Source: Psychrobacter sp. Ps6
GTDB lineage: Bacteria > Pseudomonadota > Gammaproteobacteria > Pseudomonadales > Moraxellaceae
Assembly: GCF_022129235.1 (NCBI RefSeq)
Contig: NZ_JADQAI010000001.1
Span: 62,001-126,000, forward strand
Length of the DNA: 64,000 nucleotides
Direction: 5' to 3'
How positions within the stretch are numbered: position 1 is the stretch's first letter; every line of letters starts with the position of its first letter. Both the position numbers and the translations under genes were made by a program. This document shows positions 1 to 64,000 of the stretch, in pieces. Below the pieces are notes generated by a model. It saw only the letters and a list, made by a program, of their open reading frames with translations, was not told the DNA's origin and ran no database searches.

Positions 1-277
1 CTAGCGTGTCGAGCAATCGTGCAAGGGCATGCCATTGGCGTAACGTGGTCAGTAACAATGCATGTGCAAAACCTTTATCACCATCGTGCAAGCTATTTAA
101 CAATGGGTCAAGCACGCTTGAGAGCGACTGACCATTTTGAATCGCAAGCAAGGTGCGAATCACACGCACGCGCACGCTGCCATTCATAATCAGGTTGCTT
201 GATGGCTTGAGCTTATTGTTTCTAGGCGTATTGTTTCTAGGTGCATTGTTTTTAGACGCGCTGTTGGTTTGTCTCAT
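1..277 (-). CDS. rsmB: 16S rRNA m5C967 methyltransferase RsmB, N-terminal part (cut by window edge)
   Basis: Only the first 92 codons lie in the window; the gene runs off the left edge. The start is the ATG at 277, with AAGGAA about 12 bases upstream. After a basic Asn/Pro-rich leader the translation (MNGSVRVRVIRTLLAIQNGQ, then LRQWHALARLLDTL) looks like the NusB-type RNA-binding domain that opens RsmB proteins. The methyltransferase domain is not visible. The gene lies 80 bases downstream of fmt on the same strand, the usual fmt-rsmB order, and that order carries much of the call. RsmB methylates C967 of 16S rRNA in the cytoplasm. Three in-frame 15-bp repeats sit near the start. Confidence 0.75.
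   Translation of the reverse strand, partial: MRQTNSASKNNAPRNNTPRNNKLKPSSNLIMNGSVRVRVIRTLLAIQNGQSLSSVLDPLLNSLHDGDKGFAHALLLTTLRQWHALARLLDTL
215..259 (-). repeat. Three tandem 15-bp units inside the rsmB start
   Basis: Units at 215-229, 230-244 and 245-259 share the frame ATTGTTTYTAGRYGY on the plus strand. Read in the gene they encode three pentapeptides of the type (A/T)-(S/P)-(K/R)-N-N. The repeat keeps the reading frame and lies upstream of the NusB-like domain, so it may vary in number without harming the enzyme. Confidence 0.8.
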
Positions 278-357
278 GAAGTTGTATTTCCTTGACGTAT
301 GATCGATCGCGTCTTGTGCTAGTAGGGTTAAATGTCGTTGGAGCTATTTAGATAAAG

Positions 358-1458
358 CTATTTTGAGTCTGCTGTAAATTGATCACCGTCGTTTAGCTGA
401 TTACCATGACAAAGCTGTTCCGCCGTCATTGGCTTACCACCAGCAAACTGTAATTTGGTTATCGCCAATGTATTGCTGAGTTGTACGTCATGAGCGGCAT
501 TACCATTTAGTTGTTCAGCCTCTTGACCGCAAGCCACCAAAATTGCCTTGCGCCCGACACTCACAACCGTGCCCGCAGGCTTATCTGTTTTTTGCGTGGT
601 ATTGATGGGCAGTGCAGCGAGTATTTTGACACGCTGCCCTTCTAGAAAAGTATAAGCGCCTGGCCATGGTGTCAATCCACGAATTTGGCGCTCGATGGTA
701 GCAGCAGGCTTCGTCCAGTCAACCTCCCCTTCAGTTTTTACCAATTTTTCAGCATAGTTTGCTTGACTGTCATCTTGGGTAGTCGCCTGCGCTTGATAAT
801 GTGATAACTCTTTTAATACCGTACTGATAGCCATTGCACCAAGCGCTGCCATCTTATCATGCAGGCTCGCAGCCGTCTCATCAGGCTCTATACTAGCGCT
901 CACCTTATAAAGCATATCACCCGTATCCAGCCCCTTATCCATCTGCATGATGGTGATACCTGTCTCATTATCACCTGCTAATAGTGCACGATGAATAGGC
1001 GCCGCACCGCGCCAACGTGGCAACAATGAGGCGTGAATATTTAGACAACCATGAGTAGGTGTGGTCAATACACCGATAGGCAAAATTAAACCGTAAGCAG
1101 CGACAATCATAAGATCTGGCTGATACGTACGCAACGTCTGTCGTGCTGCCATGCCCTCTGTACTGGATTTTTTGAAGGTGACTGGCTGCTCTACCGCAAT
1201 ATCGTTCGCTAGTGCCACTTCTTTAACAGCAGAGGCTGATAGTTTTTGGCCGCGTCCTGCTTTGCGATCCGGCTGGGTATATATCGCGACAATATCGATA
1301 TTAAGTGCGTCTTGCTGGCGAATGAGCGCTTCTAAGCTGATCGCAGCAAACTCAGGTGTACCAGCAAATACTACCCTTAGTCGGTTAATAGTTGGGTTAT
1401 CATGGTCAGTAAGCGAGTTAGATGTATCAAAGGTAGGAGCAGTTGTAGTCATAATCAT
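358..1458 (-). CDS. fmt: Methionyl-tRNA formyltransferase
   Basis: Transfers a formyl group from 10-formyl-tetrahydrofolate to Met-tRNAfMet for translation initiation. The formyltransferase domain starts at RLRVVFAGTPEFAA and holds the signature NIHASLLPRWRGAAPI with catalytic Asn and His, followed by GITIMQMDKGLDTGDML with the catalytic Asp. The C-terminal OB-like tRNA-binding domain begins near WTKPAATIERQIRGLTPWPG. The frame is open to an ATG at 1512, but that gives a long leader, and a TATAAT box lies within the leader, so I prefer the ATG at 1458 (1452 is equally possible). Neither has a clear Shine-Dalgarno. The usual partner def is not adjacent; it lies at 62.8 kb. Confidence 0.95.
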   Translation of the reverse strand: MIMTTTAPTFDTSNSLTDHDNPTINRLRVVFAGTPEFAAISLEALIRQQDALNIDIVAIYTQPDRKAGRGQKLSASAVKEVALANDIAVEQPVTFKKSSTEGMAARQTLRTYQPDLMIVAAYGLILPIGVLTTPTHGCLNIHASLLPRWRGAAPIHRALLAGDNETGITIMQMDKGLDTGDMLYKVSASIEPDETAASLHDKMAALGAMAISTVLKELSHYQAQATTQDDSQANYAEKLVKTEGEVDWTKPAATIERQIRGLTPWPGAYTFLEGQRVKILAALPINTTQKTDKPAGTVVSVGRKAILVACGQEAEQLNGNAAHDVQLSNTLAITKLQFAGGKPMTAEQLCHGNQLNDGDQFTADSK

Positions 1459-1763
1459 GCATTGTATAAGGTTTATTTGTCCATTATAGGTGAGTTTACG
1501 ACGTTGTGCCATAAGTGTGGTAGTCTCAATCCAGTATGACTAATAGCGCTTTTTGTCTTTATAATATGAGAAGTGTCATTGCTCTAGTTGTCGACCTTCT
1601 TATAGAATAAAAATACTTTATCAGCAATACTCTGCAAATAGCACACTATTATTCTGCTATAGATAATAGGAAGGTATCAGTAGCAAGGTTTTGGATAAAT
1701 CAATTACTATAAGAAACGATGATTTCACTATATATTTTTGCGTCGATATAGGGCCATGCTCTC
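1459..1763. other. Intergenic region between fmt and the sensor kinase
   Basis: About 300 bases between divergent genes. A TATAAT hexamer is readable on the minus strand near 1480-1490 and could be the fmt -10 box, and an AT-rich stretch with TATAAT lies near 1560 on the plus strand. No RNA gene or operator was recognised. Confidence 0.4.
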
Positions 1764-4628
1764 ATGCAACAGTTCCAGTCCTTACAGCGATTATTGATCT
1801 TCTATGCATCGACCTTGCTGGTCATGCTATTGCTGTACTATGTCACGTTGTTTGATGGGTTGAGACATCATAGCGAACAACACAGTATAGATACTTTTCA
1901 TGCGTTACAGCACAGTATTACTGAGCATGCCGCGCCTATCGATGTAGAAATAGAAAAAATTCTAAAACAGCCTGCTTTTGATCATATCAGCTATCAGCTT
2001 ATTTTGATGATGCCATCTGGGCAAACTTATATCCATCGTAAAACTCAACCGAATGAATCAGCTTTTACGACAGTAACGTTTCCCACAGTCAATGCAGCTA
2101 CCTTGTCTAAGGATAATCAAAGTGCTTATACAGTCAGTAATAGTGCTTTAACAGGAACGATAAAGCTCGAAAGTGGTCATCAGGTTTATGTTGTGTTGCG
2201 CTATGAGCCTTTGACTATCGAATGGACCTCGTACCGTTATTGGCTACCATTAATGGTGGCTTTGATACTGTTTTTTATCGCTTTGTTTTATATGCTCCAC
2301 CGTCGAACCAACTGGGAGCAGCTAATAGCTTACACTGATAATTTGAGCGTTCATGCAAAAGAGTCTTATACGCCGCCGCCCTTTTTACAAGAAAAATCCA
2401 CCACTGAGTTTTTGCTACTAGGTCATGCACTGAGCCGTGTCAGTTATCAGCTACACAACGACTATCGACGTATCAAAACATTAAATCATCGTTTGGAGCG
2501 CTTGGTTGATCAATCACCGCTACCAATGCTGATGAGCTTACGTCACGGTCAAATTAGCTTCTATAATCAACGCTTTGAAAAAATATTTACACCCTCTGCC
2601 AAAAACGGACACAGTTATACACTCACTGACTTTGTCATGGGCAAAGATGAGGCGACTCAGCAAATACTGCAAACGCTAGCTGGTTTACAAGTCTCGCGTA
2701 CATTGACCGTCTATGGAATAGACAACAAACAAGCCTACCAGTTGCATGCCACTCCATGGTTTGGTGAGCATGGACAAGTTCATGGTTTTACGGTACTGCT
2801 TAATGATGTCAGTGAGCTGGTTAATCAGAACGAGCAGTTGCAACAGCAAAATAAACAGCTACAGCGAAAGGTTGATGAGTTCAATAAACTTAGGTTTGTC
2901 ATCGGTCATAAGTTGCGCATACCGCTAGAAGCTATGATCGATATCCTTGAGCCAATTGATCCGAACACATTGAATGCAAGACAAAACAAAACACTAGATA
3001 CTTTGATTACCACCAGTCAGAACATGCTGACCGCCCTCAATGAGACGCTACATATAGGAAATATCGAGGTTAGAAAAACCCGCCTTAATATTGAGCCCGT
3101 CGATATTTATAAGCTTGGTCAGGAAGTTAATGAGCTAATTATAAACGATACGAGGCAAAGAGGGCTTGAGCTGATTTACTTTTTTGCCCCAGACTGTCCA
3201 CGCTGTATTGATACTGATGACGTGCGTCTCCGGCAGATTTTACTGAATCTACTGCATAATGCGGTAAAATTCACCCCCTCCGGACATGTCACCCTGATGA
3301 TCGAACAAACCGACCGCGAGCAAATGTCAGAGGCTAGCAAGGAAACCTTACAGTCTATCAATAAAAACCTTACCGCAAATGCAGTGAGTTGCTGGGTGCG
3401 CTTTAGTGTGCAGGACACTGGTATCGGTATCACATCTGCCAAACAGCATCAGCTCTTGTCGTACTTAAATAAATCCCATAGCTCAGATATCAATCTAATA
3501 GCACAAAATACTATCGATGCAGGGTTGGGACTAAAAAACGTCAATAGCTTTGCACGATTACTAGGCGGATTTATAGAACTAACCAGCACCGTTAATGAAG
3601 GTAGTGTGTTCAACCTGTATTTGCCTTGCCGACGCCCAAACTATCAGCCGGTATATCATCCTAGTCAGCACCTAAGTTATATTTGCCTAATCGCGGTCGT
3701 CCATCAGCCGCTTGTCGCGCAACATTTACAGCGGCTTTGTGAGCACTTAGCGATATCTAATACTATTTATACTTCTGTAGACCTAGCGACTATAGAGCGA
3801 TTAACAGAACGCCTAAGTCGAGATCAGCAAAGCTCAGCACCCATACTCCTACTAGATTATGAATACTATGATACCAGCGCGAGCTTAGTTGGCAATAAGC
3901 CCGACGCTAACAGCTCGGCGAAATATCAAGACTCATTATCACAAGAGCAGGCTGACCTCACAAAATCCCATTTAACGCACAGCAATCACATAGTCACTAG
4001 CATTGATAGACGGCAAGCATTAAACAACCTACTCGCTAATACATCCTTACCTAAAATACTGTTTAGTATGAAATCTGAGCGCCGTATACCCTCTATGTTA
4101 CTCGATCAGTGTGATGGCTTTTTGGCAAAACCTTTAGATAGTGCGCTATTACTGTCTGAAATCCTGCGCTTGACAATGTCCGCTAGAAGAAAGCTAACAC
4201 AAACACAAGATATTAAAGAGAACATTAGCGAGACAACTGCTCAAAAAGAAAGTTCGCAGCCATTATCACCCCTTATCTTAGTGGTGGAAGATAGCCCAAC
4301 CAATCAAAAAATAGCCTGCAAAATGCTGAGCAAACTTGGCTATCGCAGTATCGTTGCAGAAGATGGTCAGCAAGCGCTTGATATATTAGCCAGCCAGCGT
4401 GAGGAAATTTCCTTGATTTTGATGGACTGCCGGATGCCAGTCATGGATGGTCTACAAGCTACTCAGGCAATCCGCGCACAAGGTGACGATATACCTATTG
4501 TCGCGCTAACGGCAAATAATACAGCAGAGGATCGCGAGGCGTGCATGCAAGTAGGAATGGATGAGTTTTTATCCAAGCCTATCAGTAAAAAGGATCTAGA
4601 AACCGTTTTACAAATTTTTATATCTTAA
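1764..4628 (+). CDS. Hybrid sensor histidine kinase with C-terminal receiver
   Basis: A 954-residue inner-membrane sensor kinase of BarA/GacS-like layout; the signal is unknown. Two membrane segments (about 9-30 and 158-178) enclose a periplasmic sensor region. A PAS-like segment follows, then a coiled-coil linker rich in Gln, then a HisKA-like helix with presumed phospho-His382 in GHKLRIPLEA. The ATPase domain has an N box (QILLNLLHNAVKF), G1 (DTGIGI) and G2 (GLGLKNV). A degenerate receiver-like stretch (about 640-800) precedes a good receiver (LILVVEDSPTNQ, phospho-Asp888 in LMDCRMPVMDG, Lys in SKP). The residue after the His is Lys instead of the usual Glu. No HPt domain or response-regulator partner is nearby. 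Confidence 0.88.
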   Translation: MQQFQSLQRLLIFYASTLLVMLLLYYVTLFDGLRHHSEQHSIDTFHALQHSITEHAAPIDVEIEKILKQPAFDHISYQLILMMPSGQTYIHRKTQPNESAFTTVTFPTVNAATLSKDNQSAYTVSNSALTGTIKLESGHQVYVVLRYEPLTIEWTSYRYWLPLMVALILFFIALFYMLHRRTNWEQLIAYTDNLSVHAKESYTPPPFLQEKSTTEFLLLGHALSRVSYQLHNDYRRIKTLNHRLERLVDQSPLPMLMSLRHGQISFYNQRFEKIFTPSAKNGHSYTLTDFVMGKDEATQQILQTLAGLQVSRTLTVYGIDNKQAYQLHATPWFGEHGQVHGFTVLLNDVSELVNQNEQLQQQNKQLQRKVDEFNKLRFVIGHKLRIPLEAMIDILEPIDPNTLNARQNKTLDTLITTSQNMLTALNETLHIGNIEVRKTRLNIEPVDIYKLGQEVNELIINDTRQRGLELIYFFAPDCPRCIDTDDVRLRQILLNLLHNAVKFTPSGHVTLMIEQTDREQMSEASKETLQSINKNLTANAVSCWVRFSVQDTGIGITSAKQHQLLSYLNKSHSSDINLIAQNTIDAGLGLKNVNSFARLLGGFIELTSTVNEGSVFNLYLPCRRPNYQPVYHPSQHLSYICLIAVVHQPLVAQHLQRLCEHLAISNTIYTSVDLATIERLTERLSRDQQSSAPILLLDYEYYDTSASLVGNKPDANSSAKYQDSLSQEQADLTKSHLTHSNHIVTSIDRRQALNNLLANTSLPKILFSMKSERRIPSMLLDQCDGFLAKPLDSALLLSEILRLTMSARRKLTQTQDIKENISETTAQKESSQPLSPLILVVEDSPTNQKIACKMLSKLGYRSIVAEDGQQALDILASQREEISLILMDCRMPVMDGLQATQAIRAQGDDIPIVALTANNTAEDREACMQVGMDEFLSKPISKKDLETVLQIFIS

Positions 4629-4640
4629 ACGTCAATAAAA

Positions 4641-4688
4641 AAATCACCCTGTCGATATTACTTTGATTTCGTAATATCGACAGGGTGA
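4641..4688 (-). terminator. Rho-independent terminator of ribE
   Basis: Perfect 17-bp inverted repeat (4644-4660 with 4672-4688, 11-base loop). The A-run at 4636-4643 becomes a U-tract on the minus strand, so it terminates ribE. On the plus strand the hairpin lies just after the sensor kinase stop but has no T-run. Confidence 0.85.
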
Positions 4689-4720
4689 AGTATCTAGACA
4701 GGTAAGTACAGACTCAAACG

Positions 4721-5395
4721 TTATTTCATAAAGCCATTATCTGCTAAAAAAGCTTCTGTAATTTGGCTTTGAGGATTTGCAGAACTCATACCTCCAGATT
4801 GTGATTTATTTAGCAAACGCTCCAAATAGCGTGCAACGATATCCACTTCGATATTGACTTTGTTACCCACCAACCAATGCTTAGCGATATTAGTCACTTG
4901 GGCGGTATGCGGGATAATATTTAAAGAAACGATATTTTCACGTACCAGATTGGTAGTCAGACTAATCCCGTCTACCGTGATAGAACCTTTGGTCGCTGTA
5001 TAATGTGCCAACTCTTGTGGTATCTCAATCTCAATATAAATAGAACGTGCATCTTGCTGTAGCTTACTGACAACGCCTACCCCATCCACATGACCGGCAA
5101 CAACATGGCCACCAAAACGAGTCGTCGGTAGCATCGCTTTTTCTAGATTGACCATATCGCCTGTTTTTAAAGACTCTAGTGCTGTTTTCGCAATAGTTTC
5201 ACGTGAAACATCAACAGCATAGTAATTGCTACCGAGCTCTACTACCGTCAAACAAATACCGTTTGAGGCAATAGAATCGCCCAGTTTTACATCTCTAAAA
5301 TCTAAGTCATTGGACTCCACGGTCAAACGTATATCACCGCCTTTAGGCTGAATGGATTTAACTTTTCCAACGCTTTCTATAATTCCAGTAAACAT
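4721..5395 (-). CDS. ribE: Riboflavin synthase, alpha subunit
   Basis: Dismutates two molecules of 6,7-dimethyl-8-ribityllumazine to riboflavin. The 224-residue protein begins with the family hallmark MFTGIIESVGKV and has the two tandem lumazine-binding barrels, with the second repeat marked by MFTG-like GGHVVAGHVDGVG. The C-terminal extension past residue 195 (SQSGGMSSANPQSQ) is slightly longer than usual. Upstream on the same strand are nrdR and ribD, but the 432-base gap to ribD holds DnaA boxes and parS-like palindromes, so the two may not share one transcript. A perfect parS lies inside the coding sequence, encoding VSRET. Confidence 0.96.
   Translation of the reverse strand: MFTGIIESVGKVKSIQPKGGDIRLTVESNDLDFRDVKLGDSIASNGICLTVVELGSNYYAVDVSRETIAKTALESLKTGDMVNLEKAMLPTTRFGGHVVAGHVDGVGVVSKLQQDARSIYIEIEIPQELAHYTATKGSITVDGISLTTNLVRENIVSLNIIPHTAQVTNIAKHWLVGNKVNIEVDIVARYLERLLNKSQSGGMSSANPQSQITEAFLADNGFMK
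5196..5209. other. parS site (ParB binding), perfect palindrome inside ribE
   Basis: GTTTCACGTGAAAC, the core of the bacterial parS consensus, lies in the ribE coding frame about 7 kb from oriC. ParB loaded at such sites organises the origin region for segregation. parA and parB are not in the window. Confidence 0.85.
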
Positions 5396-5827
5396 ATCAT
5401 CCTCATCTCTTTATTATATTGCTGCTATAAACACATAGCTTTATTTATAAAATACTTGACCAAACTTCTTAGTGCTGCCGTTCTAAGTACACTTCGCAGT
5501 GAAACACGTGGTAAATGCAGTGTCATGGGATAGATTGTGGATAAGTAAGCGTAAGTCAATAGGATACTCTTAAAATCTTTAGTAATTATGGAGTTATCCA
5601 CAATGGTGCTAAATTTAGTTTGGCGCTTACAACGAAAGAGTTGAAAGCGTAAGTCACTGATTATCATATAATTTATCACAAAAACCTAAAAAGAATCAGT
5701 TTTTCATGTTTCATGTGAAACAAAGTTATACACAGTTTCATGTGGAACATTTAAAATAATAACGCACTTATCCACATACTGTTCACAGTATAAGAATTTT
5801 GTGAATAACAGTTTTGCAAGTAAGAGC
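5396..5827. other. DnaA-box cluster and parS-like sites between ribD and ribE
   Basis: This 432-base AT-rich gap holds four matches to TTATNCACA: 5536-5544 (minus strand), 5594-5602, 5726-5734 (TTATACACA) and 5768-5776. Two parS-like palindromes sit among them at 5708-5721 and 5735-5748. An 84-codon open frame across the gap (5425-5679, minus) has no recognisable product and is probably chance. The cluster resembles an origin or a DnaA-titration site more than a simple promoter, but it could also give DnaA control of ribE. It is about 6.7 kb from the main oriC. Confidence 0.7.
5708..5721. other. parS-like variant palindrome
   Basis: GTTTCATGTGAAAC differs from parS at one central base. A further degenerate copy, GTTTCATGTGGAAC, follows at 5735-5748. 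Confidence 0.55.
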
Positions 5828-6883
5828 TCATAAAGGCAATAGTGTTAATTTAAGGTCAGAACCTAGCTGCTCATAATTATAAATATCGAAGCGCAACTGT
5901 TGAGCCAGTGAAATAGGATTGAAATTAACCATTGGTCGCGCTTGATCACCCAGTAGACAAGGCGCCTGATAAACAATCAACTCATCGACCAGCTGCTGAC
6001 TTAAAAAGCTTCCCGCAACGCCAGCACCTGCCTCCAACAAGACATCATAGCATTGATGGTCTCTCACTAATGTTGCTAGTAAATCAGTGAGATCATCTGT
6101 GCGCCAATAAATCGTATCTGTACGGCGGCATAATTGATAATCAGACTGAGCACTGTGCTCTAAACGCTGACGTCTATCGAGCACTACAATCCGAGGTGCT
6201 GGTATTTTTTCGGGTAATACGCCTAGTTGATTCGAACGCACGTTGAGCTGCGGATCATCAGCTATCACTGTCTCACTACCAGTTAGAATTGCCCCACTTC
6301 GCGCGCGTATTTTTTGCACATCTTCGCGAGCCGCATTTGATGTAATCCATTTTGACTCACCAGATGCCATCGCGGTGCGACCATCTAGACTAGTCGCTAT
6401 TTTTAGTCTGACATAAGGCATCTGAGTCCGCATGGCTTTTAAAAATCCAAGATTTAATGCCTCTGCCTGCTCTGTTAGCACACCGATTCTCACGACTATA
6501 CCCGCTTGCTCGAGCAGCTTTACCCCACGACCTGCAACTTGCGGATTGGGGTCTAGACCGGCAATCACAACACGCTTCACATTAGCTTTAACGAGTGCCA
6601 ATGCACACGGCGGTGTACGCCCTGTATGGCTGCATGGCTCTAGAGTCACATAAGCCGTTGCGCCCACTGCTCGATTGCCTGCTTCTTTTAATGCAAATAC
6701 CTCTGCATGTGGGTCACCAGCTTTTGGATGAAACCCTTGACCGACCACTTCTTCAGCTTGGACGATGACACAACCTACTGCTGGATTTGGCCTAGTAGTA
6801 TACAAACCGCGCTTAGCTTGTTCGATAGCAAGCATCATAAAATAGCAGTCTTGCGCATCTTGAGAGTGATTTATAGTTGGCAT
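5828..6883 (-). CDS. ribD: Bifunctional diaminohydroxyphosphoribosylaminopyrimidine deaminase / reductase
   Basis: Carries out steps two and three of riboflavin synthesis. The N-terminal deaminase domain (about 12-155) has the zinc motif HAEV near residue 79 and PCSHTGRTPPC (the PCxxxxxxxxC pair). The C-terminal NADPH-dependent reductase domain begins at YVRLKIATSLDGRTAMASGE and continues to the end (VLLEAGAGVAGSFL). At 351 residues it is slightly short of the roughly 370 usual for the family but complete. The ATG at 6883 is the first good start. It follows nrdR by 114 bases on the same strand, an arrangement common in gammaproteobacteria. Confidence 0.96.
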   Translation of the reverse strand: MPTINHSQDAQDCYFMMLAIEQAKRGLYTTRPNPAVGCVIVQAEEVVGQGFHPKAGDPHAEVFALKEAGNRAVGATAYVTLEPCSHTGRTPPCALALVKANVKRVVIAGLDPNPQVAGRGVKLLEQAGIVVRIGVLTEQAEALNLGFLKAMRTQMPYVRLKIATSLDGRTAMASGESKWITSNAAREDVQKIRARSGAILTGSETVIADDPQLNVRSNQLGVLPEKIPAPRIVVLDRRQRLEHSAQSDYQLCRRTDTIYWRTDDLTDLLATLVRDHQCYDVLLEAGAGVAGSFLSQQLVDELIVYQAPCLLGDQARPMVNFNPISLAQQLRFDIYNYEQLGSDLKLTLLPL

Positions 6884-6997
6884 AACAGTAGGCTTAATAA
6901 ATGATTGGTAATAATTACGGAGAATTTTATTTAATAATCTAAGCGCTTTGAGCTCAAAATCAGTTCAATGGTTAGACATGTTTATTGATGTATCAGC

Positions 6998-7456
6998 TTA
7001 TTTGTCATTTGGGCGAATATTAGCAATCTCTTGATGAAAGGCATCGATGTCTTGAAAATCACGATAGACACTAGCAAAACGCACATAAGCGACATCATCT
7101 AACGCCTTTAGTTCACTCATAATGATTTCGCCCAAGACTTTGCTACTGATTTCACGCTCACCCATTTGTCTGACGCGTTTTTCAACTCGACTAATCATTG
7201 CCTCTTGCTCATCGATAGTGATGGGACGCTTTTGCAAAGGCAACAAGATAGAGCGGCGCAGTTTTTCATTGTCGTAGGGTTCAATCTTGTTGCTAGATTT
7301 GATAATCCTTGGCATCACCACTTCTACCATCTCAAACGTTGTAAAACGCTCTTGGCAACTATTGCATGAACGGCGGCGACGCACTTGCGCACCTTCTGCA
7401 GCAAGACGTGAGTCAATCACTTTTGTCTCTGATGCATTACAATACGGGCAGTGCAT
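6998..7456 (-). CDS. nrdR: Transcriptional repressor NrdR
   Basis: A zinc-ribbon plus ATP-cone repressor of ribonucleotide reductase genes that senses ATP/dATP. The 152 residues start [17 protein letters not shown]; the four zinc ligands are the Cys pairs CPYC and CNSC, and the ATP-cone follows from about residue 49 ([20 protein letters not shown]). The length matches the family. It sits upstream of ribD, as in many proteobacteria, and probably shares its transcript. NrdR boxes belong upstream of nrd genes, which are not in this window. Confidence 0.97.
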
Positions 7457-7543
7457 AGCAATTCCTTATTTTACGACTAAGAGTAAAAGCAAAATTTATA
7501 AAATAGACAAATTTATTGAGTAATAAATAGGGTTATTCAACCG

Positions 7544-8980
7544 TTATTTACCAATACAAAAGCTGCCAAATATCTTGCCGAGCAAATCATCAGCGCTAAA
7601 TTCACCTGTGATCTCACCCAAGCTCTGCTGCGCTTGACGCAAGCTTTCGGCGACTAATTCACCTGCTTGGAATACCGTTAACTGCTCATGCGCCTCTGTT
7701 AAATAATTGGCAGTCCGTCTGAGGGCATCTATATGACGCGTACGAGCGATGAGGCTATTTTCTGGTGGATGAAAACCTACCTTATTACACAGTGCTTCGA
7801 CTAAATTCTCGATACCAGCGCCTGTTTCACATGAAACATTAATTTGTTCGTAGCCTCTATCTTTGATTTTAGCTTGCGTCATAGAGGCCGATTTCTCACT
7901 ACTATCATCGCTCAATAAATCACTTTTATTGGCAATGATTAGTAATCGTTTGGCATCTGGCAGCTCGCCAAATAACTGCTCAGCAAGCTGTAACGGTGTG
8001 CTTTCTTGTTCAACATCACGAGTCACATCATAAACCATCAGCAGCATATCAGCTTGGGTAATGGCGTTGCGGGCACGTTCAATCCCAATACGCTCTACCG
8101 TGTCCTCTGTATCACGTAGGCCTGCCGTATCGGTAAGGTGAAGTGTCAAACCATTGAGCACGACCGTCTCTTGCAGCGTATCACGCGTGGTGCCAGCGAC
8201 ATCGGTCACGATAGCACGTTCTTGCCCTGCAAGACGATTCAGCAAGCTTGATTTACCAGCATTTGGCCTACCTGCTAGGACAACATGAATACCATCACGT
8301 AAGAGCTGACCTTGTTTTGCAGTGGCTAAAACTTGCTGTATTTTATCTTGCGTTTGCTCAAGCTTATCTTGTATCACGCCGTCAGATAAAAAATCGACAT
8401 CTTCTTCATCAGGGAAATCAATCGCCGCTTCAACATGCAGGCGCAAATGAATTAACTGTTCTAATAGCTGATTAATCTTTTGAGAAAACTCACCACTTAA
8501 AGATCGAATCGCACTACTCGCGGCCGCCGCACTGGTCGCATCAATTGCATCAGCGATTGCCTCTGCCTGCACCAAATCCAATTTATCATTATCAAAAGCA
8601 CGATAAGAAAACTCTCCGGCACTCGCTTGCTTGGCACCCAACTCAAATACACGTGCGAGCAACTGGTTCTGTAGAATGACGCCGCCATGCCCTTGCAGCT
8701 CAATCACATCTTCACCCGTGAATGAATGCGGGCCTTTAAAGAACAATACTAGCCCTTCATCAATAACGGTGCCATCAGCTTGATAAAAGCGGCAAAAACT
8801 GGCCATACGTGGCGTAAAAGCTGATTTGCCCGTAAGCGCACAGGCCATGGCATAAGCACGGCTACCTGATAGGCGTATGACCCCCACGCCCCCTCGCCCA
8901 AGCGGCGTTGCAATCGCAGCAATCGTGGCGAGTCCCGATGTATTAGATTTTTCAGAATGATTCGGTGTGGCTAATGCCAT
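7544..8980 (-). CDS. mnmE: tRNA uridine-5-carboxymethylaminomethyl modification GTPase MnmE
   Basis: With MnmG it modifies the wobble uridine of several tRNAs. The N-terminal folate-binding domain starts at [21 protein letters not shown]. The embedded G domain has GRPNAGKSS (P loop), GTTRD (G2), DTAGLR (G3) and NKSD (G4). The C-terminus is [15 protein letters not shown], with the CIGK catalytic-Cys motif. An upstream TTG at 9007 is possible, but the ATG at 8980 fits the family start better. A parS-like palindrome lies inside the gene, coding for VSCET. In many relatives mnmE neighbours yidC, as here. Confidence 0.96.
7824..7837. other. parS-like variant palindrome inside mnmE
   Basis: GTTTCACATGAAAC is the reverse complement of the variant at 5708, so both belong to one variant class differing from parS at one central position. 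Confidence 0.5.
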
Positions 8981-9106
8981 CTCTAAGGAATCCACAATGA
9001 CTCTCAATAGCTAAAAATCCCATTATAGACGTCTGTGCTCATAGTGACAAAGCAAACTTTGAAACGCAGACTAATCATTTATAGTTTTTCTTTAATGTTG
9101 ATAAGC

Positions 9107-9115
9107 TGTGGATAA
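9107..9115 (-). promoter_or_regulatory. DnaA box between yidC and mnmE
   Basis: TGTGGATAA is a perfect TTATCCACA on the minus strand, in the short gap upstream of the yidC terminator. Confidence 0.55.
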
Positions 9116-9130
9116 CATTTTAGCACTTAT

Positions 9131-9165
9131 AAAAAAACCACCGCTTGCGCGATGGTTTTTGTTTT
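9131..9165 (-). terminator. Terminator downstream of yidC
   Basis: Hairpin with AAAACCA / TGGTTTT outer stem and a CGC/GCG inner part (one mismatch), flanked by A-run and T-run, so it can work in both directions. It follows the yidC stop at 9188 on the minus strand. Confidence 0.7.
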
Positions 9166-9187
9166 TATCCTTTTGATAGAGCGTCAG

Positions 9188-10870
9188 TTAGTCAACTATT
9201 TTTACCGTGCGACGTTTCTGCTCTTCTTCAACTTTCTTATTTACAATATATTGCTGAGTCATACTGAACAAGTTATTCACCGTCCAGTACAATACCAAAC
9301 CTGCTGGGAAGAACAGCATGAATGCGGTAAAGATAATTGGCAAGAACTTCATCACTTTTGCTTGCATTGGATCTGCTGGCTGCGGATTCAACTGCTGCTG
9401 TATGAACATTGACGCACCCATCAATAGCGGCAAGATAAACCATGGGTCCATTGCTGAAAGATCGCGAATCCATAGAATCCATGGCGCATGACGCAGCTCG
9501 ACACTCTCTACGAGCACCCAATATAGGGCTAAGAAAATTGGCATCTGCATCAATATTGGCAAACAGCCCGCCATCGGATTGACTTTCTCTTCCTTGTAAA
9601 TGGCCATCATTTCTTGCGACATTTTCATGCGGTCGTCGCCATGCTCTTCTTTTAGCGTTTTTAGCCTTGGTGCAATAGCGCGCATTTTTGCCATTGAATA
9701 GTAGCTCTTATTAGAGAACCACATCAAAGCAATTTTGACTAGAATTGTGAGGATAATGATTGACCAACCCCAGTTACCCACAACTTTATGCACACCTTCC
9801 AAGATAGCAAACAAGACCTTCGATATTGGCCAAAGTAAACCATAATCCACTGTCTTATTCAGACCAACTGCCACATCTTTTAGCTCAGACTGTACCTTTG
9901 GACCTGCATACAGTGTGGCATCCAATGTAACTTGCTTGTTGGGTGCGACATTGACTGGCTGACTGTTAAAGCCGATAAAATAGTCGTTGCCAGTCTCGCG
10001 AGTGAAGAACTTACCTGTAAAGTTTTCAGGCGTCCATGCAGAGACAAAATAATGCTGCACGATGCCAACCCAGCCTTTATCACTGGTCGTCGTCAGCTCG
10101 CCATCGCTGAAGTCTTTAAATTTCAGTTTATTGTAAGGATCATCTGGCGTACCCCAAGCACCACCTAGATAAGTCGCCATGCTCAGCGCGCCTTTATCAG
10201 ACATACCAGGATCTTTACTATCGTCACGTTTTAGCTGCGCAAACATCTGGCCTTGCCACGCGCTAGTAGAAGCGTTTTGAATTTTGTAGCTAATATCGAT
10301 TGGATATTTGTTTTCAGTAAAGGTAAACGTCTTGGTGATTGTCACGCCATCTTTCTTGTAAGTAAGCGGTACTGACAATGTCTGTTGCCCAGCTTCCATC
10401 ACATAATTATTAGCGGTGTGGCTGTAAGTCGCTCGACCTTCTGCCGTATCAATACCATTTTGGCCGATAAGTCCAGACTGAGCCACGTATACACGATTGC
10501 TATTATTTTCTAGCAATACGAAAGGCTTATCGCTATCGAGCGTCGCGTCATACTGCTTGAGTGCAGCATAGACAATATCACCGCCTTCTGGATTGATTTT
10601 AATATCATAGCGATCGGTCGTTACCGTGATTAATCCTGTGTCCTTTGCAGTCGTAGCTGTCACAGCTGCATCATCTACAGGTAGGGTCTGAACCGGAATA
10701 TCACCTGCGGCACCAGTGGTAGAAGGGATGTCAGCACCTACTGAACTTGTAGTTTCTGGCACCGCTTCTACAGCTGGTGCATCGGCATAATCATCTCGCC
10801 ATGCCAAAATCAGCAGATAAGCGGTAATTAGCATCGCAATGATGATCATCACCCGAAATATCTTTTGCAT
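9188..10870 (-). CDS. yidC: Membrane protein insertase YidC
   Basis: Inner-membrane insertase acting alone or with SecYEG. The 560-residue protein has an N-terminal membrane anchor (about 5-24), a large periplasmic beta domain (about 60-345), and the conserved membrane core starting near LKTLKEEHGDDRMKMSQEMM with PMAGCLPILMQMPIFLALYW and NLFSMTQQYIVNKKVE. The hydrophilic linker after the anchor is Ala/Thr/Val-rich. It is downstream of yidD by 215 bases; that gap contains DnaA boxes, so it may have its own promoter. The position within rpmH-rnpA-yidD-yidC is the classic one. Confidence 0.97.
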   Translation of the reverse strand: MQKIFRVMIIIAMLITAYLLILAWRDDYADAPAVEAVPETTSSVGADIPSTTGAAGDIPVQTLPVDDAAVTATTAKDTGLITVTTDRYDIKINPEGGDIVYAALKQYDATLDSDKPFVLLENNSNRVYVAQSGLIGQNGIDTAEGRATYSHTANNYVMEAGQQTLSVPLTYKKDGVTITKTFTFTENKYPIDISYKIQNASTSAWQGQMFAQLKRDDSKDPGMSDKGALSMATYLGGAWGTPDDPYNKLKFKDFSDGELTTTSDKGWVGIVQHYFVSAWTPENFTGKFFTRETGNDYFIGFNSQPVNVAPNKQVTLDATLYAGPKVQSELKDVAVGLNKTVDYGLLWPISKVLFAILEGVHKVVGNWGWSIIILTILVKIALMWFSNKSYYSMAKMRAIAPRLKTLKEEHGDDRMKMSQEMMAIYKEEKVNPMAGCLPILMQMPIFLALYWVLVESVELRHAPWILWIRDLSAMDPWFILPLLMGASMFIQQQLNPQPADPMQAKVMKFLPIIFTAFMLFFPAGLVLYWTVNNLFSMTQQYIVNKKVEEEQKRRTVKIVD

Positions 10871-11026
10871 AAACCTTTCCTAGATTAAAAATTAGGGAAT
10901 GAAAAATTAGGGCATGTGTCATGACTGTACTGCATAGTTATCTTCATGATCGATAACTGCGTTGAGAGTCATTTACATAAAATGTGCATCATTTTACTAA
11001 AAATCTGCTTCAAATGATACCAAGAG

Positions 11027-11046
11027 TGTGGATAACTTGTGGGTAA
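11027..11046 (-). promoter_or_regulatory. DnaA boxes between yidC and yidD
   Basis: One perfect box on the minus strand (TGTGGATAA, 11027-11035) is followed at once by a one-mismatch box (TGTGGGTAA, 11038-11046). They lie just downstream of yidD and upstream of yidC. Confidence 0.55.
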
Positions 11047-11085
11047 GTCATTGAAGATGATATCTAAAGCTCGAAGTTGCGGTTT

Positions 11086-11460
11086 TCATGTTGTCTTCAT
11101 TAAGTGGTTAAGACGTGGCACATACCCCTTACGATCTCGGTAAACGCCCAGTCCTTGAGCGGTACTATTGGATATATCAGTAAAGGACAAGTACTTATAG
11201 CGATAAGAAGATAAAGGGAGCGGGACAAAGTCAATGCCGTGTCCACCAAGCGGATGACATCTGCTAAGACGTTTTAACAGCAACCAACTACCTGCACGAG
11301 TACCATGCCACGCCAAAGCTTGTTTACCATAGTTTGAACAGGTGGGATAGTAACGACAACGAGCAGGTATTATAGGGCTAATTATTTTTTGATAAAACTT
11401 TATTATATTTAATAAAAATTTATAAGTTATTTTATTTATTAATTTTAATAAATTTTCCAT
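11086..11460 (-). CDS. yidD: Membrane protein insertion efficiency factor YidD
   Basis: A small membrane-associated protein thought to help YidC-dependent insertion. The 124 residues include the family signature ARCRYYPTCSNYGKQAL and LLKRLSRCHPLGGHGIDFVP. The start is only one base after the rnpA stop, so translation is probably coupled. The first 40 codons are extraordinarily AT-rich (Asn, Lys, Ile), continuing a low-GC patch from rnpA. The C-terminal tail beyond HGIDFVP (about 45 residues) is longer than in E. coli. Confidence 0.94.
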   Translation of the reverse strand: MENLLKLINKITYKFLLNIIKFYQKIISPIIPARCRYYPTCSNYGKQALAWHGTRAGSWLLLKRLSRCHPLGGHGIDFVPLPLSSYRYKYLSFTDISNSTAQGLGVYRDRKGYVPRLNHLMKTT

Positions 11461-11461
11461 T

Positions 11462-11833
11462 TTATTTTTTTTCTATTTTTTTAAATATATTGTTTATTTC
11501 TTTTTTTAATTCTTTACTATTTATGCCTTTTATTGATTTTTTTACTATGAAAACAATATCTTTATTTTCTAATTTAAAAGCTTTTGTACGGAACTGCTCA
11601 CGGATATGTCGTTTAATCAAATTTCGAGCGACAGCAGTAGGTACTTTACGCTTAGTAATCGCCATACCGATCCGTGGCTTGTCACAGGCACTGGGTTTCA
11701 CAAACGCCATTAAGTGACCCTGATGTATCTTACGCTCAGGTGCGTCAAACACTTCACGGAAAGCTGCTGGTGTCAGTAGGCGCTGCTCTTTAGTAAAATT
11801 GGCTGTAGGTGTAGCTAAAAGAGATTTGGGCAT
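11462..11833 (-). CDS. rnpA: Ribonuclease P protein component
   Basis: Protein subunit of RNase P, which trims tRNA 5' ends. The RNR motif region is seen in RNLIKRHIREQFR, preceded by RIGMAITKRKVPTAVAR. The ATG at 11833 (MPKSLLATP, AGG about 7 bases upstream) gives 123 residues, the usual size; the frame is open to 11881. The C-terminal third (KLENKDIVFIVKK to the end) is almost only Lys, Asn, Ile and Glu and is encoded by DNA with very little G or C. It lies downstream of rpmH and immediately upstream of yidD. Confidence 0.95.
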   Translation of the reverse strand: MPKSLLATPTANFTKEQRLLTPAAFREVFDAPERKIHQGHLMAFVKPSACDKPRIGMAITKRKVPTAVARNLIKRHIREQFRTKAFKLENKDIVFIVKKSIKGINSKELKKEINNIFKKIEKK

Positions 11834-11892
11834 GGTATGACCTAATATGATAGGGAATGGCGATATTAGAGATAATAGCAAAATATAGAAAC

Positions 11893-11919
11893 AAAAAAAG
11901 CGCCGATGCGGGCGCTTTT
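11893..11919 (-). terminator. Hairpin terminator or attenuator after rpmH
   Basis: Perfect stem of AAAAGCGCC (11896-11904) with GGCGCTTTT (11911-11919) and a U-tract on the minus strand. It lies between rpmH and rnpA, so it probably ends most rpmH transcripts and lets a fraction read into rnpA. Confidence 0.8.
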
Positions 11920-12019
11920 AATATATGGCTAAGTGTCAGTTGTGATGATTGACTATTGCAATCTATAAACAATGAGAGCACAACAAGCACTATTAGCCAT
12001 GCTTATCGCTATCTACTGA

Positions 12020-12154
12020 TTATACAGTTAGACGATGACGTCCTTTAGCGCGGCGACGAGCTAAGACCTGACGGCCTTTTTTAGTTGCCATACGAGCACG
12101 GAAACCGTGAGTACGTTTACGCTTGATCACGCTTGGTTGGAATGTACGTTTCAT
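12020..12154 (-). CDS. rpmH: 50S ribosomal protein L34
   Basis: A 44-residue basic protein, too short to be found by length filters. It reads [20 protein letters not shown], then a Arg/Lys-rich stretch ending GRHRLTV, which is the L34 sequence almost residue for residue. A good Shine-Dalgarno (AGGTGAG) lies just before the ATG at 12154. L34 is a late-assembling large-subunit protein. It is the first gene leftward from oriC, diverging from dnaA, as in most gammaproteobacteria. Confidence 0.98.
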
Positions 12155-12344
12155 AACTCACCTATCAAAATAATGGACTAAATTCGTAATAACGGAGGAT
12201 TATACCATCCAGTATAGATTTGGTCAATAAACTAATTTAGCCTGTCTTTGAAGATTTAGTTTCGACTATCAGATTACTAGATATTATTTGTTCAAGACTC
12301 CAGTTTTGTTTAACCAGTTCTTTTAGTTGATAGTGAATAATTTT

Positions 12345-12590
12345 TGAAGTTATCCACAGTTTTGTGTGACGTCTATAATAATAATTAATTAATATATATA
12401 AATATTGTTGTTATTGGGACCTTGTTTATCTGTGGTTAACTCCTTTTTCTCCTTAGTTATCAAGATACTAGACTATGGGTAAGGTTGTGGATAACCTGTG
12501 GGTTAAATATGGATAACTCATCTTGTCGAGTTATCCACAAAACTGTCCACAGTCTTATCCCCAAAAAACAAGGTTTTATCCACAGGGTAT
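12345..12590. other. oriC: Chromosomal replication origin oriC
   Basis: Lies in the 590-base gap between rpmH and dnaA. Perfect DnaA boxes (TTATCCACA) are at 12350-12358, 12486-12494 (minus strand), 12531-12539 and 12576-12584. Weaker one-mismatch boxes are at 12431-12439, 12508-12516 and 12555-12563. An AT-rich stretch at 12361-12420, with repeated TAAT/ATAT, is the likely DNA unwinding element. The dnaA promoter must also lie here, probably between the last box and 12745. Confidence 0.9.
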
Positions 12591-12744
12591 CTATGTTAGA
12601 TTAGCCCCTACTTCGTGTGTGGCTTCTCATAGCTTTTCGGTGTGGCTTTTAAGACAGTTAATTGCGGTTGATACTAAGTATTTATGTAGAAGGTCAGGCT
12701 ATTGAAGTTAACTATTATTTCAAATTATAGGGTTAGTATTTTTC

Positions 12745-14190
12745 ATGATAGACACAGCAAATATTTGGGATAAATGTCTGAACGATTTGCGCTACAACGT
12801 TAAAGACAACGTTTTCACCATGTGGCTGCGACCTTTGTCAGCTCACCAAGAAGCACAAACTCTAATCATTCTTGCGCCTAATGATTATTTTGTCACGTAT
12901 ATCAAAAAGAACCATCTTCAAGATATTCAGCAATTGGTTGCTAAGCACAGTCGAGGTAGCATTGAGGAGGTTGTTGTCCGTGTTGATAATGCTGGACGTG
13001 AGGTAGACGATAGTCAGCAGTCACAATCAGGCTCATTATTTTTGGAGGATAAGCCCTCCCCTACCCCATCTGAGCATAAATTTGAATCTATCCATCATAA
13101 TAATTCGAAAGCAGATATCGACGCTAATATGCGTCAGGAAGAACTAAACGACTCAGCTGATGCTAAATCACTGAGCTATCTCAATCATGACTTTACTTTT
13201 GAGACATTTGTCACCGGTAAGTCGAACAATCTGGCCTACAAAGCTTGTTACGAGCTTGGTAAAAAACAATCAAAAAATCGGCACAATCCTTTATTTATAT
13301 ATGGACCTTCTGGATTGGGAAAGACGCATTTAATGCATTCTGTAGCACATCGCTATTTAAAAAATAATCAAAGTTTTTATTATTTCACTTCTGAAAAATT
13401 TATAAATCAATTAGTTTATTCATTAAGAAATAATAAAATAGAAGATTTTAAAAAGAAAATAAAAAAGGTAGATTTGTTAATTGTAGATGATATTCATGTC
13501 TTAGCAGGAAAGACCAAAAGTAGTAATGAGTTTTTGACATTGTTTGCAGATTTTACCAGTGGTGACAAACAGCTGATTTTGGCTTCTGATCGTCATCCAT
13601 CACAAATGACGGAATTTGATGAACGCTTTAGGTCGCGATTTTCTTGGGGATTGACAGTCGCAGTTGACCCTCCTGAGATTGATACTCGCGTGCAAATTTT
13701 GCAGAAAAAAGCCGCTTCTTATGGCATGGTGCTGCCTAAAGAGTGTGCATTGTTTATCGCTCAAAACGTAGTATCCAATGTCAGACGTCTGGAGGGTGCT
13801 CTCAATCAAGTTTTTGCAAATGCTAATTTGACAGGCGCACAGATTACTCTTGAGATGGTGCAATACGCGCTAAAAGACATCGTCGCCATGCGTGTACAAG
13901 CCGTAAATATGGATAATATCCGCAAAATAGTCGCTGAATACTATGATGTAACGGTCAAGGACATTATGGGACGTAAACGTACTCGTAGCATCGCCAGACC
14001 TCGGCAAATAGCGATGGCTCTATCGCGTGAGTTGACAGGTGATAGTTTTCCTGAGATTGGTCAATCATTCGGCGGACGAGACCACACAACAGTGATGCAC
14101 GCTTGCGATAAAGTAAATGAATTACGAGCAGCAGATCCAGCGTTCGACAAGGATTATAAGACGCTAGCTTTGATGCTACAGGCAGGTTAG
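12745..14190 (+). CDS. dnaA: Chromosomal replication initiator protein DnaA
   Basis: ATP-dependent initiator that binds DnaA boxes and melts oriC. Domain I begins IWDKCLNDLRYNVKDNVFTMWL; a variable acidic linker covers about 90-150; the AAA+ domain has Walker A GPSGLGKT (187-194), Walker B IVDDIHV, and sensor SDRHPSQ; domain IV ends with the DNA-binding signature SIARPRQIAMALSRELTGDS and GGRDHTTVMHAC. The 481 residues are a normal length. Codons 213-252, between Walker A and Walker B, are strikingly AT-rich (21 G/C in 120 bases at 13381-13500) compared with both sides. Confidence 0.98.
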   Translation: MIDTANIWDKCLNDLRYNVKDNVFTMWLRPLSAHQEAQTLIILAPNDYFVTYIKKNHLQDIQQLVAKHSRGSIEEVVVRVDNAGREVDDSQQSQSGSLFLEDKPSPTPSEHKFESIHHNNSKADIDANMRQEELNDSADAKSLSYLNHDFTFETFVTGKSNNLAYKACYELGKKQSKNRHNPLFIYGPSGLGKTHLMHSVAHRYLKNNQSFYYFTSEKFINQLVYSLRNNKIEDFKKKIKKVDLLIVDDIHVLAGKTKSSNEFLTLFADFTSGDKQLILASDRHPSQMTEFDERFRSRFSWGLTVAVDPPEIDTRVQILQKKAASYGMVLPKECALFIAQNVVSNVRRLEGALNQVFANANLTGAQITLEMVQYALKDIVAMRVQAVNMDNIRKIVAEYYDVTVKDIMGRKRTRSIARPRQIAMALSRELTGDSFPEIGQSFGGRDHTTVMHACDKVNELRAADPAFDKDYKTLALMLQAG

Positions 14191-14350
14191 CAGAGTAAAT
14201 CTTCACTGTATTTTAGCGAGAAAATATCGTTTATAATATTGAAAATATAAGCAGATAGATGCTCTGTAGATTATAGTCAGTAGACAAGGTATTATTAGAC
14301 GATTACGTCAAGTTTTTATAAAAAAATCATTCAAATAAGAGTAACTAAGC

Positions 14351-15526
14351 ATGCAATTATCGATCAATCGAGAATCGTTACTAAAAGCTATCAACTTGAT
14401 CGCCAAAGCCGCTGATAAACGCCATAATATGGTGATATTGGGTAATATTAAGCTGCAGTTATCAGAGTCCGAGCTTATCTTGACAGCCTCAGATTTAGAA
14501 GTGGAGCTGACATCGACCTTGAAATTGCCTGCTGGTGCTTGTGTCGAAGCAGGAACAACGACGCTACCTGCAACAAAACTAAAAGATATTTGTAAGTCTT
14601 TACCTGCACAAGCTCAAGTTAACCTAGCGACTCAAGTAAATGAGCGCTGTTTGCTTACCAGTGGCAAGAGCCGTTTCACGCTAGGTACCTTACCAAGCGA
14701 AGATTATCCAAGCTTGGGCAATCCTGAAAATATTACGCCGTTGAACATCAGCCGTAGTCGCCTGACAGATTTGATTCACAAGACTCAGTTTGCGATGGCG
14801 ATTCAGGATGTACGTTATTATTTGACGGGTATGCTGTTTGATGTTTCACAGCAGCAGCTGACGACCGTTGCGACTGACGGACATAGACTGGCCTTGGCAC
14901 GTAGCGTTATAGATGTGAGTGCCGATCTCAATATGCAGGCTATCTTGCCACGTAAGGCAGTGATCGAGCTTGAGCGTTTGGCGACTGAGCTTGGCAAAAT
15001 GCTAGGGGATAAGGACAATGCAGTTACGCTGAGTTTTGGCCGTGAGTTTTTACAAGTCAGCTTACCATTTGGCGATGTAGATAGTGCAGGGCAAGTCAGC
15101 CAAAACCTAATGGTGACGTTTACTGCCCGTTTGATTGATGGCAAATTCCCTGATTATCGCCGCGTCATGCCAAGCAATACAGATAAGCTTGCGTTATTTA
15201 GTCAAGAAAAAATGACTGACGTATTACGCCGGGTTGCGATTTTGAGTAATGAGAAGTCGCGCGGTGTGGTCTTTAATTTTGCCAGTGATGGTATGGTAGA
15301 GGTACGTGCCAATAATGCTGAGCAAGATGAAGCTGTTGAGATGATACAAGCCAAATATCAGGGCGAGCCAATGGAGCTATCATTCAATGCTGCGTATCTA
15401 CAAGATGTGCTAAGTGTTATTCAAGGTGATTTGCAGATGCATATGAGCCAATCGAATGCCTCTGTACTTGTCAATCAGCTTAATGATGAGTTCCATCAGT
15501 ACGTCATCATGCCGATGCGTATATAG
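14351..15526 (+). CDS. dnaN: DNA polymerase III beta sliding clamp
   Basis: Ring-shaped processivity clamp. The 391 residues start MQLSINRESLLKAINLIAKA and contain the three clamp domains, with TVATDGHRLALAR in the middle domain and the C-terminal hydrophobic-cleft end YVIMPMRI (usual form VVMPMRL). Slightly longer than the E. coli protein (366). It lies 160 bases after dnaA and 129 before recF on the same strand; the gaps show no terminator, so a dnaA-dnaN-recF transcript is likely. Confidence 0.98.
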   Translation: MQLSINRESLLKAINLIAKAADKRHNMVILGNIKLQLSESELILTASDLEVELTSTLKLPAGACVEAGTTTLPATKLKDICKSLPAQAQVNLATQVNERCLLTSGKSRFTLGTLPSEDYPSLGNPENITPLNISRSRLTDLIHKTQFAMAIQDVRYYLTGMLFDVSQQQLTTVATDGHRLALARSVIDVSADLNMQAILPRKAVIELERLATELGKMLGDKDNAVTLSFGREFLQVSLPFGDVDSAGQVSQNLMVTFTARLIDGKFPDYRRVMPSNTDKLALFSQEKMTDVLRRVAILSNEKSRGVVFNFASDGMVEVRANNAEQDEAVEMIQAKYQGEPMELSFNAAYLQDVLSVIQGDLQMHMSQSNASVLVNQLNDEFHQYVIMPMRI

Positions 15527-15655
15527 TCTGATTTTTTGCACATCATACAGCATTGAACCGCGCTAGCATCTTTTAAGGATGTACTCGGACAGCTTGAATT
15601 TTAATAAACTTTTGCTTGCTTTGAAAGCTGAAAATAATGGGCGGCTATCGATATC

Positions 15656-16885
15656 ATGATTGAACGTCTGCAAATATCAAATCTGCGCAACCTCACACAA
15701 GTTAATCTTCAGTCTACCGTTTGCAACGTTATCATCGGTGCAAATGGTAGCGGCAAAACCTCTTTACTTGAAGCCATATTCTTACTATCGAGAGGCAAGA
15801 GCTTTCGCCATCACCAGCCAAAACGTTATATTCAGCATTATCAGAATAATACAACTGTATATGCTAGACTCAATGGCAGTCGTACGCTAGCCATTCAAAA
15901 ACAAGCAGATGCGTCAACCATTCTGCGTCTTAATCAAGCTACTGTCTACAACCAAAGTATACTGACCGAGCAACTACCCACGCTACTGATAGATCCCTCA
16001 ACGATGGATATGTTAGAGCAGGGTAGTGCCAGTCGCCGCCAGCTGTTGGATTGGTTGGTGTTTCACATGAAACAAGGTTTTCATCCACAGTGGGTCGCCT
16101 ATCAACGCCTTCTAAAACAGCGCAATAGTTTACTAAAAAAGACTCGTCAATTGACTCAAGTCCAGCTAGCTGAGCTAAAGTCTTGGGATAAAGGACTAAG
16201 TAATCATGCGGCGTTGATACATCATTATCGTGAGCAAGTATTTACTGAGTGGCAGCCTTATTTTGCCAAAAGTGTTTTGCAGTTGTTGCCGTCTTATGCT
16301 GAGCAATTGAGCCCAAGTTATAACGCTGGCTATGATACTAATGTCGCGCTTGATGTACAGCTTAATGAGCGATTAGAGCAGGATTTACAGCTAGGATATA
16401 CCCGTATAGGCAATCATCGCGCTGATATCCATGTACATTGGCGCTCTGATAATACTTTACGGTCTGATGATGTTGTAGATAGTCAGGCGACAAATACAAA
16501 TACAGCGTCCTCAGGCCATGAGGTAAATGCTAAATTACCAACTTTAAAAGAACAGGCAGCAAATGTATTGTCTCGCGGTGAAAAGAAGCTGCTTATTACT
16601 GCGCTACGCTTATCACAACTACCATTATTGCTCAATGATAATAAAGATAGTGGTTCGTTCGATAATAGCTCAACATCGAGAGCGACTCCTGTCGTGCTAC
16701 TAGATGACATCACCGCAGAGTTAGATGATAGAGCGATAGGGATTCTTTTATCGACCTTAGCGCAGCTGCCTTGTCAGGTGTTCATGACCAGTTTAACGGA
16801 TGATATCGTACCTCTGGTTAATGAGCTGTGGCCAAAACCTAAGTTGTTTCACGTGAAACAAGGGCAGATCTTATCTGTTGATTAA
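15656..16885 (+). CDS. recF: DNA replication and repair protein RecF
   Basis: SMC-like ATPase of the RecFOR gap-repair pathway that loads RecA on gapped DNA. Walker A is GANGSGKTSLLEAI, the ABC signature is LSRGEKK, Walker B is VVLLDDITAELD. At 409 residues it is about 50 longer than E. coli RecF. The extra length is in low-complexity Ser/Asn/Asp stretches before the signature motif (near VVDSQATNTNTASSG) and between signature and Walker B. The gene encodes two parS-related palindromes, one perfect at the C-terminus (FHVKQ) and one variant (FHMKQ). Confidence 0.97.
   Translation: MIERLQISNLRNLTQVNLQSTVCNVIIGANGSGKTSLLEAIFLLSRGKSFRHHQPKRYIQHYQNNTTVYARLNGSRTLAIQKQADASTILRLNQATVYNQSILTEQLPTLLIDPSTMDMLEQGSASRRQLLDWLVFHMKQGFHPQWVAYQRLLKQRNSLLKKTRQLTQVQLAELKSWDKGLSNHAALIHHYREQVFTEWQPYFAKSVLQLLPSYAEQLSPSYNAGYDTNVALDVQLNERLEQDLQLGYTRIGNHRADIHVHWRSDNTLRSDDVVDSQATNTNTASSGHEVNAKLPTLKEQAANVLSRGEKKLLITALRLSQLPLLLNDNKDSGSFDNSSTSRATPVVLLDDITAELDDRAIGILLSTLAQLPCQVFMTSLTDDIVPLVNELWPKPKLFHVKQGQILSVD
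16060..16073. other. parS-like variant palindrome inside recF
   Basis: GTTTCACATGAAAC, same variant class as 7824, coding for FHMKQ. Confidence 0.5.
16846..16859. other. parS site, perfect palindrome at the end of recF
   Basis: GTTTCACGTGAAAC flanked by T and A, giving the full 16-bp consensus at 16845-16860. It is in frame with recF (FHVKQ) about 4.4 kb from oriC. Confidence 0.88.
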
Positions 16886-20051
<3,166 letters not shown>

Positions 20052-20079
20052 ATATAAGACTTGCTATTCATAATATATG

Positions 20080-20112
20080 AAATACCGTTTCGATCATCGA
20101 AGCGGTATTTTT
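20080..20112 (+). terminator. gyrB terminator, directly abutting a parS site
   Basis: Stem of AAATACCG with CGGTATTT plus an inner TCGAT/ATCGA part, then TTTTTG. The T-run merges with the parS palindrome beginning at 20113. Confidence 0.8.
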
Positions 20113-20126
20113 GTTTCACGTGAAAC
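20113..20126. other. parS site, perfect palindrome after the gyrB terminator
   Basis: GTTTCACGTGAAAC in the 125-base gap between gyrB and mntP. Confidence 0.88.
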
Positions 20127-20176
20127 TTATTTAAATAAATTGCTATTAGTTAGCAGTCATAACTTGTGGAAATAAA

Positions 20177-20836
20177 ATGATCGAAGTGATATTACTTGCT
20201 ATCGCCCTAGCGATGGATGCGTTTGCGGTATCGATAGGGCTAGGTGCTAAGGCTCAAAAATACAGCCATCAGTATGTACGGCGCTTGGCTATCTATGCTG
20301 CGCTTTACTTTGGTATCGCTCAGGGCGTGATGCCACTCATTGGTTACTTATTGGGTGCAGCGCTGCTGGGTTGGTTGGCGGCGGCTGCGCCTTGGATTGG
20401 CGGGATCATATTAATTGTTCTAGGTGGAAAAATGCTTTACGAAGTGTTTACCGCTGACGAATCAGATGCGGATAGTGATGAGTTAGATGTCAACGATGAT
20501 GCGATTAGCACTGATGGCAAAACAGCAGTAGTCTCTAGTAACTATCATGCACACACCAATCACAGACATACTAATCATGGGCACATCAATCATCGCACGA
20601 TGTTTACGCTAGCGATTGCCACCAGTATCGATGCGATGGCAGCCGGATTTACGCTAAATTTGTTGGCCTTGAACGCATGGCTAGCATGCTTGATTATCGC
20701 GGTAGTAACGGCTGTATTTGGCTGGATTGGGGTCTATTTGGGACGTCGCTCAGGCACATGGTTAGAAGAAAAAGCAGAAGTATTGGGCGGTATGGTACTG
20801 ATTGCGATTGGCATAAAAGTCATGTTTTTTAGCTAA
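20177..20836 (+). CDS. mntP: Manganese efflux pump MntP
   Basis: Inner-membrane Mn(II) exporter of the MntP family. The protein has six predicted membrane segments in two repeats; the paired motifs are [16 protein letters not shown] near the start and [16 protein letters not shown] after the central loop, each with the conserved Asp. The 219 residues exceed the usual 185-190 because the central cytoplasmic loop is extended: an acidic stretch (about 94-109) followed by seven His between 124 and 139. No yybP-ykoY riboswitch fits in the short gap upstream, which is filled by a terminator and parS. Confidence 0.9.
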
Positions 20837-20866
20837 TCTATTTAGAGTTTCACTTAGCCTTTATGC

Positions 20867-20904
20867 AAAAAGCACCGCCTTGACTATCAAAGCGGTGCTT
20901 TTTT
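20867..20904. terminator. Terminator of mntP (and rlmF), abutting a parS site
   Basis: Perfect 12-bp stem, AAAAAGCACCGC (20867-20878) with GCGGTGCTTTTT (20892-20903). A-run and T-run on the two sides make it bidirectional between convergent genes. The parS palindrome starts at 20905. Confidence 0.88.
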
Positions 20905-20918
20905 GTTTCACGTGAAAC
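20905..20918. other. parS site, perfect palindrome after the mntP terminator
   Basis: GTTTCACGTGAAAC, 0.8 kb from the copy at 20113 and with the same position directly after a terminator T-run. Confidence 0.88.
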
Positions 20919-20942
20919 TTAAGTGTATTACGTATTCAACGA

Positions 20943-21965
20943 CTATTCTTCGTCGGTATCAAAGCGCCAAGCGAGTACACGAGTGCTCTTTTGACCTTGG
21001 CTCATCTCGATAATACGCATCTGCGCGACATCTAGCTGCTTTAGTAGTAGCTGTAAAGGTTTCACGTTTTCAGATTTTGATACTAAAGTCGTGAACCAAC
21101 CGACGTGCTCGGCAAAGCTTTGGCTTTCTTTTGCCATCTTGGTGAGGAATGCAATCTCGCCACCTTCACTCCACAATTCTTTGTGCTGACCACCGAAATT
21201 TAGGTTTTGCGCGGCGTTACCTGATTTGGTTGAATGACGGCTGATTTGCTCGCTCTCATTTTTACCACGATGGCGTTGCAAGTTGTGCTGCTTGCGGCTA
21301 TTGGCTTCCATCGCTTCTTCTAATGAGGCATGAAACGGTGGGTTGCAGACCACTACATCGAAGTAATCTTGACGACCGATGATGTTTTTGAAGATAAACT
21401 TAGGCTCAGGTTGCAGCTTTACTTTGACCGCGCTTTTTAGCTTTGGATTGGCGTCACAAATGAGTGCAGCGGTATTGACCGAAATCGGATCAATATCGCT
21501 CGCGGTAAAGCGCCAGCCATAGCTCTGACTACCGACGATCGGATAGATCGCACTGGCACCCGTACCGATATCTAGCGCGTGAATCTCTTTACCCGTCGGC
21601 GGTGTGTTGTCGGCATTGACGTGCGTGGTTTGCGCGAGTAAATCCGCAATATAGTGAATATAATCGGCACGTCCAGGGATAGGCGGACATAGATAGCCTT
21701 CAGGAATATCCCAAAATTTAACGCCGTAATAGTTTGCCAGTAGTGCTTTGTTCAGTACACGAACTGCTTGATGATCCGAGAAATTAATCGTCGGCTCGCC
21801 TTTGGGATTGGTGATGGTGTGCTCAGCAAGCTCAGGCAAGGCGCGAGTCAATACGGCAAAGTCGTAACGACCTTGGTGCGGGTTGCGCGGATGCAGCTGA
21901 CCGAGTTTTTTGGCGGTCGCAGGAGATCGGTTTCTGTGTTTGCTGTTTGCAGGGATACGGGTCAT
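20943..21965 (-). CDS. rlmF: 23S rRNA m6A1618 methyltransferase RlmF
   Basis: SAM-dependent adenine N6-methyltransferase of 23S rRNA. The 340-residue protein has the RlmF N-terminal signature [13 protein letters not shown], then [20 protein letters not shown], the SAM-binding [13 protein letters not shown], and the amino-methyltransferase catalytic motif [10 protein letters not shown]. Basic N-terminus ([12 protein letters not shown]) probably contacts RNA. It lies 76 bases downstream of the LysE-type gene on the same strand and converges on mntP across a shared terminator. Confidence 0.94.
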
Positions 21966-22041
21966 AAGGTAGGGCTACGATAGGTGAATATAAGTCAGCA
22001 GTGTAGCAGATTTCGCAGGTTTCTAATGGTTTATCCGTGCT

Positions 22042-22761
22042 TTATCGGTGACGAAAGATCAGGTTGAGTCCCAATACGATCATCGCTGACCCCAATACAC
22101 GGTCGATCCAATGCTCAAAACGCTGAAATCGTCGATGAATCGCAGGGATAGAGAGTAGCATCACCACCGTGCTAAACCATGCCATCTGTAACACCATCAT
22201 CCAGACGCCATAGATGGCCAATTGCCAAAGTGGGATGTCTGGTGAAAGAACAAGGGTAAAGATTGCCACAAAATAGACAGGTGCTTTTGGGTTAAAGACA
22301 TTGCAGAAAAACCCACGGCGCAATGTGGCAAAGGTAGATTCGGTATGAATAGAGGCACTTTTCTCAGACAAGTTTTTAGGGGAAGGGCTGTTAGCAGAAA
22401 GGGCTGCTCCGTTCTCTGTTTGTGACACATCAACGGACGTATTTTCTGTCGTTGCTAGCTCTACTGGCTTCTTAGGTTTAGCCTGAATGCCTTGCCACCC
22501 TAGATAGATCAAATAGCCGCCACCCAGCCATTTGATCGCGGTCAATAGTGGCTGCGAGTGCGCAATCACCGTTGCTAGTCCCAGTACCGAATAGATAATA
22601 TGAACGGACAGCCCTAAGGTAATCCCCAAACTACAGATCAAACCAGTACGTCGACCCTTAGCTAAGGTCTGCTGTGAAACCAAGACAAAATCAGGCCCTG
22701 GTGAGGCGGCAGCCAGCAAGTGAACGCTCGTGATCAGCAAAAATCCGTGCCAAAACTCCAT
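22042..22761 (-). CDS. LysE/RhtB-family amino-acid exporter
   Basis: Inner-membrane exporter of the LysE superfamily. The N-terminus holds the family motif AAASPGPDFVLVSQQTLAKG, followed by membrane helices (GLICSLGITLGLSVHIIYSV; WLGGGYLIYLGWQGI) and RRGFFCNVFNPKAPVYF, a second conserved element. A hydrophilic loop near residues 95-135 (LATTENTSVDVSQTE and following) is longer than usual. The substrate cannot be told from sequence; homoserine, threonine or other amino acids are known for relatives. It precedes rlmF on the same strand, which gives no clue to substrate. Confidence 0.88.
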   Translation of the reverse strand: MEFWHGFLLITSVHLLAAASPGPDFVLVSQQTLAKGRRTGLICSLGITLGLSVHIIYSVLGLATVIAHSQPLLTAIKWLGGGYLIYLGWQGIQAKPKKPVELATTENTSVDVSQTENGAALSANSPSPKNLSEKSASIHTESTFATLRRGFFCNVFNPKAPVYFVAIFTLVLSPDIPLWQLAIYGVWMMVLQMAWFSTVVMLLSIPAIHRRFQRFEHWIDRVLGSAMIVLGLNLIFRHR

Positions 22762-23013
22762 AAAACCCTCTGTACCTTGATACTTTACCCAACCTAGTCT
22801 GAATCATAGTTGCACTTATCGTAAATGAGGTCAACTTTTATCTATTATCGCGCCATTCGAGTCATTGCTATCGCTTGTGTTATGGCTATATGCTGTCTAT
22901 ATTAAATGAAGTATTAAAAATAGTCCTATCGACAAATCGCTATAAATAAGCGACCAAGGTTCGACAATATAATTACTCACTTCATAAAAAATAACTTTGA
23001 CAAGGACATCACC

Positions 23014-23814
23014 ATGACGACGGACAGTACTACGCAAGACAATCGCATCACTTATGACACAGATGGCACTATTTGCCTGATTGGGTTAAACCGCGCCAAT
23101 AAACGCAATGCCTTTGACAGTCATATGATCACCCAGCTATCTGACGCATTGACTCGATATGAAGACGATGAGCATCTGCGCTGTGCGCTTATCTTTGCGT
23201 ATGGTGATCACTTCACCGCTGGGCTAGATCTGGTCGAGCTACAAGACAAGCTAAACGACGGTGTGTTTAAGTTTGATGACAACCAAATTGATCCGTGGGG
23301 TATTAGTGGACGCTTACGTACCAAACCTGTGGTGGTGGCGGTCAAAGGCACGTGCTTTACCGTGGCTATCGAATTGATGCTCAATTGTGATGTGGTCATC
23401 GCCAGTGACAACTGTAACTTTGCTCAAATGGAAGTCCAGCGCGGCATCATGCCATTTGGCGGGGCGACGGTACGGTTTGTCGCAGCGGCAGGTTGGCAAA
23501 AAGCCATGCCGTATCTGCTGACGGGCAAAGCATTCGATGCGCAAACGGCTGATCGACTGAATTTGGTCAGTGAAGTGGTGGCAAATGGGACTGAATACGA
23601 GCGTGCATTGACGCTGGCGCAAGAGATTTGTAAAGCTGCACCGCTGGGTGTCAAAGGCGCGCTATCATCAGCGCAAGATGCGAGCCGCAATGGAGCAGCG
23701 ACGGCACTGGCTAATATCCATGGCTATCTGCCGCCACTCTTTCATTCAGAAGATGCGAAAGAAGGCGTGATGGCGATGGTTGAGAGAAGGGAGGCTGAGT
23801 TTAAGGGGTGTTAG
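23014..23814 (+). CDS. Enoyl-CoA hydratase/isomerase family protein
   Basis: Crotonase-fold enzyme, probably adding water to 2-enoyl-CoA. The 266 residues contain the CoA-binding stretch FAYGDHFTAGLDL and both catalytic glutamates of the hydratase type: Glu120 in VAIELMLNCD and Glu140 in AQMEVQRG, exactly 20 residues apart as in rat mitochondrial hydratase. This favours hydratase over the non-catalytic or isomerase-only members. It is a single gene between a LysE exporter and the HD/HSP90-like gene, so the pathway is unknown. The GGA at 23002-23004 (within AAGGACATC) serves as ribosome-binding site. Confidence 0.9.
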   Translation: MTTDSTTQDNRITYDTDGTICLIGLNRANKRNAFDSHMITQLSDALTRYEDDEHLRCALIFAYGDHFTAGLDLVELQDKLNDGVFKFDDNQIDPWGISGRLRTKPVVVAVKGTCFTVAIELMLNCDVVIASDNCNFAQMEVQRGIMPFGGATVRFVAAAGWQKAMPYLLTGKAFDAQTADRLNLVSEVVANGTEYERALTLAQEICKAAPLGVKGALSSAQDASRNGAATALANIHGYLPPLFHSEDAKEGVMAMVERREAEFKGC

Positions 23815-23820
23815 ATTGTA

Positions 23821-23853
23821 AAACCCTTACTTTAAAGTTTAAAGTAAGGGTTT
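23821..23853. terminator. Perfect palindrome between convergent genes
   Basis: A 16-bp perfect inverted repeat (AAACCCTTACTTTAAA and its complement) around one central base. It begins seven bases after the hydratase stop and contains the stop and last codons of the convergent HD/HSP90-like gene. T-runs are short, so it is a modest terminator. Confidence 0.65.
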
Positions 23854-26696
23854 CCATTATTTAGTTCTAACCATGCGTCAGCTATACAGTAGTCGAAAGT
23901 TGATTCGCTATCTGAGATTTTATTTTCCCAATTAAAGTAATGAAATATTGTACTTACTAGCTTTTTCTGATCAAGAGTTTTTACTAATGCCTCTGGACTT
24001 ATTAAAGGAGGTAACTTACCTTCAATTATGTTCTCTAAAACGCACCACTTACTATCTTTCCAAATAATACTTATATTTTCTTGTATGTATTTAGGTATTA
24101 AGTTTGATTCACATATCTCATTATAGTCTTCAATATGCATATAAAGTCTAGAACCTAATAAGAAATCTTTAATGAATATATAGTGAGCTATATAGTGAGA
24201 TGGGCCAGAAATTATAAAATAATTTTTTATCCAATCTGATCTGCCAGTTTTACTTTTTACACTCGCTTGAGTATATGAAAAATCTCCATTCTTATCATGG
24301 GGTATATGGCTGTTAAACAAGTTATTATCATAGGGGATAAGTTGTAGTACGTCAGGCTTAACATTGATCATAGTTTTTTTGTCTAAGAGAGATATACCTT
24401 TACGAGAAAAAGTAAAAGCACTTATATATTTAGCCAAATCTAGATTTTGATACCATTCTAATTTTCTCAAACTTAATGTTTTTTTGACAACATTACCAAT
24501 ACTATTGAAATCGCTATCATCGAACTCATCAAAAAACCTTTTGATAATATCAACTATGACTGCCTTGCTAATCTCATTGATAATTGTAGGGGTGGAATGT
24601 ATAAAGTGAGTCCTTTGTATATCTAAAGGAGTTTGCCCATTAGGATCATATATAACTATAGAAGGATTTCGTGGTTTAAGTATTGATTCATCTTTATCCC
24701 ATGAAAATTTTATATTACTGCCATATCTGTTTGTGTTAATAGCAATACCATTACAAACTAGTATTGAAGACGGTTCATTCGAAAAATCCATAGCTGTGGG
24801 GAATGCCTGATGTGACCAAATAACATCTTCAAAATCTTTACAGTCAACTCTAAACCAATTGGTGTTGTTTAGGTCACTTTTGCACTGCGGAACTTTTATA
24901 GCCTGAGAGAGAGTTTTCATGTACTCTTCATTAGAGTTAATTATCTTTACTAACTCTCTTTTAATTTTAGGAGTGGATAAACAGTACCAATCCCATAATC
25001 GCGTCTTTTTACTTAGATAAGAAGTAATATTTTTATTTGTTTTAATAGATATTTTGGTACCTACGTGACATTCAGTATGAGATATTGTGACTGACTTACT
25101 TCCTCGACTACATTTGAACTTCAAACCCTCATTTTCTGGGCAGTTTATATGTCTTGTTTCAACATTAAGTTCATTACCTAATAAGTATGCCGCTAACAAG
25201 CCGATACCAAACCTTCCCGTACGATTAATATCAGAGCTACCATTGGTTTCATGTATCTTCTTCCATCTATCACTATTTCTAAATGAAGCACCTATATTTA
25301 AGAAGTAGTTTTCGATAGTATCAATGGTCATACCTACACCGTAATCTTCTATAATCACTTCGCCATGATCTTCGTATTCAATGACAGATATGCAGATATC
25401 AAAATCGTCAGGTTTATCAATGTTAATATTTTTTCGTTTATTACTGATATTATTAAGCTCTAAACACGCATCGACTGCATTTTGTACTAACTCACGAATA
25501 CCGATTTCTGGCTTATTACCGTAAAGCGGTGCAATGAGTAGTTCCATCATTTCCGAATCAGCAGTACGGAATTTCAATACTTTAGGAATGAATTCAGGCT
25601 TCTTATTTTTAGTATATTCATCAATATTGTCTAAAGAAGAACGCAAACGACGAATATTGATACCTAAATTAGCCATCTTATCGTATCTTCCATAAACCTC
25701 GCCCAGCACAGCCCAAACCTCATCAAGCTCTCTTTGGATGTCAGTGAAAAGCCATCTCAAGTCTTCGAAAAGAATTGCATCTTGTGGTTCAGCATCTATG
25801 AAGAGAGCTTCTGGGTCTTCATCGGCATGACTAATCTCAAGGATAGCATCGTGCTTTTTCCACTCACCTTTCGATATAGGACTAATCAGAGATTTAACGT
25901 TCAATAGTTGTGAAGGTGCTCTAGTTGCTTGCACTTGGATGTAGTCAGAGATACGTAGTACAGACATCAAAAATGGAACATGAGTATTTAAATGAACTCT
26001 TTTTTTTCTATACTGTATTTTATCGACAGCCTGCCTTAATGACATGTTATGACTTTTAGCAATAAAGCCACATAAATCTAAAAAATGCGTTTTTTGTGCT
26101 TCCGCTAATTTGAGTGTTTTCCCTTCAGTTCCGGGCACACCGTTAAACACAATCTCATGTGCTATTCGAGCGTGATGTCTTCTAATAAATTCACCAATTA
26201 ACAATTTATCTCTAGTCGTAAGATCTATTTTATTATCTGGAATATCACTGACAGGCTTAGCGTCATTAAAGATAGACTTGAGCTTATCAGAGTTAAAGCG
26301 TTTAGCCTCTGCCATATACTCAGACCACATTAAGCTCCATCTAGGCTCTATGCTGACATATTGAGACTTGATTGGTGGATACATATCTTTTATAAGAGAG
26401 TAGAAACCATCTTCTGTGATATGCATTGCACAATCATGAAGTAATACAGAGACTATCATTGCTGATACGTCTTCTGATGTTATGGTATCCCAGCTTTCGT
26501 CTGTAATAATACTTTCAGCTGTCGCCAAAACTTCATTTAAATGGACAAAACTATGGTCAGTATATTCAGGGAAAAACACTGTCGTATTTGCATCTAACCA
26601 AGGCTTAAGATTGTTTACGCTTGTTAAAGTAAAAGAGTTGATACTAGAGTCTTGTTCTAGTCGTTCTTTCATTCTTTTTGGAATATTTAGCGCCAC
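23832..26696 (-). CDS. HD-domain plus HSP90-like (GHKL) ATPase protein, candidate conflict/defence gene
   Basis: A 954-residue soluble protein. Residues 40-260 carry HD-superfamily hallmarks: His48/His52, LLHDCAMH (His87-Asp88), RRHHARIAH (about 172-180) and RISDYIQ with Asp251. Residues 380-620 form an HSP90-like ATPase: N box RELVQNAVDA (401-410), EDYGVGM (450-456), and GRFGIGLLAAYLLG (494-507). The C-terminal 330 residues are unrecognised. The layout resembles HD-HSP90 proteins of bacterial conflict systems; that role is inference. Sampled lines have about 28% GC against clearly higher neighbours, and the gene sits alone between an unrelated hydratase and a cupin gene, which suggests horizontal gain. 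It is intact. Confidence 0.75.
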   Translation of the reverse strand: MALNIPKRMKERLEQDSSINSFTLTSVNNLKPWLDANTTVFFPEYTDHSFVHLNEVLATAESIITDESWDTITSEDVSAMIVSVLLHDCAMHITEDGFYSLIKDMYPPIKSQYVSIEPRWSLMWSEYMAEAKRFNSDKLKSIFNDAKPVSDIPDNKIDLTTRDKLLIGEFIRRHHARIAHEIVFNGVPGTEGKTLKLAEAQKTHFLDLCGFIAKSHNMSLRQAVDKIQYRKKRVHLNTHVPFLMSVLRISDYIQVQATRAPSQLLNVKSLISPISKGEWKKHDAILEISHADEDPEALFIDAEPQDAILFEDLRWLFTDIQRELDEVWAVLGEVYGRYDKMANLGINIRRLRSSLDNIDEYTKNKKPEFIPKVLKFRTADSEMMELLIAPLYGNKPEIGIRELVQNAVDACLELNNISNKRKNINIDKPDDFDICISVIEYEDHGEVIIEDYGVGMTIDTIENYFLNIGASFRNSDRWKKIHETNGSSDINRTGRFGIGLLAAYLLGNELNVETRHINCPENEGLKFKCSRGSKSVTISHTECHVGTKISIKTNKNITSYLSKKTRLWDWYCLSTPKIKRELVKIINSNEEYMKTLSQAIKVPQCKSDLNNTNWFRVDCKDFEDVIWSHQAFPTAMDFSNEPSSILVCNGIAINTNRYGSNIKFSWDKDESILKPRNPSIVIYDPNGQTPLDIQRTHFIHSTPTIINEISKAVIVDIIKRFFDEFDDSDFNSIGNVVKKTLSLRKLEWYQNLDLAKYISAFTFSRKGISLLDKKTMINVKPDVLQLIPYDNNLFNSHIPHDKNGDFSYTQASVKSKTGRSDWIKNYFIISGPSHYIAHYIFIKDFLLGSRLYMHIEDYNEICESNLIPKYIQENISIIWKDSKWCVLENIIEGKLPPLISPEALVKTLDQKKLVSTIFHYFNWENKISDSESTFDYCIADAWLELNNGNPYFKL

Positions 26697-26842
26697 TGAA
26701 AATCCTTTTTATGAGGTTTAACTATAAAGTCATAAGTTCATGTTTATATTAAGCTGTTATGATTTTGCAGCTAAATCATTGAATAATTTATTGTAGCAAA
26801 GAGAACCAAAGTTGACTTGAATATTATCCAGCAATACAATCC

Positions 26843-27340
26843 TCAAACCTCACCCAAATCTTCCATATCCACATACTCTTTTTTACCATGGATCTTATAC
26901 ATCTTACGCTTGATCTCTGGATACAGGGTAATGTCAATCGGTGGTCGGCTGCCGCCCATTAGATAAGTGGCATCGGCATCGCTATCATTGCGCATCGAGT
27001 GCGCCGCGCCATGCGCAGGGAACGCCGCAAAATCTCCAGCCTTTAGCACATACTGCTCATCACCGTAGCGCAGCGACAGCTCGCCTGACAGCATATAAAT
27101 GAACTCATCCGACTCCTCATGATAGTGGTGCGTCGTCGTCTCATCTCCCGCTTCCACCCGTACGAGGTGCAAGCCAAATTTCGTCAGACCAACGATATCA
27201 CTGAGCGACACCGTATGGCGAATGGCTTGCTCATTGAACTGGTGGATATGCTTGGTCTCAGGCGTGTTATCGATATCGGATTTGGTCAAGACATATGCTT
27301 GCGTGTCCTTACGTGGCTGTTGGTCTGGTGTCGTCATCAT
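26843..27340 (-). CDS. Cupin-domain protein
   Basis: Small beta-barrel protein of about 165 residues. The cupin motif 1 is visible as HHYHEESDEFIYMLSGE with three His and one Glu as metal ligands, and motif 2 as GDFAAFPAHGAAHSMRN. Upstream, AAGGAG lies 4 bases before the ATG at 27340 and 7 before that at 27337, so either start is good; the frame open to 27385 adds an unlikely leader. The substrate is unknown. It is divergent from the PatB/MalY gene. Confidence 0.85.
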   Translation of the reverse strand: MMTTPDQQPRKDTQAYVLTKSDIDNTPETKHIHQFNEQAIRHTVSLSDIVGLTKFGLHLVRVEAGDETTTHHYHEESDEFIYMLSGELSLRYGDEQYVLKAGDFAAFPAHGAAHSMRNDSDADATYLMGGSRPPIDITLYPEIKRKMYKIHGKKEYVDMEDLGEV

Positions 27341-27526
27341 CGGTCTCCTTGATTGATGCTTTGAGTGTATACCACTATTAGCCAATAGTATCAGGTTTTG
27401 AAAGGGACGAAATAGGCGTGATATTGATAATCATATAGCGACTTAATATATCCTGCATAAAGCGATTGTTGATGACGCCATTCATGTTGTACCCTGAGCC
27501 ATTATTTTAAATAAAGGAGAGTGCGG

Positions 27527-28681
27527 GTGTTGTATAACTTTGATGAGGTCATCGACAGACGGGATACGGGGTCGCTCAAATGGCACTATAGCGATGATAC
27601 GATTCCGCTATGGGTGGCGGATATGGATTTTAAGGCCGCGCCACCCATCTTAAACGCGATTGAGAAAGCCGTGCAGCATGGCATATTGGGCTATACCAAA
27701 CCTACCGAGGCGCTGTATGACGCCATTATCGAGTGGCATGGTAGTCGCTATGATTTGGCGCTTGCTAAAGAAAATATCTTGTTCTCGCCAGGTGTCGTCC
27801 CAAGCCTAGCGCTGATGATGAACGTATTTACCGAAGTAGGGGATGCGGTATTGGTTAATGATCCTATCTATGCGCCATTTATGAGTAAGGTTGAGCAAAA
27901 TGGTCGCACGCTCATCACCTCATCGTTACAAGAGAGCGAGGGTAAATATCATTTAAATTTATCCGATATCGAAGCCAAAATAATAGAGCATGATGTGAAG
28001 CTATATTTACTCTGCAATCCGCACAATCCGGGCGGGCGCGTGTGGACAGCGGATGAGCTTAAGGCGCTACTGACGATTTGTAAAAAGCATGATGTAGCGA
28101 TTGTCAGCGATGAGATTCATCAAGACTTGACCTTGAGTGGTCACTCTTTTACGCCGTTTTTAACATTGGCACAAGGGTATGAGCACAAGGTGGTGAGCCT
28201 GACCTCGATGACCAAAACCTTTAATATCGCTGGTATCAAAGGCTCGATGATCTTTGCCAAAGATGACGCATTAATCCAAAAAATCAGTCAGCAGCAGCAG
28301 TTAAATGACGAGTATGAGCTAAATTTATTTGCCTATACAGCGATGCGTTATGCCTATGAGCAAGGTGATGAATGGTTGGCACAGGCGCTGACCTATATTG
28401 AGGCTAATATTGATTTTACGCTAGACTTTTTAGCAACGCATTTGCCTAGCATCAAAGTCATGCGTCCAGAAGCCTCCTATCTAATTTGGCTGAATTGCTC
28501 AGCATATAGTCAAGATGACCAAGTGCTCTATGATGTTTTACGTGCGGCGAAAGTGGAGCTAAATGCTGGAATCAAATACGGTGAGGAAGGACATCTTAAA
28601 ATGCGCCTAAATGTAGCTTGTCCTAGATCAGTGTTGACTGAAGGGTTACATCGTATTCAAAGTGCGTTTAGCACACTATAA
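27527..28681 (+). CDS. PatB/MalY-type cystathionine beta-lyase (PLP-dependent)
   Basis: Fold-type I PLP enzyme, likely a C-S lyase of the MalY/PatB group that cleaves cystathionine or similar thioethers. The protein begins NFDEVIDRRDTGSLKW, typical of the group, with WVADMDF, LCNPHNPGGRVW, IVSDEIHQDL and the PLP-binding lysine in TSMTKTFNIAG (Lys230 in this numbering). The GTG at 27527 is preferred: GGAG ends eight bases before it, while the earlier GTG at 27521 touches the ribosome site. MalY in E. coli also modulates a maltose regulator; nothing here suggests that. Confidence 0.9.
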   Translation: MLYNFDEVIDRRDTGSLKWHYSDDTIPLWVADMDFKAAPPILNAIEKAVQHGILGYTKPTEALYDAIIEWHGSRYDLALAKENILFSPGVVPSLALMMNVFTEVGDAVLVNDPIYAPFMSKVEQNGRTLITSSLQESEGKYHLNLSDIEAKIIEHDVKLYLLCNPHNPGGRVWTADELKALLTICKKHDVAIVSDEIHQDLTLSGHSFTPFLTLAQGYEHKVVSLTSMTKTFNIAGIKGSMIFAKDDALIQKISQQQQLNDEYELNLFAYTAMRYAYEQGDEWLAQALTYIEANIDFTLDFLATHLPSIKVMRPEASYLIWLNCSAYSQDDQVLYDVLRAAKVELNAGIKYGEEGHLKMRLNVACPRSVLTEGLHRIQSAFSTL

Positions 28682-28783
28682 AAGCGTTTATAAAACAGAT
28701 ATGAAGTTTTGGTGAATGGCTGATGTACTCGTTTAGAAATTTACTCAATGCTTCACTTATAGGTTGTAACATAGTTAGATAGC

Positions 28784-28809
28784 AAAAAACCCCACGATGG
28801 CGGGGTTTT
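28784..28809. terminator. Bidirectional terminator between patB-like gene and adhesin
   Basis: AAAACCCC (28786-28793) pairs with GGGGTTTT (28802-28809), flanked by further A and T. It serves the convergent lyase and anchorless adhesin genes. Confidence 0.85.
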
Positions 28810-28848
28810 GTTGTTTACGGTTAAGTGGTGAATGGCGTTCTTTTAGTA

Positions 28849-29862
28849 CTACTGAGCAGACTTATAATAGTCAACGAGCATGGTACCTAATGTGCCGTTT
28901 TCATCAATCGTTACGATACTGACTTGACCTGTCTGTGAGGCGGTACTGGATTTCACTTGACCTGCGTTACCCAAGACAACCTGATGTTTATTGGTCGCTT
29001 TTACGCCATTACCGATAGCGATACTGTTCAAACCGCTGGCTACTGAGATATTACCAATCGCAATAGAGGCCTCACCCTGTGCGGCGGCGGCTTCACCAAC
29101 GGCGGTTGCGCGCATACCACTGGCATTGGCTAGGTGACCAAACGCTTGCGCGCGTTCCCCCGTGGCTTTTGACTGCCAACCGATCGAGGTGGAGCCCAGA
29201 CCTGCCGAATTGGCTTGACCACCGACAGCAGTCGCAGAGTTCATACCTGCGTTTGCTTGGTTACCGACAGCGACGGTATCGTTCGTTCCGCCTGCCATTG
29301 CTGCTTCACCCACTGCCGTTGCACGTACGCCGCTAGCATTAGCTAGGTGGCCGAATGCTTGAGCACGCTCAGCGGTGGCTTTTGATTGCCAACCAATCGA
29401 GGTTGAACCCAGACCTGCCGAATTGGCTTGACCACCGACCGCGGTGGCTGAGTTCATACCTGCATTGGCTTGATTACCGACAGCGACGGTATCATTCGTT
29501 CCGCCTGCCATTGCGGCTTCACCGACGGCGGTTGCACGTACACCGCTAGCATTGGCTAGATGACCAAATGCTTGGGCACGTTCAGCGGTGGCTTTTGACT
29601 GCCAACCAATAGAGGTGGAGCCCAGACCTGCGGCATTGGCTTGACCACCAACCGCGGTTGCAGAGTTCATACGGGCATTTGCTTGACTACCGAGTGCAAC
29701 CGTATCATTGGTGCCACCCGCCATGGCTTGATTACCATAGGCCAGAGCCATTGTGCTACCATCAGCTGCCATCACGGCAGTCGTGCTAAAAGACGCTGTA
29801 GCGACTGCTAGGGCGAGAGTACTGATCTTTAGCGCTGAACGTGATGATAATGCCATTTTCAT
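28849..29862 (-). CDS. YadA-like head-repeat protein without membrane anchor
   Basis: A 337-residue exported protein. A signal peptide (MKMALSSRSALKISTLALAV, cleavage near VMAADG) is followed by left-handed-roll head repeats of the Hep/Hag type. Three units of 71 residues (213 bp) run in tandem, each ending QAFGHLANASG. A neck-like segment (VVLGNAGQV) comes next and the protein stops at GTMLVDYYKSAQ, exactly where its neighbour continues into stalk and beta-barrel anchor. Without an anchor it cannot be an autonomous type Vc adhesin; it could be secreted into the periplasm, mix with the paralog in trimers, or be a decayed copy. Confidence 0.82.
   Translation of the reverse strand: MKMALSSRSALKISTLALAVATASFSTTAVMAADGSTMALAYGNQAMAGGTNDTVALGSQANARMNSATAVGGQANAAGLGSTSIGWQSKATAERAQAFGHLANASGVRATAVGEAAMAGGTNDTVAVGNQANAGMNSATAVGGQANSAGLGSTSIGWQSKATAERAQAFGHLANASGVRATAVGEAAMAGGTNDTVAVGNQANAGMNSATAVGGQANSAGLGSTSIGWQSKATGERAQAFGHLANASGMRATAVGEAAAAQGEASIAIGNISVASGLNSIAIGNGVKATNKHQVVLGNAGQVKSSTASQTGQVSIVTIDENGTLGTMLVDYYKSAQ
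29124..29762 (-). repeat. Tandem 213-bp units in the anchorless adhesin gene
   Basis: The marker sequence CATTRGCTAGRTG recurs at 29124, 29337 and 29550, spacing 213 bases, matching the three 71-residue protein repeats. Confidence 0.75.
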
Positions 29863-30053
29863 AGTTTTTTATCCTGTTTTTTTAAATATTAAAGTCTCGT
29901 AAAATGATCCAGTTAGATACTTATTAAGACTTGTTTAGGCGAGTTTATATACATTTCAATTGGTTGGAGAAATTTCAGTGATATCTACTGCGCTCTGCCT
30001 ATACAAGCTCAAGGCGGCAGTAGATATTTATGAGCAGTTACTAAGTAAATGAA

Positions 30054-31811
30054 TTACCAAGAAAAAGTGACACCGCCGCGAGCGCCTACTTTTCCAGTAT
30101 CAAGCCCGACACCTGCACCAGCCGAAATGGTCATGCTATCGCTCATTCTGCCAGCAAATGAGGTACTCAATGCTGAGCTGCTATTGTAATAGCCGGTACC
30201 AAATGACATGGCATAGCGCTTACCTGCAGGAATGACGGGGGTTTCCATAGATAACGCCATGGCGATACCGTCTTCGGCTTCATCTAAGCGGTCCTCTTGA
30301 CGATCATAGCGACTGCGTAAGTCGTTAAATTGTCTAGAGGTCGCCAGTGAGTCTATGCTGACACTGGTACCTAGTGTGCCATTTGCATCGGTTGTGACAA
30401 GATTGGTCGTGCCTGTCTGGGCTGCGGTACTGGCTTGCAGTTGACCTGCATTGCCCAAGACGATCTGATTGTCAGCGGCTGCTATTGCGCCATTACCGAT
30501 AGCGATACTATTGGTGCCGCCTGCTGTTGACTGGTTACCCAGTGATACTGATCCTGATCCTGCTGCCGCTGCGGCTTCACCGACTGCGGTAGAACGCTCG
30601 CCAGTTGCTGATGCCAGATGACCAAAGGCTTGAGCACGGACACCGCTTGCGGTTGATTGCCAGCCCATCGCAGTTGCACCCGCTTGAGTGGCTTGAGCTT
30701 GCGCACCGATAGCGGTGGAGGATGTACCAGAAGCAGTCGTTTGACGTACGCCACTTCTATCGCCACCGATCGCTACACCGTCAAGACCTGAGGCGACTGA
30801 ATTATTACCGATAGCAATTGCATTATCTGACTCAGCACTGGCAGCTTCACCAACTGCCGTTGAACGTACGCCGCTGGCATTGGCTAGGTGACCAAAGGCT
30901 TGCGCGCGTTCAGCAGTTGCTTTTGATTGCCAACCGACAGAGGTAGAACCAAGACCTGCGGCGTTTGCTTGACCACCGACCGCGGTAGCTGAATTCATTC
31001 CTGCATTTGCTAGATTACCGATAGCAACAGTATCGTTAGTACCACCTGCCACCGATTCATTACCTAGTGCGACAGAGCGCTCACCTTGAGCAGCAGCATC
31101 TTCACCCACTGCAAGTGAGCGCTCACCAGAAGCGCTGGCTAGATGACCAAACGCCTGAGCTCTTTCTGCAGTCGCTGTAGCGCGCCAACCGACTGCGGTT
31201 GCTCCTGCTGTTTCGCCTGTCGATGTCAGGTTACCAGCATTTAGGTCAGTGCCTGCCGCTACTGTGCCAGTAAAAGCCTCACCTCCCAATACAGTGGTCG
31301 AATTACCATTGGCTTGGGTTTTGTTACCGACAGCGACAGTATCGTTGGCACCACCAGCAAAAGCGTCTTCACCAACAGCTGTAGAACGAACGCCGGAAGC
31401 ACTGGCTAAATGCCCCACTGCGGTGGCTCTTTCGGCGGTCGCCGTAGCACGCCAACCAATGGCCGTCGCACCCGGTGTACCACCTGTAGAGGTCAGAGCG
31501 CCTCCATTTAAGTCTGTACCTGTGGCGACTGTGCCAGTGAAAGCCTCACCGCCAACCGCGGTAGTAGAGTTGCCAGTGGTACTTGCTGCATTACCGATAG
31601 CCACGGTATCGTTCGTACCACCAGCGACCGCGTTATTACCACAAGCGAGTGCTGTGGCGCCGTTACTAGTTGCGCCTCCATTAGTGCCATCATCAAGTCG
31701 ACATTCAGCTGCCATGGTGCTGGTAGTGGCAAAAGACGCAGCGGCGGTAATGGCTAAGGTGAGAGTACTAAGCTTTAGAGCAGAGCGCGGTAAGAAGTCC
31801 ATTTTTTTCAT
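30054..31811 (-). CDS. Trimeric autotransporter adhesin (YadA-like, type Vc)
   Basis: A 585-residue surface adhesin. The signal peptide (cleaved near TMAAEC) is followed by about 430 residues of AxAxG-type head repeats, a neck (IVLGNAGQLQ), a short coiled-coil stalk (SRQFNDLRSRYDRQEDRLDE), and a C-terminal YadA anchor of four beta strands (from AGKRYAMSFGTGYY to GGVTFSW with terminal Trp). Trimers form the outer-membrane pore and display the head, usually for binding host or abiotic surfaces. It lies 191 bases upstream of the anchorless paralog on the same strand; repeats in the two are nearly alike, so recombination between them is possible. Confidence 0.92.
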   Translation of the reverse strand: MKKMDFLPRSALKLSTLTLAITAAASFATTSTMAAECRLDDGTNGGATSNGATALACGNNAVAGGTNDTVAIGNAASTTGNSTTAVGGEAFTGTVATGTDLNGGALTSTGGTPGATAIGWRATATAERATAVGHLASASGVRSTAVGEDAFAGGANDTVAVGNKTQANGNSTTVLGGEAFTGTVAAGTDLNAGNLTSTGETAGATAVGWRATATAERAQAFGHLASASGERSLAVGEDAAAQGERSVALGNESVAGGTNDTVAIGNLANAGMNSATAVGGQANAAGLGSTSVGWQSKATAERAQAFGHLANASGVRSTAVGEAASAESDNAIAIGNNSVASGLDGVAIGGDRSGVRQTTASGTSSTAIGAQAQATQAGATAMGWQSTASGVRAQAFGHLASATGERSTAVGEAAAAAGSGSVSLGNQSTAGGTNSIAIGNGAIAAADNQIVLGNAGQLQASTAAQTGTTNLVTTDANGTLGTSVSIDSLATSRQFNDLRSRYDRQEDRLDEAEDGIAMALSMETPVIPAGKRYAMSFGTGYYNSSSALSTSFAGRMSDSMTISAGAGVGLDTGKVGARGGVTFSW

Positions 31812-32463
31812 TTCTTCATCCTTTTTTTAGAAACGTTAGGGCTTGATGGTGTCGATAAAAAATACGGCAGCAACATTATTATTGAATAGATTGTTCATTT
31901 GTTTTTTGCAAATAATCCAACAATTGACTGCCTGTACTGCTGTTGATGAGGCAAGCAAGTCTCAACTGTGTTACCGAGTTTCAATGTAGCAATATCACAA
32001 TCAGTCTACTCGCTACCCTGCTGTGATAGTACCAGTCGGGTGGGTATGCCAATGGTATAAGCTGCTAAAATCGTTTGTTTTTTTCACAAGGCAATAAACC
32101 GCTCGTCCATCTGTTTTACTGGTGTTTTTGGCATCCACATTTATAATCTACATGATTACGTAACAAAGTTCGACTGATAATTAACGTCTGCTTTCAAAAA
32201 GTTACAGTCGAATTATTCAACAAAAAACACGTAGTTTTCGTAAGGGATTTCAGACCTTATGGATACTGAGCTGTGTAAAAATACTTAATAGTAAGGGGGG
32301 TAAAATAAATGATATTTAATAGCATTAAAATGCGCGCAGGAAAGCAATCAAAAGAGAGTAGCTTGATACATTAAGGTTAAGATCACTGAAAAAAGGGTGG
32401 TTAGCAGATGATATTCTGTATGACGCTAAAGTAGATGGATGGCAAATCGAAGAGTAGAAAGCA
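31812..32463. other. Intergenic region upstream of the adhesins
   Basis: About 650 bases, AT-rich, between the adhesin start and the MgtC-like gene, both on the minus strand. No gene, terminator or known RNA was recognised. A long regulatory region would suit an adhesin, but I see no defined operator. Confidence 0.4.
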
Positions 32464-32910
32464 TTAAGATTTGTCTTTATGCTTGGCTTTGGTTTTAAAT
32501 GGTGTGGAAAACTGCAAAATTAAAAATCCCACTACAGATAAGATGATGGCGATTTCGTAGCGAGCGTAAGCTACTGAGATACCAATAGCGCCAGTATTCC
32601 AAAGTCCTGCGGCCGTCGCGGTGCCTTCTGCGCCATCTTTGTTTTTGACAATCGCGCCGCCGCCAATGAAGCCCATGCCAGTGATGATGCCATACATAAT
32701 GCGCGCTTGGGCGTCGGGGCTATCATAGATATCCATCCCTACCAGCATAAAGGCGCATGAGGCAATCGTAACCAAAGGAAAAGTACGCAGGCCTGCGCCA
32801 TTGTCTTGAAACTCACGATTGAGCGCAATGGGCAGCGACAGTATAAAGGCGATACTCAGCTGCATGGCGTGATAGGCCAGCAGTTTAAGGTTTAAATCAA
32901 ACGCGAACAT
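32464..32910 (-). CDS. MgtC/SapB-family membrane protein
   Basis: A 148-residue inner-membrane protein with about four membrane helices. The family hallmark is present: ALNREFQDNGAGLRTFPLVT, then GIITGMGFIGGGAIVKNK and GTATAAGLWNTGAIGI. The ATG at 32910 with a purine-rich GGGAGGGA upstream is the likely start; the frame is open to 33036 but that leader is not membrane-protein-like. It lacks the C-terminal soluble domain of Salmonella MgtC, so it is a short SapB-type member. The function of such proteins is not settled. Confidence 0.88.
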   Translation of the reverse strand: MFAFDLNLKLLAYHAMQLSIAFILSLPIALNREFQDNGAGLRTFPLVTIASCAFMLVGMDIYDSPDAQARIMYGIITGMGFIGGGAIVKNKDGAEGTATAAGLWNTGAIGISVAYARYEIAIILSVVGFLILQFSTPFKTKAKHKDKS

Positions 32911-33151
32911 AATGTGAAGTCCCTCCCATATCGCACACTTGCACAATATCAACGTCCATGTCACCGTACTGTATTTTTTATACCATATAACGATCATGAG
33001 ATGCCATATTTCGTATGCAGCAGTAAGATTACCCATTCTAAATGTAAGTCACCAACAAAATAGTTGCGAATAAACCGCACGTCAATCGCCATCATTGCCC
33101 CGAAACTTGTTAAAATAGGGCACCAATTTTTTATTGATGGATACTCACCTT

Positions 33152-34762
33152 ATGACTACCGCATCATCGACGCCAACTATCAAGCAAGACCGCATTTTAA
33201 TCCTCGATTTTGGCTCGCAATACAGTCAGTTAATCGCCCGCCGTGTGCGCGATTCTGGGGTGTTTTGTGAGATGTTCCCTTATGACATCGACACTCAGCG
33301 CATCATCGATTTTGGCGCAAAAGGCGTCATCTTATCGGGTGGCCCTGAGAGCGTCCATGCAGACAATAGCCCGCGTATTAACGATGCCGTGTTTGACCTA
33401 GGCGTGCCTGTATTGGGTATTTGCTACGGTATGCAAGCGATGGCAGATCGTTTTGGCGGGCAGGTTCATGCCAGTGATATTCATGAGTTTGGTGCAGCGA
33501 CCATCGAAGTAAATGGTCACTCGCAGCTGACTGACGGTATCGAAGACAGCAAGACGGACGGCGCGGCTGCCAAGCTAAACGTTTGGATGAGTCATGGTGA
33601 CAAAGTCATCGAAGCGCCTGAAGGCTTTGACATCGTTGCTAGTACGCCAAGCTGCCCGATCGCAATTATGGCCAATGATGATAAGAAATACTACGGTCTA
33701 CAGTTCCACCCAGAAGTGACGCACACCCTACAAGGTCAAGCGCTGCTAGGTCGTTTTGTCCATCAGATTTGCGATTGTGCTGGTGAGTGGACGCCAGACA
33801 ATATCGCTGATATGCGTATCGCGCAGCTCAAAGAGCAAATCGGTGACAAGCAGGTATTGCTTGGTCTGTCAGGCGGCGTGGACAGCTCAGTCGTTGCAGC
33901 GTTATTGCACAAAGCCATTGGCGATCAGCTGACCTGTGTGTTCGTGGATAATGGTCTTTTGCGTCTGCATGAAGGCGATCAGGTCATGCAAGTTTTTGCC
34001 GAAAACATGGGCGTCAAAGTCATCCGTGTTGATGCTGAAGATTTATTCTTAGATGCGCTAGCAGGCGAGTCTGATCCAGAGAAAAAACGTAAAATCATCG
34101 GTAAGACGTTCATTGACGTATTCGCTGATAGCGCGCGTCAAGTGAGCGAGCAGAGCGACGGTAAAGTCGTTGAGTTCTTGGCACAGGGTACGATTTACCC
34201 AGACGTGATTGAGTCTGCTAAGTCACATCAAGGTAAAGCACACGTCATTAAGAGCCACCATAACGTTGGTGGTTTGCCAGATGATTTGGCATTCAAGCTG
34301 ATTGAGCCGTTACGTGATTTGTTCAAAGATGAAGTACGCAAGCTTGGTATTACTTTGGGCTTACCAGCCAAAATGATCTATCGTCATCCGTTCCCAGGTC
34401 CAGGTTTGGGCGTGCGTATCTTGGGCGAAGTGAAAAAAGAATATGCTGATGTCTTGCGTTTGGCAGATGCTATCTTTATGCAAGAGCTTGAGCGCTCAGG
34501 CTGGTATGACAAGACGGCACAAGCTTTCGCTGTATTCCAACCAATCAAATCTGTCGGCGTAGTCGGTGATGGCCGCCGCTATGCATGGGTGATTGCGCTA
34601 CGTGCGGTTGAGACGGTAGACTTTATGACGGCTCGCTTTGCGCATCTGCCGTATGATTTGATCGAGACGGTCTCAAACCGTATCATGAATGAAATCGCTG
34701 ACGTCTCACGCGTGACTTATGATGTTTCGAGCAAGCCGCCTGCAACGATTGAGTGGGAATAA
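33152..34762 (+). CDS. guaA: GMP synthase (glutamine-hydrolysing)
   Basis: Converts XMP to GMP. The class I glutamine amidotransferase domain opens with [20 protein letters not shown] and has the catalytic Cys in LGICYGMQ and His/Glu in QFHPEV. The ATP pyrophosphatase domain has the P loop [11 protein letters not shown], and the dimerisation domain ends KPPATIEWE. The ATG at 33152 (MTTASSTP) is preferred over the open frame to 33134. The gene has its own terminator; guaB is not nearby. Confidence 0.98.
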
Positions 34763-34880
34763 CATCAAACTAAAAACCTGATTAGCGTCGTCAAACTTGT
34801 TCAGCCTACTTAATGTAGTGCTATCACTCGTTTTCCTCGCTACTCAAATTTTTTGAATTGATATACAACTTGTCGTAAAG

Positions 34881-34913
34881 AAAAAAGCACTCAACTTGGT
34901 TGGGTGTTTTTTT
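34881..34913 (+). terminator. guaA terminator
   Basis: CACTCAAC (34888-34895) pairs with GTTGGGTG (34899-34906, one G-U), followed by seven T. Confidence 0.85.
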
Positions 34914-35005
34914 GGTTAAAACTCTTTGAGCTAATATATTTTTTTTGATTATATGTATATAGCACAGTTCAAAAGTATCAATAGTTTTACAAATTTTCAA
35001 TGCTA

Positions 35006-36379
35006 TTAGGCCAGAACTTCAATATGCTTTAGCTCTATATAACTATGGTTCTGTTTAAGCTGTAAGATTCTAATAGGACCAGAGAATTTCAAAGTGTTCA
35101 AGATAAGCTTATGGAATAAATCTAAACAGGATAAAACCTGCTCAAGCTCTAGTTTCTCTTTAGCTAGGTCTTCTTCTCGAACCTTAGGATGCGCACTTTC
35201 ATTACGAATTTTTTGCCACAACTTTTTGTCTTTAGCTGTTATAACATCATATTTAATTAAATAATCAAGAGCTTTCGCTGCTGTAATATTTTTCCAATAG
35301 CTCACGCTACCAAGAAGTCGGTTGCATTGTTCATTCGTCAAATCAAGATTTTTTATCTGTATTTTTATTTTATTGATCTCGTCATTCAATTCTGTATTCT
35401 CATTCTTGGACTTAATGACAGGAATATAAATATCATTAAGTAGACCTTCTATAGCAACTGACAAAGTAAGAATCATAATACTATTTTTTGATTGAAACGA
35501 GTACCAAACCCTTTCCCATTGTGAATATAAGCTATCAAACTGCTTCGGATTTTCTGTATATAGACTAATTATATTTTCTAAAAAAGCGTAATGGTAAGTA
35601 GAGTCTCTATACTTTTCATCGCCAGCGTTATCAACCATTGGACTAGATGAGGTCTGTCGTTTCTGTTTATTAGATATACTGTAAAAAGTTTGTTTTTCTT
35701 CTCCGTTTATAATGCTTTTCGTATAATAGGGTTGGGGCATAGAGGCACTAGAAAATCCAATGTAAAACTTGAGACACTTCAATAATTTATCAGGCTCAAA
35801 ACATCCAGCTACATTAACTTCCGTATAACCCCTATGTTTTACCATAGATATGGAGTAGCCATCCATTTCTATCACAGTTTGATTCCAACTGTATGATTCA
35901 GTGCCAAGGCTAGACACCAGTGAGTTTTGTTTATTTGATGGTATTTTAAAATAATCTGCAAACTCAAAATACAGAAAACTATCCTCTTTTAGCTTGGGTA
36001 GTTCAGTATCATTTAGCGAATAAATAGACGATAACATTACGTCATAATGAGTTGGTAAGGAGGACGAATGAATATTAATTGTGATAGAAAACCCATTAGA
36101 TTGATATTCGTTACCGTCTAACGTTTTAATATGGAGGTATAGTTTCTCTTCATGGTTTAATGGGTCTTTAGGTAATTTTTCATTGAAGAATGCGCGTGGT
36201 ACATTCTTACTATCGGTACAAATAAATTCTAAATAAATAGTTCCGACACTGTTAATTTTGATAGTACCGTGTCCTAACATTTTGAATCCGTTCTCTGCTG
36301 CTTGAAAGATTTTTACTTCGACACAGTGTAAAACTAATTCGCCAGTACGAATCTGTTCAATTATTTCATTTGATAGCAT
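35006..36379 (-). CDS. HEPN-domain protein, candidate abortive-infection RNase
   Basis: A 457-residue soluble protein I cannot name. The C-terminal half (about 265-460) is all-helical with HEPN features: a helix with AIEGLLND and the catalytic motif Rx4H as RNESAH (Arg396 to His401 counting from the upstream GTG), which in HEPN RNases forms the active site. The N-terminal 230 residues look beta-rich, broadly like the ApeA-type anti-phage proteins; this likeness is from memory of the fold order, not alignment. Sampled lines are about 27% GC, far below guaA upstream. A GTG at 36391 is an alternative start. It stands alone on its strand. Confidence 0.7.
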   Translation of the reverse strand: MLSNEIIEQIRTGELVLHCVEVKIFQAAENGFKMLGHGTIKINSVGTIYLEFICTDSKNVPRAFFNEKLPKDPLNHEEKLYLHIKTLDGNEYQSNGFSITINIHSSSLPTHYDVMLSSIYSLNDTELPKLKEDSFLYFEFADYFKIPSNKQNSLVSSLGTESYSWNQTVIEMDGYSISMVKHRGYTEVNVAGCFEPDKLLKCLKFYIGFSSASMPQPYYTKSIINGEEKQTFYSISNKQKRQTSSSPMVDNAGDEKYRDSTYHYAFLENIISLYTENPKQFDSLYSQWERVWYSFQSKNSIMILTLSVAIEGLLNDIYIPVIKSKNENTELNDEINKIKIQIKNLDLTNEQCNRLLGSVSYWKNITAAKALDYLIKYDVITAKDKKLWQKIRNESAHPKVREEDLAKEKLELEQVLSCLDLFHKLILNTLKFSGPIRILQLKQNHSYIELKHIEVLA

Positions 36380-36500
36380 ACAGATATTCACCCTTGATTT
36401 TAAATGTACTGAATAGCCAAAGATTCGTTATTATTTGATCATAGCACGCCTACAACTACGCATTTTAATATTAAAAATATTTTACCGTGCTACTAACATA

Positions 36501-36540
36501 AAAAAAGGCAGCACCTCAAAAGAGATTCTGCCTTTTATTT
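36501..36540 (-). terminator. Terminator downstream of the AcuI/YhdH-type reductase
   Basis: AAAAGGCAG (36503-36511) pairs with CTGCCTTTT (36528-36536), with A- and T-runs on both sides. It lies between the reductase (ends 36562) and the HEPN gene start. Confidence 0.85.
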
Positions 36541-36561
36541 ATAAAACTAGCTCTTAAAAAC

Positions 36562-37566
36562 CTAACCCTTCACATTCACCACATAACGCCCAACCACTTT
36601 ACTCGACATAAAGCGATCTAGGTATTCAGGCGTTTGCTCTAGCGTAATTTCTTCACCATAGCTCTCAAGATTCGGCAATTTCATATCGGTGGCGACACGC
36701 TGCCAAATGGCTTCTTTATCAGCTAGTGGAATATAGACCGAGTCGATACCCAGTAGTGACACCGCTCTGGTGATAAACGGCATGACCGTCATCGAAAACT
36801 CAGCACCGCCCGCTAGGCCGCAACTGGTCACCGCGCCGCCCGCTTTGGTTTGCTTGAGCAAGTTAGATAGGTACTCGCCGCCGATCGTATCAATGGCATT
36901 GGCCCATAGCTCGCGGCCGATAGGTTTGTTACCGATTTCATTGATCGTATCGCGATGACGCACTTCGCTTGCGCCCAGCTCTTTTAGATGATCACTCTGT
37001 TCTGGCTTACCGGAGAAGGCAATCACCTCATAGCCGAGCTGCGCGAGGATAGCGATACTGATACTACCCACGCCGCCCGTTGCACCAGTCACAGCAACAG
37101 GACCATCACTGGGTTTTGCGCCCATTTTCTCTAGCTTTTGCACACTGAGCGCTGCGGTCAGTCCGCCCGTACCATAGGTCATCGCTTCTTTTAGTGTTAG
37201 TGTTTCTGGACAGGCCAGCGCCCAATCTGCTGGTATCGAGATCATTTGACCCAGACCGCCGTCGGTATTCATACCGAGATCATAGCCGAATACCAACACT
37301 TTTTGCCCTGCACTAAACGTGCCTGATTTGTCACTGACGACCACGCCAGCTGCGTCGATACCGGGAGTATGTGGGTATTGTTTGGTGATTCTTTTATTAC
37401 CCGTGGCTGACATGGCATCTTTGAAGTTCAATGATGAATAATGCACTTCGATGAGTAAGTCGTTCTCTGGCAAGTCACTGACATTGCGTTCTTGAATGCT
37501 TTTTTTGAATTCGCCGTCGTTAGTTTCTTCGACGACTAAGGCTTTAAACGTTTTCTCGTTTGACAT
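36562..37566 (-). CDS. YhdH/AcuI-type MDR oxidoreductase (acrylyl-CoA reductase family)
   Basis: NADPH-dependent reductase of the zinc-free MDR group; AcuI members reduce acrylyl-CoA, which forms in DMSP or propionate metabolism. Recognised from the 334-residue length and YSSLNFKDAMSATGNKRITK, HTPGIDAAGVV, and the nucleotide-binding VTGATGGVGSISIAILAQLGY. GTGGLTAALSVQKLE is also typical of the YhdH subgroup. No zinc-ligand cluster is present. AGGG lies close upstream of the ATG at 37566. A second, distant MDR gene follows upstream on the same strand. The substrate in vivo is unknown. Confidence 0.88.
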   Translation of the reverse strand: MSNEKTFKALVVEETNDGEFKKSIQERNVSDLPENDLLIEVHYSSLNFKDAMSATGNKRITKQYPHTPGIDAAGVVVSDKSGTFSAGQKVLVFGYDLGMNTDGGLGQMISIPADWALACPETLTLKEAMTYGTGGLTAALSVQKLEKMGAKPSDGPVAVTGATGGVGSISIAILAQLGYEVIAFSGKPEQSDHLKELGASEVRHRDTINEIGNKPIGRELWANAIDTIGGEYLSNLLKQTKAGGAVTSCGLAGGAEFSMTVMPFITRAVSLLGIDSVYIPLADKEAIWQRVATDMKLPNLESYGEEITLEQTPEYLDRFMSSKVVGRYVVNVKG

Positions 37567-37659
37567 AGTGATATCCCTATTACGTTTTATTGTTGATATT
37601 CATAAGTCATGGCTTAACTATCGCATGCTCAATTATCTCATGACTGAAAAGCCACTAAA

Positions 37660-37710
37660 GCAAAAAAAGCCCACTGTACTTTAGTATAAATACAAATGGG
37701 CTTCTTCTTT
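37660..37710 (-). terminator. Terminator downstream of the second MDR gene
   Basis: AAGCCCA (37667-37673) pairs with TGGGCTT (37697-37703) across a long AT-rich loop, with an A-run giving a U-tract on the minus strand. Confidence 0.6.
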
Positions 37711-37784
37711 TATGCTACCTCTAATGACAACAGTCATTGAAAAGTCAGTGTGTGAATTATAGTTTTGACGATACTGTAAAAGGA

Positions 37785-38762
37785 CTAAGGTTTTAATAGT
37801 ACCTTACCTTTTTTGCCAGATTGCACATCACCTGAGACGGCTTTAGTAATCTCATCAAGCCCATAAACCGCTTCAATTGGTAATTTTAGATTGCCGTTGG
37901 TCGCGCGCTCTAGTAGTTCATCAATCAGACGCTGTTTGTTGTCCAGATCCATTTCCTGACTGGTTTTACTGCCCCAGAATCCTTTAACAATCGCTTGTTT
38001 AAAGATCAGGCTGCCAGCGTCTAGTTGCATTGGTTTGCCTGACATAATACCAAACGAGACTAACGTGCCGTTGCTACCCAGTAGTGATAGCAGCTCATTG
38101 CTTGACTCACCACCGACCGAGTCCACAGCAGCGGTGATCTTGTCTTCACCGACAATAGCGCGGACTTGGTCCTGCCAGTCGTCATCAGCAGTGACGACAT
38201 TGTTTTTGATATCCAGTGCGGTCAGCTCTTCTAACGAGTCTTTGCTACGCACAAGATTAATGGTGTTCACGCCGCGTGCCGCTGCCAGCATGGCTAGTGT
38301 TTTACCAACAGCGCCATTCGCAGCGTTATGAATAATCCATTGACCGCTATCTACTTCTAGGAACTCTAATAGCATTAACGCAGATAAGGGCATGGCAATC
38401 AGCTGCGCGGCCAGTTCGTCTTCAATGCTATCAGGGATGACAAACACCATGTTAGCAGGGGCGACAAAATACTCTGCCCATGTTTCATGCACACTGGCAC
38501 AGGCCACGCGCTGACCGACGCTTAGGTCTGTAACCTCGTCACCGACTGCATCAACAATTCCTAACGCTTCGCTACCGCCAACCGCTGGCATTTCTGGCTT
38601 GTAGCCATATTGCCCGCTGACCGTTAGCATGTCGTGGTTATGAATGGGGGAGAGGATGGTTTTGATACGTACTTCGTTGGCAGCAGGCTGCGGCATAGGA
38701 CGTTCGCCCACGCTCAGTACGTCGGAGGGTTTGCCAAAATGATCATAAGTAGCAACGCGCAT
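37785..38762 (-). CDS. Zinc-free MDR oxidoreductase (quinone or enoyl-thioester reductase type)
   Basis: A 325-residue MDR-superfamily reductase. The catalytic domain starts MRVATYDHFGKPSDVLSVGE and contains VGGSEALGIVDAVGDEV; the nucleotide-binding domain has HNAANGAVGKTLAMLAAARG, with the AxxGxxG of the enoyl-thioester-reductase branch, and LVSFGIMSGKPM. This resembles mitochondrial 2-enoyl thioester reductase more than classic alcohol dehydrogenases. No zinc-binding Cys cluster. Substrate unknown. Confidence 0.82.
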   Translation of the reverse strand: MRVATYDHFGKPSDVLSVGERPMPQPAANEVRIKTILSPIHNHDMLTVSGQYGYKPEMPAVGGSEALGIVDAVGDEVTDLSVGQRVACASVHETWAEYFVAPANMVFVIPDSIEDELAAQLIAMPLSALMLLEFLEVDSGQWIIHNAANGAVGKTLAMLAAARGVNTINLVRSKDSLEELTALDIKNNVVTADDDWQDQVRAIVGEDKITAAVDSVGGESSNELLSLLGSNGTLVSFGIMSGKPMQLDAGSLIFKQAIVKGFWGSKTSQEMDLDNKQRLIDELLERATNGNLKLPIEAVYGLDEITKAVSGDVQSGKKGKVLLKP

Positions 38763-39809
38763 AAATTATCCTTAATCAATTATTTGTTGTTATGTGTGTG
38801 AGACCCAGACCGCCACATTGTGGTATAGCTATCGTACTGTGTGATCTGGTTTAAATATAATCAGTATGGGTCATACTATAGATAACAATAGACTGGTCGT
38901 CTAGTAAATAGATGATGACGTTATGTAGGGTTTTGTTTCAGATGGATTTAATCCTCAGTCATTACCTTGACAGATATTGGCATATACATATTTTGCCATT
39001 TAGCATTTCCATCGTAATTTTGTCTCAGTCTTACAAAAATAAATAGAGAGAAAATAAAATAATCAGAAGACTGCAATATAGAAAATAAGTTCGGATATAC
39101 AGACTGTCTTAGCATTGCCGCTATACCGTTATTTTTATATCAATTTTATAGACAGTGATTAGTTATTAGAAACAATATTATAAGTAAAATTTACAACATT
39201 TTTCTGGAGATTTTATCTAGCAGCCTTTTAATATCAGCATTGATAATAGTAAACACTGAGCAAAAATATCAAATAAATTGTCTAAGTAATAAGTTTATGA
39301 GCGGTATTATATTGCTGATGAATGGTAAAATTATGATCAAAAAATTCATAATACAATCGGGATTCTATTTGATTTTTGTCTAGAAAAAATGATTTTTTCA
39401 TGCTCCTGTCACGTCTATATGCCACTAGAGCGCACCAAAAATTGTTGACATTTATATTGTTTTTCATTACTAATGGTTATCCAATATATTACCGAATATT
39501 ATCCATATTTATGCATATTAGCAGTATTAAGTTTCAATTTTGATTCAATGGTTATATCTCAGTGGTTGAATCAAGCGATGAACGATATAAAAGTAGACTG
39601 TGAAAACAGAACGGAAGATATAACTTTTAAACCTATGAAAAACAATGATTTCAGGAAAGATAAGGTAGTTTTTGCCTTTGATAATCATTGCCTGCCGTGA
39701 CTATTGTGATAGCGATTGATGAAGTGGATAGTATCAGTATACGGATAAATTAAATGGACTTACTAAAACTGAGTAAATCTGCCCAGCCACCTATTCGCTA
39801 GGATGTTAT
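38763..39809. other. AT-rich kilobase without a recognisable gene
   Basis: Between the divergent MDR gene and oppA. Two short open frames, 39282-39467 (minus, 61 codons) and 39473-39700 (plus, 75 codons), lack known domains and are separated by 5 bases. They could be remnants of lost genes, or chance in AT-rich DNA. No terminator-like hairpin, tRNA or IS end was seen. The oppA promoter should be near 39700-39800. Confidence 0.45.
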
Positions 39810-41483
39810 ATGATACCTGCCTCTAACCACCTTTTTAAATATGCACTTTTGCCTACTTTTATAGCGCTGACTATGTTTGTGTCGGGCTGCAGTGATAAGT
39901 CTGCAAGCGATGGCACAACCACTCAATCTTCAAATATTGACCCGAATGTATTGGCTGATAAGCAAGAATTGGTTATCAATAATGCCGCCGAGCCAGAGTC
40001 GCTGGATCCACACAAAGTATCAGGGGTTCCTGAAGCTGGTATTGACCGACAGATGTTTGAAGGTCTAACCAATACCGATGCAGATGGTAAGACCATTCCG
40101 GGTATGGCGACCAGTTGGGAGAGTCCTGACAATAAAGTATGGACGTTTAAACTGCGTGATGCCAATTGGTCAAATGGCGATCCTGTAACAGCAGAGGATT
40201 TCGTTTATAGCCTGCGTCGTCTAGTCGATCCAAATACTGCTTCCCCTTATTCGAGCTATTTAGTCGATGCCAAAATCGTGGGTGCTGAGCAAATAGTCGA
40301 AGGCAAAGCGGGCATAGACACGCTTGGGGTAAAAGCACTCGATGACAAAACCTTGCAGGTGACATTATCAGAGCCAGTGCCTTATTTCCCAGATATGATG
40401 ATCCATAACTCGGTCAAGCCCGTCAACCAAAAGAATGTCGAAGAGTTCGGTGATAAATGGACTGACCCTGCCAACATCGTGGTCAACGGCCCATACAAAG
40501 TCAGTAAGTGGCAAGTCAACGATCAAATCGTCCTAACGCGTAACCCTGCTTATTACGATGACGCCAATACCAAAATTGATACTGTCACGATGCTCGCGAT
40601 TCCTTCTAGTACCACTGATGTGGCGCGCTATCAGGCAGGCGAGATTGACATGACCTACAATGAAGTTCCGACTGAGCAGTTTGCGTCTCTCAAAGAACAG
40701 CTTGGTGATGAGCTCACCGTCTCTCCTTATCTATGTACGTACTATTACGAGTTTAATAACGTCAAACCACCATTTGATGATATCAAAGTGCGCCGTGCGC
40801 TCGCCTTGGCATTAGATCGTGACACGGTGGTCGATAAAGTCATCGGTCAAGGACAGACAGCAGCCTATCAGCTGACACCAACTGCGACCAATGGTGATGT
40901 AAAAAATACGCCAGAGTGGTCAACGTGGGATAAAGAGAAGCGTCTTGCAGAAGCCAGAAAGCTGCTGAATGAAGCAGGCTATAGCGAGAGCAATCCACTA
41001 ACGTTTGAGCTGCTATACAACACCAATGACCTGCATAAGAAAACGGCGCTCGCCGTCGCCTCGCTATGGAAACAATCGCTTGGCTTTGTCGATGTCAGTT
41101 TGATCAATAAAGAATGGAAAACTTACCTCGATACGCGCCGTAATGGTAACTATCAAATCGCTCGTGCGGGCTGGTGTGGTGATTACAACGAAGCCTCAAC
41201 CTTCTTAAATATCGTAAAAACAGGTAATAGTAATAACCACGGCAAATACTCCAATGCCAACTTTGACAGTCTCATGGCACAAACACTAAAACCAGGTGTG
41301 ACGCCTGAGCAGCGTGTTGATTTATACAACAAAGCTGAGGCTGAGCTAGATAAAGACATGCCTTTATTGAATGTCTATCACTATGTCAGCCCTCGTCTCA
41401 TTAAGCCTTATGTCATTGGCTTTTCTACAAAAGATGCCTTAGACAACTGGCAGGCAAAAGATCTGTCCATCGCCAAACACTGA
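39810..41483 (+). CDS. oppA: Oligopeptide ABC transporter, substrate-binding lipoprotein (OppA-like)
   Basis: Periplasmic solute-binding protein of the SBP_bac_5 family. The signal peptide ends in a lipobox FVSGC, so it is a lipoprotein tethered to a membrane. Family signatures are NNAAEPESLDPHKVSG, GLTNTDADGKTIPGMATSWE, and WTFKLRDANWSNGDPVTAEDF near the N-terminus, with DIKVRRALALALDRD later. Length 557 matches OppA. It is the first gene of a complete five-gene peptide importer; the next gene starts 157 bases downstream after a hairpin, a common device to make more binding protein than permease. Confidence 0.93.
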   Translation: MIPASNHLFKYALLPTFIALTMFVSGCSDKSASDGTTTQSSNIDPNVLADKQELVINNAAEPESLDPHKVSGVPEAGIDRQMFEGLTNTDADGKTIPGMATSWESPDNKVWTFKLRDANWSNGDPVTAEDFVYSLRRLVDPNTASPYSSYLVDAKIVGAEQIVEGKAGIDTLGVKALDDKTLQVTLSEPVPYFPDMMIHNSVKPVNQKNVEEFGDKWTDPANIVVNGPYKVSKWQVNDQIVLTRNPAYYDDANTKIDTVTMLAIPSSTTDVARYQAGEIDMTYNEVPTEQFASLKEQLGDELTVSPYLCTYYYEFNNVKPPFDDIKVRRALALALDRDTVVDKVIGQGQTAAYQLTPTATNGDVKNTPEWSTWDKEKRLAEARKLLNEAGYSESNPLTFELLYNTNDLHKKTALAVASLWKQSLGFVDVSLINKEWKTYLDTRRNGNYQIARAGWCGDYNEASTFLNIVKTGNSNNHGKYSNANFDSLMAQTLKPGVTPEQRVDLYNKAEAELDKDMPLLNVYHYVSPRLIKPYVIGFSTKDALDNWQAKDLSIAKH

Positions 41484-41507
41484 TAAATCAGGATTTTAAT
41501 AGGTGAG

Positions 41508-41540
41508 TGCGATGTAGACCGCTTCGGCGGGCTTATCGCA
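41508..41540 (+). repeat. Hairpin between oppA and oppB
   Basis: TGCGAT (41508-41513) pairs with ATCGCA (41535-41540), with an inner CCGC/GCGG stem around TTCG. There is no T-run, so it is more likely an mRNA-stabilising or REP-like hairpin than a terminator. Confidence 0.6.
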
Positions 41541-41640
41541 CGCGCTGCTATTGTTAGTAAGCAATTACTACATGTTATATCTGTTGTATCCTTCCGGCTT
41601 TAATTGGGCTTATGAAGGGGCACTTCCATAAAGAGGTCTT

Positions 41641-42561
41641 ATGTTAAAACTGATTTTTCGGCGTATTTTAGAGGCCATTCCGACCTTATTTGTTTTGATC
41701 ACTGTCTCCTTTTTTATGATGCGCTTAGCGCCAGGCAATCCTTTCTCAGGCGAGCGTACCTTGTCACCAGCCGTACTGGCCAATATCGAAGCCAAATACA
41801 ATCTTAGTGATCCGCTATGGTTACAGTATGTCCATTATTTGGGTCAGCTTGCTGTTGGCGACTTCGGTCCTTCTTTTAAATATAAAGACTACACGGTCAA
41901 CGAACTATTATCCCAGTCGTTTCCAGTATCTATGGAGCTTGGGATTTATGCGTTTATATTAGCATTGGTTTTGGGGCTGATATTTGGGGTATTGGCAGCG
42001 CTTAAGCAAAACTCATGGCTCGATTATGTACTGATGGCGTTTGCAATGACAGGGGTTGTGATTCCAAGCTTTGTCAAAGCGCCATTACTGGTGCTCATCT
42101 TTGCGATCATTTTGCATTGGCTACCAGCAGGTGGGTGGAACGATGGCGCATTACAAAACCTTATATTGCCCGTCACCGCTTTAGCGCTGGCCTATACGGC
42201 GAGTATCGCGCGGATCATGCGTGGTTCGATGATTGAGGTGATGAACAGCCAGTATATTCGCACGGCGAGGGCCAAAGGCTTACCGATGCGCCGGATTGTC
42301 ATGAAGCACGCGCTCAGACCAGCGATGCTGCCTGTGATCTCCTATTTAGGTCCTGCCTTTGTCGGCATTATTACCGGTTCTATCGTGATTGAAACGATCT
42401 TTGGTTTGCCAGGTATCGGCCAGTTATTCGTCAATGGCGCCCTCAACCGCGATTATGGCGTGGTGCTGAGTTTGACGATTTTGGTGGGTGTGCTGACCAT
42501 CACGTTCAATGCCATTGTTGATATTTTATACGCCATGATTGATCCAAAGATTCAGTATTAA
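41641..42561 (+). CDS. oppB: Oligopeptide ABC transporter permease (OppB-like)
   Basis: Inner-membrane permease of the BPD_transp_1 family, 306 residues with six helices. Begins MLKLIFRRILEAIPTLFVLI, typical of OppB; the ATPase-contacting EAA loop is YIRTARAKGLPMRRIVMKHA. ITGSIVIETIFGLPGIGQLF is the conserved C-terminal element. AGAGG lies before the ATG. OppC follows 43 bases later. Confidence 0.95.
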   Translation: MLKLIFRRILEAIPTLFVLITVSFFMMRLAPGNPFSGERTLSPAVLANIEAKYNLSDPLWLQYVHYLGQLAVGDFGPSFKYKDYTVNELLSQSFPVSMELGIYAFILALVLGLIFGVLAALKQNSWLDYVLMAFAMTGVVIPSFVKAPLLVLIFAIILHWLPAGGWNDGALQNLILPVTALALAYTASIARIMRGSMIEVMNSQYIRTARAKGLPMRRIVMKHALRPAMLPVISYLGPAFVGIITGSIVIETIFGLPGIGQLFVNGALNRDYGVVLSLTILVGVLTITFNAIVDILYAMIDPKIQY

Positions 42562-42604
42562 ATATGGCGAATTATTATTTAAGTAGATTATTACAAGGAC
42601 AACT

Positions 42605-43510
42605 ATGAGCCTTATTGTAGACCAGCCAACCGACATCATCCTGTCGCCAGCGAAAGAGATTAAAGGTCGCAGTCTTTGGCAAGATGCGTGGCGACGTTTT
42701 TATCAAAACAAGGCAGCCGTTGCCAGCTTCTTTATCTTATTACTGATTGGCGCTTTTGTCCTATTTGTCCCTTTGTTTGCCCCTTTTGGTTATGCCGAAA
42801 CCGACTGGAACTTTATGCAAGCCGCGCCGTCTATCGAAAATAAGCATTACTTCGGTACCGACTCTCTCGGCCGAGACTTATTGGTGCGTACTGCCGTCGG
42901 TGGTCGTATCTCCTTGATGGTTGGCATTGCTGGCGCGACGGTTGCCGTGCTTTTCGGTACTGTCTATGGCGCGACGTCAGGCTATCTTGGCGGTAAAGTC
43001 GATATGATTATGATGCGGTTCTTAGAGATTCTAAGCGCCTTTCCGTTTATGTTTTTTGTGATTTTATTGGTCACGATCTTTGGGCGTAACCTAATCTTAA
43101 TCTTTGTCGCTATCGGATTAGTGTCTTGGTTGGATGTGGCTCGGATTGTTCGTGGTCAGACGCTCAGCCTCAAGAGCAAAGAGTTCATTGAGGCGGCGCA
43201 CGTTGGCGGTGTGTCAGGCTTTAATATTATTCTGCGTCATATCGTTCCTAACGTGCTTGGCGTGGTCGTGATCTATGCCTCATTACTGGTACCGACGATG
43301 ATTTTGTTTGAATCATTTTTGAGCTTTTTGGGACTGGGTGTGCAAGAACCGATGACCAGTTGGGGCGCACTACTGCAAGAAGGCTCTCGCACCATGCAAG
43401 TGGCACCTTGGCAGATTTTGATTCCGTCGGCTTTTTTGGTCATTACGCTATTTTGCTTTAACTTTATTGGCGATGGTCTACGCGATGCGTTTGACCCTAA
43501 AGACCGCTAG
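42605..43510 (+). CDS. oppC: Oligopeptide ABC transporter permease (OppC-like)
   Basis: Second permease of the importer, 301 residues. A cytoplasmic N-terminus (LWQDAWRRFYQNKAAVASFF) leads into membrane helices; HYFGTDSLGRDLLVRTAVGG is the OppC hallmark, the EAA loop is KEFIEAAHVGGVSGFNIILR, and FLSFLGLGVQEPMTSWGALL is the conserved end. ACAAGGACA precedes the ATG. oppD starts 12 bases after its stop. Confidence 0.95.
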   Translation: MSLIVDQPTDIILSPAKEIKGRSLWQDAWRRFYQNKAAVASFFILLLIGAFVLFVPLFAPFGYAETDWNFMQAAPSIENKHYFGTDSLGRDLLVRTAVGGRISLMVGIAGATVAVLFGTVYGATSGYLGGKVDMIMMRFLEILSAFPFMFFVILLVTIFGRNLILIFVAIGLVSWLDVARIVRGQTLSLKSKEFIEAAHVGGVSGFNIILRHIVPNVLGVVVIYASLLVPTMILFESFLSFLGLGVQEPMTSWGALLQEGSRTMQVAPWQILIPSAFLVITLFCFNFIGDGLRDAFDPKDR

Positions 43511-43522
43511 GAGAGTGACATC

Positions 43523-44629
43523 GTGGTAACTAAAGATTTCAGTAACACCGTTAATGACACTCTCAATGAGGGTTCTCATAACAGTCTCAACAACAAGCTC
43601 ATTACCCCTCCCAACACCTTGCTAGCAGTAAAGGACTTATCCGTTCAGTTTAAGACTGAGGATGGTCTGGTGACCGCGGTAAATGGGTTAAATTTTGATC
43701 TGCATGAGGGTGAAACCTTAGGTATCGTTGGCGAATCAGGCTCTGGCAAGTCGCAGACCGCTTTTGCCATTATGGGACTATTGGCAAAAAATGGTCATGC
43801 CAAAGGCTCAGTACGCTTTCAAGGCAATGAGTTACTAGGCTTACCGCAAAAGGCACTGAATAAAATCCGTGCGGAACAGGTGGCGATGATTTTTCAAGAT
43901 CCTATGACGTCACTCAATCCTTATATGAAGATCGGCGATCAGCTCGCCGAAGTATTGGTCTTGCATAAAGGCATGAATAAAAAGGAGGCGTGGGCGGAGT
44001 CGATACGCATGTTAGATGCGGTCAAAATCCCTGAAGCGAAAAAGCGTATTGGTATGTATCCGCATGAGTTCTCAGGCGGTATGCGTCAACGGGTGATGAT
44101 TGCGATGGCATTGCTCTGTCGCCCCAAGTTATTGATTGCTGATGAGCCTACCACCGCACTCGATGTCACGGTTCAAGCGCAAATCATGGTGCTATTAAAT
44201 GAGCTAAAACGCGACTTCGGTACAACTATTATCATGATTACCCATGATTTGGGCGTCGTGGCGGGTATCTGTGATCGCGTCCTTGTGATGTATGCTGGTC
44301 GCACGATGGCTTATGGTGAAACGGAGGAGATTTTTTATACGCCAACCCATCCGTATACCATCGGATTATTAAAAGCCATTCCGCGTCTTGATAATGAGAT
44401 CGGCAAACTTGAGACGATTCCTGGTAGTCCGCCAAACTTATTGGACTTGCCTGCAGGCTGTCCTTTTTATGAGCGCTGCCCTCATGCGATGGATATCTGC
44501 CGTGATACACCGCCGCCGCTTGAGTTTTTGCCGCACGATCGTCAGCGCGCTTGTCATTGGCACCCTGAAGCAAAAACGGATTCCTCGGCAGATATTCATG
44601 CCAATCATCAATCAGAGATAGAGGGGTAG
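43523..44629 (+). CDS. oppD: Oligopeptide ABC transporter ATPase (OppD-like)
   Basis: First of two ATPases energising the importer. Walker A is GESGSGKSQTAFAI, the ABC signature FSGGMRQRVMIAMAL, Walker B LLIADEPTTALD, and the H loop ITHDLGVV. The oligopeptide-transporter C-terminal extension with the iron-sulphur-like Cys cluster CPFYERCPHAMDIC is present. The GTG start at 43523 has GGAGAG just upstream. The first 25 residues (SNTVNDTLNEGSHNSLNNKL) are an unusual polar leader. Confidence 0.95.
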   Translation: MVTKDFSNTVNDTLNEGSHNSLNNKLITPPNTLLAVKDLSVQFKTEDGLVTAVNGLNFDLHEGETLGIVGESGSGKSQTAFAIMGLLAKNGHAKGSVRFQGNELLGLPQKALNKIRAEQVAMIFQDPMTSLNPYMKIGDQLAEVLVLHKGMNKKEAWAESIRMLDAVKIPEAKKRIGMYPHEFSGGMRQRVMIAMALLCRPKLLIADEPTTALDVTVQAQIMVLLNELKRDFGTTIIMITHDLGVVAGICDRVLVMYAGRTMAYGETEEIFYTPTHPYTIGLLKAIPRLDNEIGKLETIPGSPPNLLDLPAGCPFYERCPHAMDICRDTPPPLEFLPHDRQRACHWHPEAKTDSSADIHANHQSEIEG

Positions 44630-44632
44630 ACG

Positions 44633-45664
44633 ATGATGACACAGACTTCTAATAGCAGCGCGATCCAGCCTAAAACACCGTTACTCAAAGTGCGTGACGT
44701 TCATACCACCTTTAATATCAAACAAAAAGGCACTTATTTTTGGCAAAAGCCTGCGACGTTAAAAGCCGTCAATGGCGTTTCATTTGAGATATTTGCTGGT
44801 GAGACATTGGGCGTGGTGGGTGAGTCGGGCTGCGGCAAATCGACCCTTGCTCGTACTATCGTGGGCCTGATTGAAGCCAATTCTGGTAGCATTCTGTTCA
44901 ATGAGGAAGAGCTAGTCGGCGCGTCCAAAAAAACCATGCGAATGAAGCGAAAAGATATTCAAATGATTTTTCAAGATCCGCTCGCCTCCCTAAATCCACG
45001 CATGACCGTGGGCGATATCATTGCCGAACCGCTACGTACATATTATCCAAAAATGAAAAAGAGCGACGTACAAAGCGAAGTACGCGAGATTATGAAAAAG
45101 GTTGGACTACTGCCCAATCAGATCAACCGATATCCACATGAGTTCTCAGGTGGACAGTGTCAGCGGATTGGTATTGCGAGAGCTTTAATCTTAAAGCCCA
45201 AAATTATCATCTGTGATGAGCCAGTCTCCGCCCTTGATGTGTCTATTCAAGCGCAGGTCATTAATTTGTTGCAAGACATCCAAGAAGAGATGGGACTCGC
45301 GCTTATTTTTATTGCCCATGATTTGTCGGTGATCAAGCACATTGCTGATCGGGTGCTGGTCATGTATTTGGGCAACGCCGTCGAGCTTGGGGTGAATAAA
45401 GCCGTGTATGGCAATCCGACCCATCCTTACACTCAAGCATTGATGTCAGCGGTACCGTTACCTGATCCCATTGCTGAGCGCAATAAAACCATTCAACTAT
45501 TGGAAGGCGATTTGCCAAGTCCCATTAATCCGCCCTCAGGCTGCGCGTTTCGAACTCGCTGTCCATTAGCAGATGAGGAATGTGCCCAGATCAAACCGGT
45601 GCTGGAAGGGAATATAAACCACCGAGTGGCGTGCCTAAAAAACAAAGTCGACGCGGTATTGTAA
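44633..45664 (+). CDS. oppF: Oligopeptide ABC transporter ATPase (OppF-like)
   Basis: Second ATPase of the importer, 343 residues. Walker A GESGCGKSTLARTI, signature FSGGQCQRIGIARALI, Walker B IIICDEPVSALD, H loop IAHDLSVI, and the C-terminal oligo-HPY region with Cys in GCAFRTRCPLADEEC. Starts 3 bases after the oppD stop, so translation is coupled. A terminator follows at 45715, closing the operon. Confidence 0.95.
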   Translation: MMTQTSNSSAIQPKTPLLKVRDVHTTFNIKQKGTYFWQKPATLKAVNGVSFEIFAGETLGVVGESGCGKSTLARTIVGLIEANSGSILFNEEELVGASKKTMRMKRKDIQMIFQDPLASLNPRMTVGDIIAEPLRTYYPKMKKSDVQSEVREIMKKVGLLPNQINRYPHEFSGGQCQRIGIARALILKPKIIICDEPVSALDVSIQAQVINLLQDIQEEMGLALIFIAHDLSVIKHIADRVLVMYLGNAVELGVNKAVYGNPTHPYTQALMSAVPLPDPIAERNKTIQLLEGDLPSPINPPSGCAFRTRCPLADEECAQIKPVLEGNINHRVACLKNKVDAVL

Positions 45665-45714
45665 GTTAGCAGTCCTTTAATAATAGACGGCTGTGTTAAG
45701 TTACTTTATAAAAC

Positions 45715-45752
45715 AATACCAAAGGTGGATAACATCATCTTTGGTATTTTTT
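45715..45752 (+). terminator. Terminator of the opp operon
   Basis: AATACCAAAG (45715-45724) pairs perfectly with CTTTGGTATT (45739-45748) and is followed by T residues. Confidence 0.85.
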
Positions 45753-45821
45753 TGGGCTTGAGGGTTGATATATTTAGGGCACATCGAATATTCAAAATAC
45801 CATAAACCACGATAAAGCAAA

Positions 45822-45902
45822 TATAGCGAGATTGACATAAATTTTGCGTAGCCTCTGTCTGCGAAGGCACAGCAAGCAAGCAAAATTTATGTCAATAGCA
45901 CG
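45822..45902. repeat. Palindromic element copy A (17-bp arms, 32-bp core)
   Basis: Arms at 45831-45847 and 45880-45896 are perfectly complementary over 17 bp. The 32-base core (45848-45879) contains GCCTCTG and CACAGCAAGCAA. Copy B at 54069-54134 has the same geometry; 26 of 32 core bases agree, while arms agree at only 10 of 17 yet remain self-complementary. Left flanks are alike too (ATAGCRAG). It lies between the opp terminator and a convergent DUF2798 gene. Confidence 0.8.
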
Positions 45903-45919
45903 TGATATCAGCCCGCTAT

Positions 45920-46174
45920 TTAATAAAACTCAATCTTACTCAGCACATGCTCCTGCACCATATAAGCACAAAAATACGCACTGGGCCACGCCACGATAAA
46001 GGCCAGTCCCCATGAGTGCAGCAGCTCAGCAAAGAAACCATCAATAAAGCCCACCTTAATGAGCATCAGTGCCGTCGATATGATCAGTGACATCATCAAT
46101 GCCATAAGACCTGTAAAGATTAGGCGATAGTATTTGCGGCGAGTGCGGATTCTGATGGTGGGAAAATTAGCCAT
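45920..46174 (-). CDS. DUF2798-family small membrane protein
   Basis: An 84-residue inner-membrane protein with two predicted helices (RLIFTGLMALMMSLIISTAL; SWGLAFIVAWPSAYFCAYMV). The PSAYF near the second helix fits the DUF2798 family, whose function is unknown. The basic N-terminus (RIRTRRKYYR) should lie in the cytoplasm. It converges on the opp operon across palindromic copy A. Confidence 0.8.
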   Translation of the reverse strand: MANFPTIRIRTRRKYYRLIFTGLMALMMSLIISTALMLIKVGFIDGFFAELLHSWGLAFIVAWPSAYFCAYMVQEHVLSKIEFY

Positions 46175-46438
46175 ATGTTTGGTTGTCCTACAAGTGATAG
46201 CAGTGCTTATGATACTCCGTGATGACGGACGGGTAAAATCGTTATTATCAATGGCTAGGTTTGTTATATCTTGATAGCTGCCTGATCATAACGATTATGT
46301 CTCGCATTTTCCGTTCGAAAGCGTTCGTTTCGCAGGTGGTATCTTAAAAATAATAATGAAAAATAGTTCATTATTTATAGTCTATTTTGCGACGATAATC
46401 TATGATAACCAAGACTAAACGATAAATAGGACAATAAA

Positions 46439-47155
46439 ATGGCAGACCAAGCACAGCGAACACTCGGCATCATCGGTGGTATGAGTTGGGAGAGTACCGA
46501 GAGCTACTATCGCATTATTAACGAAGGTATCAAAGCTGAATTGGGTGGATTACATTCAGCAGATTTATTGATTCATAGCGTCGATTTTGGTCCTATCAAT
46601 ACGCTACAAGAAACGGGTGAATGGGATGAGCTGGGCGCGATGATGGCGAGTAGCGGTAAACGCTTGCAAGCGGCTGGCGCAAAAGGATTGCTAATTGCGA
46701 CCAATACCATGCACAAATTATTTGGCGATGTAGAGGCAGCGACTGATCTGCCCATTATTCATATTGCAAACGCCACTATCGATGCTATCAAAGCACAAAA
46801 TCTCAGCAAAATAGCGTTATTGGGTACGCAGTTTACGATGACCCAGGATTTTTATAAGCAGCGTCTGATTGAGGCAGGGCTAGAGGTGTTGATACCCGCC
46901 GAGAATGAGCGTGCCGAGGTACACCGTATCATCAAAAAAGAGCTGTGCGTCGGTGAGTTCAAAGACAGCTCACGCCAATATTATATCGATGTCATAAGCA
47001 AGCTTGCTGAGCAAGGGGCAGAGGGTGTGATACTAGGCTGTACTGAGATTGGTCTATTGATCATGCAAGACGACAGCCCAATCCCTGTATTTGATACCAC
47101 TGCCATTCATGCCGCCGCCGCAGTAGATTTTTTATTGGCTGATGCAACGTTGTAA
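46439..47155 (+). CDS. Aspartate/glutamate racemase family protein (YgeA-like)
   Basis: A 238-residue two-domain racemase of the Asp/Glu superfamily. It starts RTLGIIGGMSWESTESYYR and has HSADLLIHSVDF, both typical of YgeA-like enzymes. The C-terminal catalytic cysteine is Cys201 in ILGCTEI. The position of the N-terminal catalytic cysteine holds Thr88 (ATNTMH), as reported for the E. coli YgeA protein with its atypical Thr/Cys active site. It likely interconverts L- and D-amino acids, with a preference that the sequence cannot settle. Single gene, with AGGACAATAAA before the ATG. Confidence 0.88.
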   Translation: MADQAQRTLGIIGGMSWESTESYYRIINEGIKAELGGLHSADLLIHSVDFGPINTLQETGEWDELGAMMASSGKRLQAAGAKGLLIATNTMHKLFGDVEAATDLPIIHIANATIDAIKAQNLSKIALLGTQFTMTQDFYKQRLIEAGLEVLIPAENERAEVHRIIKKELCVGEFKDSSRQYYIDVISKLAEQGAEGVILGCTEIGLLIMQDDSPIPVFDTTAIHAAAAVDFLLADATL

Positions 47156-47305
47156 TGTGTTAGTAATCAAAACTTAGCCCAGCAAAAATTTTTACATGCG
47201 GTGATTTTTGTTAGGTCAAAGTTACACCAAATATCAAATATCAAATACCAACGAACAAAAGCCGTAATGATCAAAAGCCGTCAAGCTAAACGTATATAAA
47301 CCACG

Positions 47306-48874
47306 CTATGATCCTTTACTGTTTCTAATCATACGGTGCCTGTAGAGTCTTCTACGAAGTCGTCGATGTAACCTTGTGATACGGCGCAAAGGGAGCAGTT
47401 TCCATACAGTCGTCGGGGTAATATCACGACATGATGCAGAAGTGCCACCATGCACACGATATCCCTCACTCCCTTGTGCAGCTTCTTCGGCAACCAGTTT
47501 TTTACCCTTGCGCCATCCGCCATGTGCATATAGTCCTGCCCCCATCAGAGCCGTGGCTACCATGCCTGCTGGAAATGACAGCCAAAGCGCGTCCTCACCG
47601 AGTAGGGGATAAAGCCCAAACGCAAACCCAAGGCGCACAGGATACATCGAGATCGCCATAACGACCAATGGCCAAATCACATAACCGTTCGCCCGCATGG
47701 TGCCAAACAGCACTTGCGCTATCCCAAAAAAGATAAAACCCCATGTCGCCATGAGTTGAATATGTTCTCCGATTGGCAACGCTTCGCTATCACTACCAAG
47801 GAAAAAGCCCAAAATAGTGCCATCAAACATCGTCAGCACCGCGATAATTGCGCCTGTCAATATCACGTTAAAGATGAGTCCCCATCGGGTGATATCTGAG
47901 ACTCTGGCCCATTGATTGGCACCGATATTCTGTGCGACCATCGCGCTGGCTGCGGCACTTAGCGCCATTGCAGGCATTTGCACGTATGTCCACAGCTGTT
48001 GGGTGGCGCTATAGGCAGCGGTAGTCTGTACCCCTTCACGGTTGATCAGTGACAGCATCGTCAATGCCGCCGAAGATATAACAATCATCTGCAGGCCCAT
48101 CGGCAAGCCTTTTGAGAACATTGATTTTAAAATGGCTCGGTCTGCGCGCAAAAAGCGTAGCTCTGGCATCTTAAGTGTTAGCACTGAGCCACGCAGGTAC
48201 ATCGTGATAACCATACCAATAAGCGCGAGCGTGTTTGCGGCGGCGGTGGCGAAGGCTGAGCCAAATATACCCCATTCGGGAAAAGGACCTAGACCCAAAA
48301 TCAGCGTCGGCGTCAAAATCAGATCGATAATCACCGATATAATGATAAACCAAAGCGGCGTCGTAGAATCGCCCGTCCCGCGCAGTGCCATCATGATCAG
48401 CGTAAACGTGAGCGTGACGGGCATCGCAACGAAAATCATCCGTAGATAGGTCAGAGCCAGATCCACCGCACTGGCTGGCGTCCCAAGCAAACCCAGTAGC
48501 ATTGGCGCAAATATCCATCCTCCTGCTGACACCACTATACTGATCGGAATAATACTGCCGAGCGCCGTGCCCATGGTTCTTTTGACCATAGTCTCATCAC
48601 GGCGGCCCATGGCCTGACCAATCAGAATAGTAGACGCCATACCAAAACCAAAAACAAAGGAGATGAGTATAAACATCAAAATGTTGCCGTTCGCTGTCGC
48701 GGCGAGCGCCTCTTCTCCTAAAAAGCGCCCCACCCAGACGGCGTTGATGGAGCCGTTCAACGACTGTAGCGCTGACGATCCAAGGGTTGGCAAGGCAAAT
48801 AGGAGCATCGTTTTGGCAATTGACCCTTCGGTGAGGTCACGCCGTTTGTCAGTGGCAATACTGGTGTCGCTCAA
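47306..48874 (-). CDS. MATE-family multidrug efflux protein (NorM-like)
   Basis: Inner-membrane cation-coupled drug exporter with about 12 helices. Family motifs: FALPTLGSSALQSLNGSINA, VGRFLGEEALAATANGN, then in the second half GLPMGLQMIVISSAALTMLS and AMVAQNIGANQWARVSD. The TTG at 48874 is favoured, with AAAGGAAA six bases upstream; a further TTG at 48898 is possible. The last 63 residues after GGWRKGKK form an unusual hydrophilic tail, with 11 Arg in the last 30, absent from typical MATE proteins. Substrates are unknown. Confidence 0.88.
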   Translation of the reverse strand: MSDTSIATDKRRDLTEGSIAKTMLLFALPTLGSSALQSLNGSINAVWVGRFLGEEALAATANGNILMFILISFVFGFGMASTILIGQAMGRRDETMVKRTMGTALGSIIPISIVVSAGGWIFAPMLLGLLGTPASAVDLALTYLRMIFVAMPVTLTFTLIMMALRGTGDSTTPLWFIIISVIIDLILTPTLILGLGPFPEWGIFGSAFATAAANTLALIGMVITMYLRGSVLTLKMPELRFLRADRAILKSMFSKGLPMGLQMIVISSAALTMLSLINREGVQTTAAYSATQQLWTYVQMPAMALSAAASAMVAQNIGANQWARVSDITRWGLIFNVILTGAIIAVLTMFDGTILGFFLGSDSEALPIGEHIQLMATWGFIFFGIAQVLFGTMRANGYVIWPLVVMAISMYPVRLGFAFGLYPLLGEDALWLSFPAGMVATALMGAGLYAHGGWRKGKKLVAEEAAQGSEGYRVHGGTSASCRDITPTTVWKLLPLRRITRLHRRLRRRLYRHRMIRNSKGS

Positions 48875-48898
48875 TGTCTTTCCTTTTGTGCCATTCAA

Positions 48899-49305
48899 AT
48901 GGGCGTTGGTTTATGATAAAAATGCGTCTTAGGACAGAGGGTAGGTAACGAACTTGAAACTGATTGCATAAAAACGCTTATTATAAATGACAATGCCCGT
49001 GCCATTTTTATTAGAACAGTAAGCAAACCACGTGCTGACATAAGCCCTAGTACGAAATGTGTTACTAACGTTGTTACTGTCCTTTTGAAGTTATATCTTC
49101 TATGAGGCTAGCTTGGTTTTTACTAATTATAAAATCCTGATTATTATAAAAATCCTCGAAAGGATGACGCTGATTTGACTACAAAGTAAGAGATTTATAA
49201 ATATAAAGCCCCATTTATCGTTAGAATCATAGCGTGGATACTTTTTATACTATCGTTGATCCGATGTAAGAGTGGATTGGCTATATTTTTAACAAGGATG
49301 TTTCG
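48899..49305. other. Divergent intergenic region between MATE and lipase genes
   Basis: About 400 AT-rich bases holding the promoters of both genes. No clear operator, hairpin or RNA was recognised. Confidence 0.4.
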
Positions 49306-50259
49306 ATGACACTAAAACGTTTAAGCCTTGTCGCCCTATTTAGTCTTTCCGTCATAGCCTGCACCACTGCGCCCAACACGCTTGCGGTGAATGCCACCCA
49401 AAAGCTGATACAGTTCGAGCGCAATAAAGCCAAGCTTGAAAAAAAGGTATTGACGCTGGCATCCGGCGATACCATGACCTATCTAGAAGGCGGCAATATT
49501 AACGGCGAGCCGTTACTGCTCATCCATGGATTTGGGGCAAACAAAGACAACTTTACCCGTATCGCTAGAGAGCTGAGCGATTATCATCTGATCATTCCAG
49601 ACTTGCTGGGTTTTGGTGAATCTAGCAAACCGATGCAAGCTGACTACCGTGCCGATGCTCAGGCGCAGCGTTTACATGAGCTGCTACAAGCAAAAGGGGT
49701 CGCGTCTCATATTCATGTCGGTGGTAACTCAATGGGCGGTGCCATCAGTGTTGCTTATGCCGCTATGTATCCTGATAGCGTCAAAAGCTTGTGGCTACTC
49801 GACAGTGGCGGCTTTTGGTCAGCAGGGTTTCCAAAAGATAGGTTTGATGATGATAGCTTCGACAACAGCCCGCTGTTGGTCAAAAACACAGAGGATTATT
49901 TTGCTTTGTATAATCTCGTGATGTACAAGCCGCCTTATATTCCCAAAACCGTGCAAGCCGTCTTTGCTCAGACCAATATCGCCAACCGAGATCTGCACGC
50001 CAATATTCTCAAGCAGATTACCGCAGACAATGTGGAAGCACGTGCCAAAATCATCGCGCAGCGTGATATACCCACGCTCGTCGTCTGGGGTACTGAGGAT
50101 AAAATTATTAAGCCTGAGACCGCCGTCATCATGACCAAACTGATGCCGCAAGCACAGCTGATTATGATGTCTGAGGTCGGCCATGTGCCGATGATCGAGG
50201 CAGTAAAAGAGACGGCCAGTGATTACAAAGCGTTTCGTGCAACGCTTAAGGGTCAGTAA
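49306..50259 (+). CDS. lip1: Exported alpha/beta-hydrolase lipase, Lip1 type
   Basis: A 317-residue lipase or esterase. The N-terminus is a lipoprotein-type signal peptide with SVIAC, Cys19. Family motifs are LLLIHGFGANKDNFTRIARE (oxyanion HG), the nucleophile elbow GGNSMGGA with Ser142, Asp in WGTEDKI, and His in EVGHVPM. Length and these motifs strongly resemble the cold-active lipase Lip1 of Psychrobacter immobilis as I remember it. It hydrolyses acylglycerols, probably in periplasm or at the outer membrane. AAGGA lies eight bases before ATG. It converges on the nitronate monooxygenase gene with a single base between the stops. Confidence 0.9.
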   Translation: MTLKRLSLVALFSLSVIACTTAPNTLAVNATQKLIQFERNKAKLEKKVLTLASGDTMTYLEGGNINGEPLLLIHGFGANKDNFTRIARELSDYHLIIPDLLGFGESSKPMQADYRADAQAQRLHELLQAKGVASHIHVGGNSMGGAISVAYAAMYPDSVKSLWLLDSGGFWSAGFPKDRFDDDSFDNSPLLVKNTEDYFALYNLVMYKPPYIPKTVQAVFAQTNIANRDLHANILKQITADNVEARAKIIAQRDIPTLVVWGTEDKIIKPETAVIMTKLMPQAQLIMMSEVGHVPMIEAVKETASDYKAFRATLKGQ

Positions 50260-50260
50260 C

Positions 50261-51304
50261 TCACAAATCTTTTATTAATCGCGTCAGTAAGGTATCTGTA
50301 CTTTCGTCTCTGACCAACGTGACGCCTTGTCCTGCCCATAACGACAGATGCTCGGCGTCCAAACGCTTGGTCGCATCCGCCCGCATAAACTTGGTCATGG
50401 CATTGAGTTGTGGGTAGGGCGGTAGCGCATCTGCGCTCTCAAATTGAGCAAAATCACGCAAATAATCGTTTAATAAACCACGCGCAAGCTTACCTGAGAA
50501 TAATCTGGTTAAGCGTGTCTCGCTACTGCGCGCTCCTTGACTGGCCTCAATAAGCGCTTGTTTATACGTATCATTAATACCGCACTGATCTGTGGTCAAA
50601 AACGCCGTCCCCATTTGCGCAAGCTCAGCACCTACCGCTTGTACTGCCTTGATATTCTCTCCCGTCATAATGCCACCCGCTGCAATCAACGGAATATCTG
50701 TGCAAGCGCGCGTTTGGCTGATCAGCGTCAGCAGTCCCAATGGATCGGTTTCGCTTTGTGGCAACCAGCCACCGCGATGACCGCCAGCTTCTACGCCTTG
50801 TACACAAACTGCGTCTGCCCCAATATCGTTCCATGCTTTGGCTTCTAGTGGATGATTGGCGGTGCCGATGACGCGTGTGCCGACACTTTGCAGACGCTGA
50901 ACTTGCTCGGCGCTGATAATACCAAAGGTAAAACTGGCGACAGGCACAGGGTTGTTATAGAGCACTTGTAGTTGGTCTACGAAGTTTTGTGCGGGGTGCT
51001 CGGGTAGTGTCACTTCAATATCATTGTCCTCATAATACTGGCTTAGCCAAGTCGGCATGGCGGTATCAAAGCTGCTCGACTCCTGCTCAGATAACACCAT
51101 CAGATTGACCATAAAAGGACGGTCAGTCAGGGCTTTAATCGTATCGATTTGGCTATCCAAAACGTCTGGCGCGGTCATACCAGCGCCCAATGAACCCAGT
51201 CCACCAAAGTTACTCACTGTCGCTGCGAGTTCAGGCGTGGTTGCGCCTGCCATTGGCGCTTGGATAATCGGGTAGGTGAGGTTAAGCGTATTAAGTAAGC
51301 TCAT
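50261..51304 (-). CDS. Nitronate monooxygenase family flavoprotein
   Basis: FMN-dependent TIM-barrel enzyme of the 2-nitropropane dioxygenase/nitronate monooxygenase family, 347 residues. Signatures: YPIIQAPMAGATTPELAATV, GGLGSLGAGM, VCVQGVEAGGHRGGW, IAAGGIMTGENIKAVQAVGA and AQMGTAFLTTDQCG. Oxidises nitronates such as propionate-3-nitronate to carbonyl compounds; natural function is detoxification in known relatives. AAGGAGCC stands upstream of the ATG at 51304. No related genes adjoin. Confidence 0.9.
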   Translation of the reverse strand: MSLLNTLNLTYPIIQAPMAGATTPELAATVSNFGGLGSLGAGMTAPDVLDSQIDTIKALTDRPFMVNLMVLSEQESSSFDTAMPTWLSQYYEDNDIEVTLPEHPAQNFVDQLQVLYNNPVPVASFTFGIISAEQVQRLQSVGTRVIGTANHPLEAKAWNDIGADAVCVQGVEAGGHRGGWLPQSETDPLGLLTLISQTRACTDIPLIAAGGIMTGENIKAVQAVGAELAQMGTAFLTTDQCGINDTYKQALIEASQGARSSETRLTRLFSGKLARGLLNDYLRDFAQFESADALPPYPQLNAMTKFMRADATKRLDAEHLSLWAGQGVTLVRDESTDTLLTRLIKDL

Positions 51305-51652
51305 GATTGGCTCCTTTTTATTAGGATGTTTTCATGACTTACTGTAGCAGAGGAAGGCGGTGCGCGTGTTGGATAGTGTTTATTTAGTTGCTGAATAAGG
51401 TGATGGATTTTGACTACGGAATTGTAGTTAAAATAGTTGACTATAAAACTGTAATTAAAACTTATTAATGCATATACTTGAGATTACTAAATATTCTACT
51501 AGAAACGCATGAAATGAGAAAAGATAATTAAAATTTGTATTCTAAATGAATGTTACTTACTCAGAAGATAGAAAAGCCAATCATCCAAGCCACCAAAAAG
51601 ATGACTAAGAAAATTGACCCATTTTTATAACTTTGCTTTTTAACTTTTATGA
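51305..51652. other. AT-rich gap downstream of dsrE-like gene
   Basis: About 350 bases. A hydrophobic reading frame on the minus strand ends at 51561 but has no usable start codon. Otherwise nothing recognised. Confidence 0.4.
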
Positions 51653-52030
51653 TTAATTCAACTGCAACGACCCTTTCGCATTCATCAGCAGCTCAACCAC
51701 ATCATCACCGCTAATCACCTCAAAGCGTTTGTCGATGTCTGCTTCTTCTACGCCATTGTGCTTCATGCATGCACCGCAGACCAGTACTTGTCCGCCTTTT
51801 TCGATAAAAGCTTCTAGCAATTCGCCAGCAGGCTCAAATGGCGCGCCAATATTGACATCGTCTAGCGCATTTGGTTTTGCCAGATGTACCGCATCCACCA
51901 TTAATATCACCGTGGCAGAGTGGCCTTTTTTGAGTGCCACGCCAGCCATGGTGAAAGCTAGAGTGATTTTGCTTGGGTTTGATTCACTATTATCAAATAA
52001 CGTACCGACAAAATCCGTCGTGTTAGCCAT
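51653..52030 (-). CDS. DsrE-family protein
   Basis: A 125-residue Rossmann-like protein of the DsrE/DsrF superfamily. It has an alternating beta/alpha order (KITLAFTMAGVALKKGHSATVILMVDAV split across the start) and a Cys motif GGQVLVCGACMKHNG typical of the YdaQ/peroxiredoxin-like members. Some relatives relay sulphur; here the role is unknown. AAGGAGAATA stands before the ATG at 52030. No sulphur-transfer genes adjoin. Confidence 0.8.
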   Translation of the reverse strand: MANTTDFVGTLFDNSESNPSKITLAFTMAGVALKKGHSATVILMVDAVHLAKPNALDDVNIGAPFEPAGELLEAFIEKGGQVLVCGACMKHNGVEEADIDKRFEVISGDDVVELLMNAKGSLQLN

Positions 52031-52212
52031 ATTATTCTCCTTATCAGACTATATTTCGTTGAGTCAAATATATCACTCACGACTATCCTAACATTTATTA
52101 TATGTATTTATATAATGAGTTGTTATGAAATAGTAGCCATAAGGTTACTTACTTTTGACGCACTTTGAATGAATGCTCAGTAAGAGTCGTTTTAAGCCAA
52201 GCGGTTTGATTA

Positions 52213-52755
52213 TCACTCCGTTGGTGGCCATGGACGATCAGCATCGCTCTCTATCCATTCGGCGACATAGCCAGTTGGCGGTAGAGCCCAATCAGATTGT
52301 CCCAATGCGGCCAGTACTTGTGCGGTGTCGATCACTCGACCGCCTTTGGTCACGCCCGTACGCAGTAGCGCAGAGGAGCAGGGCTTGCCCTTGACCCACA
52401 TGGATTGCTCAATATAGAGCCAGCGCGCATCGATACCGACCATTTTGGTTTTTAGCGTGACTTTTTCAAACGCACGAATGCGCTTGCGATATTGGATGGT
52501 ACTGCCAGCGATGACCAGACCCCAACGCTGTTTTAGCAGCTGCGTGCCAAGTCCGCTCCGTACCGCAAAATCCATACGCCCCAAATCATACAGCGTGAAT
52601 ACGCGACCGTTATTCATCTCTAAGAAATTATCGATGTCTGACAAGCGACAGCGAAACTGAATCTCGCTAGTCTCTTTTAGGGTTAAGGTATCGCCCTTTT
52701 TTGCTTTTAAGGCGGCATGAGCGATGGTGCTGGCATAACGGATAAATGGGTACAT
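52213..52755 (-). CDS. Acyl-CoA thioesterase, hotdog fold (THEM6-like)
   Basis: A 180-residue single-hotdog protein. FRCRLSDIDNFLEMNNGRVF holds the DxNxHxNN-like region of this branch, and RWGLVIAGSTIQYRKRIRAF is the central helix-strand unit. It looks like bacterial THEM6-like thioesterases, which would hydrolyse acyl-CoA or acyl-ACP; catalytic assignment is by likeness only. It lies 74 bases downstream of the YheT-like gene on the same strand and might be co-transcribed. Confidence 0.8.
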   Translation of the reverse strand: MYPFIRYASTIAHAALKAKKGDTLTLKETSEIQFRCRLSDIDNFLEMNNGRVFTLYDLGRMDFAVRSGLGTQLLKQRWGLVIAGSTIQYRKRIRAFEKVTLKTKMVGIDARWLYIEQSMWVKGKPCSSALLRTGVTKGGRVIDTAQVLAALGQSDWALPPTGYVAEWIESDADRPWPPTE

Positions 52756-52829
52756 AAAGTCGTCTCGAAGGTTTAAAGGACAGCATTAAAAGTCGTTAGA
52801 TTAGGAGCTATTGTCAGAGTTACTTAGGC

Positions 52830-53879
52830 CTATTTTTTATGTGACTCGACCCCAATCCAATTGAAGTACGCACTCACCGTTTCGGGTATCCAGTTGATAT
52901 CAAATTTTGAAGATTTGCCATTAGTATTGTTTTTGGCTTGACCTTTATCTGAGCGATAACGCAAATAACCGATATGTCCACCATGCTCAGTATCTAAGAT
53001 AGTGACGCTATCGGAGACATCGTTTGGTGTCGCGGTAAAGCCAATAAACGGGTCATCTTTTGCACTGATGAGTAATAAAGGCTTGGTCACTTTGATCAAA
53101 TAGGGAAGCGCGGATGAGGCTTGATAGTAGTGGTTGTTAGAGCGGTAGCCATGACGCGGCGCGGTAAAAATATCATCAAAGTCACTGATACGATTGACGG
53201 CTTTGATCGAGTCGATCTCCTCTTGAGTAATGTCATTGGCTAAGGCTTTTTTGATAATCGGGTTGAGCAAATAAGGCGTATAAATGCGATGGCTCAAAAA
53301 GCTGTGCATACTAAGCGCCGCTGATGACATATCGACGGGAGCGGAGATAACTACGGCACCTTTACAAAGAACCTTGTCTTCGTATTCGCCCATATATTTT
53401 GCTAGGGCATTGCCCCCTAAAGAGACACCGACCGCGTAGATATTGGCGTACTGTTGCTTTAGATTTTGCAGCGCGTGATGCACTTCATCGGTATCACCCG
53501 CATTATAAAAAACTCTGCCATTAGCAGGAATACCGCCGCAACTGCGAAAATGTGCCACCACGAAATGCCAACCTTGCGCGTGCATCTGGTAAGCCAATGC
53601 GCGGGCATAATGGCTGTCGCTGCTGCCTTCCATGCCATGAAATAAGACAATCAATGGCGTTTGCTCAAGCGCGCCGTTTTTTGATGCGTCTACTGGATGC
53701 GCATCATAAAAATCGTAAGCAATATCACTTTCATCCAAAGAGTCTTTTTCGACTTCGCGGCGATAAGTTGGTGCTTTTGGCGCAAAGAACTTGGGCAAGA
53801 TGCTTTGCAAGTGTGGATTGGTCAGCCAAAAGGGCGGTTTAAACGGCGCTGGAGAGAAAGGTTTGGTTGAGGTTGACAT
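52830..53879 (-). CDS. yheT: YheT-family alpha/beta hydrolase
   Basis: A 349-residue hydrolase of the UPF0017/YheT group. Typical opening FKPPFWLTNPHLQSILPKFF, oxyanion region LIVLFHGMEGSSDSHYARAL, HFRSCGGIPANG, nucleophile elbow GVSLGGNALAKYMGE, Asp in SAKDDPFIG and His in EHGGHIGYL. Esterase activity is expected; substrate unknown. The upstream gap (to 54217) contains palindromic element copy B. Confidence 0.88.
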   Translation of the reverse strand: MSTSTKPFSPAPFKPPFWLTNPHLQSILPKFFAPKAPTYRREVEKDSLDESDIAYDFYDAHPVDASKNGALEQTPLIVLFHGMEGSSDSHYARALAYQMHAQGWHFVVAHFRSCGGIPANGRVFYNAGDTDEVHHALQNLKQQYANIYAVGVSLGGNALAKYMGEYEDKVLCKGAVVISAPVDMSSAALSMHSFLSHRIYTPYLLNPIIKKALANDITQEEIDSIKAVNRISDFDDIFTAPRHGYRSNNHYYQASSALPYLIKVTKPLLLISAKDDPFIGFTATPNDVSDSVTILDTEHGGHIGYLRYRSDKGQAKNNTNGKSSKFDINWIPETVSAYFNWIGVESHKK

Positions 53880-54216
53880 ATTTTGGTCTTATTTAATGAT
53901 CGTGGAAAAACAGAAAAGTAGCGTGATAAGGTTTTTTTATCATAGCGCCTGTATCTATGAAAACCAATGATTTTCAGTGAACGCATGATTACTGAAAATG
54001 GCTCACGAGCTAATAAATGGCGACTGAATACAACTATAGTGAAACCATTATAAAAATGGTATAGCAAGATTAAACGCTATTTTTCGCAGCCTCTGGAGGC
54101 GCAGTCACAGCAAGCAAGAAAAGTAGCGTTTAATCAAGCGCGTTTCCTATGTTGTATCAATTTTATTGAGGTTCTACTATATCTAAGCGGCTACTGAGAA
54201 AGGTTAATCAGGTTTT
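53880..54216. other. Intergenic region with palindromic element copy B
   Basis: About 340 bases between two minus-strand genes. It holds the yheT promoter region and the palindromic element at 54061-54142. Nothing else was recognised. Confidence 0.5.
54061..54142. repeat. Palindromic element copy B (17-bp arms, 32-bp core)
   Basis: Arms 54069-54085 and 54118-54134 pair over 17 bp with one G-U. The 32-base core (54086-54117) again holds GCCTCTG and CACAGCAAGCAA, matching copy A at 26 of 32 positions. Confidence 0.8.
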
Positions 54217-54819
54217 TTAGACTTCTGGCTGATCCAATACGCGACCATCCATCGCAAGTCGTTCTTTTAAGCTGTCGATATCTGCCTCAGCCAATGTCGC
54301 AGTCAGCGTGACTTGTTTGCTATAGGCGACATCATCGATGTGACCGCCAAGGCTCTCTATCATATAGCGGCATTGTGCTTCGGTCGCAAACTCTGCGAGT
54401 ATCTGAATCTGTGCCATGGGTACATAGGGATTCAATGTCATCTCATCGACCGCTGCTTGAGCCGCGCCTGCATAAGCGCGCGTCAGACCACCAGCTCCCA
54501 GCTTAACACCACCGAAATACCGCACCACGATAATGATGACATTGCCGATCGACTTGTGTTGCAATACATTTAATATCGGCCTGCCTGCGGTGCCGCTTGG
54601 CTCGCCATCGTCGTCAAAACCTGCACTGGTAGTATTGTCAGGGTCACCAATGATGTAGCCCCAGCAAAAATGCCGCGCATCAGGATATTGCTCGCGTAGT
54701 TGTTCCACGTGAAATATGGCTTGCTCACGCGAGCTCACCGGATACGCGTAAGCAATAAACTCAGATTTCTTAATTTCTAGGCGCGCGGTGACGGCACGTT
54801 TTAGCGTTTGATAGCTCAT
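54217..54819 (-). CDS. yigZ: YigZ/IMPACT-family protein
   Basis: A 200-residue member of the UPF0029/IMPACT family. The N-terminal domain opens VTARLEIKKSEFIAYAYPVS and carries PDARHFCWGYIIGD, DDGEPSGTAGRPIL and VIIVVRYFGGVKLGAGGL, all hallmarks. The C-terminal DUF1949 ferredoxin-like domain follows (QIQILAEFATEAQCRYMIES). Function in bacteria is unsettled; eukaryotic IMPACT modulates GCN2. Starts at the ATG at 54819. Confidence 0.92.
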   Translation of the reverse strand: MSYQTLKRAVTARLEIKKSEFIAYAYPVSSREQAIFHVEQLREQYPDARHFCWGYIIGDPDNTTSAGFDDDGEPSGTAGRPILNVLQHKSIGNVIIIVVRYFGGVKLGAGGLTRAYAGAAQAAVDEMTLNPYVPMAQIQILAEFATEAQCRYMIESLGGHIDDVAYSKQVTLTATLAEADIDSLKERLAMDGRVLDQPEV

Positions 54820-55016
54820 ATTTCATCAGGCTTAGGTTGGATATGGTAAACTTAGCTAACTTTCACTGTCGTCCGTATTGGGCGCAGTGTTCATTTCATT
54901 TTTCATTATAGTACCATTTCTAACCATCGAAGATAACGAGCTACTCACGGCTGAGTGCTGGCGTCGTTAGTTTCTGATTTAGGGCTGGTATCATAAAACC
55001 GATGGTAGTAAATAGT

Positions 55017-55721
55017 ATGCGTTTAGATAAATTCATTAGTAAAGCCACCGAGCTGTCGCGCAAAGAATCCAAAAAGATCATGCACGCGGGCGAAATCACT
55101 GTAAACGATCAAGTGGTCAAAGACCCAGGTCTGCATGTCGATGTCGTCAACGATGATGTGATGTGGGCAGGCGAGCCATTGTCAGTCGCTGCGGGCAATC
55201 GCTATATCTTGCTGTATAAGCCCGAAGGCTTTGAATGTACGTTAAAAGTCAAAGAATACCCAATCGTCACCGAGCTGATCGCCGTACCAGAGTTGGGTAG
55301 CTTGCGTATCGCTGGACGTCTCGATGTCGATACCACTGGCGCGCTACTCATGAGCGATGATGGCGGCTGGCTACACCGTGTCACCAGTCCTAAGCATGAG
55401 CACGCCAAGGTTTATGAGCTGACCCTAGCATCGCCGATGGATAGCGATGCCCAAGAAAAAGCCGTGAAAAAAGTCGCTGAAGGAATTTTATTAGAAGGCG
55501 ATTATGAGCCTACCAAGCCTGCGATTCTTGAGTTCATTGATGAAACCCATGCCCGCCTGACGCTAGAGCAGGGTAAGTACCATCAAGTCAAACGCATGAT
55601 GGGTTACTTTGGCAATAGAGTCACGGAGCTGCACCGCGCCAGTATCGGTCATATCAATCTAGACGGCCTAGAGAAAGGCGACAGTCGTTTCTTAGCGCCA
55701 GAAGAAGTCGCCAAGTTCTAG
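55017..55721 (+). CDS. rsuA: 16S rRNA pseudouridine(516) synthase RsuA
   Basis: Isomerises U516 of 16S rRNA. The S4 RNA-binding domain is MRLDKFISKATELSRKESKK; the catalytic domain has GRLDVDTTGALLMSDDG with the catalytic Asp and KVYELTLASPM, and the C-terminal QGKYHQVKRMMGYFGNRVTE fits RsuA. The ATG at 55017 is preferred since it begins the S4 domain; the frame is open to 55002. 234 residues is the usual size. Confidence 0.93.
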   Translation: MRLDKFISKATELSRKESKKIMHAGEITVNDQVVKDPGLHVDVVNDDVMWAGEPLSVAAGNRYILLYKPEGFECTLKVKEYPIVTELIAVPELGSLRIAGRLDVDTTGALLMSDDGGWLHRVTSPKHEHAKVYELTLASPMDSDAQEKAVKKVAEGILLEGDYEPTKPAILEFIDETHARLTLEQGKYHQVKRMMGYFGNRVTELHRASIGHINLDGLEKGDSRFLAPEEVAKF

Positions 55722-56074
55722 TCTCTGACTTCTGTAGTATGCGCATCCATACGACTGTTTAAGTTATTATTTTAAATTCATCAGCAGCCACGACACCGTG
55801 TGCTGCTTTTTGCTGTCAGCTATTTATGTTTGTGATTCTAATTCGCTATTTTTACGGTCTGCTTGTGTTGCCTATCTCTTAAAGCTGGGTAGCAATTTTG
55901 CAAAACTGCGTTTTTAAGCCTTTGCAGACGTCTTCTACATGCTACAGTCTATTTTTCTTTTCAATATATGTTTCTGCATAATATATCGCTCATACGCTGT
56001 TTAGAAACTAGATATGGGTATTATGTTGATGACCAAAACATACTCATGATGAAAAACCAGATAGGACTGTCTCT
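55722..56074. other. Intergenic region after rsuA
   Basis: About 350 bases. Contains the rsuA terminator at 55783-55811 and the promoter region of the DsbC-like gene. Nothing else recognised. Confidence 0.45.
55783..55811 (+). terminator. rsuA terminator
   Basis: AGCAGC pairs with GCTGCT and CACG with CGTG, with one bulged T, then TTTT. Confidence 0.75.
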
Positions 56075-57139
56075 GTGAAACGCTCTCTATTAACCTCTAC
56101 TACTCTCATTGGTACTTTAATCGTGGCAACCACTGCCTGTGCTCAGCTTACCCCCAAAGAGACAACGAGCAAAAGCATCCGTCAAAATACGGTAAATAGT
56201 CAAGCCACTGGCACGATGAGCCAATCCATCGATAGCCATTTGCGCCAAGTGCTGACCCAAGCTGGCATCAAAACGCAGATTACCTCCATTGTGCCGTCCA
56301 AATTACCCAATATGTATCAGGTGAATTTGGCTGGGCAGCCACCACTACACATCACTGAAGATGGTCGCTATGTCATCCAAGGTGAGTTGCAAAAGAATCC
56401 AAGTAAGCGGGTAGTGACCAAAACACCAGTACGCAGCACGAGTGCGCAGGTAGGCAAGCCTGTCAGTGCCGCTGTGAAATCAGCAATGCTTGCCAATACG
56501 CGTGCGCTCAAAAATATGAGTACCAAAACACCACTTTTTTATACAGCAGTACCCGGCGTGATTTGGGGTGCGACTCTCGAAGGAGTACCTTTTTTGCTAT
56601 CGGACGATGCACAGTACATCAATGATGGCGAGATATCTGTGATCGAAAACGGTCAGTTTGTCGGGCTCGATGAGAACTTTGAAACACGTAAAAATCAATC
56701 GGTGTTTGTGACATTGGATGAAAGCCAACTGATTATTTATCCAGCGACCAGTCCTGAGAGAGCCGTGATATATGTGGCTGATGACGTCAACTGCCCGTAT
56801 TGCCGTCGATTTCATCAGCAAATATCTATGTTCAATGCCAAAGGCGTGACGGTCAACGTGATTGGCTATCCGATATACGAGCAGTCGCCCGCGCAAATGC
56901 GAGGTATTTGGTGTCAAACTGATGAGAACAGTCGTCGTCAGGCATTCGATAAGGCGATGCTACAAGGTGAGATAACCCCCGCATCAGCGAGCTGCACCGC
57001 CGACCACGTGACGCCCAATCGTGACAAAGCGGCTGGACTGGCGGTGATAGCAACCCCTGCTATCTACCGTGAGGACGGTGTGCTGTATCAAGCAAGTTTC
57101 GAGAGTCCCGAGTTTTTAGAATTTTTAGGCATCGAATAA
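56075..57139 (+). CDS. DsbC-like periplasmic thiol:disulfide interchange protein
   Basis: A 354-residue exported thioredoxin-fold protein. A signal peptide (to about TTACAQ) is followed by what look like two DsbC-type N-terminal dimerisation segments: one near 50-103 (VLTQAGIKTQITSIVPSKLP) and one near 155-210 (PGVIWGATLEGVPFLLSDD). The thioredoxin domain has the active site DVNCPYCRRFH with Cys240 and Cys243, and the cis-Pro is in VIATPAIY. DsbC normally has about 235 residues and one N-terminal domain, so this is larger. CPYC differs from the CGYC of E. coli DsbC. Start is a GTG at 56075. Function as disulfide isomerase or reductase is inference. Confidence 0.85.
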   Translation: MKRSLLTSTTLIGTLIVATTACAQLTPKETTSKSIRQNTVNSQATGTMSQSIDSHLRQVLTQAGIKTQITSIVPSKLPNMYQVNLAGQPPLHITEDGRYVIQGELQKNPSKRVVTKTPVRSTSAQVGKPVSAAVKSAMLANTRALKNMSTKTPLFYTAVPGVIWGATLEGVPFLLSDDAQYINDGEISVIENGQFVGLDENFETRKNQSVFVTLDESQLIIYPATSPERAVIYVADDVNCPYCRRFHQQISMFNAKGVTVNVIGYPIYEQSPAQMRGIWCQTDENSRRQAFDKAMLQGEITPASASCTADHVTPNRDKAAGLAVIATPAIYREDGVLYQASFESPEFLEFLGIE

Positions 57140-57198
57140 TTATATTGATACTGCTCAAGATCTTTATTCATCATTATTTTGAAGAGAGTAATAAAAAA

Positions 57199-57230
57199 CC
57201 GCTTTATGAGCTGATTCATAAAGCGATTTT
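57199..57230. terminator. Terminator between convergent dsbC-like and DUF2939 genes
   Basis: GCTTTATGA (57201-57209) pairs with TCATAAAGC (57216-57224), with A-run before and T-run after, so it may act both ways. Confidence 0.8.
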
Positions 57231-57280
57231 TATCGTTTAACTTATCAACATTTCAAGTGTCAAAAACGGTTTCAACTTGT

Positions 57281-57931
57281 TTATGGCAAGACAATATCGA
57301 CGATCTTCCATTGAACAAGCCCTTGGCGCTGCATCTCGATAGTCAGCGGATAACCCTTAACCTGACCGCTGATATTAAAGCAATTGATACCGCAGTAGCT
57401 CAGGGTTGGTTTATCACTGTCTGTGCCTTGGGCGGCCTGCTGCTCAAGCTCCGCCGCTTGTTTTTTCATGACTTGCTGGATTTGGCTCTTGACCACAGCA
57501 TCGACGTCGCCACGTTGAATGATCAAGCTTTGAATCAGGTTTCTCAAGTCAACTTGATCGCTAGCGATTGCCCATGCGGCGGCCAGCTCTTTGGTTGCTG
57601 TATTGGCTTGACCCTGAGTGTTAATGACTTTTTCGATATTTTGCGGGGTAATCGCGCCATCAACCGCTTGCGTGATAAAGCCATTGGCAGCCTCAGTCAA
57701 TGGCTCACCGCCGAGCTCAGCGATTAATGGATACTTAGTCATTGTCGTCGCAAATTGATCAGTTAGCTGATTTTGGATGCTTGGACGCACTTGCTCGTAA
57801 TCAATGGTCGCTGCGATAGCGGCACCGTCTTTGGCGTCATAAGCATTTTTGAGCTGATAAGCACTGTAATAAGGGGAGCCTGCATAGATTGCTACGGCAA
57901 TCACGATTAATAAAACAATCAGCTTTTTCAT
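57281..57931 (-). CDS. DUF2939-domain protein
   Basis: A 216-residue exported or membrane-anchored protein. One N-terminal helix (MKKLIVLLIVIAVAIYAGSP) is followed by a periplasmic domain with SAYQLKNAYDAKDGAAIAAT and FVRPS-like EQVRPSIQNQLTDQF, characteristic of DUF2939. The ATG at 57931 is preferred over the open frame to 58000. Function unknown. It converges on the DsbC-like gene. Confidence 0.82.
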   Translation of the reverse strand: MKKLIVLLIVIAVAIYAGSPYYSAYQLKNAYDAKDGAAIAATIDYEQVRPSIQNQLTDQFATTMTKYPLIAELGGEPLTEAANGFITQAVDGAITPQNIEKVINTQGQANTATKELAAAWAIASDQVDLRNLIQSLIIQRGDVDAVVKSQIQQVMKKQAAELEQQAAQGTDSDKPTLSYCGINCFNISGQVKGYPLTIEMQRQGLVQWKIVDIVLP

Positions 57932-58346
57932 AAGACTTGGTACCTTGTCGCAAACGTCATGGGTATAAATGACCGTAGATATGGCGATAAATACTAGCAC
58001 GACTCGTCATTATTCAGGTATGAAAAGCTTTGTAGTAATCTTAATAAATCGTGTATATCGCAACCTAACTACCTTAACTACGAATTTCATGACTTAAGCG
58101 CTTGATAAATCAGCAGACCATCTCCATAAATAGCGCAAACTTTTTATAATTGATTTGGCTAAGTAGCCCCCACCGTATTTGTCCGTTACATGCACATATT
58201 ATCATCCTGTGACATTGTGGTTTGCCATGTTTCACATGAAACGTTGCTGTGTGATTGTGTATGAGATAAAGACCGTTAATGGTCAAAGCTGACCAAAGCT
58301 AATGAACTGACGAGCTGGTGGTGCTACGAAGACGATAGGAGAAACC
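57932..58346. other. Intergenic region upstream of dnaJ
   Basis: About 415 bases between divergent genes. Contains one parS-like variant palindrome at 58229. dnaK and grpE are not here, so dnaJ is separated from its usual partners. I did not find a convincing sigma-32 promoter. Confidence 0.45.
58229..58242. other. parS-like variant palindrome upstream of dnaJ
   Basis: GTTTCACATGAAAC, same variant class as those near oriC, here about 46 kb away. Confidence 0.5.
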
Positions 58347-59483
58347 ATGAGTAAACGCGATTTTTATGAAGTATTAGGTGTCAGCAAAACCGCTGACAGC
58401 AAGGAGATTAAGCGAGCCTACCGCAAGCTTGCCATGAAATATCATCCAGATCGCAACTCTGATGACCCTGATTCTGAAGACAAATTCAAAGAAGCCTCAA
58501 TGGCTTACGAAGTACTGAGCGATGAAGAAAAGCGCTCAGCGTATGACCGCATGGGTCATGCTGCCTTTGAAAATGGCATGGGTGGCGGCGGCTTTGGCGG
58601 TGCAGGCGGCGGCAACTTCCAAGACATTTTTGGCGATATTTTCGGTAACTTTGGTGACATCTTTGGTCAATCACGTGGCGGCGGTGGTGGACGCTCGCGT
58701 CGTGGCTCTGACCTGCGTTATGTGATTGAGCTGACATTAGAAGAAGCAGTACGCGGCTGCAAAAAAGAAATCAGCTTTACCGCGCCGGCGCCATGTGACA
58801 CTTGTGATGGTAAAGGCGCCAAAGATGCCTCTGATGTCGTGACCTGTCAGATGTGTCATGGCCAAGGCCAAGTGCGTATGCAGCAAGGTTTCTTTGCCGT
58901 GCAGCAAGCTTGCCCACAGTGTGGCGGCTCTGGTAAGCAAATCAAAAACCCTTGTCCTGACTGTCATGGTAATGGTGTCAAAGACAAGTCACGCACGCTA
59001 GAAGTATCTATCCCGGCAGGCGTCGATGATGGTGATCGCGTCCGTCTGGCAGGCGAAGGTGAGGCTGGCGGCGCAGGCGTACAGAATGGCGACTTATATG
59101 TCGAAGTACGCGTCAAACCGCACAACGTCTTTACTCGTCAAGGCGCCGATCTATATATGGATGTACCAGTCAGCATCACTGATGCAGCACTCGGTAAAGA
59201 AGTTGAGATCCCAACCTTAGATGGCAAAGTAAAAATCAAAGTGGCAGAAGGTACGCAAAGTGGTAAATTGCTACGTGTACGCGGTAAGGGCGTGACGCCA
59301 GTACGCACCACGATGAAAGGCGACTTGATCTGCCGTGTGGTCATCGAAACCCCTGTCAACCTAACTCGTGAGCAAAAAGATCTATTGCGTCAGTTCCAAG
59401 ATACGTTGGATGATGACAGTAAACATCAGCAGTCGCCACATAAAAAATCGTTCTTTAAAAAGATTGGCGATTTGTTTGACTGA
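58347..59483 (+). CDS. dnaJ: Chaperone protein DnaJ
   Basis: Hsp40 co-chaperone of DnaK. J domain (2-70) with HPD in AMKYHPDRN; Gly/Phe-rich linker (about 72-118); four zinc-finger repeats [33 protein letters not shown]-terminal substrate-binding domains; 378 residues, the normal length. GGAGAAACC is close upstream of the ATG. A terminator containing a parS-like variant follows. Confidence 0.98.
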
Positions 59484-59528
59484 TTATTTGACTAAGACAG
59501 ACTGTTGTTAGATAGCTATATTGAAAGT

Positions 59529-59566
59529 AAGCTCAAAGGTTTCATGTGAAACCTTTGGGCTTTTTC
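59529..59566 (+). terminator. dnaJ terminator built around a parS-like palindrome
   Basis: A 16-bp stem (59529-59544 with 59547-59562, one G-U) with only two loop bases, followed by T-run. Its centre is GTTTCATGTGAAAC (59539-59552). Confidence 0.8.
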
Positions 59567-59668
59567 TTGTGCTGATAAAAAACCACTCAGTTAACGATAT
59601 TTGTTAAACTGACGATAAATGATATCCGAAAATAACCCCGCCAAATATAAAGTATGTAAGGTAGAGAT

Positions 59669-60499
59669 ATGAGTCAACAAACAAAAGAACAAGCCATCAA
59701 AGTTGGTGTGATCGGTGCAGGTGGTCGCATGGGCCGTATGCTTATTGAAGCGGTACAAAATAATCCTAAGACCACGCTCAATGCAGCGATTGAACGCCAA
59801 GGATCTAGTCTCGTCGGCGCGGATGCAGGCGAGGTGGCTGCTATCGGACGTTTAGACGTGCAAATCGTTGACGAGCTAGAAGCTGTAATTAATGACATCG
59901 ATGTGCTGATTGATTTTAGTTTGCCTGATGCGACTGAAAAGAACATGCAAGTTTGTGCCGAGCATAATATCGCGATGGTCATCGGTACGACAGGATTTAA
60001 TGAGGCGCAAGAGCAGGTTCTGGCGACAGCAAGCGAAAAAATCGCCATTGTCTACGCGGGTAATTACTCAACCGGCGTCAACCTGTCATTGAAACTACTT
60101 GGCATGGCAGCCAAAGCATTTGGCAATGATGCTGACGTGGAGATCATCGAAGCGCATCATAAACACAAAATCGATGCACCGTCTGGTACGGCATATATGA
60201 TGGCAGAAGCCGTCGCAGACGCTCGCGGACAGAATCTAAAAGACGTTGCTATTTACGGACGTGAAGGACAGACGGGCGAGCGTGAGTCAGGCACGATTGG
60301 CATTCATGCCGTACGCGGTGGAGAGATCGTCGGCGACCATACTGTGATGTTTATCGCTAATGGTGAGGTAGTCGAGATCACCCATCGCGCACGTGAGCGC
60401 ATGACCTTTGCCGCAGGTGCCGTACGTGCCGCGACTTGGGTGACCGAGCAAGCAGTCGGGCAGTACAATATGCAAGATGTGCTGGGTCTGAATGATTAG
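59669..60499 (+). CDS. dapB: 4-hydroxy-tetrahydrodipicolinate reductase
   Basis: NAD(P)H-dependent step of lysine and diaminopimelate synthesis. Nucleotide-binding VGVIGAGGRMGRMLIEA, VIGTTGF, STGVNLSLKLL and the catalytic HHKHKIDAPSGTA identify it; 276 residues is normal. AAGGTAGAG stands before the ATG. Other dap genes are not adjacent. The secretin-like gene follows 33 bases downstream, perhaps co-transcribed. Confidence 0.97.
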   Translation: MSQQTKEQAIKVGVIGAGGRMGRMLIEAVQNNPKTTLNAAIERQGSSLVGADAGEVAAIGRLDVQIVDELEAVINDIDVLIDFSLPDATEKNMQVCAEHNIAMVIGTTGFNEAQEQVLATASEKIAIVYAGNYSTGVNLSLKLLGMAAKAFGNDADVEIIEAHHKHKIDAPSGTAYMMAEAVADARGQNLKDVAIYGREGQTGERESGTIGIHAVRGGEIVGDHTVMFIANGEVVEITHRARERMTFAAGAVRAATWVTEQAVGQYNMQDVLGLND

Positions 60500-60538
60500 G
60501 TAGCACTGGTAAGGCTCAAGAAAAATGAGAGAGTGCAT

Positions 60539-61444
60539 GTGAATAATGTTAAGCGTTATATAAAGCATCAGTTAACGAGCACTGTATTTGCGATCAGCAC
60601 TACTAACAATAGATGCTTGCCAGCGTTTGCCCTGAGCCTGACAATTTTGCCGATAGCAGTACAAGCCAGTAGTGACCAAACCTATGTGATTGACACTTAT
60701 GGCGGTGCCGCGCTACTGCCAACAGTGAGGCAACAACTGAATAGTAGCGCTGATGGTGGCACCGTCAGCGTATACCAAGATAAGTTGGTACTAATAACAA
60801 CACCTCGCAATTATCAAATGATACAGCAGCTCCTCACGCAGATTGACCGTCAGCCACAAGCGCTCACGGTCGCTGTGCGTGTTGGCAATAGCAGCAGTGT
60901 TCAGGATAATATTCGGCAGGGTCAAGTCATCATTACCAATCGCGGTATCCAAGGTACAGGCGTAATTAATCAATATAACCGCCAGCAACAAGGTAGTAGC
61001 TTGTACCAAGTACAAACGCTGTCTGGTAGTGCTGCTAGTATCAGTACGGGCACGCTCTATTCCTTGACGCAAAACTATCGTGCCACTATTCAACCAAATT
61101 ATCATTATCCCATTGACCGTCAGCCAAGCACGCAGATTATCATCCAGCAGCAAGTACTACTACCAACGACCCAAGGCATTAGCGTGACACCGCGTCTACT
61201 ACCGAATGGTCAAGTCGAAGTGAGATTGTCACAAGTTGAAGAGCGACTGGCACGATCCAACTCATCCTACAATAGGCACGGCACGAGCAATAATAGCATC
61301 CAAGGTCAAAGTCTGAACAGTACGATCATTGTGCGGCGTGGACAGTGGGTGACGATTGGTAAGATTTCACAACGCTCAACCAGCAGCGGCAGTCGAACGA
61401 ACAATAGCAACAATAGTGTACCGATTGCTTTGTTGGTGCAATAG
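60539..61444 (+). CDS. Small exported protein with secretin-like domains
   Basis: About 300 residues: a signal peptide (ending near AVQASSDQ), a region resembling a secretin N domain (SVYQDKLVLITTPRNYQMIQ, then QLLTQIDRQPQALTVAVRV), a Gln/Asn/Ser-rich middle, and a C-terminal stretch like the start of the secretin channel domain (VTPRLLPNGQVEVRLSQVEE; IIVRRGQWVTIGKISQ). It is far shorter than real secretins and lacks the pore region, so it may be a periplasmic accessory or pilotin-like protein, or a degenerate relic. The GTG at 60539 is likely (60533 possible). No other secretion genes adjoin. Confidence 0.65.
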   Translation: MNNVKRYIKHQLTSTVFAISTTNNRCLPAFALSLTILPIAVQASSDQTYVIDTYGGAALLPTVRQQLNSSADGGTVSVYQDKLVLITTPRNYQMIQQLLTQIDRQPQALTVAVRVGNSSSVQDNIRQGQVIITNRGIQGTGVINQYNRQQQGSSLYQVQTLSGSAASISTGTLYSLTQNYRATIQPNYHYPIDRQPSTQIIIQQQVLLPTTQGISVTPRLLPNGQVEVRLSQVEERLARSNSSYNRHGTSNNSIQGQSLNSTIIVRRGQWVTIGKISQRSTSSGSRTNNSNNSVPIALLVQ

Positions 61445-61470
61445 CTCATTAATTAGATAGCCAAACACAA

Positions 61471-61506
61471 AAAAGCGCGGTGCTGTTATTAATAGCACTG
61501 CGCTTC
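61471..61506. terminator. Terminator between convergent secretin-like and decarboxylase genes
   Basis: AGCGCGGTGCT (61474-61484) pairs with AGCACTGCGCT (61494-61504) with one mismatch; A-run upstream gives a U-tract for the minus-strand decarboxylase gene. Confidence 0.8.
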
Positions 61507-61527
61507 TCTATAGATAAGCCTCAAAGA

Positions 61528-62709
61528 CTAGTCAATATAAACCACTTCAAGCGGCGGAAAACCATTGAACTCTACCGATGAATACGAGTTGGTATAAGCG
61601 CCCGTAGTGAGCCAATAGATTTTGTCACCAATCTCAAGCTCCTCTGGCAACTGATAACCTGCTTCTTCATACATGATATCGGTTGAGTCACAAGTTGGAC
61701 CTGCCAGTACGACTGTCCCTTCACTAGTAGAAGTTTCCATCTTCGGGGTATAGACAGGATACTTGATTGCTTCGCCTAGCGTCTCGATTAAGCCTTGGAA
61801 TAAACCGACATCCGTATATACCCAGCGCGCCAAATCTGTATCTGATTTGCGAGAGATCAGTACCACATCACTCACCAAGACACCTGAACCACCGACCAAT
61901 GAACGGCCTGGCTCCAGAATAATCTCAGGCATCTCGTCATCATTATAATCATCAGTCAAATAGCTGGTGATCTCTTCTGCATAGACCTTAATAGGATTGA
62001 CTTCGCTGATGTAGTTGGTTGGGAAGCCGCCACCTAGATTGATCATTTGTAGCTTGATGCCTTCTTCGTTCTTCATCCAGTCAAACATATACTTAACTTT
62101 GGCTAACGCATCATCCCATGCCGCAACGTCTTTTTGCTGACTGCCAACGTGGAACGAAATACCATAAGGTACCAAGCCAAGCTCACGCGCTTGAATGAGC
62201 AAATCAATAGCCATATTCGGGTGACAGCCAAACTTACGTGACAATGGCCATTCTGCTGTCTCTGACCCTTGTACCAATATGCGCACAAATACTTTAGAGC
62301 CAGGTGCATGTTTGGCAATATTTTTTAGGTCTGCTTCTGAGTCGGTCGCGTACAGATCGATACCTTTTTCAAAGGCATACTTAACATGGTCGGCTTTTTT
62401 GATGGTGTTACCATAAGAAATGCGCGATGGCTCAACGCCGCAATCAAGCACACGATCCAGCTCATAGATAGAGGCACAGTCAAAGTTAGAGCCAAGCTTT
62501 GCCAGCAGATTGATTACTTCAACTGCAGGACTTGCCTTCATCGCATAATGCAGTTTGGCATTCGGAAACAGGCTGACCATCTCATGATACTTGGTCTCGA
62601 TACGACTTAGGTCCACCACTAAAAACGGGGTCTCGCGACCTTCAGCAGCTTTGGTAAATTTCTGCCAGCTGGCAGGTTCAAAATATTGGTCAATTTTGAT
62701 CATTGTCAT
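61528..62709 (-). CDS. Ornithine/lysine decarboxylase, fold-type III PLP
   Basis: PLP-dependent decarboxylase of the alanine-racemase fold, eukaryotic-ODC type, making putrescine or cadaverine. The PLP lysine is in AKLHYAMKASPAVEV; SFHVGSQQ, NLGGGFPT and ILEPGRSLVG bind cofactor; the catalytic Cys/Asp pair is GPTCDSTD, at the C-terminal barrel. At about 393 residues it matches bacterial ODC/LDC enzymes. ATG at 62709 with AAAGG upstream is preferred over the open frame to 62781. Ornithine versus lysine preference cannot be told from what I see. Confidence 0.9.
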   Translation of the reverse strand: MTMIKIDQYFEPASWQKFTKAAEGRETPFLVVDLSRIETKYHEMVSLFPNAKLHYAMKASPAVEVINLLAKLGSNFDCASIYELDRVLDCGVEPSRISYGNTIKKADHVKYAFEKGIDLYATDSEADLKNIAKHAPGSKVFVRILVQGSETAEWPLSRKFGCHPNMAIDLLIQARELGLVPYGISFHVGSQQKDVAAWDDALAKVKYMFDWMKNEEGIKLQMINLGGGFPTNYISEVNPIKVYAEEITSYLTDDYNDDEMPEIILEPGRSLVGGSGVLVSDVVLISRKSDTDLARWVYTDVGLFQGLIETLGEAIKYPVYTPKMETSTSEGTVVLAGPTCDSTDIMYEEAGYQLPEELEIGDKIYWLTTGAYTNSYSSVEFNGFPPLEVVYID

Positions 62710-62816
62710 AGTAGTAAACCTTTGGTGAGAACAGTATCTGCTAAAAATTGGCGCCATATAGTGGATATCAGAGAGTAACATCCACTATATGCATCATTAT
62801 GTAAAGGAGAAAGAGA

Positions 62817-63371
62817 TTAAGAATTGATCGGTTGTGGCTGCTGTTCAGCTGATGATGCGCCTTGCTTTTCGCGTATCTTGAGGACTTTGCGAACTTTATC
62901 ACGAGCACGTGTCTGTTTCAAACGAGACAGGTAGTCGACGAATATCACGCCATTGAGATGATCCATTTCGTGTTGGATACAGACGGCAAGCAAGCCTTCT
63001 ACCACTTCGTCAATAACGTCGCCGTTCTCGTCTAGTGCCTCGATACGTACTTTATTAGGGCGCTCAACCTTGTCGTAGACATCTGGGACTGAAAGACAGC
63101 CTTCTTCGTACGATTGTTTTTCTTCTACCAATGGCGTGACTTTTGGGTTAATAAAGACTCTTGGCGCGTTTTTGTCTTCGGACAAATCCATCACGATTAG
63201 CTGAATATGACGATCGACTTGGCTTGCGGCAAGGCCAATACCTTGAGCATCATACATTGTCTCAATCATGTCTGAGATTAAGGTTTTGATTTCAGCAGTC
63301 ACTTCCTTGACTGGCTTGGCAATCGTGCGCAAGCGGGGATCTGGGTAACTTAAGATAGGGAGTAGTGCCAT
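62817..63371 (-). CDS. def: Peptide deformylase
   Basis: Removes the formyl group from nascent proteins, an iron metallohydrolase. The three motifs are [15 protein letters not shown] with metal Cys, and QHEMDHLNG with two His ligands and catalytic Glu. The ATG at 63371 (MALLPIL) has GAGGTGA at good spacing; a GTG at 63380 is less likely. 184 residues. In most bacteria def precedes fmt; here fmt is at 0.4 kb, about 61 kb away in this window. It precedes the decarboxylase gene on the same strand. Confidence 0.97.
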
Positions 63372-63511
63372 AACGCTCACCTCAATGATAGGGACAAAAT
63401 AGGGTTGATATTATAAGATAAATGGGGACAAAAGTAATGCTTATCAATACTTTCCCGTCTATATCACTTCTCATGCATTCACAAATTAAAGATTGTGATA
63501 GATATCTGGAC

Positions 63512-63544
63512 AAAAAAAAGCCTCACTTAACGCAAGGCTTTTTT
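63512..63544 (-). terminator. Terminator of the GlsB-like gene
   Basis: AAAAGCCT-type stem with AGGCTTTT around a ten-base loop, with a strong A-run on the left giving a U-tract on the minus strand. Confidence 0.8.
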
Positions 63545-63568
63545 GTAGATATTCTATCTGATTAGCCA

Positions 63569-63823
63569 TTATGCACGGCGTTTGTTTACAATCATTTCAT
63601 ACAAGAATAGCAAAATGATAGCACCGATGACCGAGAAAATAAGACCAGTGAAACCGCCATCTGCATTGATACCGATTAAACTCGCTAGGAAGCCACCTAA
63701 CATGGCACCGACGATACCCAATACGATCGTCATGATCCAACCCATAGGGTCACTGCCTGGCTTAATAGCACGTGCCAATAAACCTGCAACCAAACCTACG
63801 ATAATCATCCAAATAAAGCTCAT
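63569..63823 (-). CDS. GlsB/YeaQ/YmgE-family membrane protein
   Basis: An 84-residue inner-membrane protein with three glycine-rich helices: IWMIIVGLVAGLLARAIKPG, WIMTIVLGIVGAMLGGFLAS, and FSVIGAIILLFLYEMIV. The motif GDDPxGW-like GSDPMGW between helices fits the transglycosylase-associated (GlsB/YeaQ) family, often stress-induced; molecular role unknown. AGGAGAACA lies before the ATG at 63823. The following bases to the right edge (63824-64000) hold its promoter region and nothing else recognised. Confidence 0.92.
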   Translation of the reverse strand: MSFIWMIIVGLVAGLLARAIKPGSDPMGWIMTIVLGIVGAMLGGFLASLIGINADGGFTGLIFSVIGAIILLFLYEMIVNKRRA

Positions 63824-64000
63824 GTTGTTCTCCTAAATTATTAATATTTATAATATGTTGCTAATTTAATAACTCCATTGTAAAGGTTCCCCAAACGCAA
63901 GAGTAAGCAAAAAATGTTACCTGTGTAGGGCCTATGTGAGGAAAAAGTCAGATTTGCTATAACGTAGGTGCAATAGGTAAACGGGAGGTTACAAAGGTAG

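What the first reader, a model, noticed from the sequence alone, without database searches (positions are those of the whole stretch)
23832..26696. Solitary HD-domain plus HSP90-like ATPase gene: candidate anti-phage protein
The sequence shows an HD-type motif set (His87-Asp88, Asp251) ahead of a GHKL/HSP90-like ATPase (residues 401-507) and a 330-residue C-terminus I cannot place. Composition is far more AT-rich than the neighbours, and it sits between unrelated metabolic genes. HD plus HSP90-like fusions are known among bacterial conflict systems; that this one is defensive is inference. It is large enough to be a single-gene system combining an ATP-gated clamp with a nucleotide or nucleic-acid hydrolase.
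Basis: partly seen in the sequence, partly recalled or inferred. Interest (0 to 1): 0.78.

Follow-up and report, generated by a model that had tools for sequence, protein, structure and literature searches.

The report
Phage-defence candidate with swappable HSP90 half
This gene joins an HD-type domain to an HSP90-like ATPase and sits in a chromosome slot that related bacteria often fill with anti-phage gene families; it is predicted to be a single-gene phage defence whose fast-changing, apparently exchanged C-terminal half likely recognises the invader.

Summary
The gene is real: 954 aa on the minus strand (the finding gave no strand), GC 0.34 against a median of 0.47 for 45 window ORFs. Residues 41-324 are Pfam HD-CE. 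Residues 378-720 model as HSP90 N plus middle domains, so part of the 'unplaced' C-terminus is HSP90 middle domain. Residues 721-954 are unplaced and hypervariable.

Two results go beyond the finding. (1) The place behind the hydratase gene is a cargo hotspot in Psychrobacter: of 91 complete slots, 40 are empty and 51 hold low-GC cargo. Three hold this gene; 32 of the other 48 hold McrBC, Gabija, Tmn, NACHT, restriction-modification-type, reverse transcriptase, FRG or nSTAND3 genes. (2) The protein is mosaic. In 31 close homologues the distances of the two halves are nearly unrelated (r 0.16; HtpG control 0.92), with pairs at 97%/33% and 85%/99% identity. A second HD-CE subfamily repeats this (HD versus C r 0.14).

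Best reading: a single-gene defence protein in which the variable HSP90/C part senses an invader and an ATP clamp would switch on a conserved HD hydrolase. Activity is untested. The domain is catalogued in Pfam; no described system turned up in PADLOC 2023 or eight paper searches. New variant of a known kind.

The parts
23832..26696 (-). HD-CE / HSP90-like single gene, 954 aa, GTG start
   Evidence: 1348 homologues at E <= 0.001 among 7999 scored candidates, best 120 listed, all 120 with both Pfam domains
25725..26576 (-). HD-CE domain (residues 41-324), H48/H52, H87-D88, H175, H216, D251
   Evidence: PF24391, E 8.7e-36; conservation; fold
25017..25583 (-). HSP90/GHKL ATP-binding domain (residues about 372-560), E402, N406, D409, D451-x-G-x-G
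   Evidence: predicted fold; conservation
24537..25016 (-). HSP90 middle-domain-like region (residues about 561-720), invariant R695; otherwise variable
23835..24536 (-). hypervariable C-terminal region (residues about 721-954), varying together with the middle domain
23821..23853 (.). hairpin with 15-bp stem over the convergent 3' ends of the gene and the hydratase (terminator-like; it contains the gene's stop)
   Evidence: -17.5 kcal/mol; look-alike sequences seen by eye at the same place in G156 and G087
23014..23814 (+). enoyl-CoA-hydratase-like gene: left anchor of the hotspot
   Evidence: present in 101 of 105 genus genomes
26843..27385 (-). cupin-like gene: right flank here (in other genomes another backbone gene follows)

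Best explanation
The gene encodes an HD domain joined to an HSP90-like ATPase (N plus middle domains by structure prediction) with a hypervariable, apparently exchanged C-terminal half, and it is likely a single-gene anti-phage system. Inferred working: the variable middle/C half would bind an invader's product the way HSP90 binds a client; ATP-dependent closing of a dimeric clamp would then release or assemble the HD active site, a metal-dependent phosphodiesterase or phosphohydrolase, which would destroy a nucleotide or nucleic acid and stop the infected cell. Shown here: domains, conserved active-site residues, hotspot position among defence genes, patchy distribution, conflicting histories of the two halves. 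Inferred: protective activity, trigger, substrate, clamp gating, dimerisation, and recombination as the cause of the conflict.
For: Domains and predicted fold. Residues: H87, D88, H216, D251, E402, N406, D409, D451, R695 in 47 of 47; H48, H52, H175 in 46 of 47. Hotspot: 99 neighbourhoods, 91 complete slots, 40 empty, 51 occupied, cargo GC mean 0.351 against 0.489 for the hydratase; 32 of the 48 occupied slots without this gene carry a defence-type gene. Three carriers hold it at the same spot and orientation, starting 18-19 bp after the hydratase stop. Distribution: HD-CE in 5 of 369 class genomes, own included, and 17 of 105 genus genomes. ORF of 857-1106 aa in 45 of 54 loci; no neighbour family within 5 kb in more than 2 of 44 loci. 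Two homologues on IMG/VR viral contigs. Mosaic: r 0.16 between halves of 31 homologues, against HtpG 0.92 (28 sequences) and hydratase halves 0.68 (97); each part rejects the other's tree, AU p 0.0002 and 1e-6; second subfamily HD against C r 0.14 (10 sequences). Parallel: VcSduA, a GHKL ATPase fused to a nuclease, needs both for phage defence (passages).
Confidence: 0.62

Rival explanations
1. Sensor and effector are the other way round: the HD domain binds or hydrolyses a phage-induced nucleotide signal, and the HSP90-middle/C half acts on targets in the infected cell, diversifying to escape phage inhibitors.
For: The C half diversifies in both subfamilies. HD domains can act on nucleotides and HSP90 middle/C domains bind protein clients (general knowledge).
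Against: The most conserved part is the one with an enzyme-like set of near-invariant His/Asp residues; Pfam recognises no domain in 721-954 (one sub-threshold DUF match ends at 612).
Confidence: 0.2
2. A stress-response or proteostasis accessory, such as a specialised HtpG with an HD regulator, unrelated to phage.
For: Closest named family of the ATPase is HtpG; some sources name homologues 'molecular chaperone HtpG'.
Against: Patchy occurrence in a defence-rich hotspot, low GC, hypervariable half; HtpG itself shows no such mosaic (r 0.92 and 0.96), and the genome has another HtpG-like gene (G000:C114).
Confidence: 0.1
3. A polymorphic toxin or other competition factor aimed at neighbouring bacteria.
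For: A constant part with a variable C half resembles polymorphic-toxin logic.
Against: No second gene of 70 aa or more in the slot of the three carriers and no recurring neighbour elsewhere; no toxin domain recognised by Pfam.
Confidence: 0.06

Closest known systems
Pfam HD-CE (PF24391) proteins with HATPase_c_3, often named 'HD domain-containing protein' or 'ATP-binding protein'
   Same: Same two Pfam domains; all 120 listed homologues carry both.
   Different: The Pfam model scores a second Psychrobacter subfamily higher (4.5e-56 to 4.8e-52, 14 genomes) than this one (8e-40 to 4e-35, 3 genomes). No experimental function found in my searches.
HtpG / HSP90 / TRAP1
   Different: HD domain in front, far below the HtpG cut-off, hypervariable C half, no HSP90 C-terminal dimerisation domain recognised.
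VcSduA (Shedu type with GHKL ATPase), PMC12137116
   Same: Single-protein logic: GHKL ATPase with a clamp-like middle domain coupled to an effector domain; altering either abolishes defence (passages).
   Different: Effector is a PD-(D/E)xK nuclease at the C-terminus; here an HD domain at the N-terminus.
Clover CloA and defence dNTPases, PMC12265719
   Same: HD-superfamily effector of phage defence (passages).
   Different: CloA has an HE catalytic dyad at +9/+12 after the HD histidine; not conserved here. CloA works with the NTase CloB; no partner seen here.

Membership tests
Pfam HD-CE (PF24391) | score over the curated cut-off across the domain | tested here: met
   124.4 bits against cut-off 27, model positions 1-262 of 263
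HD superfamily | H...HD...D metal-site residues conserved | tested here: met
   H87, D88, H216, D251 in 47 of 47; H48, H52, H175 in 46 of 47
HD superfamily | HD fold | tested here: met
HSP90 (HtpG) family | GHKL N domain with catalytic E, N and DxGxG | tested here: met
   E402, N406, D451/G453/G455 in 47 of 47
HSP90 (HtpG) family | middle domain after the N domain | tested here: met
HSP90 (HtpG) family | HtpG equivalog score | tested here: not met
   86.1 bits against cut-off 371
HSP90 (HtpG) family | C-terminal dimerisation domain | tested here: inconclusive
   721-954 not folded alone; 5 of the 50 rows reach past residue 752
dNTPase (CloA type) | HE dyad at +9/+12 after the HD histidine (as CloA H117, H126, E129) | tested here: not met
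   +9 is D96 (D in 26 of 47), +12 is Y99 (Y in 5 of 47); no His, Glu or Asp of the window protein at 89-119 is kept in 42 or more of 47. Judged by sequence position, not by structure
Shedu GHKL type (VcSduA) | DUF4263 nuclease domain | tested here: not met
   no such Pfam match at E up to 10
PADLOC-listed defence systems (2023) | match to a system model | tested here: not met
   best hit REase_II E 1.1e-4 over residues 430-536 of the ATPase only
anti-phage defence system (functional) | reduces phage plating dependent on its active sites | not testable with these tools
   needs plating assays

The most novel reading that the evidence does not exclude
Bacteria have turned the HSP90 chaperone clamp into an immune receptor: its client-binding half has become a hypervariable specificity module that is shuffled between genes, so that an invader's protein is bound as a 'client' and clamp closure fires a fused HD hydrolase.
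Probability: 0.4. Interest if true: 0.9.

Novelty: new variant of a known kind. Interest (0 to 1): 0.72.

Why it matters
HSP90 supports plant and animal NLR immune receptors (passage of PMC12169576). A bacterial gene in which the HSP90 fold itself is fused to an effector and carries the variable part would be a direct form of that link. Natural alleles that share the HD half but not the C half make the idea testable without designed proteins. The hotspot behind the hydratase gene also gives a list of further defence candidates.

Tried and rejected
dNTPase reading of the HD domain: the HE dyad is not conserved (with 72). HD-half profile against PDB sequences: one chance hit, E 0.42. Foldseek of the HD half: no E below 0.001; only the VIA second look gave a coherent list. 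Foldseek and VIA on the whole protein list HSP90-family chains in the rows shown. E. coli genomes by DNA, three queries from other species' homologues: no match. Plasmids: no match at 1e-20. Phage records: 14 with partial hits to the ATPase part, at most 21% of the query. The viral structure library was not searched. Neighbour scan at 37 non-Psychrobacter loci: 140 ORFs gave 65 PADLOC families with at least one member at E up to 1e-12, among the 25 shown AbiEi/AbiEii, ThsB, PifA, mad2/mad3, DpdF and pAgo; the tool does not say how many distinct ORFs, and no control was run, so I do not lean on it. The planned htpG-neighbour control failed because those loci were too short. A first HtpG halves control (r 0.95, n 7) was flawed, as four of the seven sequences were wrong short ORFs; it was replaced. 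My ORF caller missed the NACHT gene in G065 and G150; tblastn found it. Literature on HD-CE: searches listed no paper that I could tie to this protein; PMC7159879 held none of the five terms sought. The library lacks most subscription journals; the origin of the name HD-CE was not found.

Full report
OBSERVATION. The ORF 23832-26696 is real and lies on the minus strand (954 aa, GTG start). Its GC is 0.340, second lowest of 45 window ORFs of 150 aa or more (median 0.473). It is convergent with an enoyl-CoA-hydratase-like gene (23014-23814 +); a hairpin with a 15-bp stem (23821-23853) covers the 3' end. The upstream neighbour is a cupin-like gene (26843-27385 -). Gene names of neighbours are my reading of the sequence.

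RESIDUES. In 47 proteins (the window, 45 of the 54 loci, and L200), H87, D88, H216, D251, E402, N406, D409, D451, G453, G455 and R695 are in 47 of 47, and H48, H52 and H175 in 46 of 47. The extra histidines H175 and H216 and the H-x3-H start recall the binuclear and PDE-like branch of the HD superfamily (recalled, not from a call). The HE dyad that Clover CloA uses (passages of PMC12265719) has no counterpart at the same distance: +9 is D96 (D in 26 of 47), +12 is Y99 (Y in 5 of 47), and no His, Glu or Asp of the window protein at 89-119 is kept in 42 or more of 47. R695 may be the counterpart of the HSP90 middle-domain catalytic arginine (recalled; inference).

HOTSPOT. The hydratase gene is in 101 of 105 genomes of the genus. 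I fetched the neighbourhoods of 98 and used the window for one more; G057 and G075 were not fetched. From the hydratase stop to the next backbone gene, 91 slots are complete and 8 are cut by a contig end. 40 are empty (under 450 bp) and 51 occupied. Occupied slots average GC 0.351 (sd 0.031) and the hydratase 0.489. Contents by cluster, with representatives scanned: McrBC 11, Tmn 5, Gabija GajAB 4, NACHT 4 (two by tblastn), FRG/PDC-S15 4 (one split), restriction-modification type 2 (a methyltransferase beside a GHKL protein or a McrB-like REase model), nSTAND3/PDC-S73 1, reverse transcriptase 1: 32 of the 48 occupied slots that do not hold this gene. The other 16: Sel1 repeats 5, a 328-aa unknown (c23) 2, Sel1 with c23 1, DEAD/ResIII helicase 1, SLFN_AlbA 1, a GajB-like piece 1, none recognised 5. 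Only representatives were scanned; other members follow by blastp clustering (30% identity over half the longer protein). NACHT and McrC rest on Pfam, where PADLOC gave no hit. No other slot was surveyed as a control. The HD-HSP90 gene is in G000, G087 and G156, each starting 18-19 bp after the hydratase stop and in the same orientation.

DISTRIBUTION. HD-CE is in 5 of 369 genomes drawn from the class, own included, and in 17 of 105 of the genus: three of this subfamily and fourteen that score higher on the model and do not lie in this slot. In one search, 2 of the 90 genus genomes (own included) had a full-length match; the rest with a match showed the ATPase region only (HtpG-like), apart from a divergent longer match in G022. 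In genome contigs 54 loci were found, in Proteobacteria, Bacteroidota, Firmicutes and others by record title; 45 of 54 have an ORF of 857-1106 aa. Within 5 kb of 44 such loci (Psychrobacter left out, L200 included) 369 neighbour ORFs show no family in more than 2 loci: no constant partner. Two homologues are on viral contigs; by my reading of the neighbours one lies among NinB-, RecT- and integrase-like genes and the other near tail-fibre and lysis genes.

MOSAIC. Over 70 homologues, mean identity to the window protein is 63.1% (HD), 60.5% (HSP90 N), 31.1% (middle) and 20.7% (721-954). Among 31 full-length close homologues, distances of residues 1-545 and 575-954 correlate at r 0.16 only (4 of 2000 Mantel permutations reach it, so a weak link remains). 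The middle and C segments agree with each other at 0.91-0.94, the two parts of the HD domain at 0.54, HD with C at about 0; the HSP90 N domain goes moderately with middle and C (0.44-0.50) and not with HD (0.03-0.07). Examples: P0001-P0002 85%/99%; P0002-P0031 97%/33%. The HD part rejects the C tree and the C part the HD tree (AU p 0.0002 and 1e-6). Controls: HtpG N domain against the rest r 0.92 (28 sequences) and 0.96 (7 Psychrobacter); hydratase halves r 0.68 (97 sequences). Ten full-length members of the second subfamily from genomes repeat it: mean identity HD 81%, HSP90 N 56%, C 24%; HD-C r 0.14, HD-HSP90 N r 0.32, HSP90 N-C r 0.83; G154-G018 96% (HD) against 18% (C), G033-G003 86% (HD) against 88% (C). 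So the HSP90-plus-C part behaves as the exchanged unit, clearly in the second subfamily and partly in this one, with the HD domain the constant partner. Assembly chimerism could explain single metagenomic cases but hardly the named strains and genomes.

MECHANISM. Most likely a self-contained sensor-effector: the variable part binds an invader's product, ATP closes the clamp, and the HD site becomes active. VcSduA, a GHKL ATPase fused to a nuclease, loses defence when either site is altered (passages of PMC12137116); it is the nearest tested parallel I saw. Trigger, substrate, dimerisation and protection are inference.

LITERATURE. Eight searches of an open-licence library listed no paper that I could tie to this protein. 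Papers seen: passages of PMC12137116, PMC12265719, PMC12169576, PMC8195603, PMC3710099 and one passage of PMC13092281; PMC7159879 gave no hits; the rest only as listings. The family is catalogued in Pfam, so I call this a new variant of a known kind.

Noticed in passing
window 35006-36391 (-): 461-aa ORF, lowest GC of the 45 window ORFs checked (0.333), no Pfam match; near its end it reads RNESAH, an RxxxxH of HEPN type (my reading). It lies behind the guaA-like gene, where G029, G066, G154 and G002 also carry differing low-GC ORFs: possibly a second hotspot.
   Followed up: partly
L054:9833-12892 and L212-L224: A second HD-CE/HSP90 subfamily in 14 of 105 genus genomes (the G022 copy about 22% identical to the window protein), with the same constant-HD, variable-C pattern in ten full-length copies.
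   Followed up: partly
L059:3816-7355 (-): 1179-aa cargo protein in the same slot (G070) without a Pfam or PADLOC match at the limits used: a defence candidate.
   Followed up: no
L113:865-1851 (+): 328-aa cargo family (G004, G049; related ORF in G060) close behind the hydratase, no Pfam or PADLOC match.
   Followed up: no
L108:6266-7594 (+): Reverse transcriptase in the slot of G158 (RVT_1; PADLOC RT and UG17-like models), beside a 190-aa ORF.
   Followed up: no
window 28849-31811 (-): Two neighbouring repeat-rich adhesin-like ORFs (337 and 585 aa) with near-identical internal repeats by eye; their number differs between genomes.
   Followed up: no
L200:10004-12811: Homologue (43% in the best segment) on a 52-kb viral contig among phage-like genes, so the family may also travel on prophages.
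   Followed up: partly
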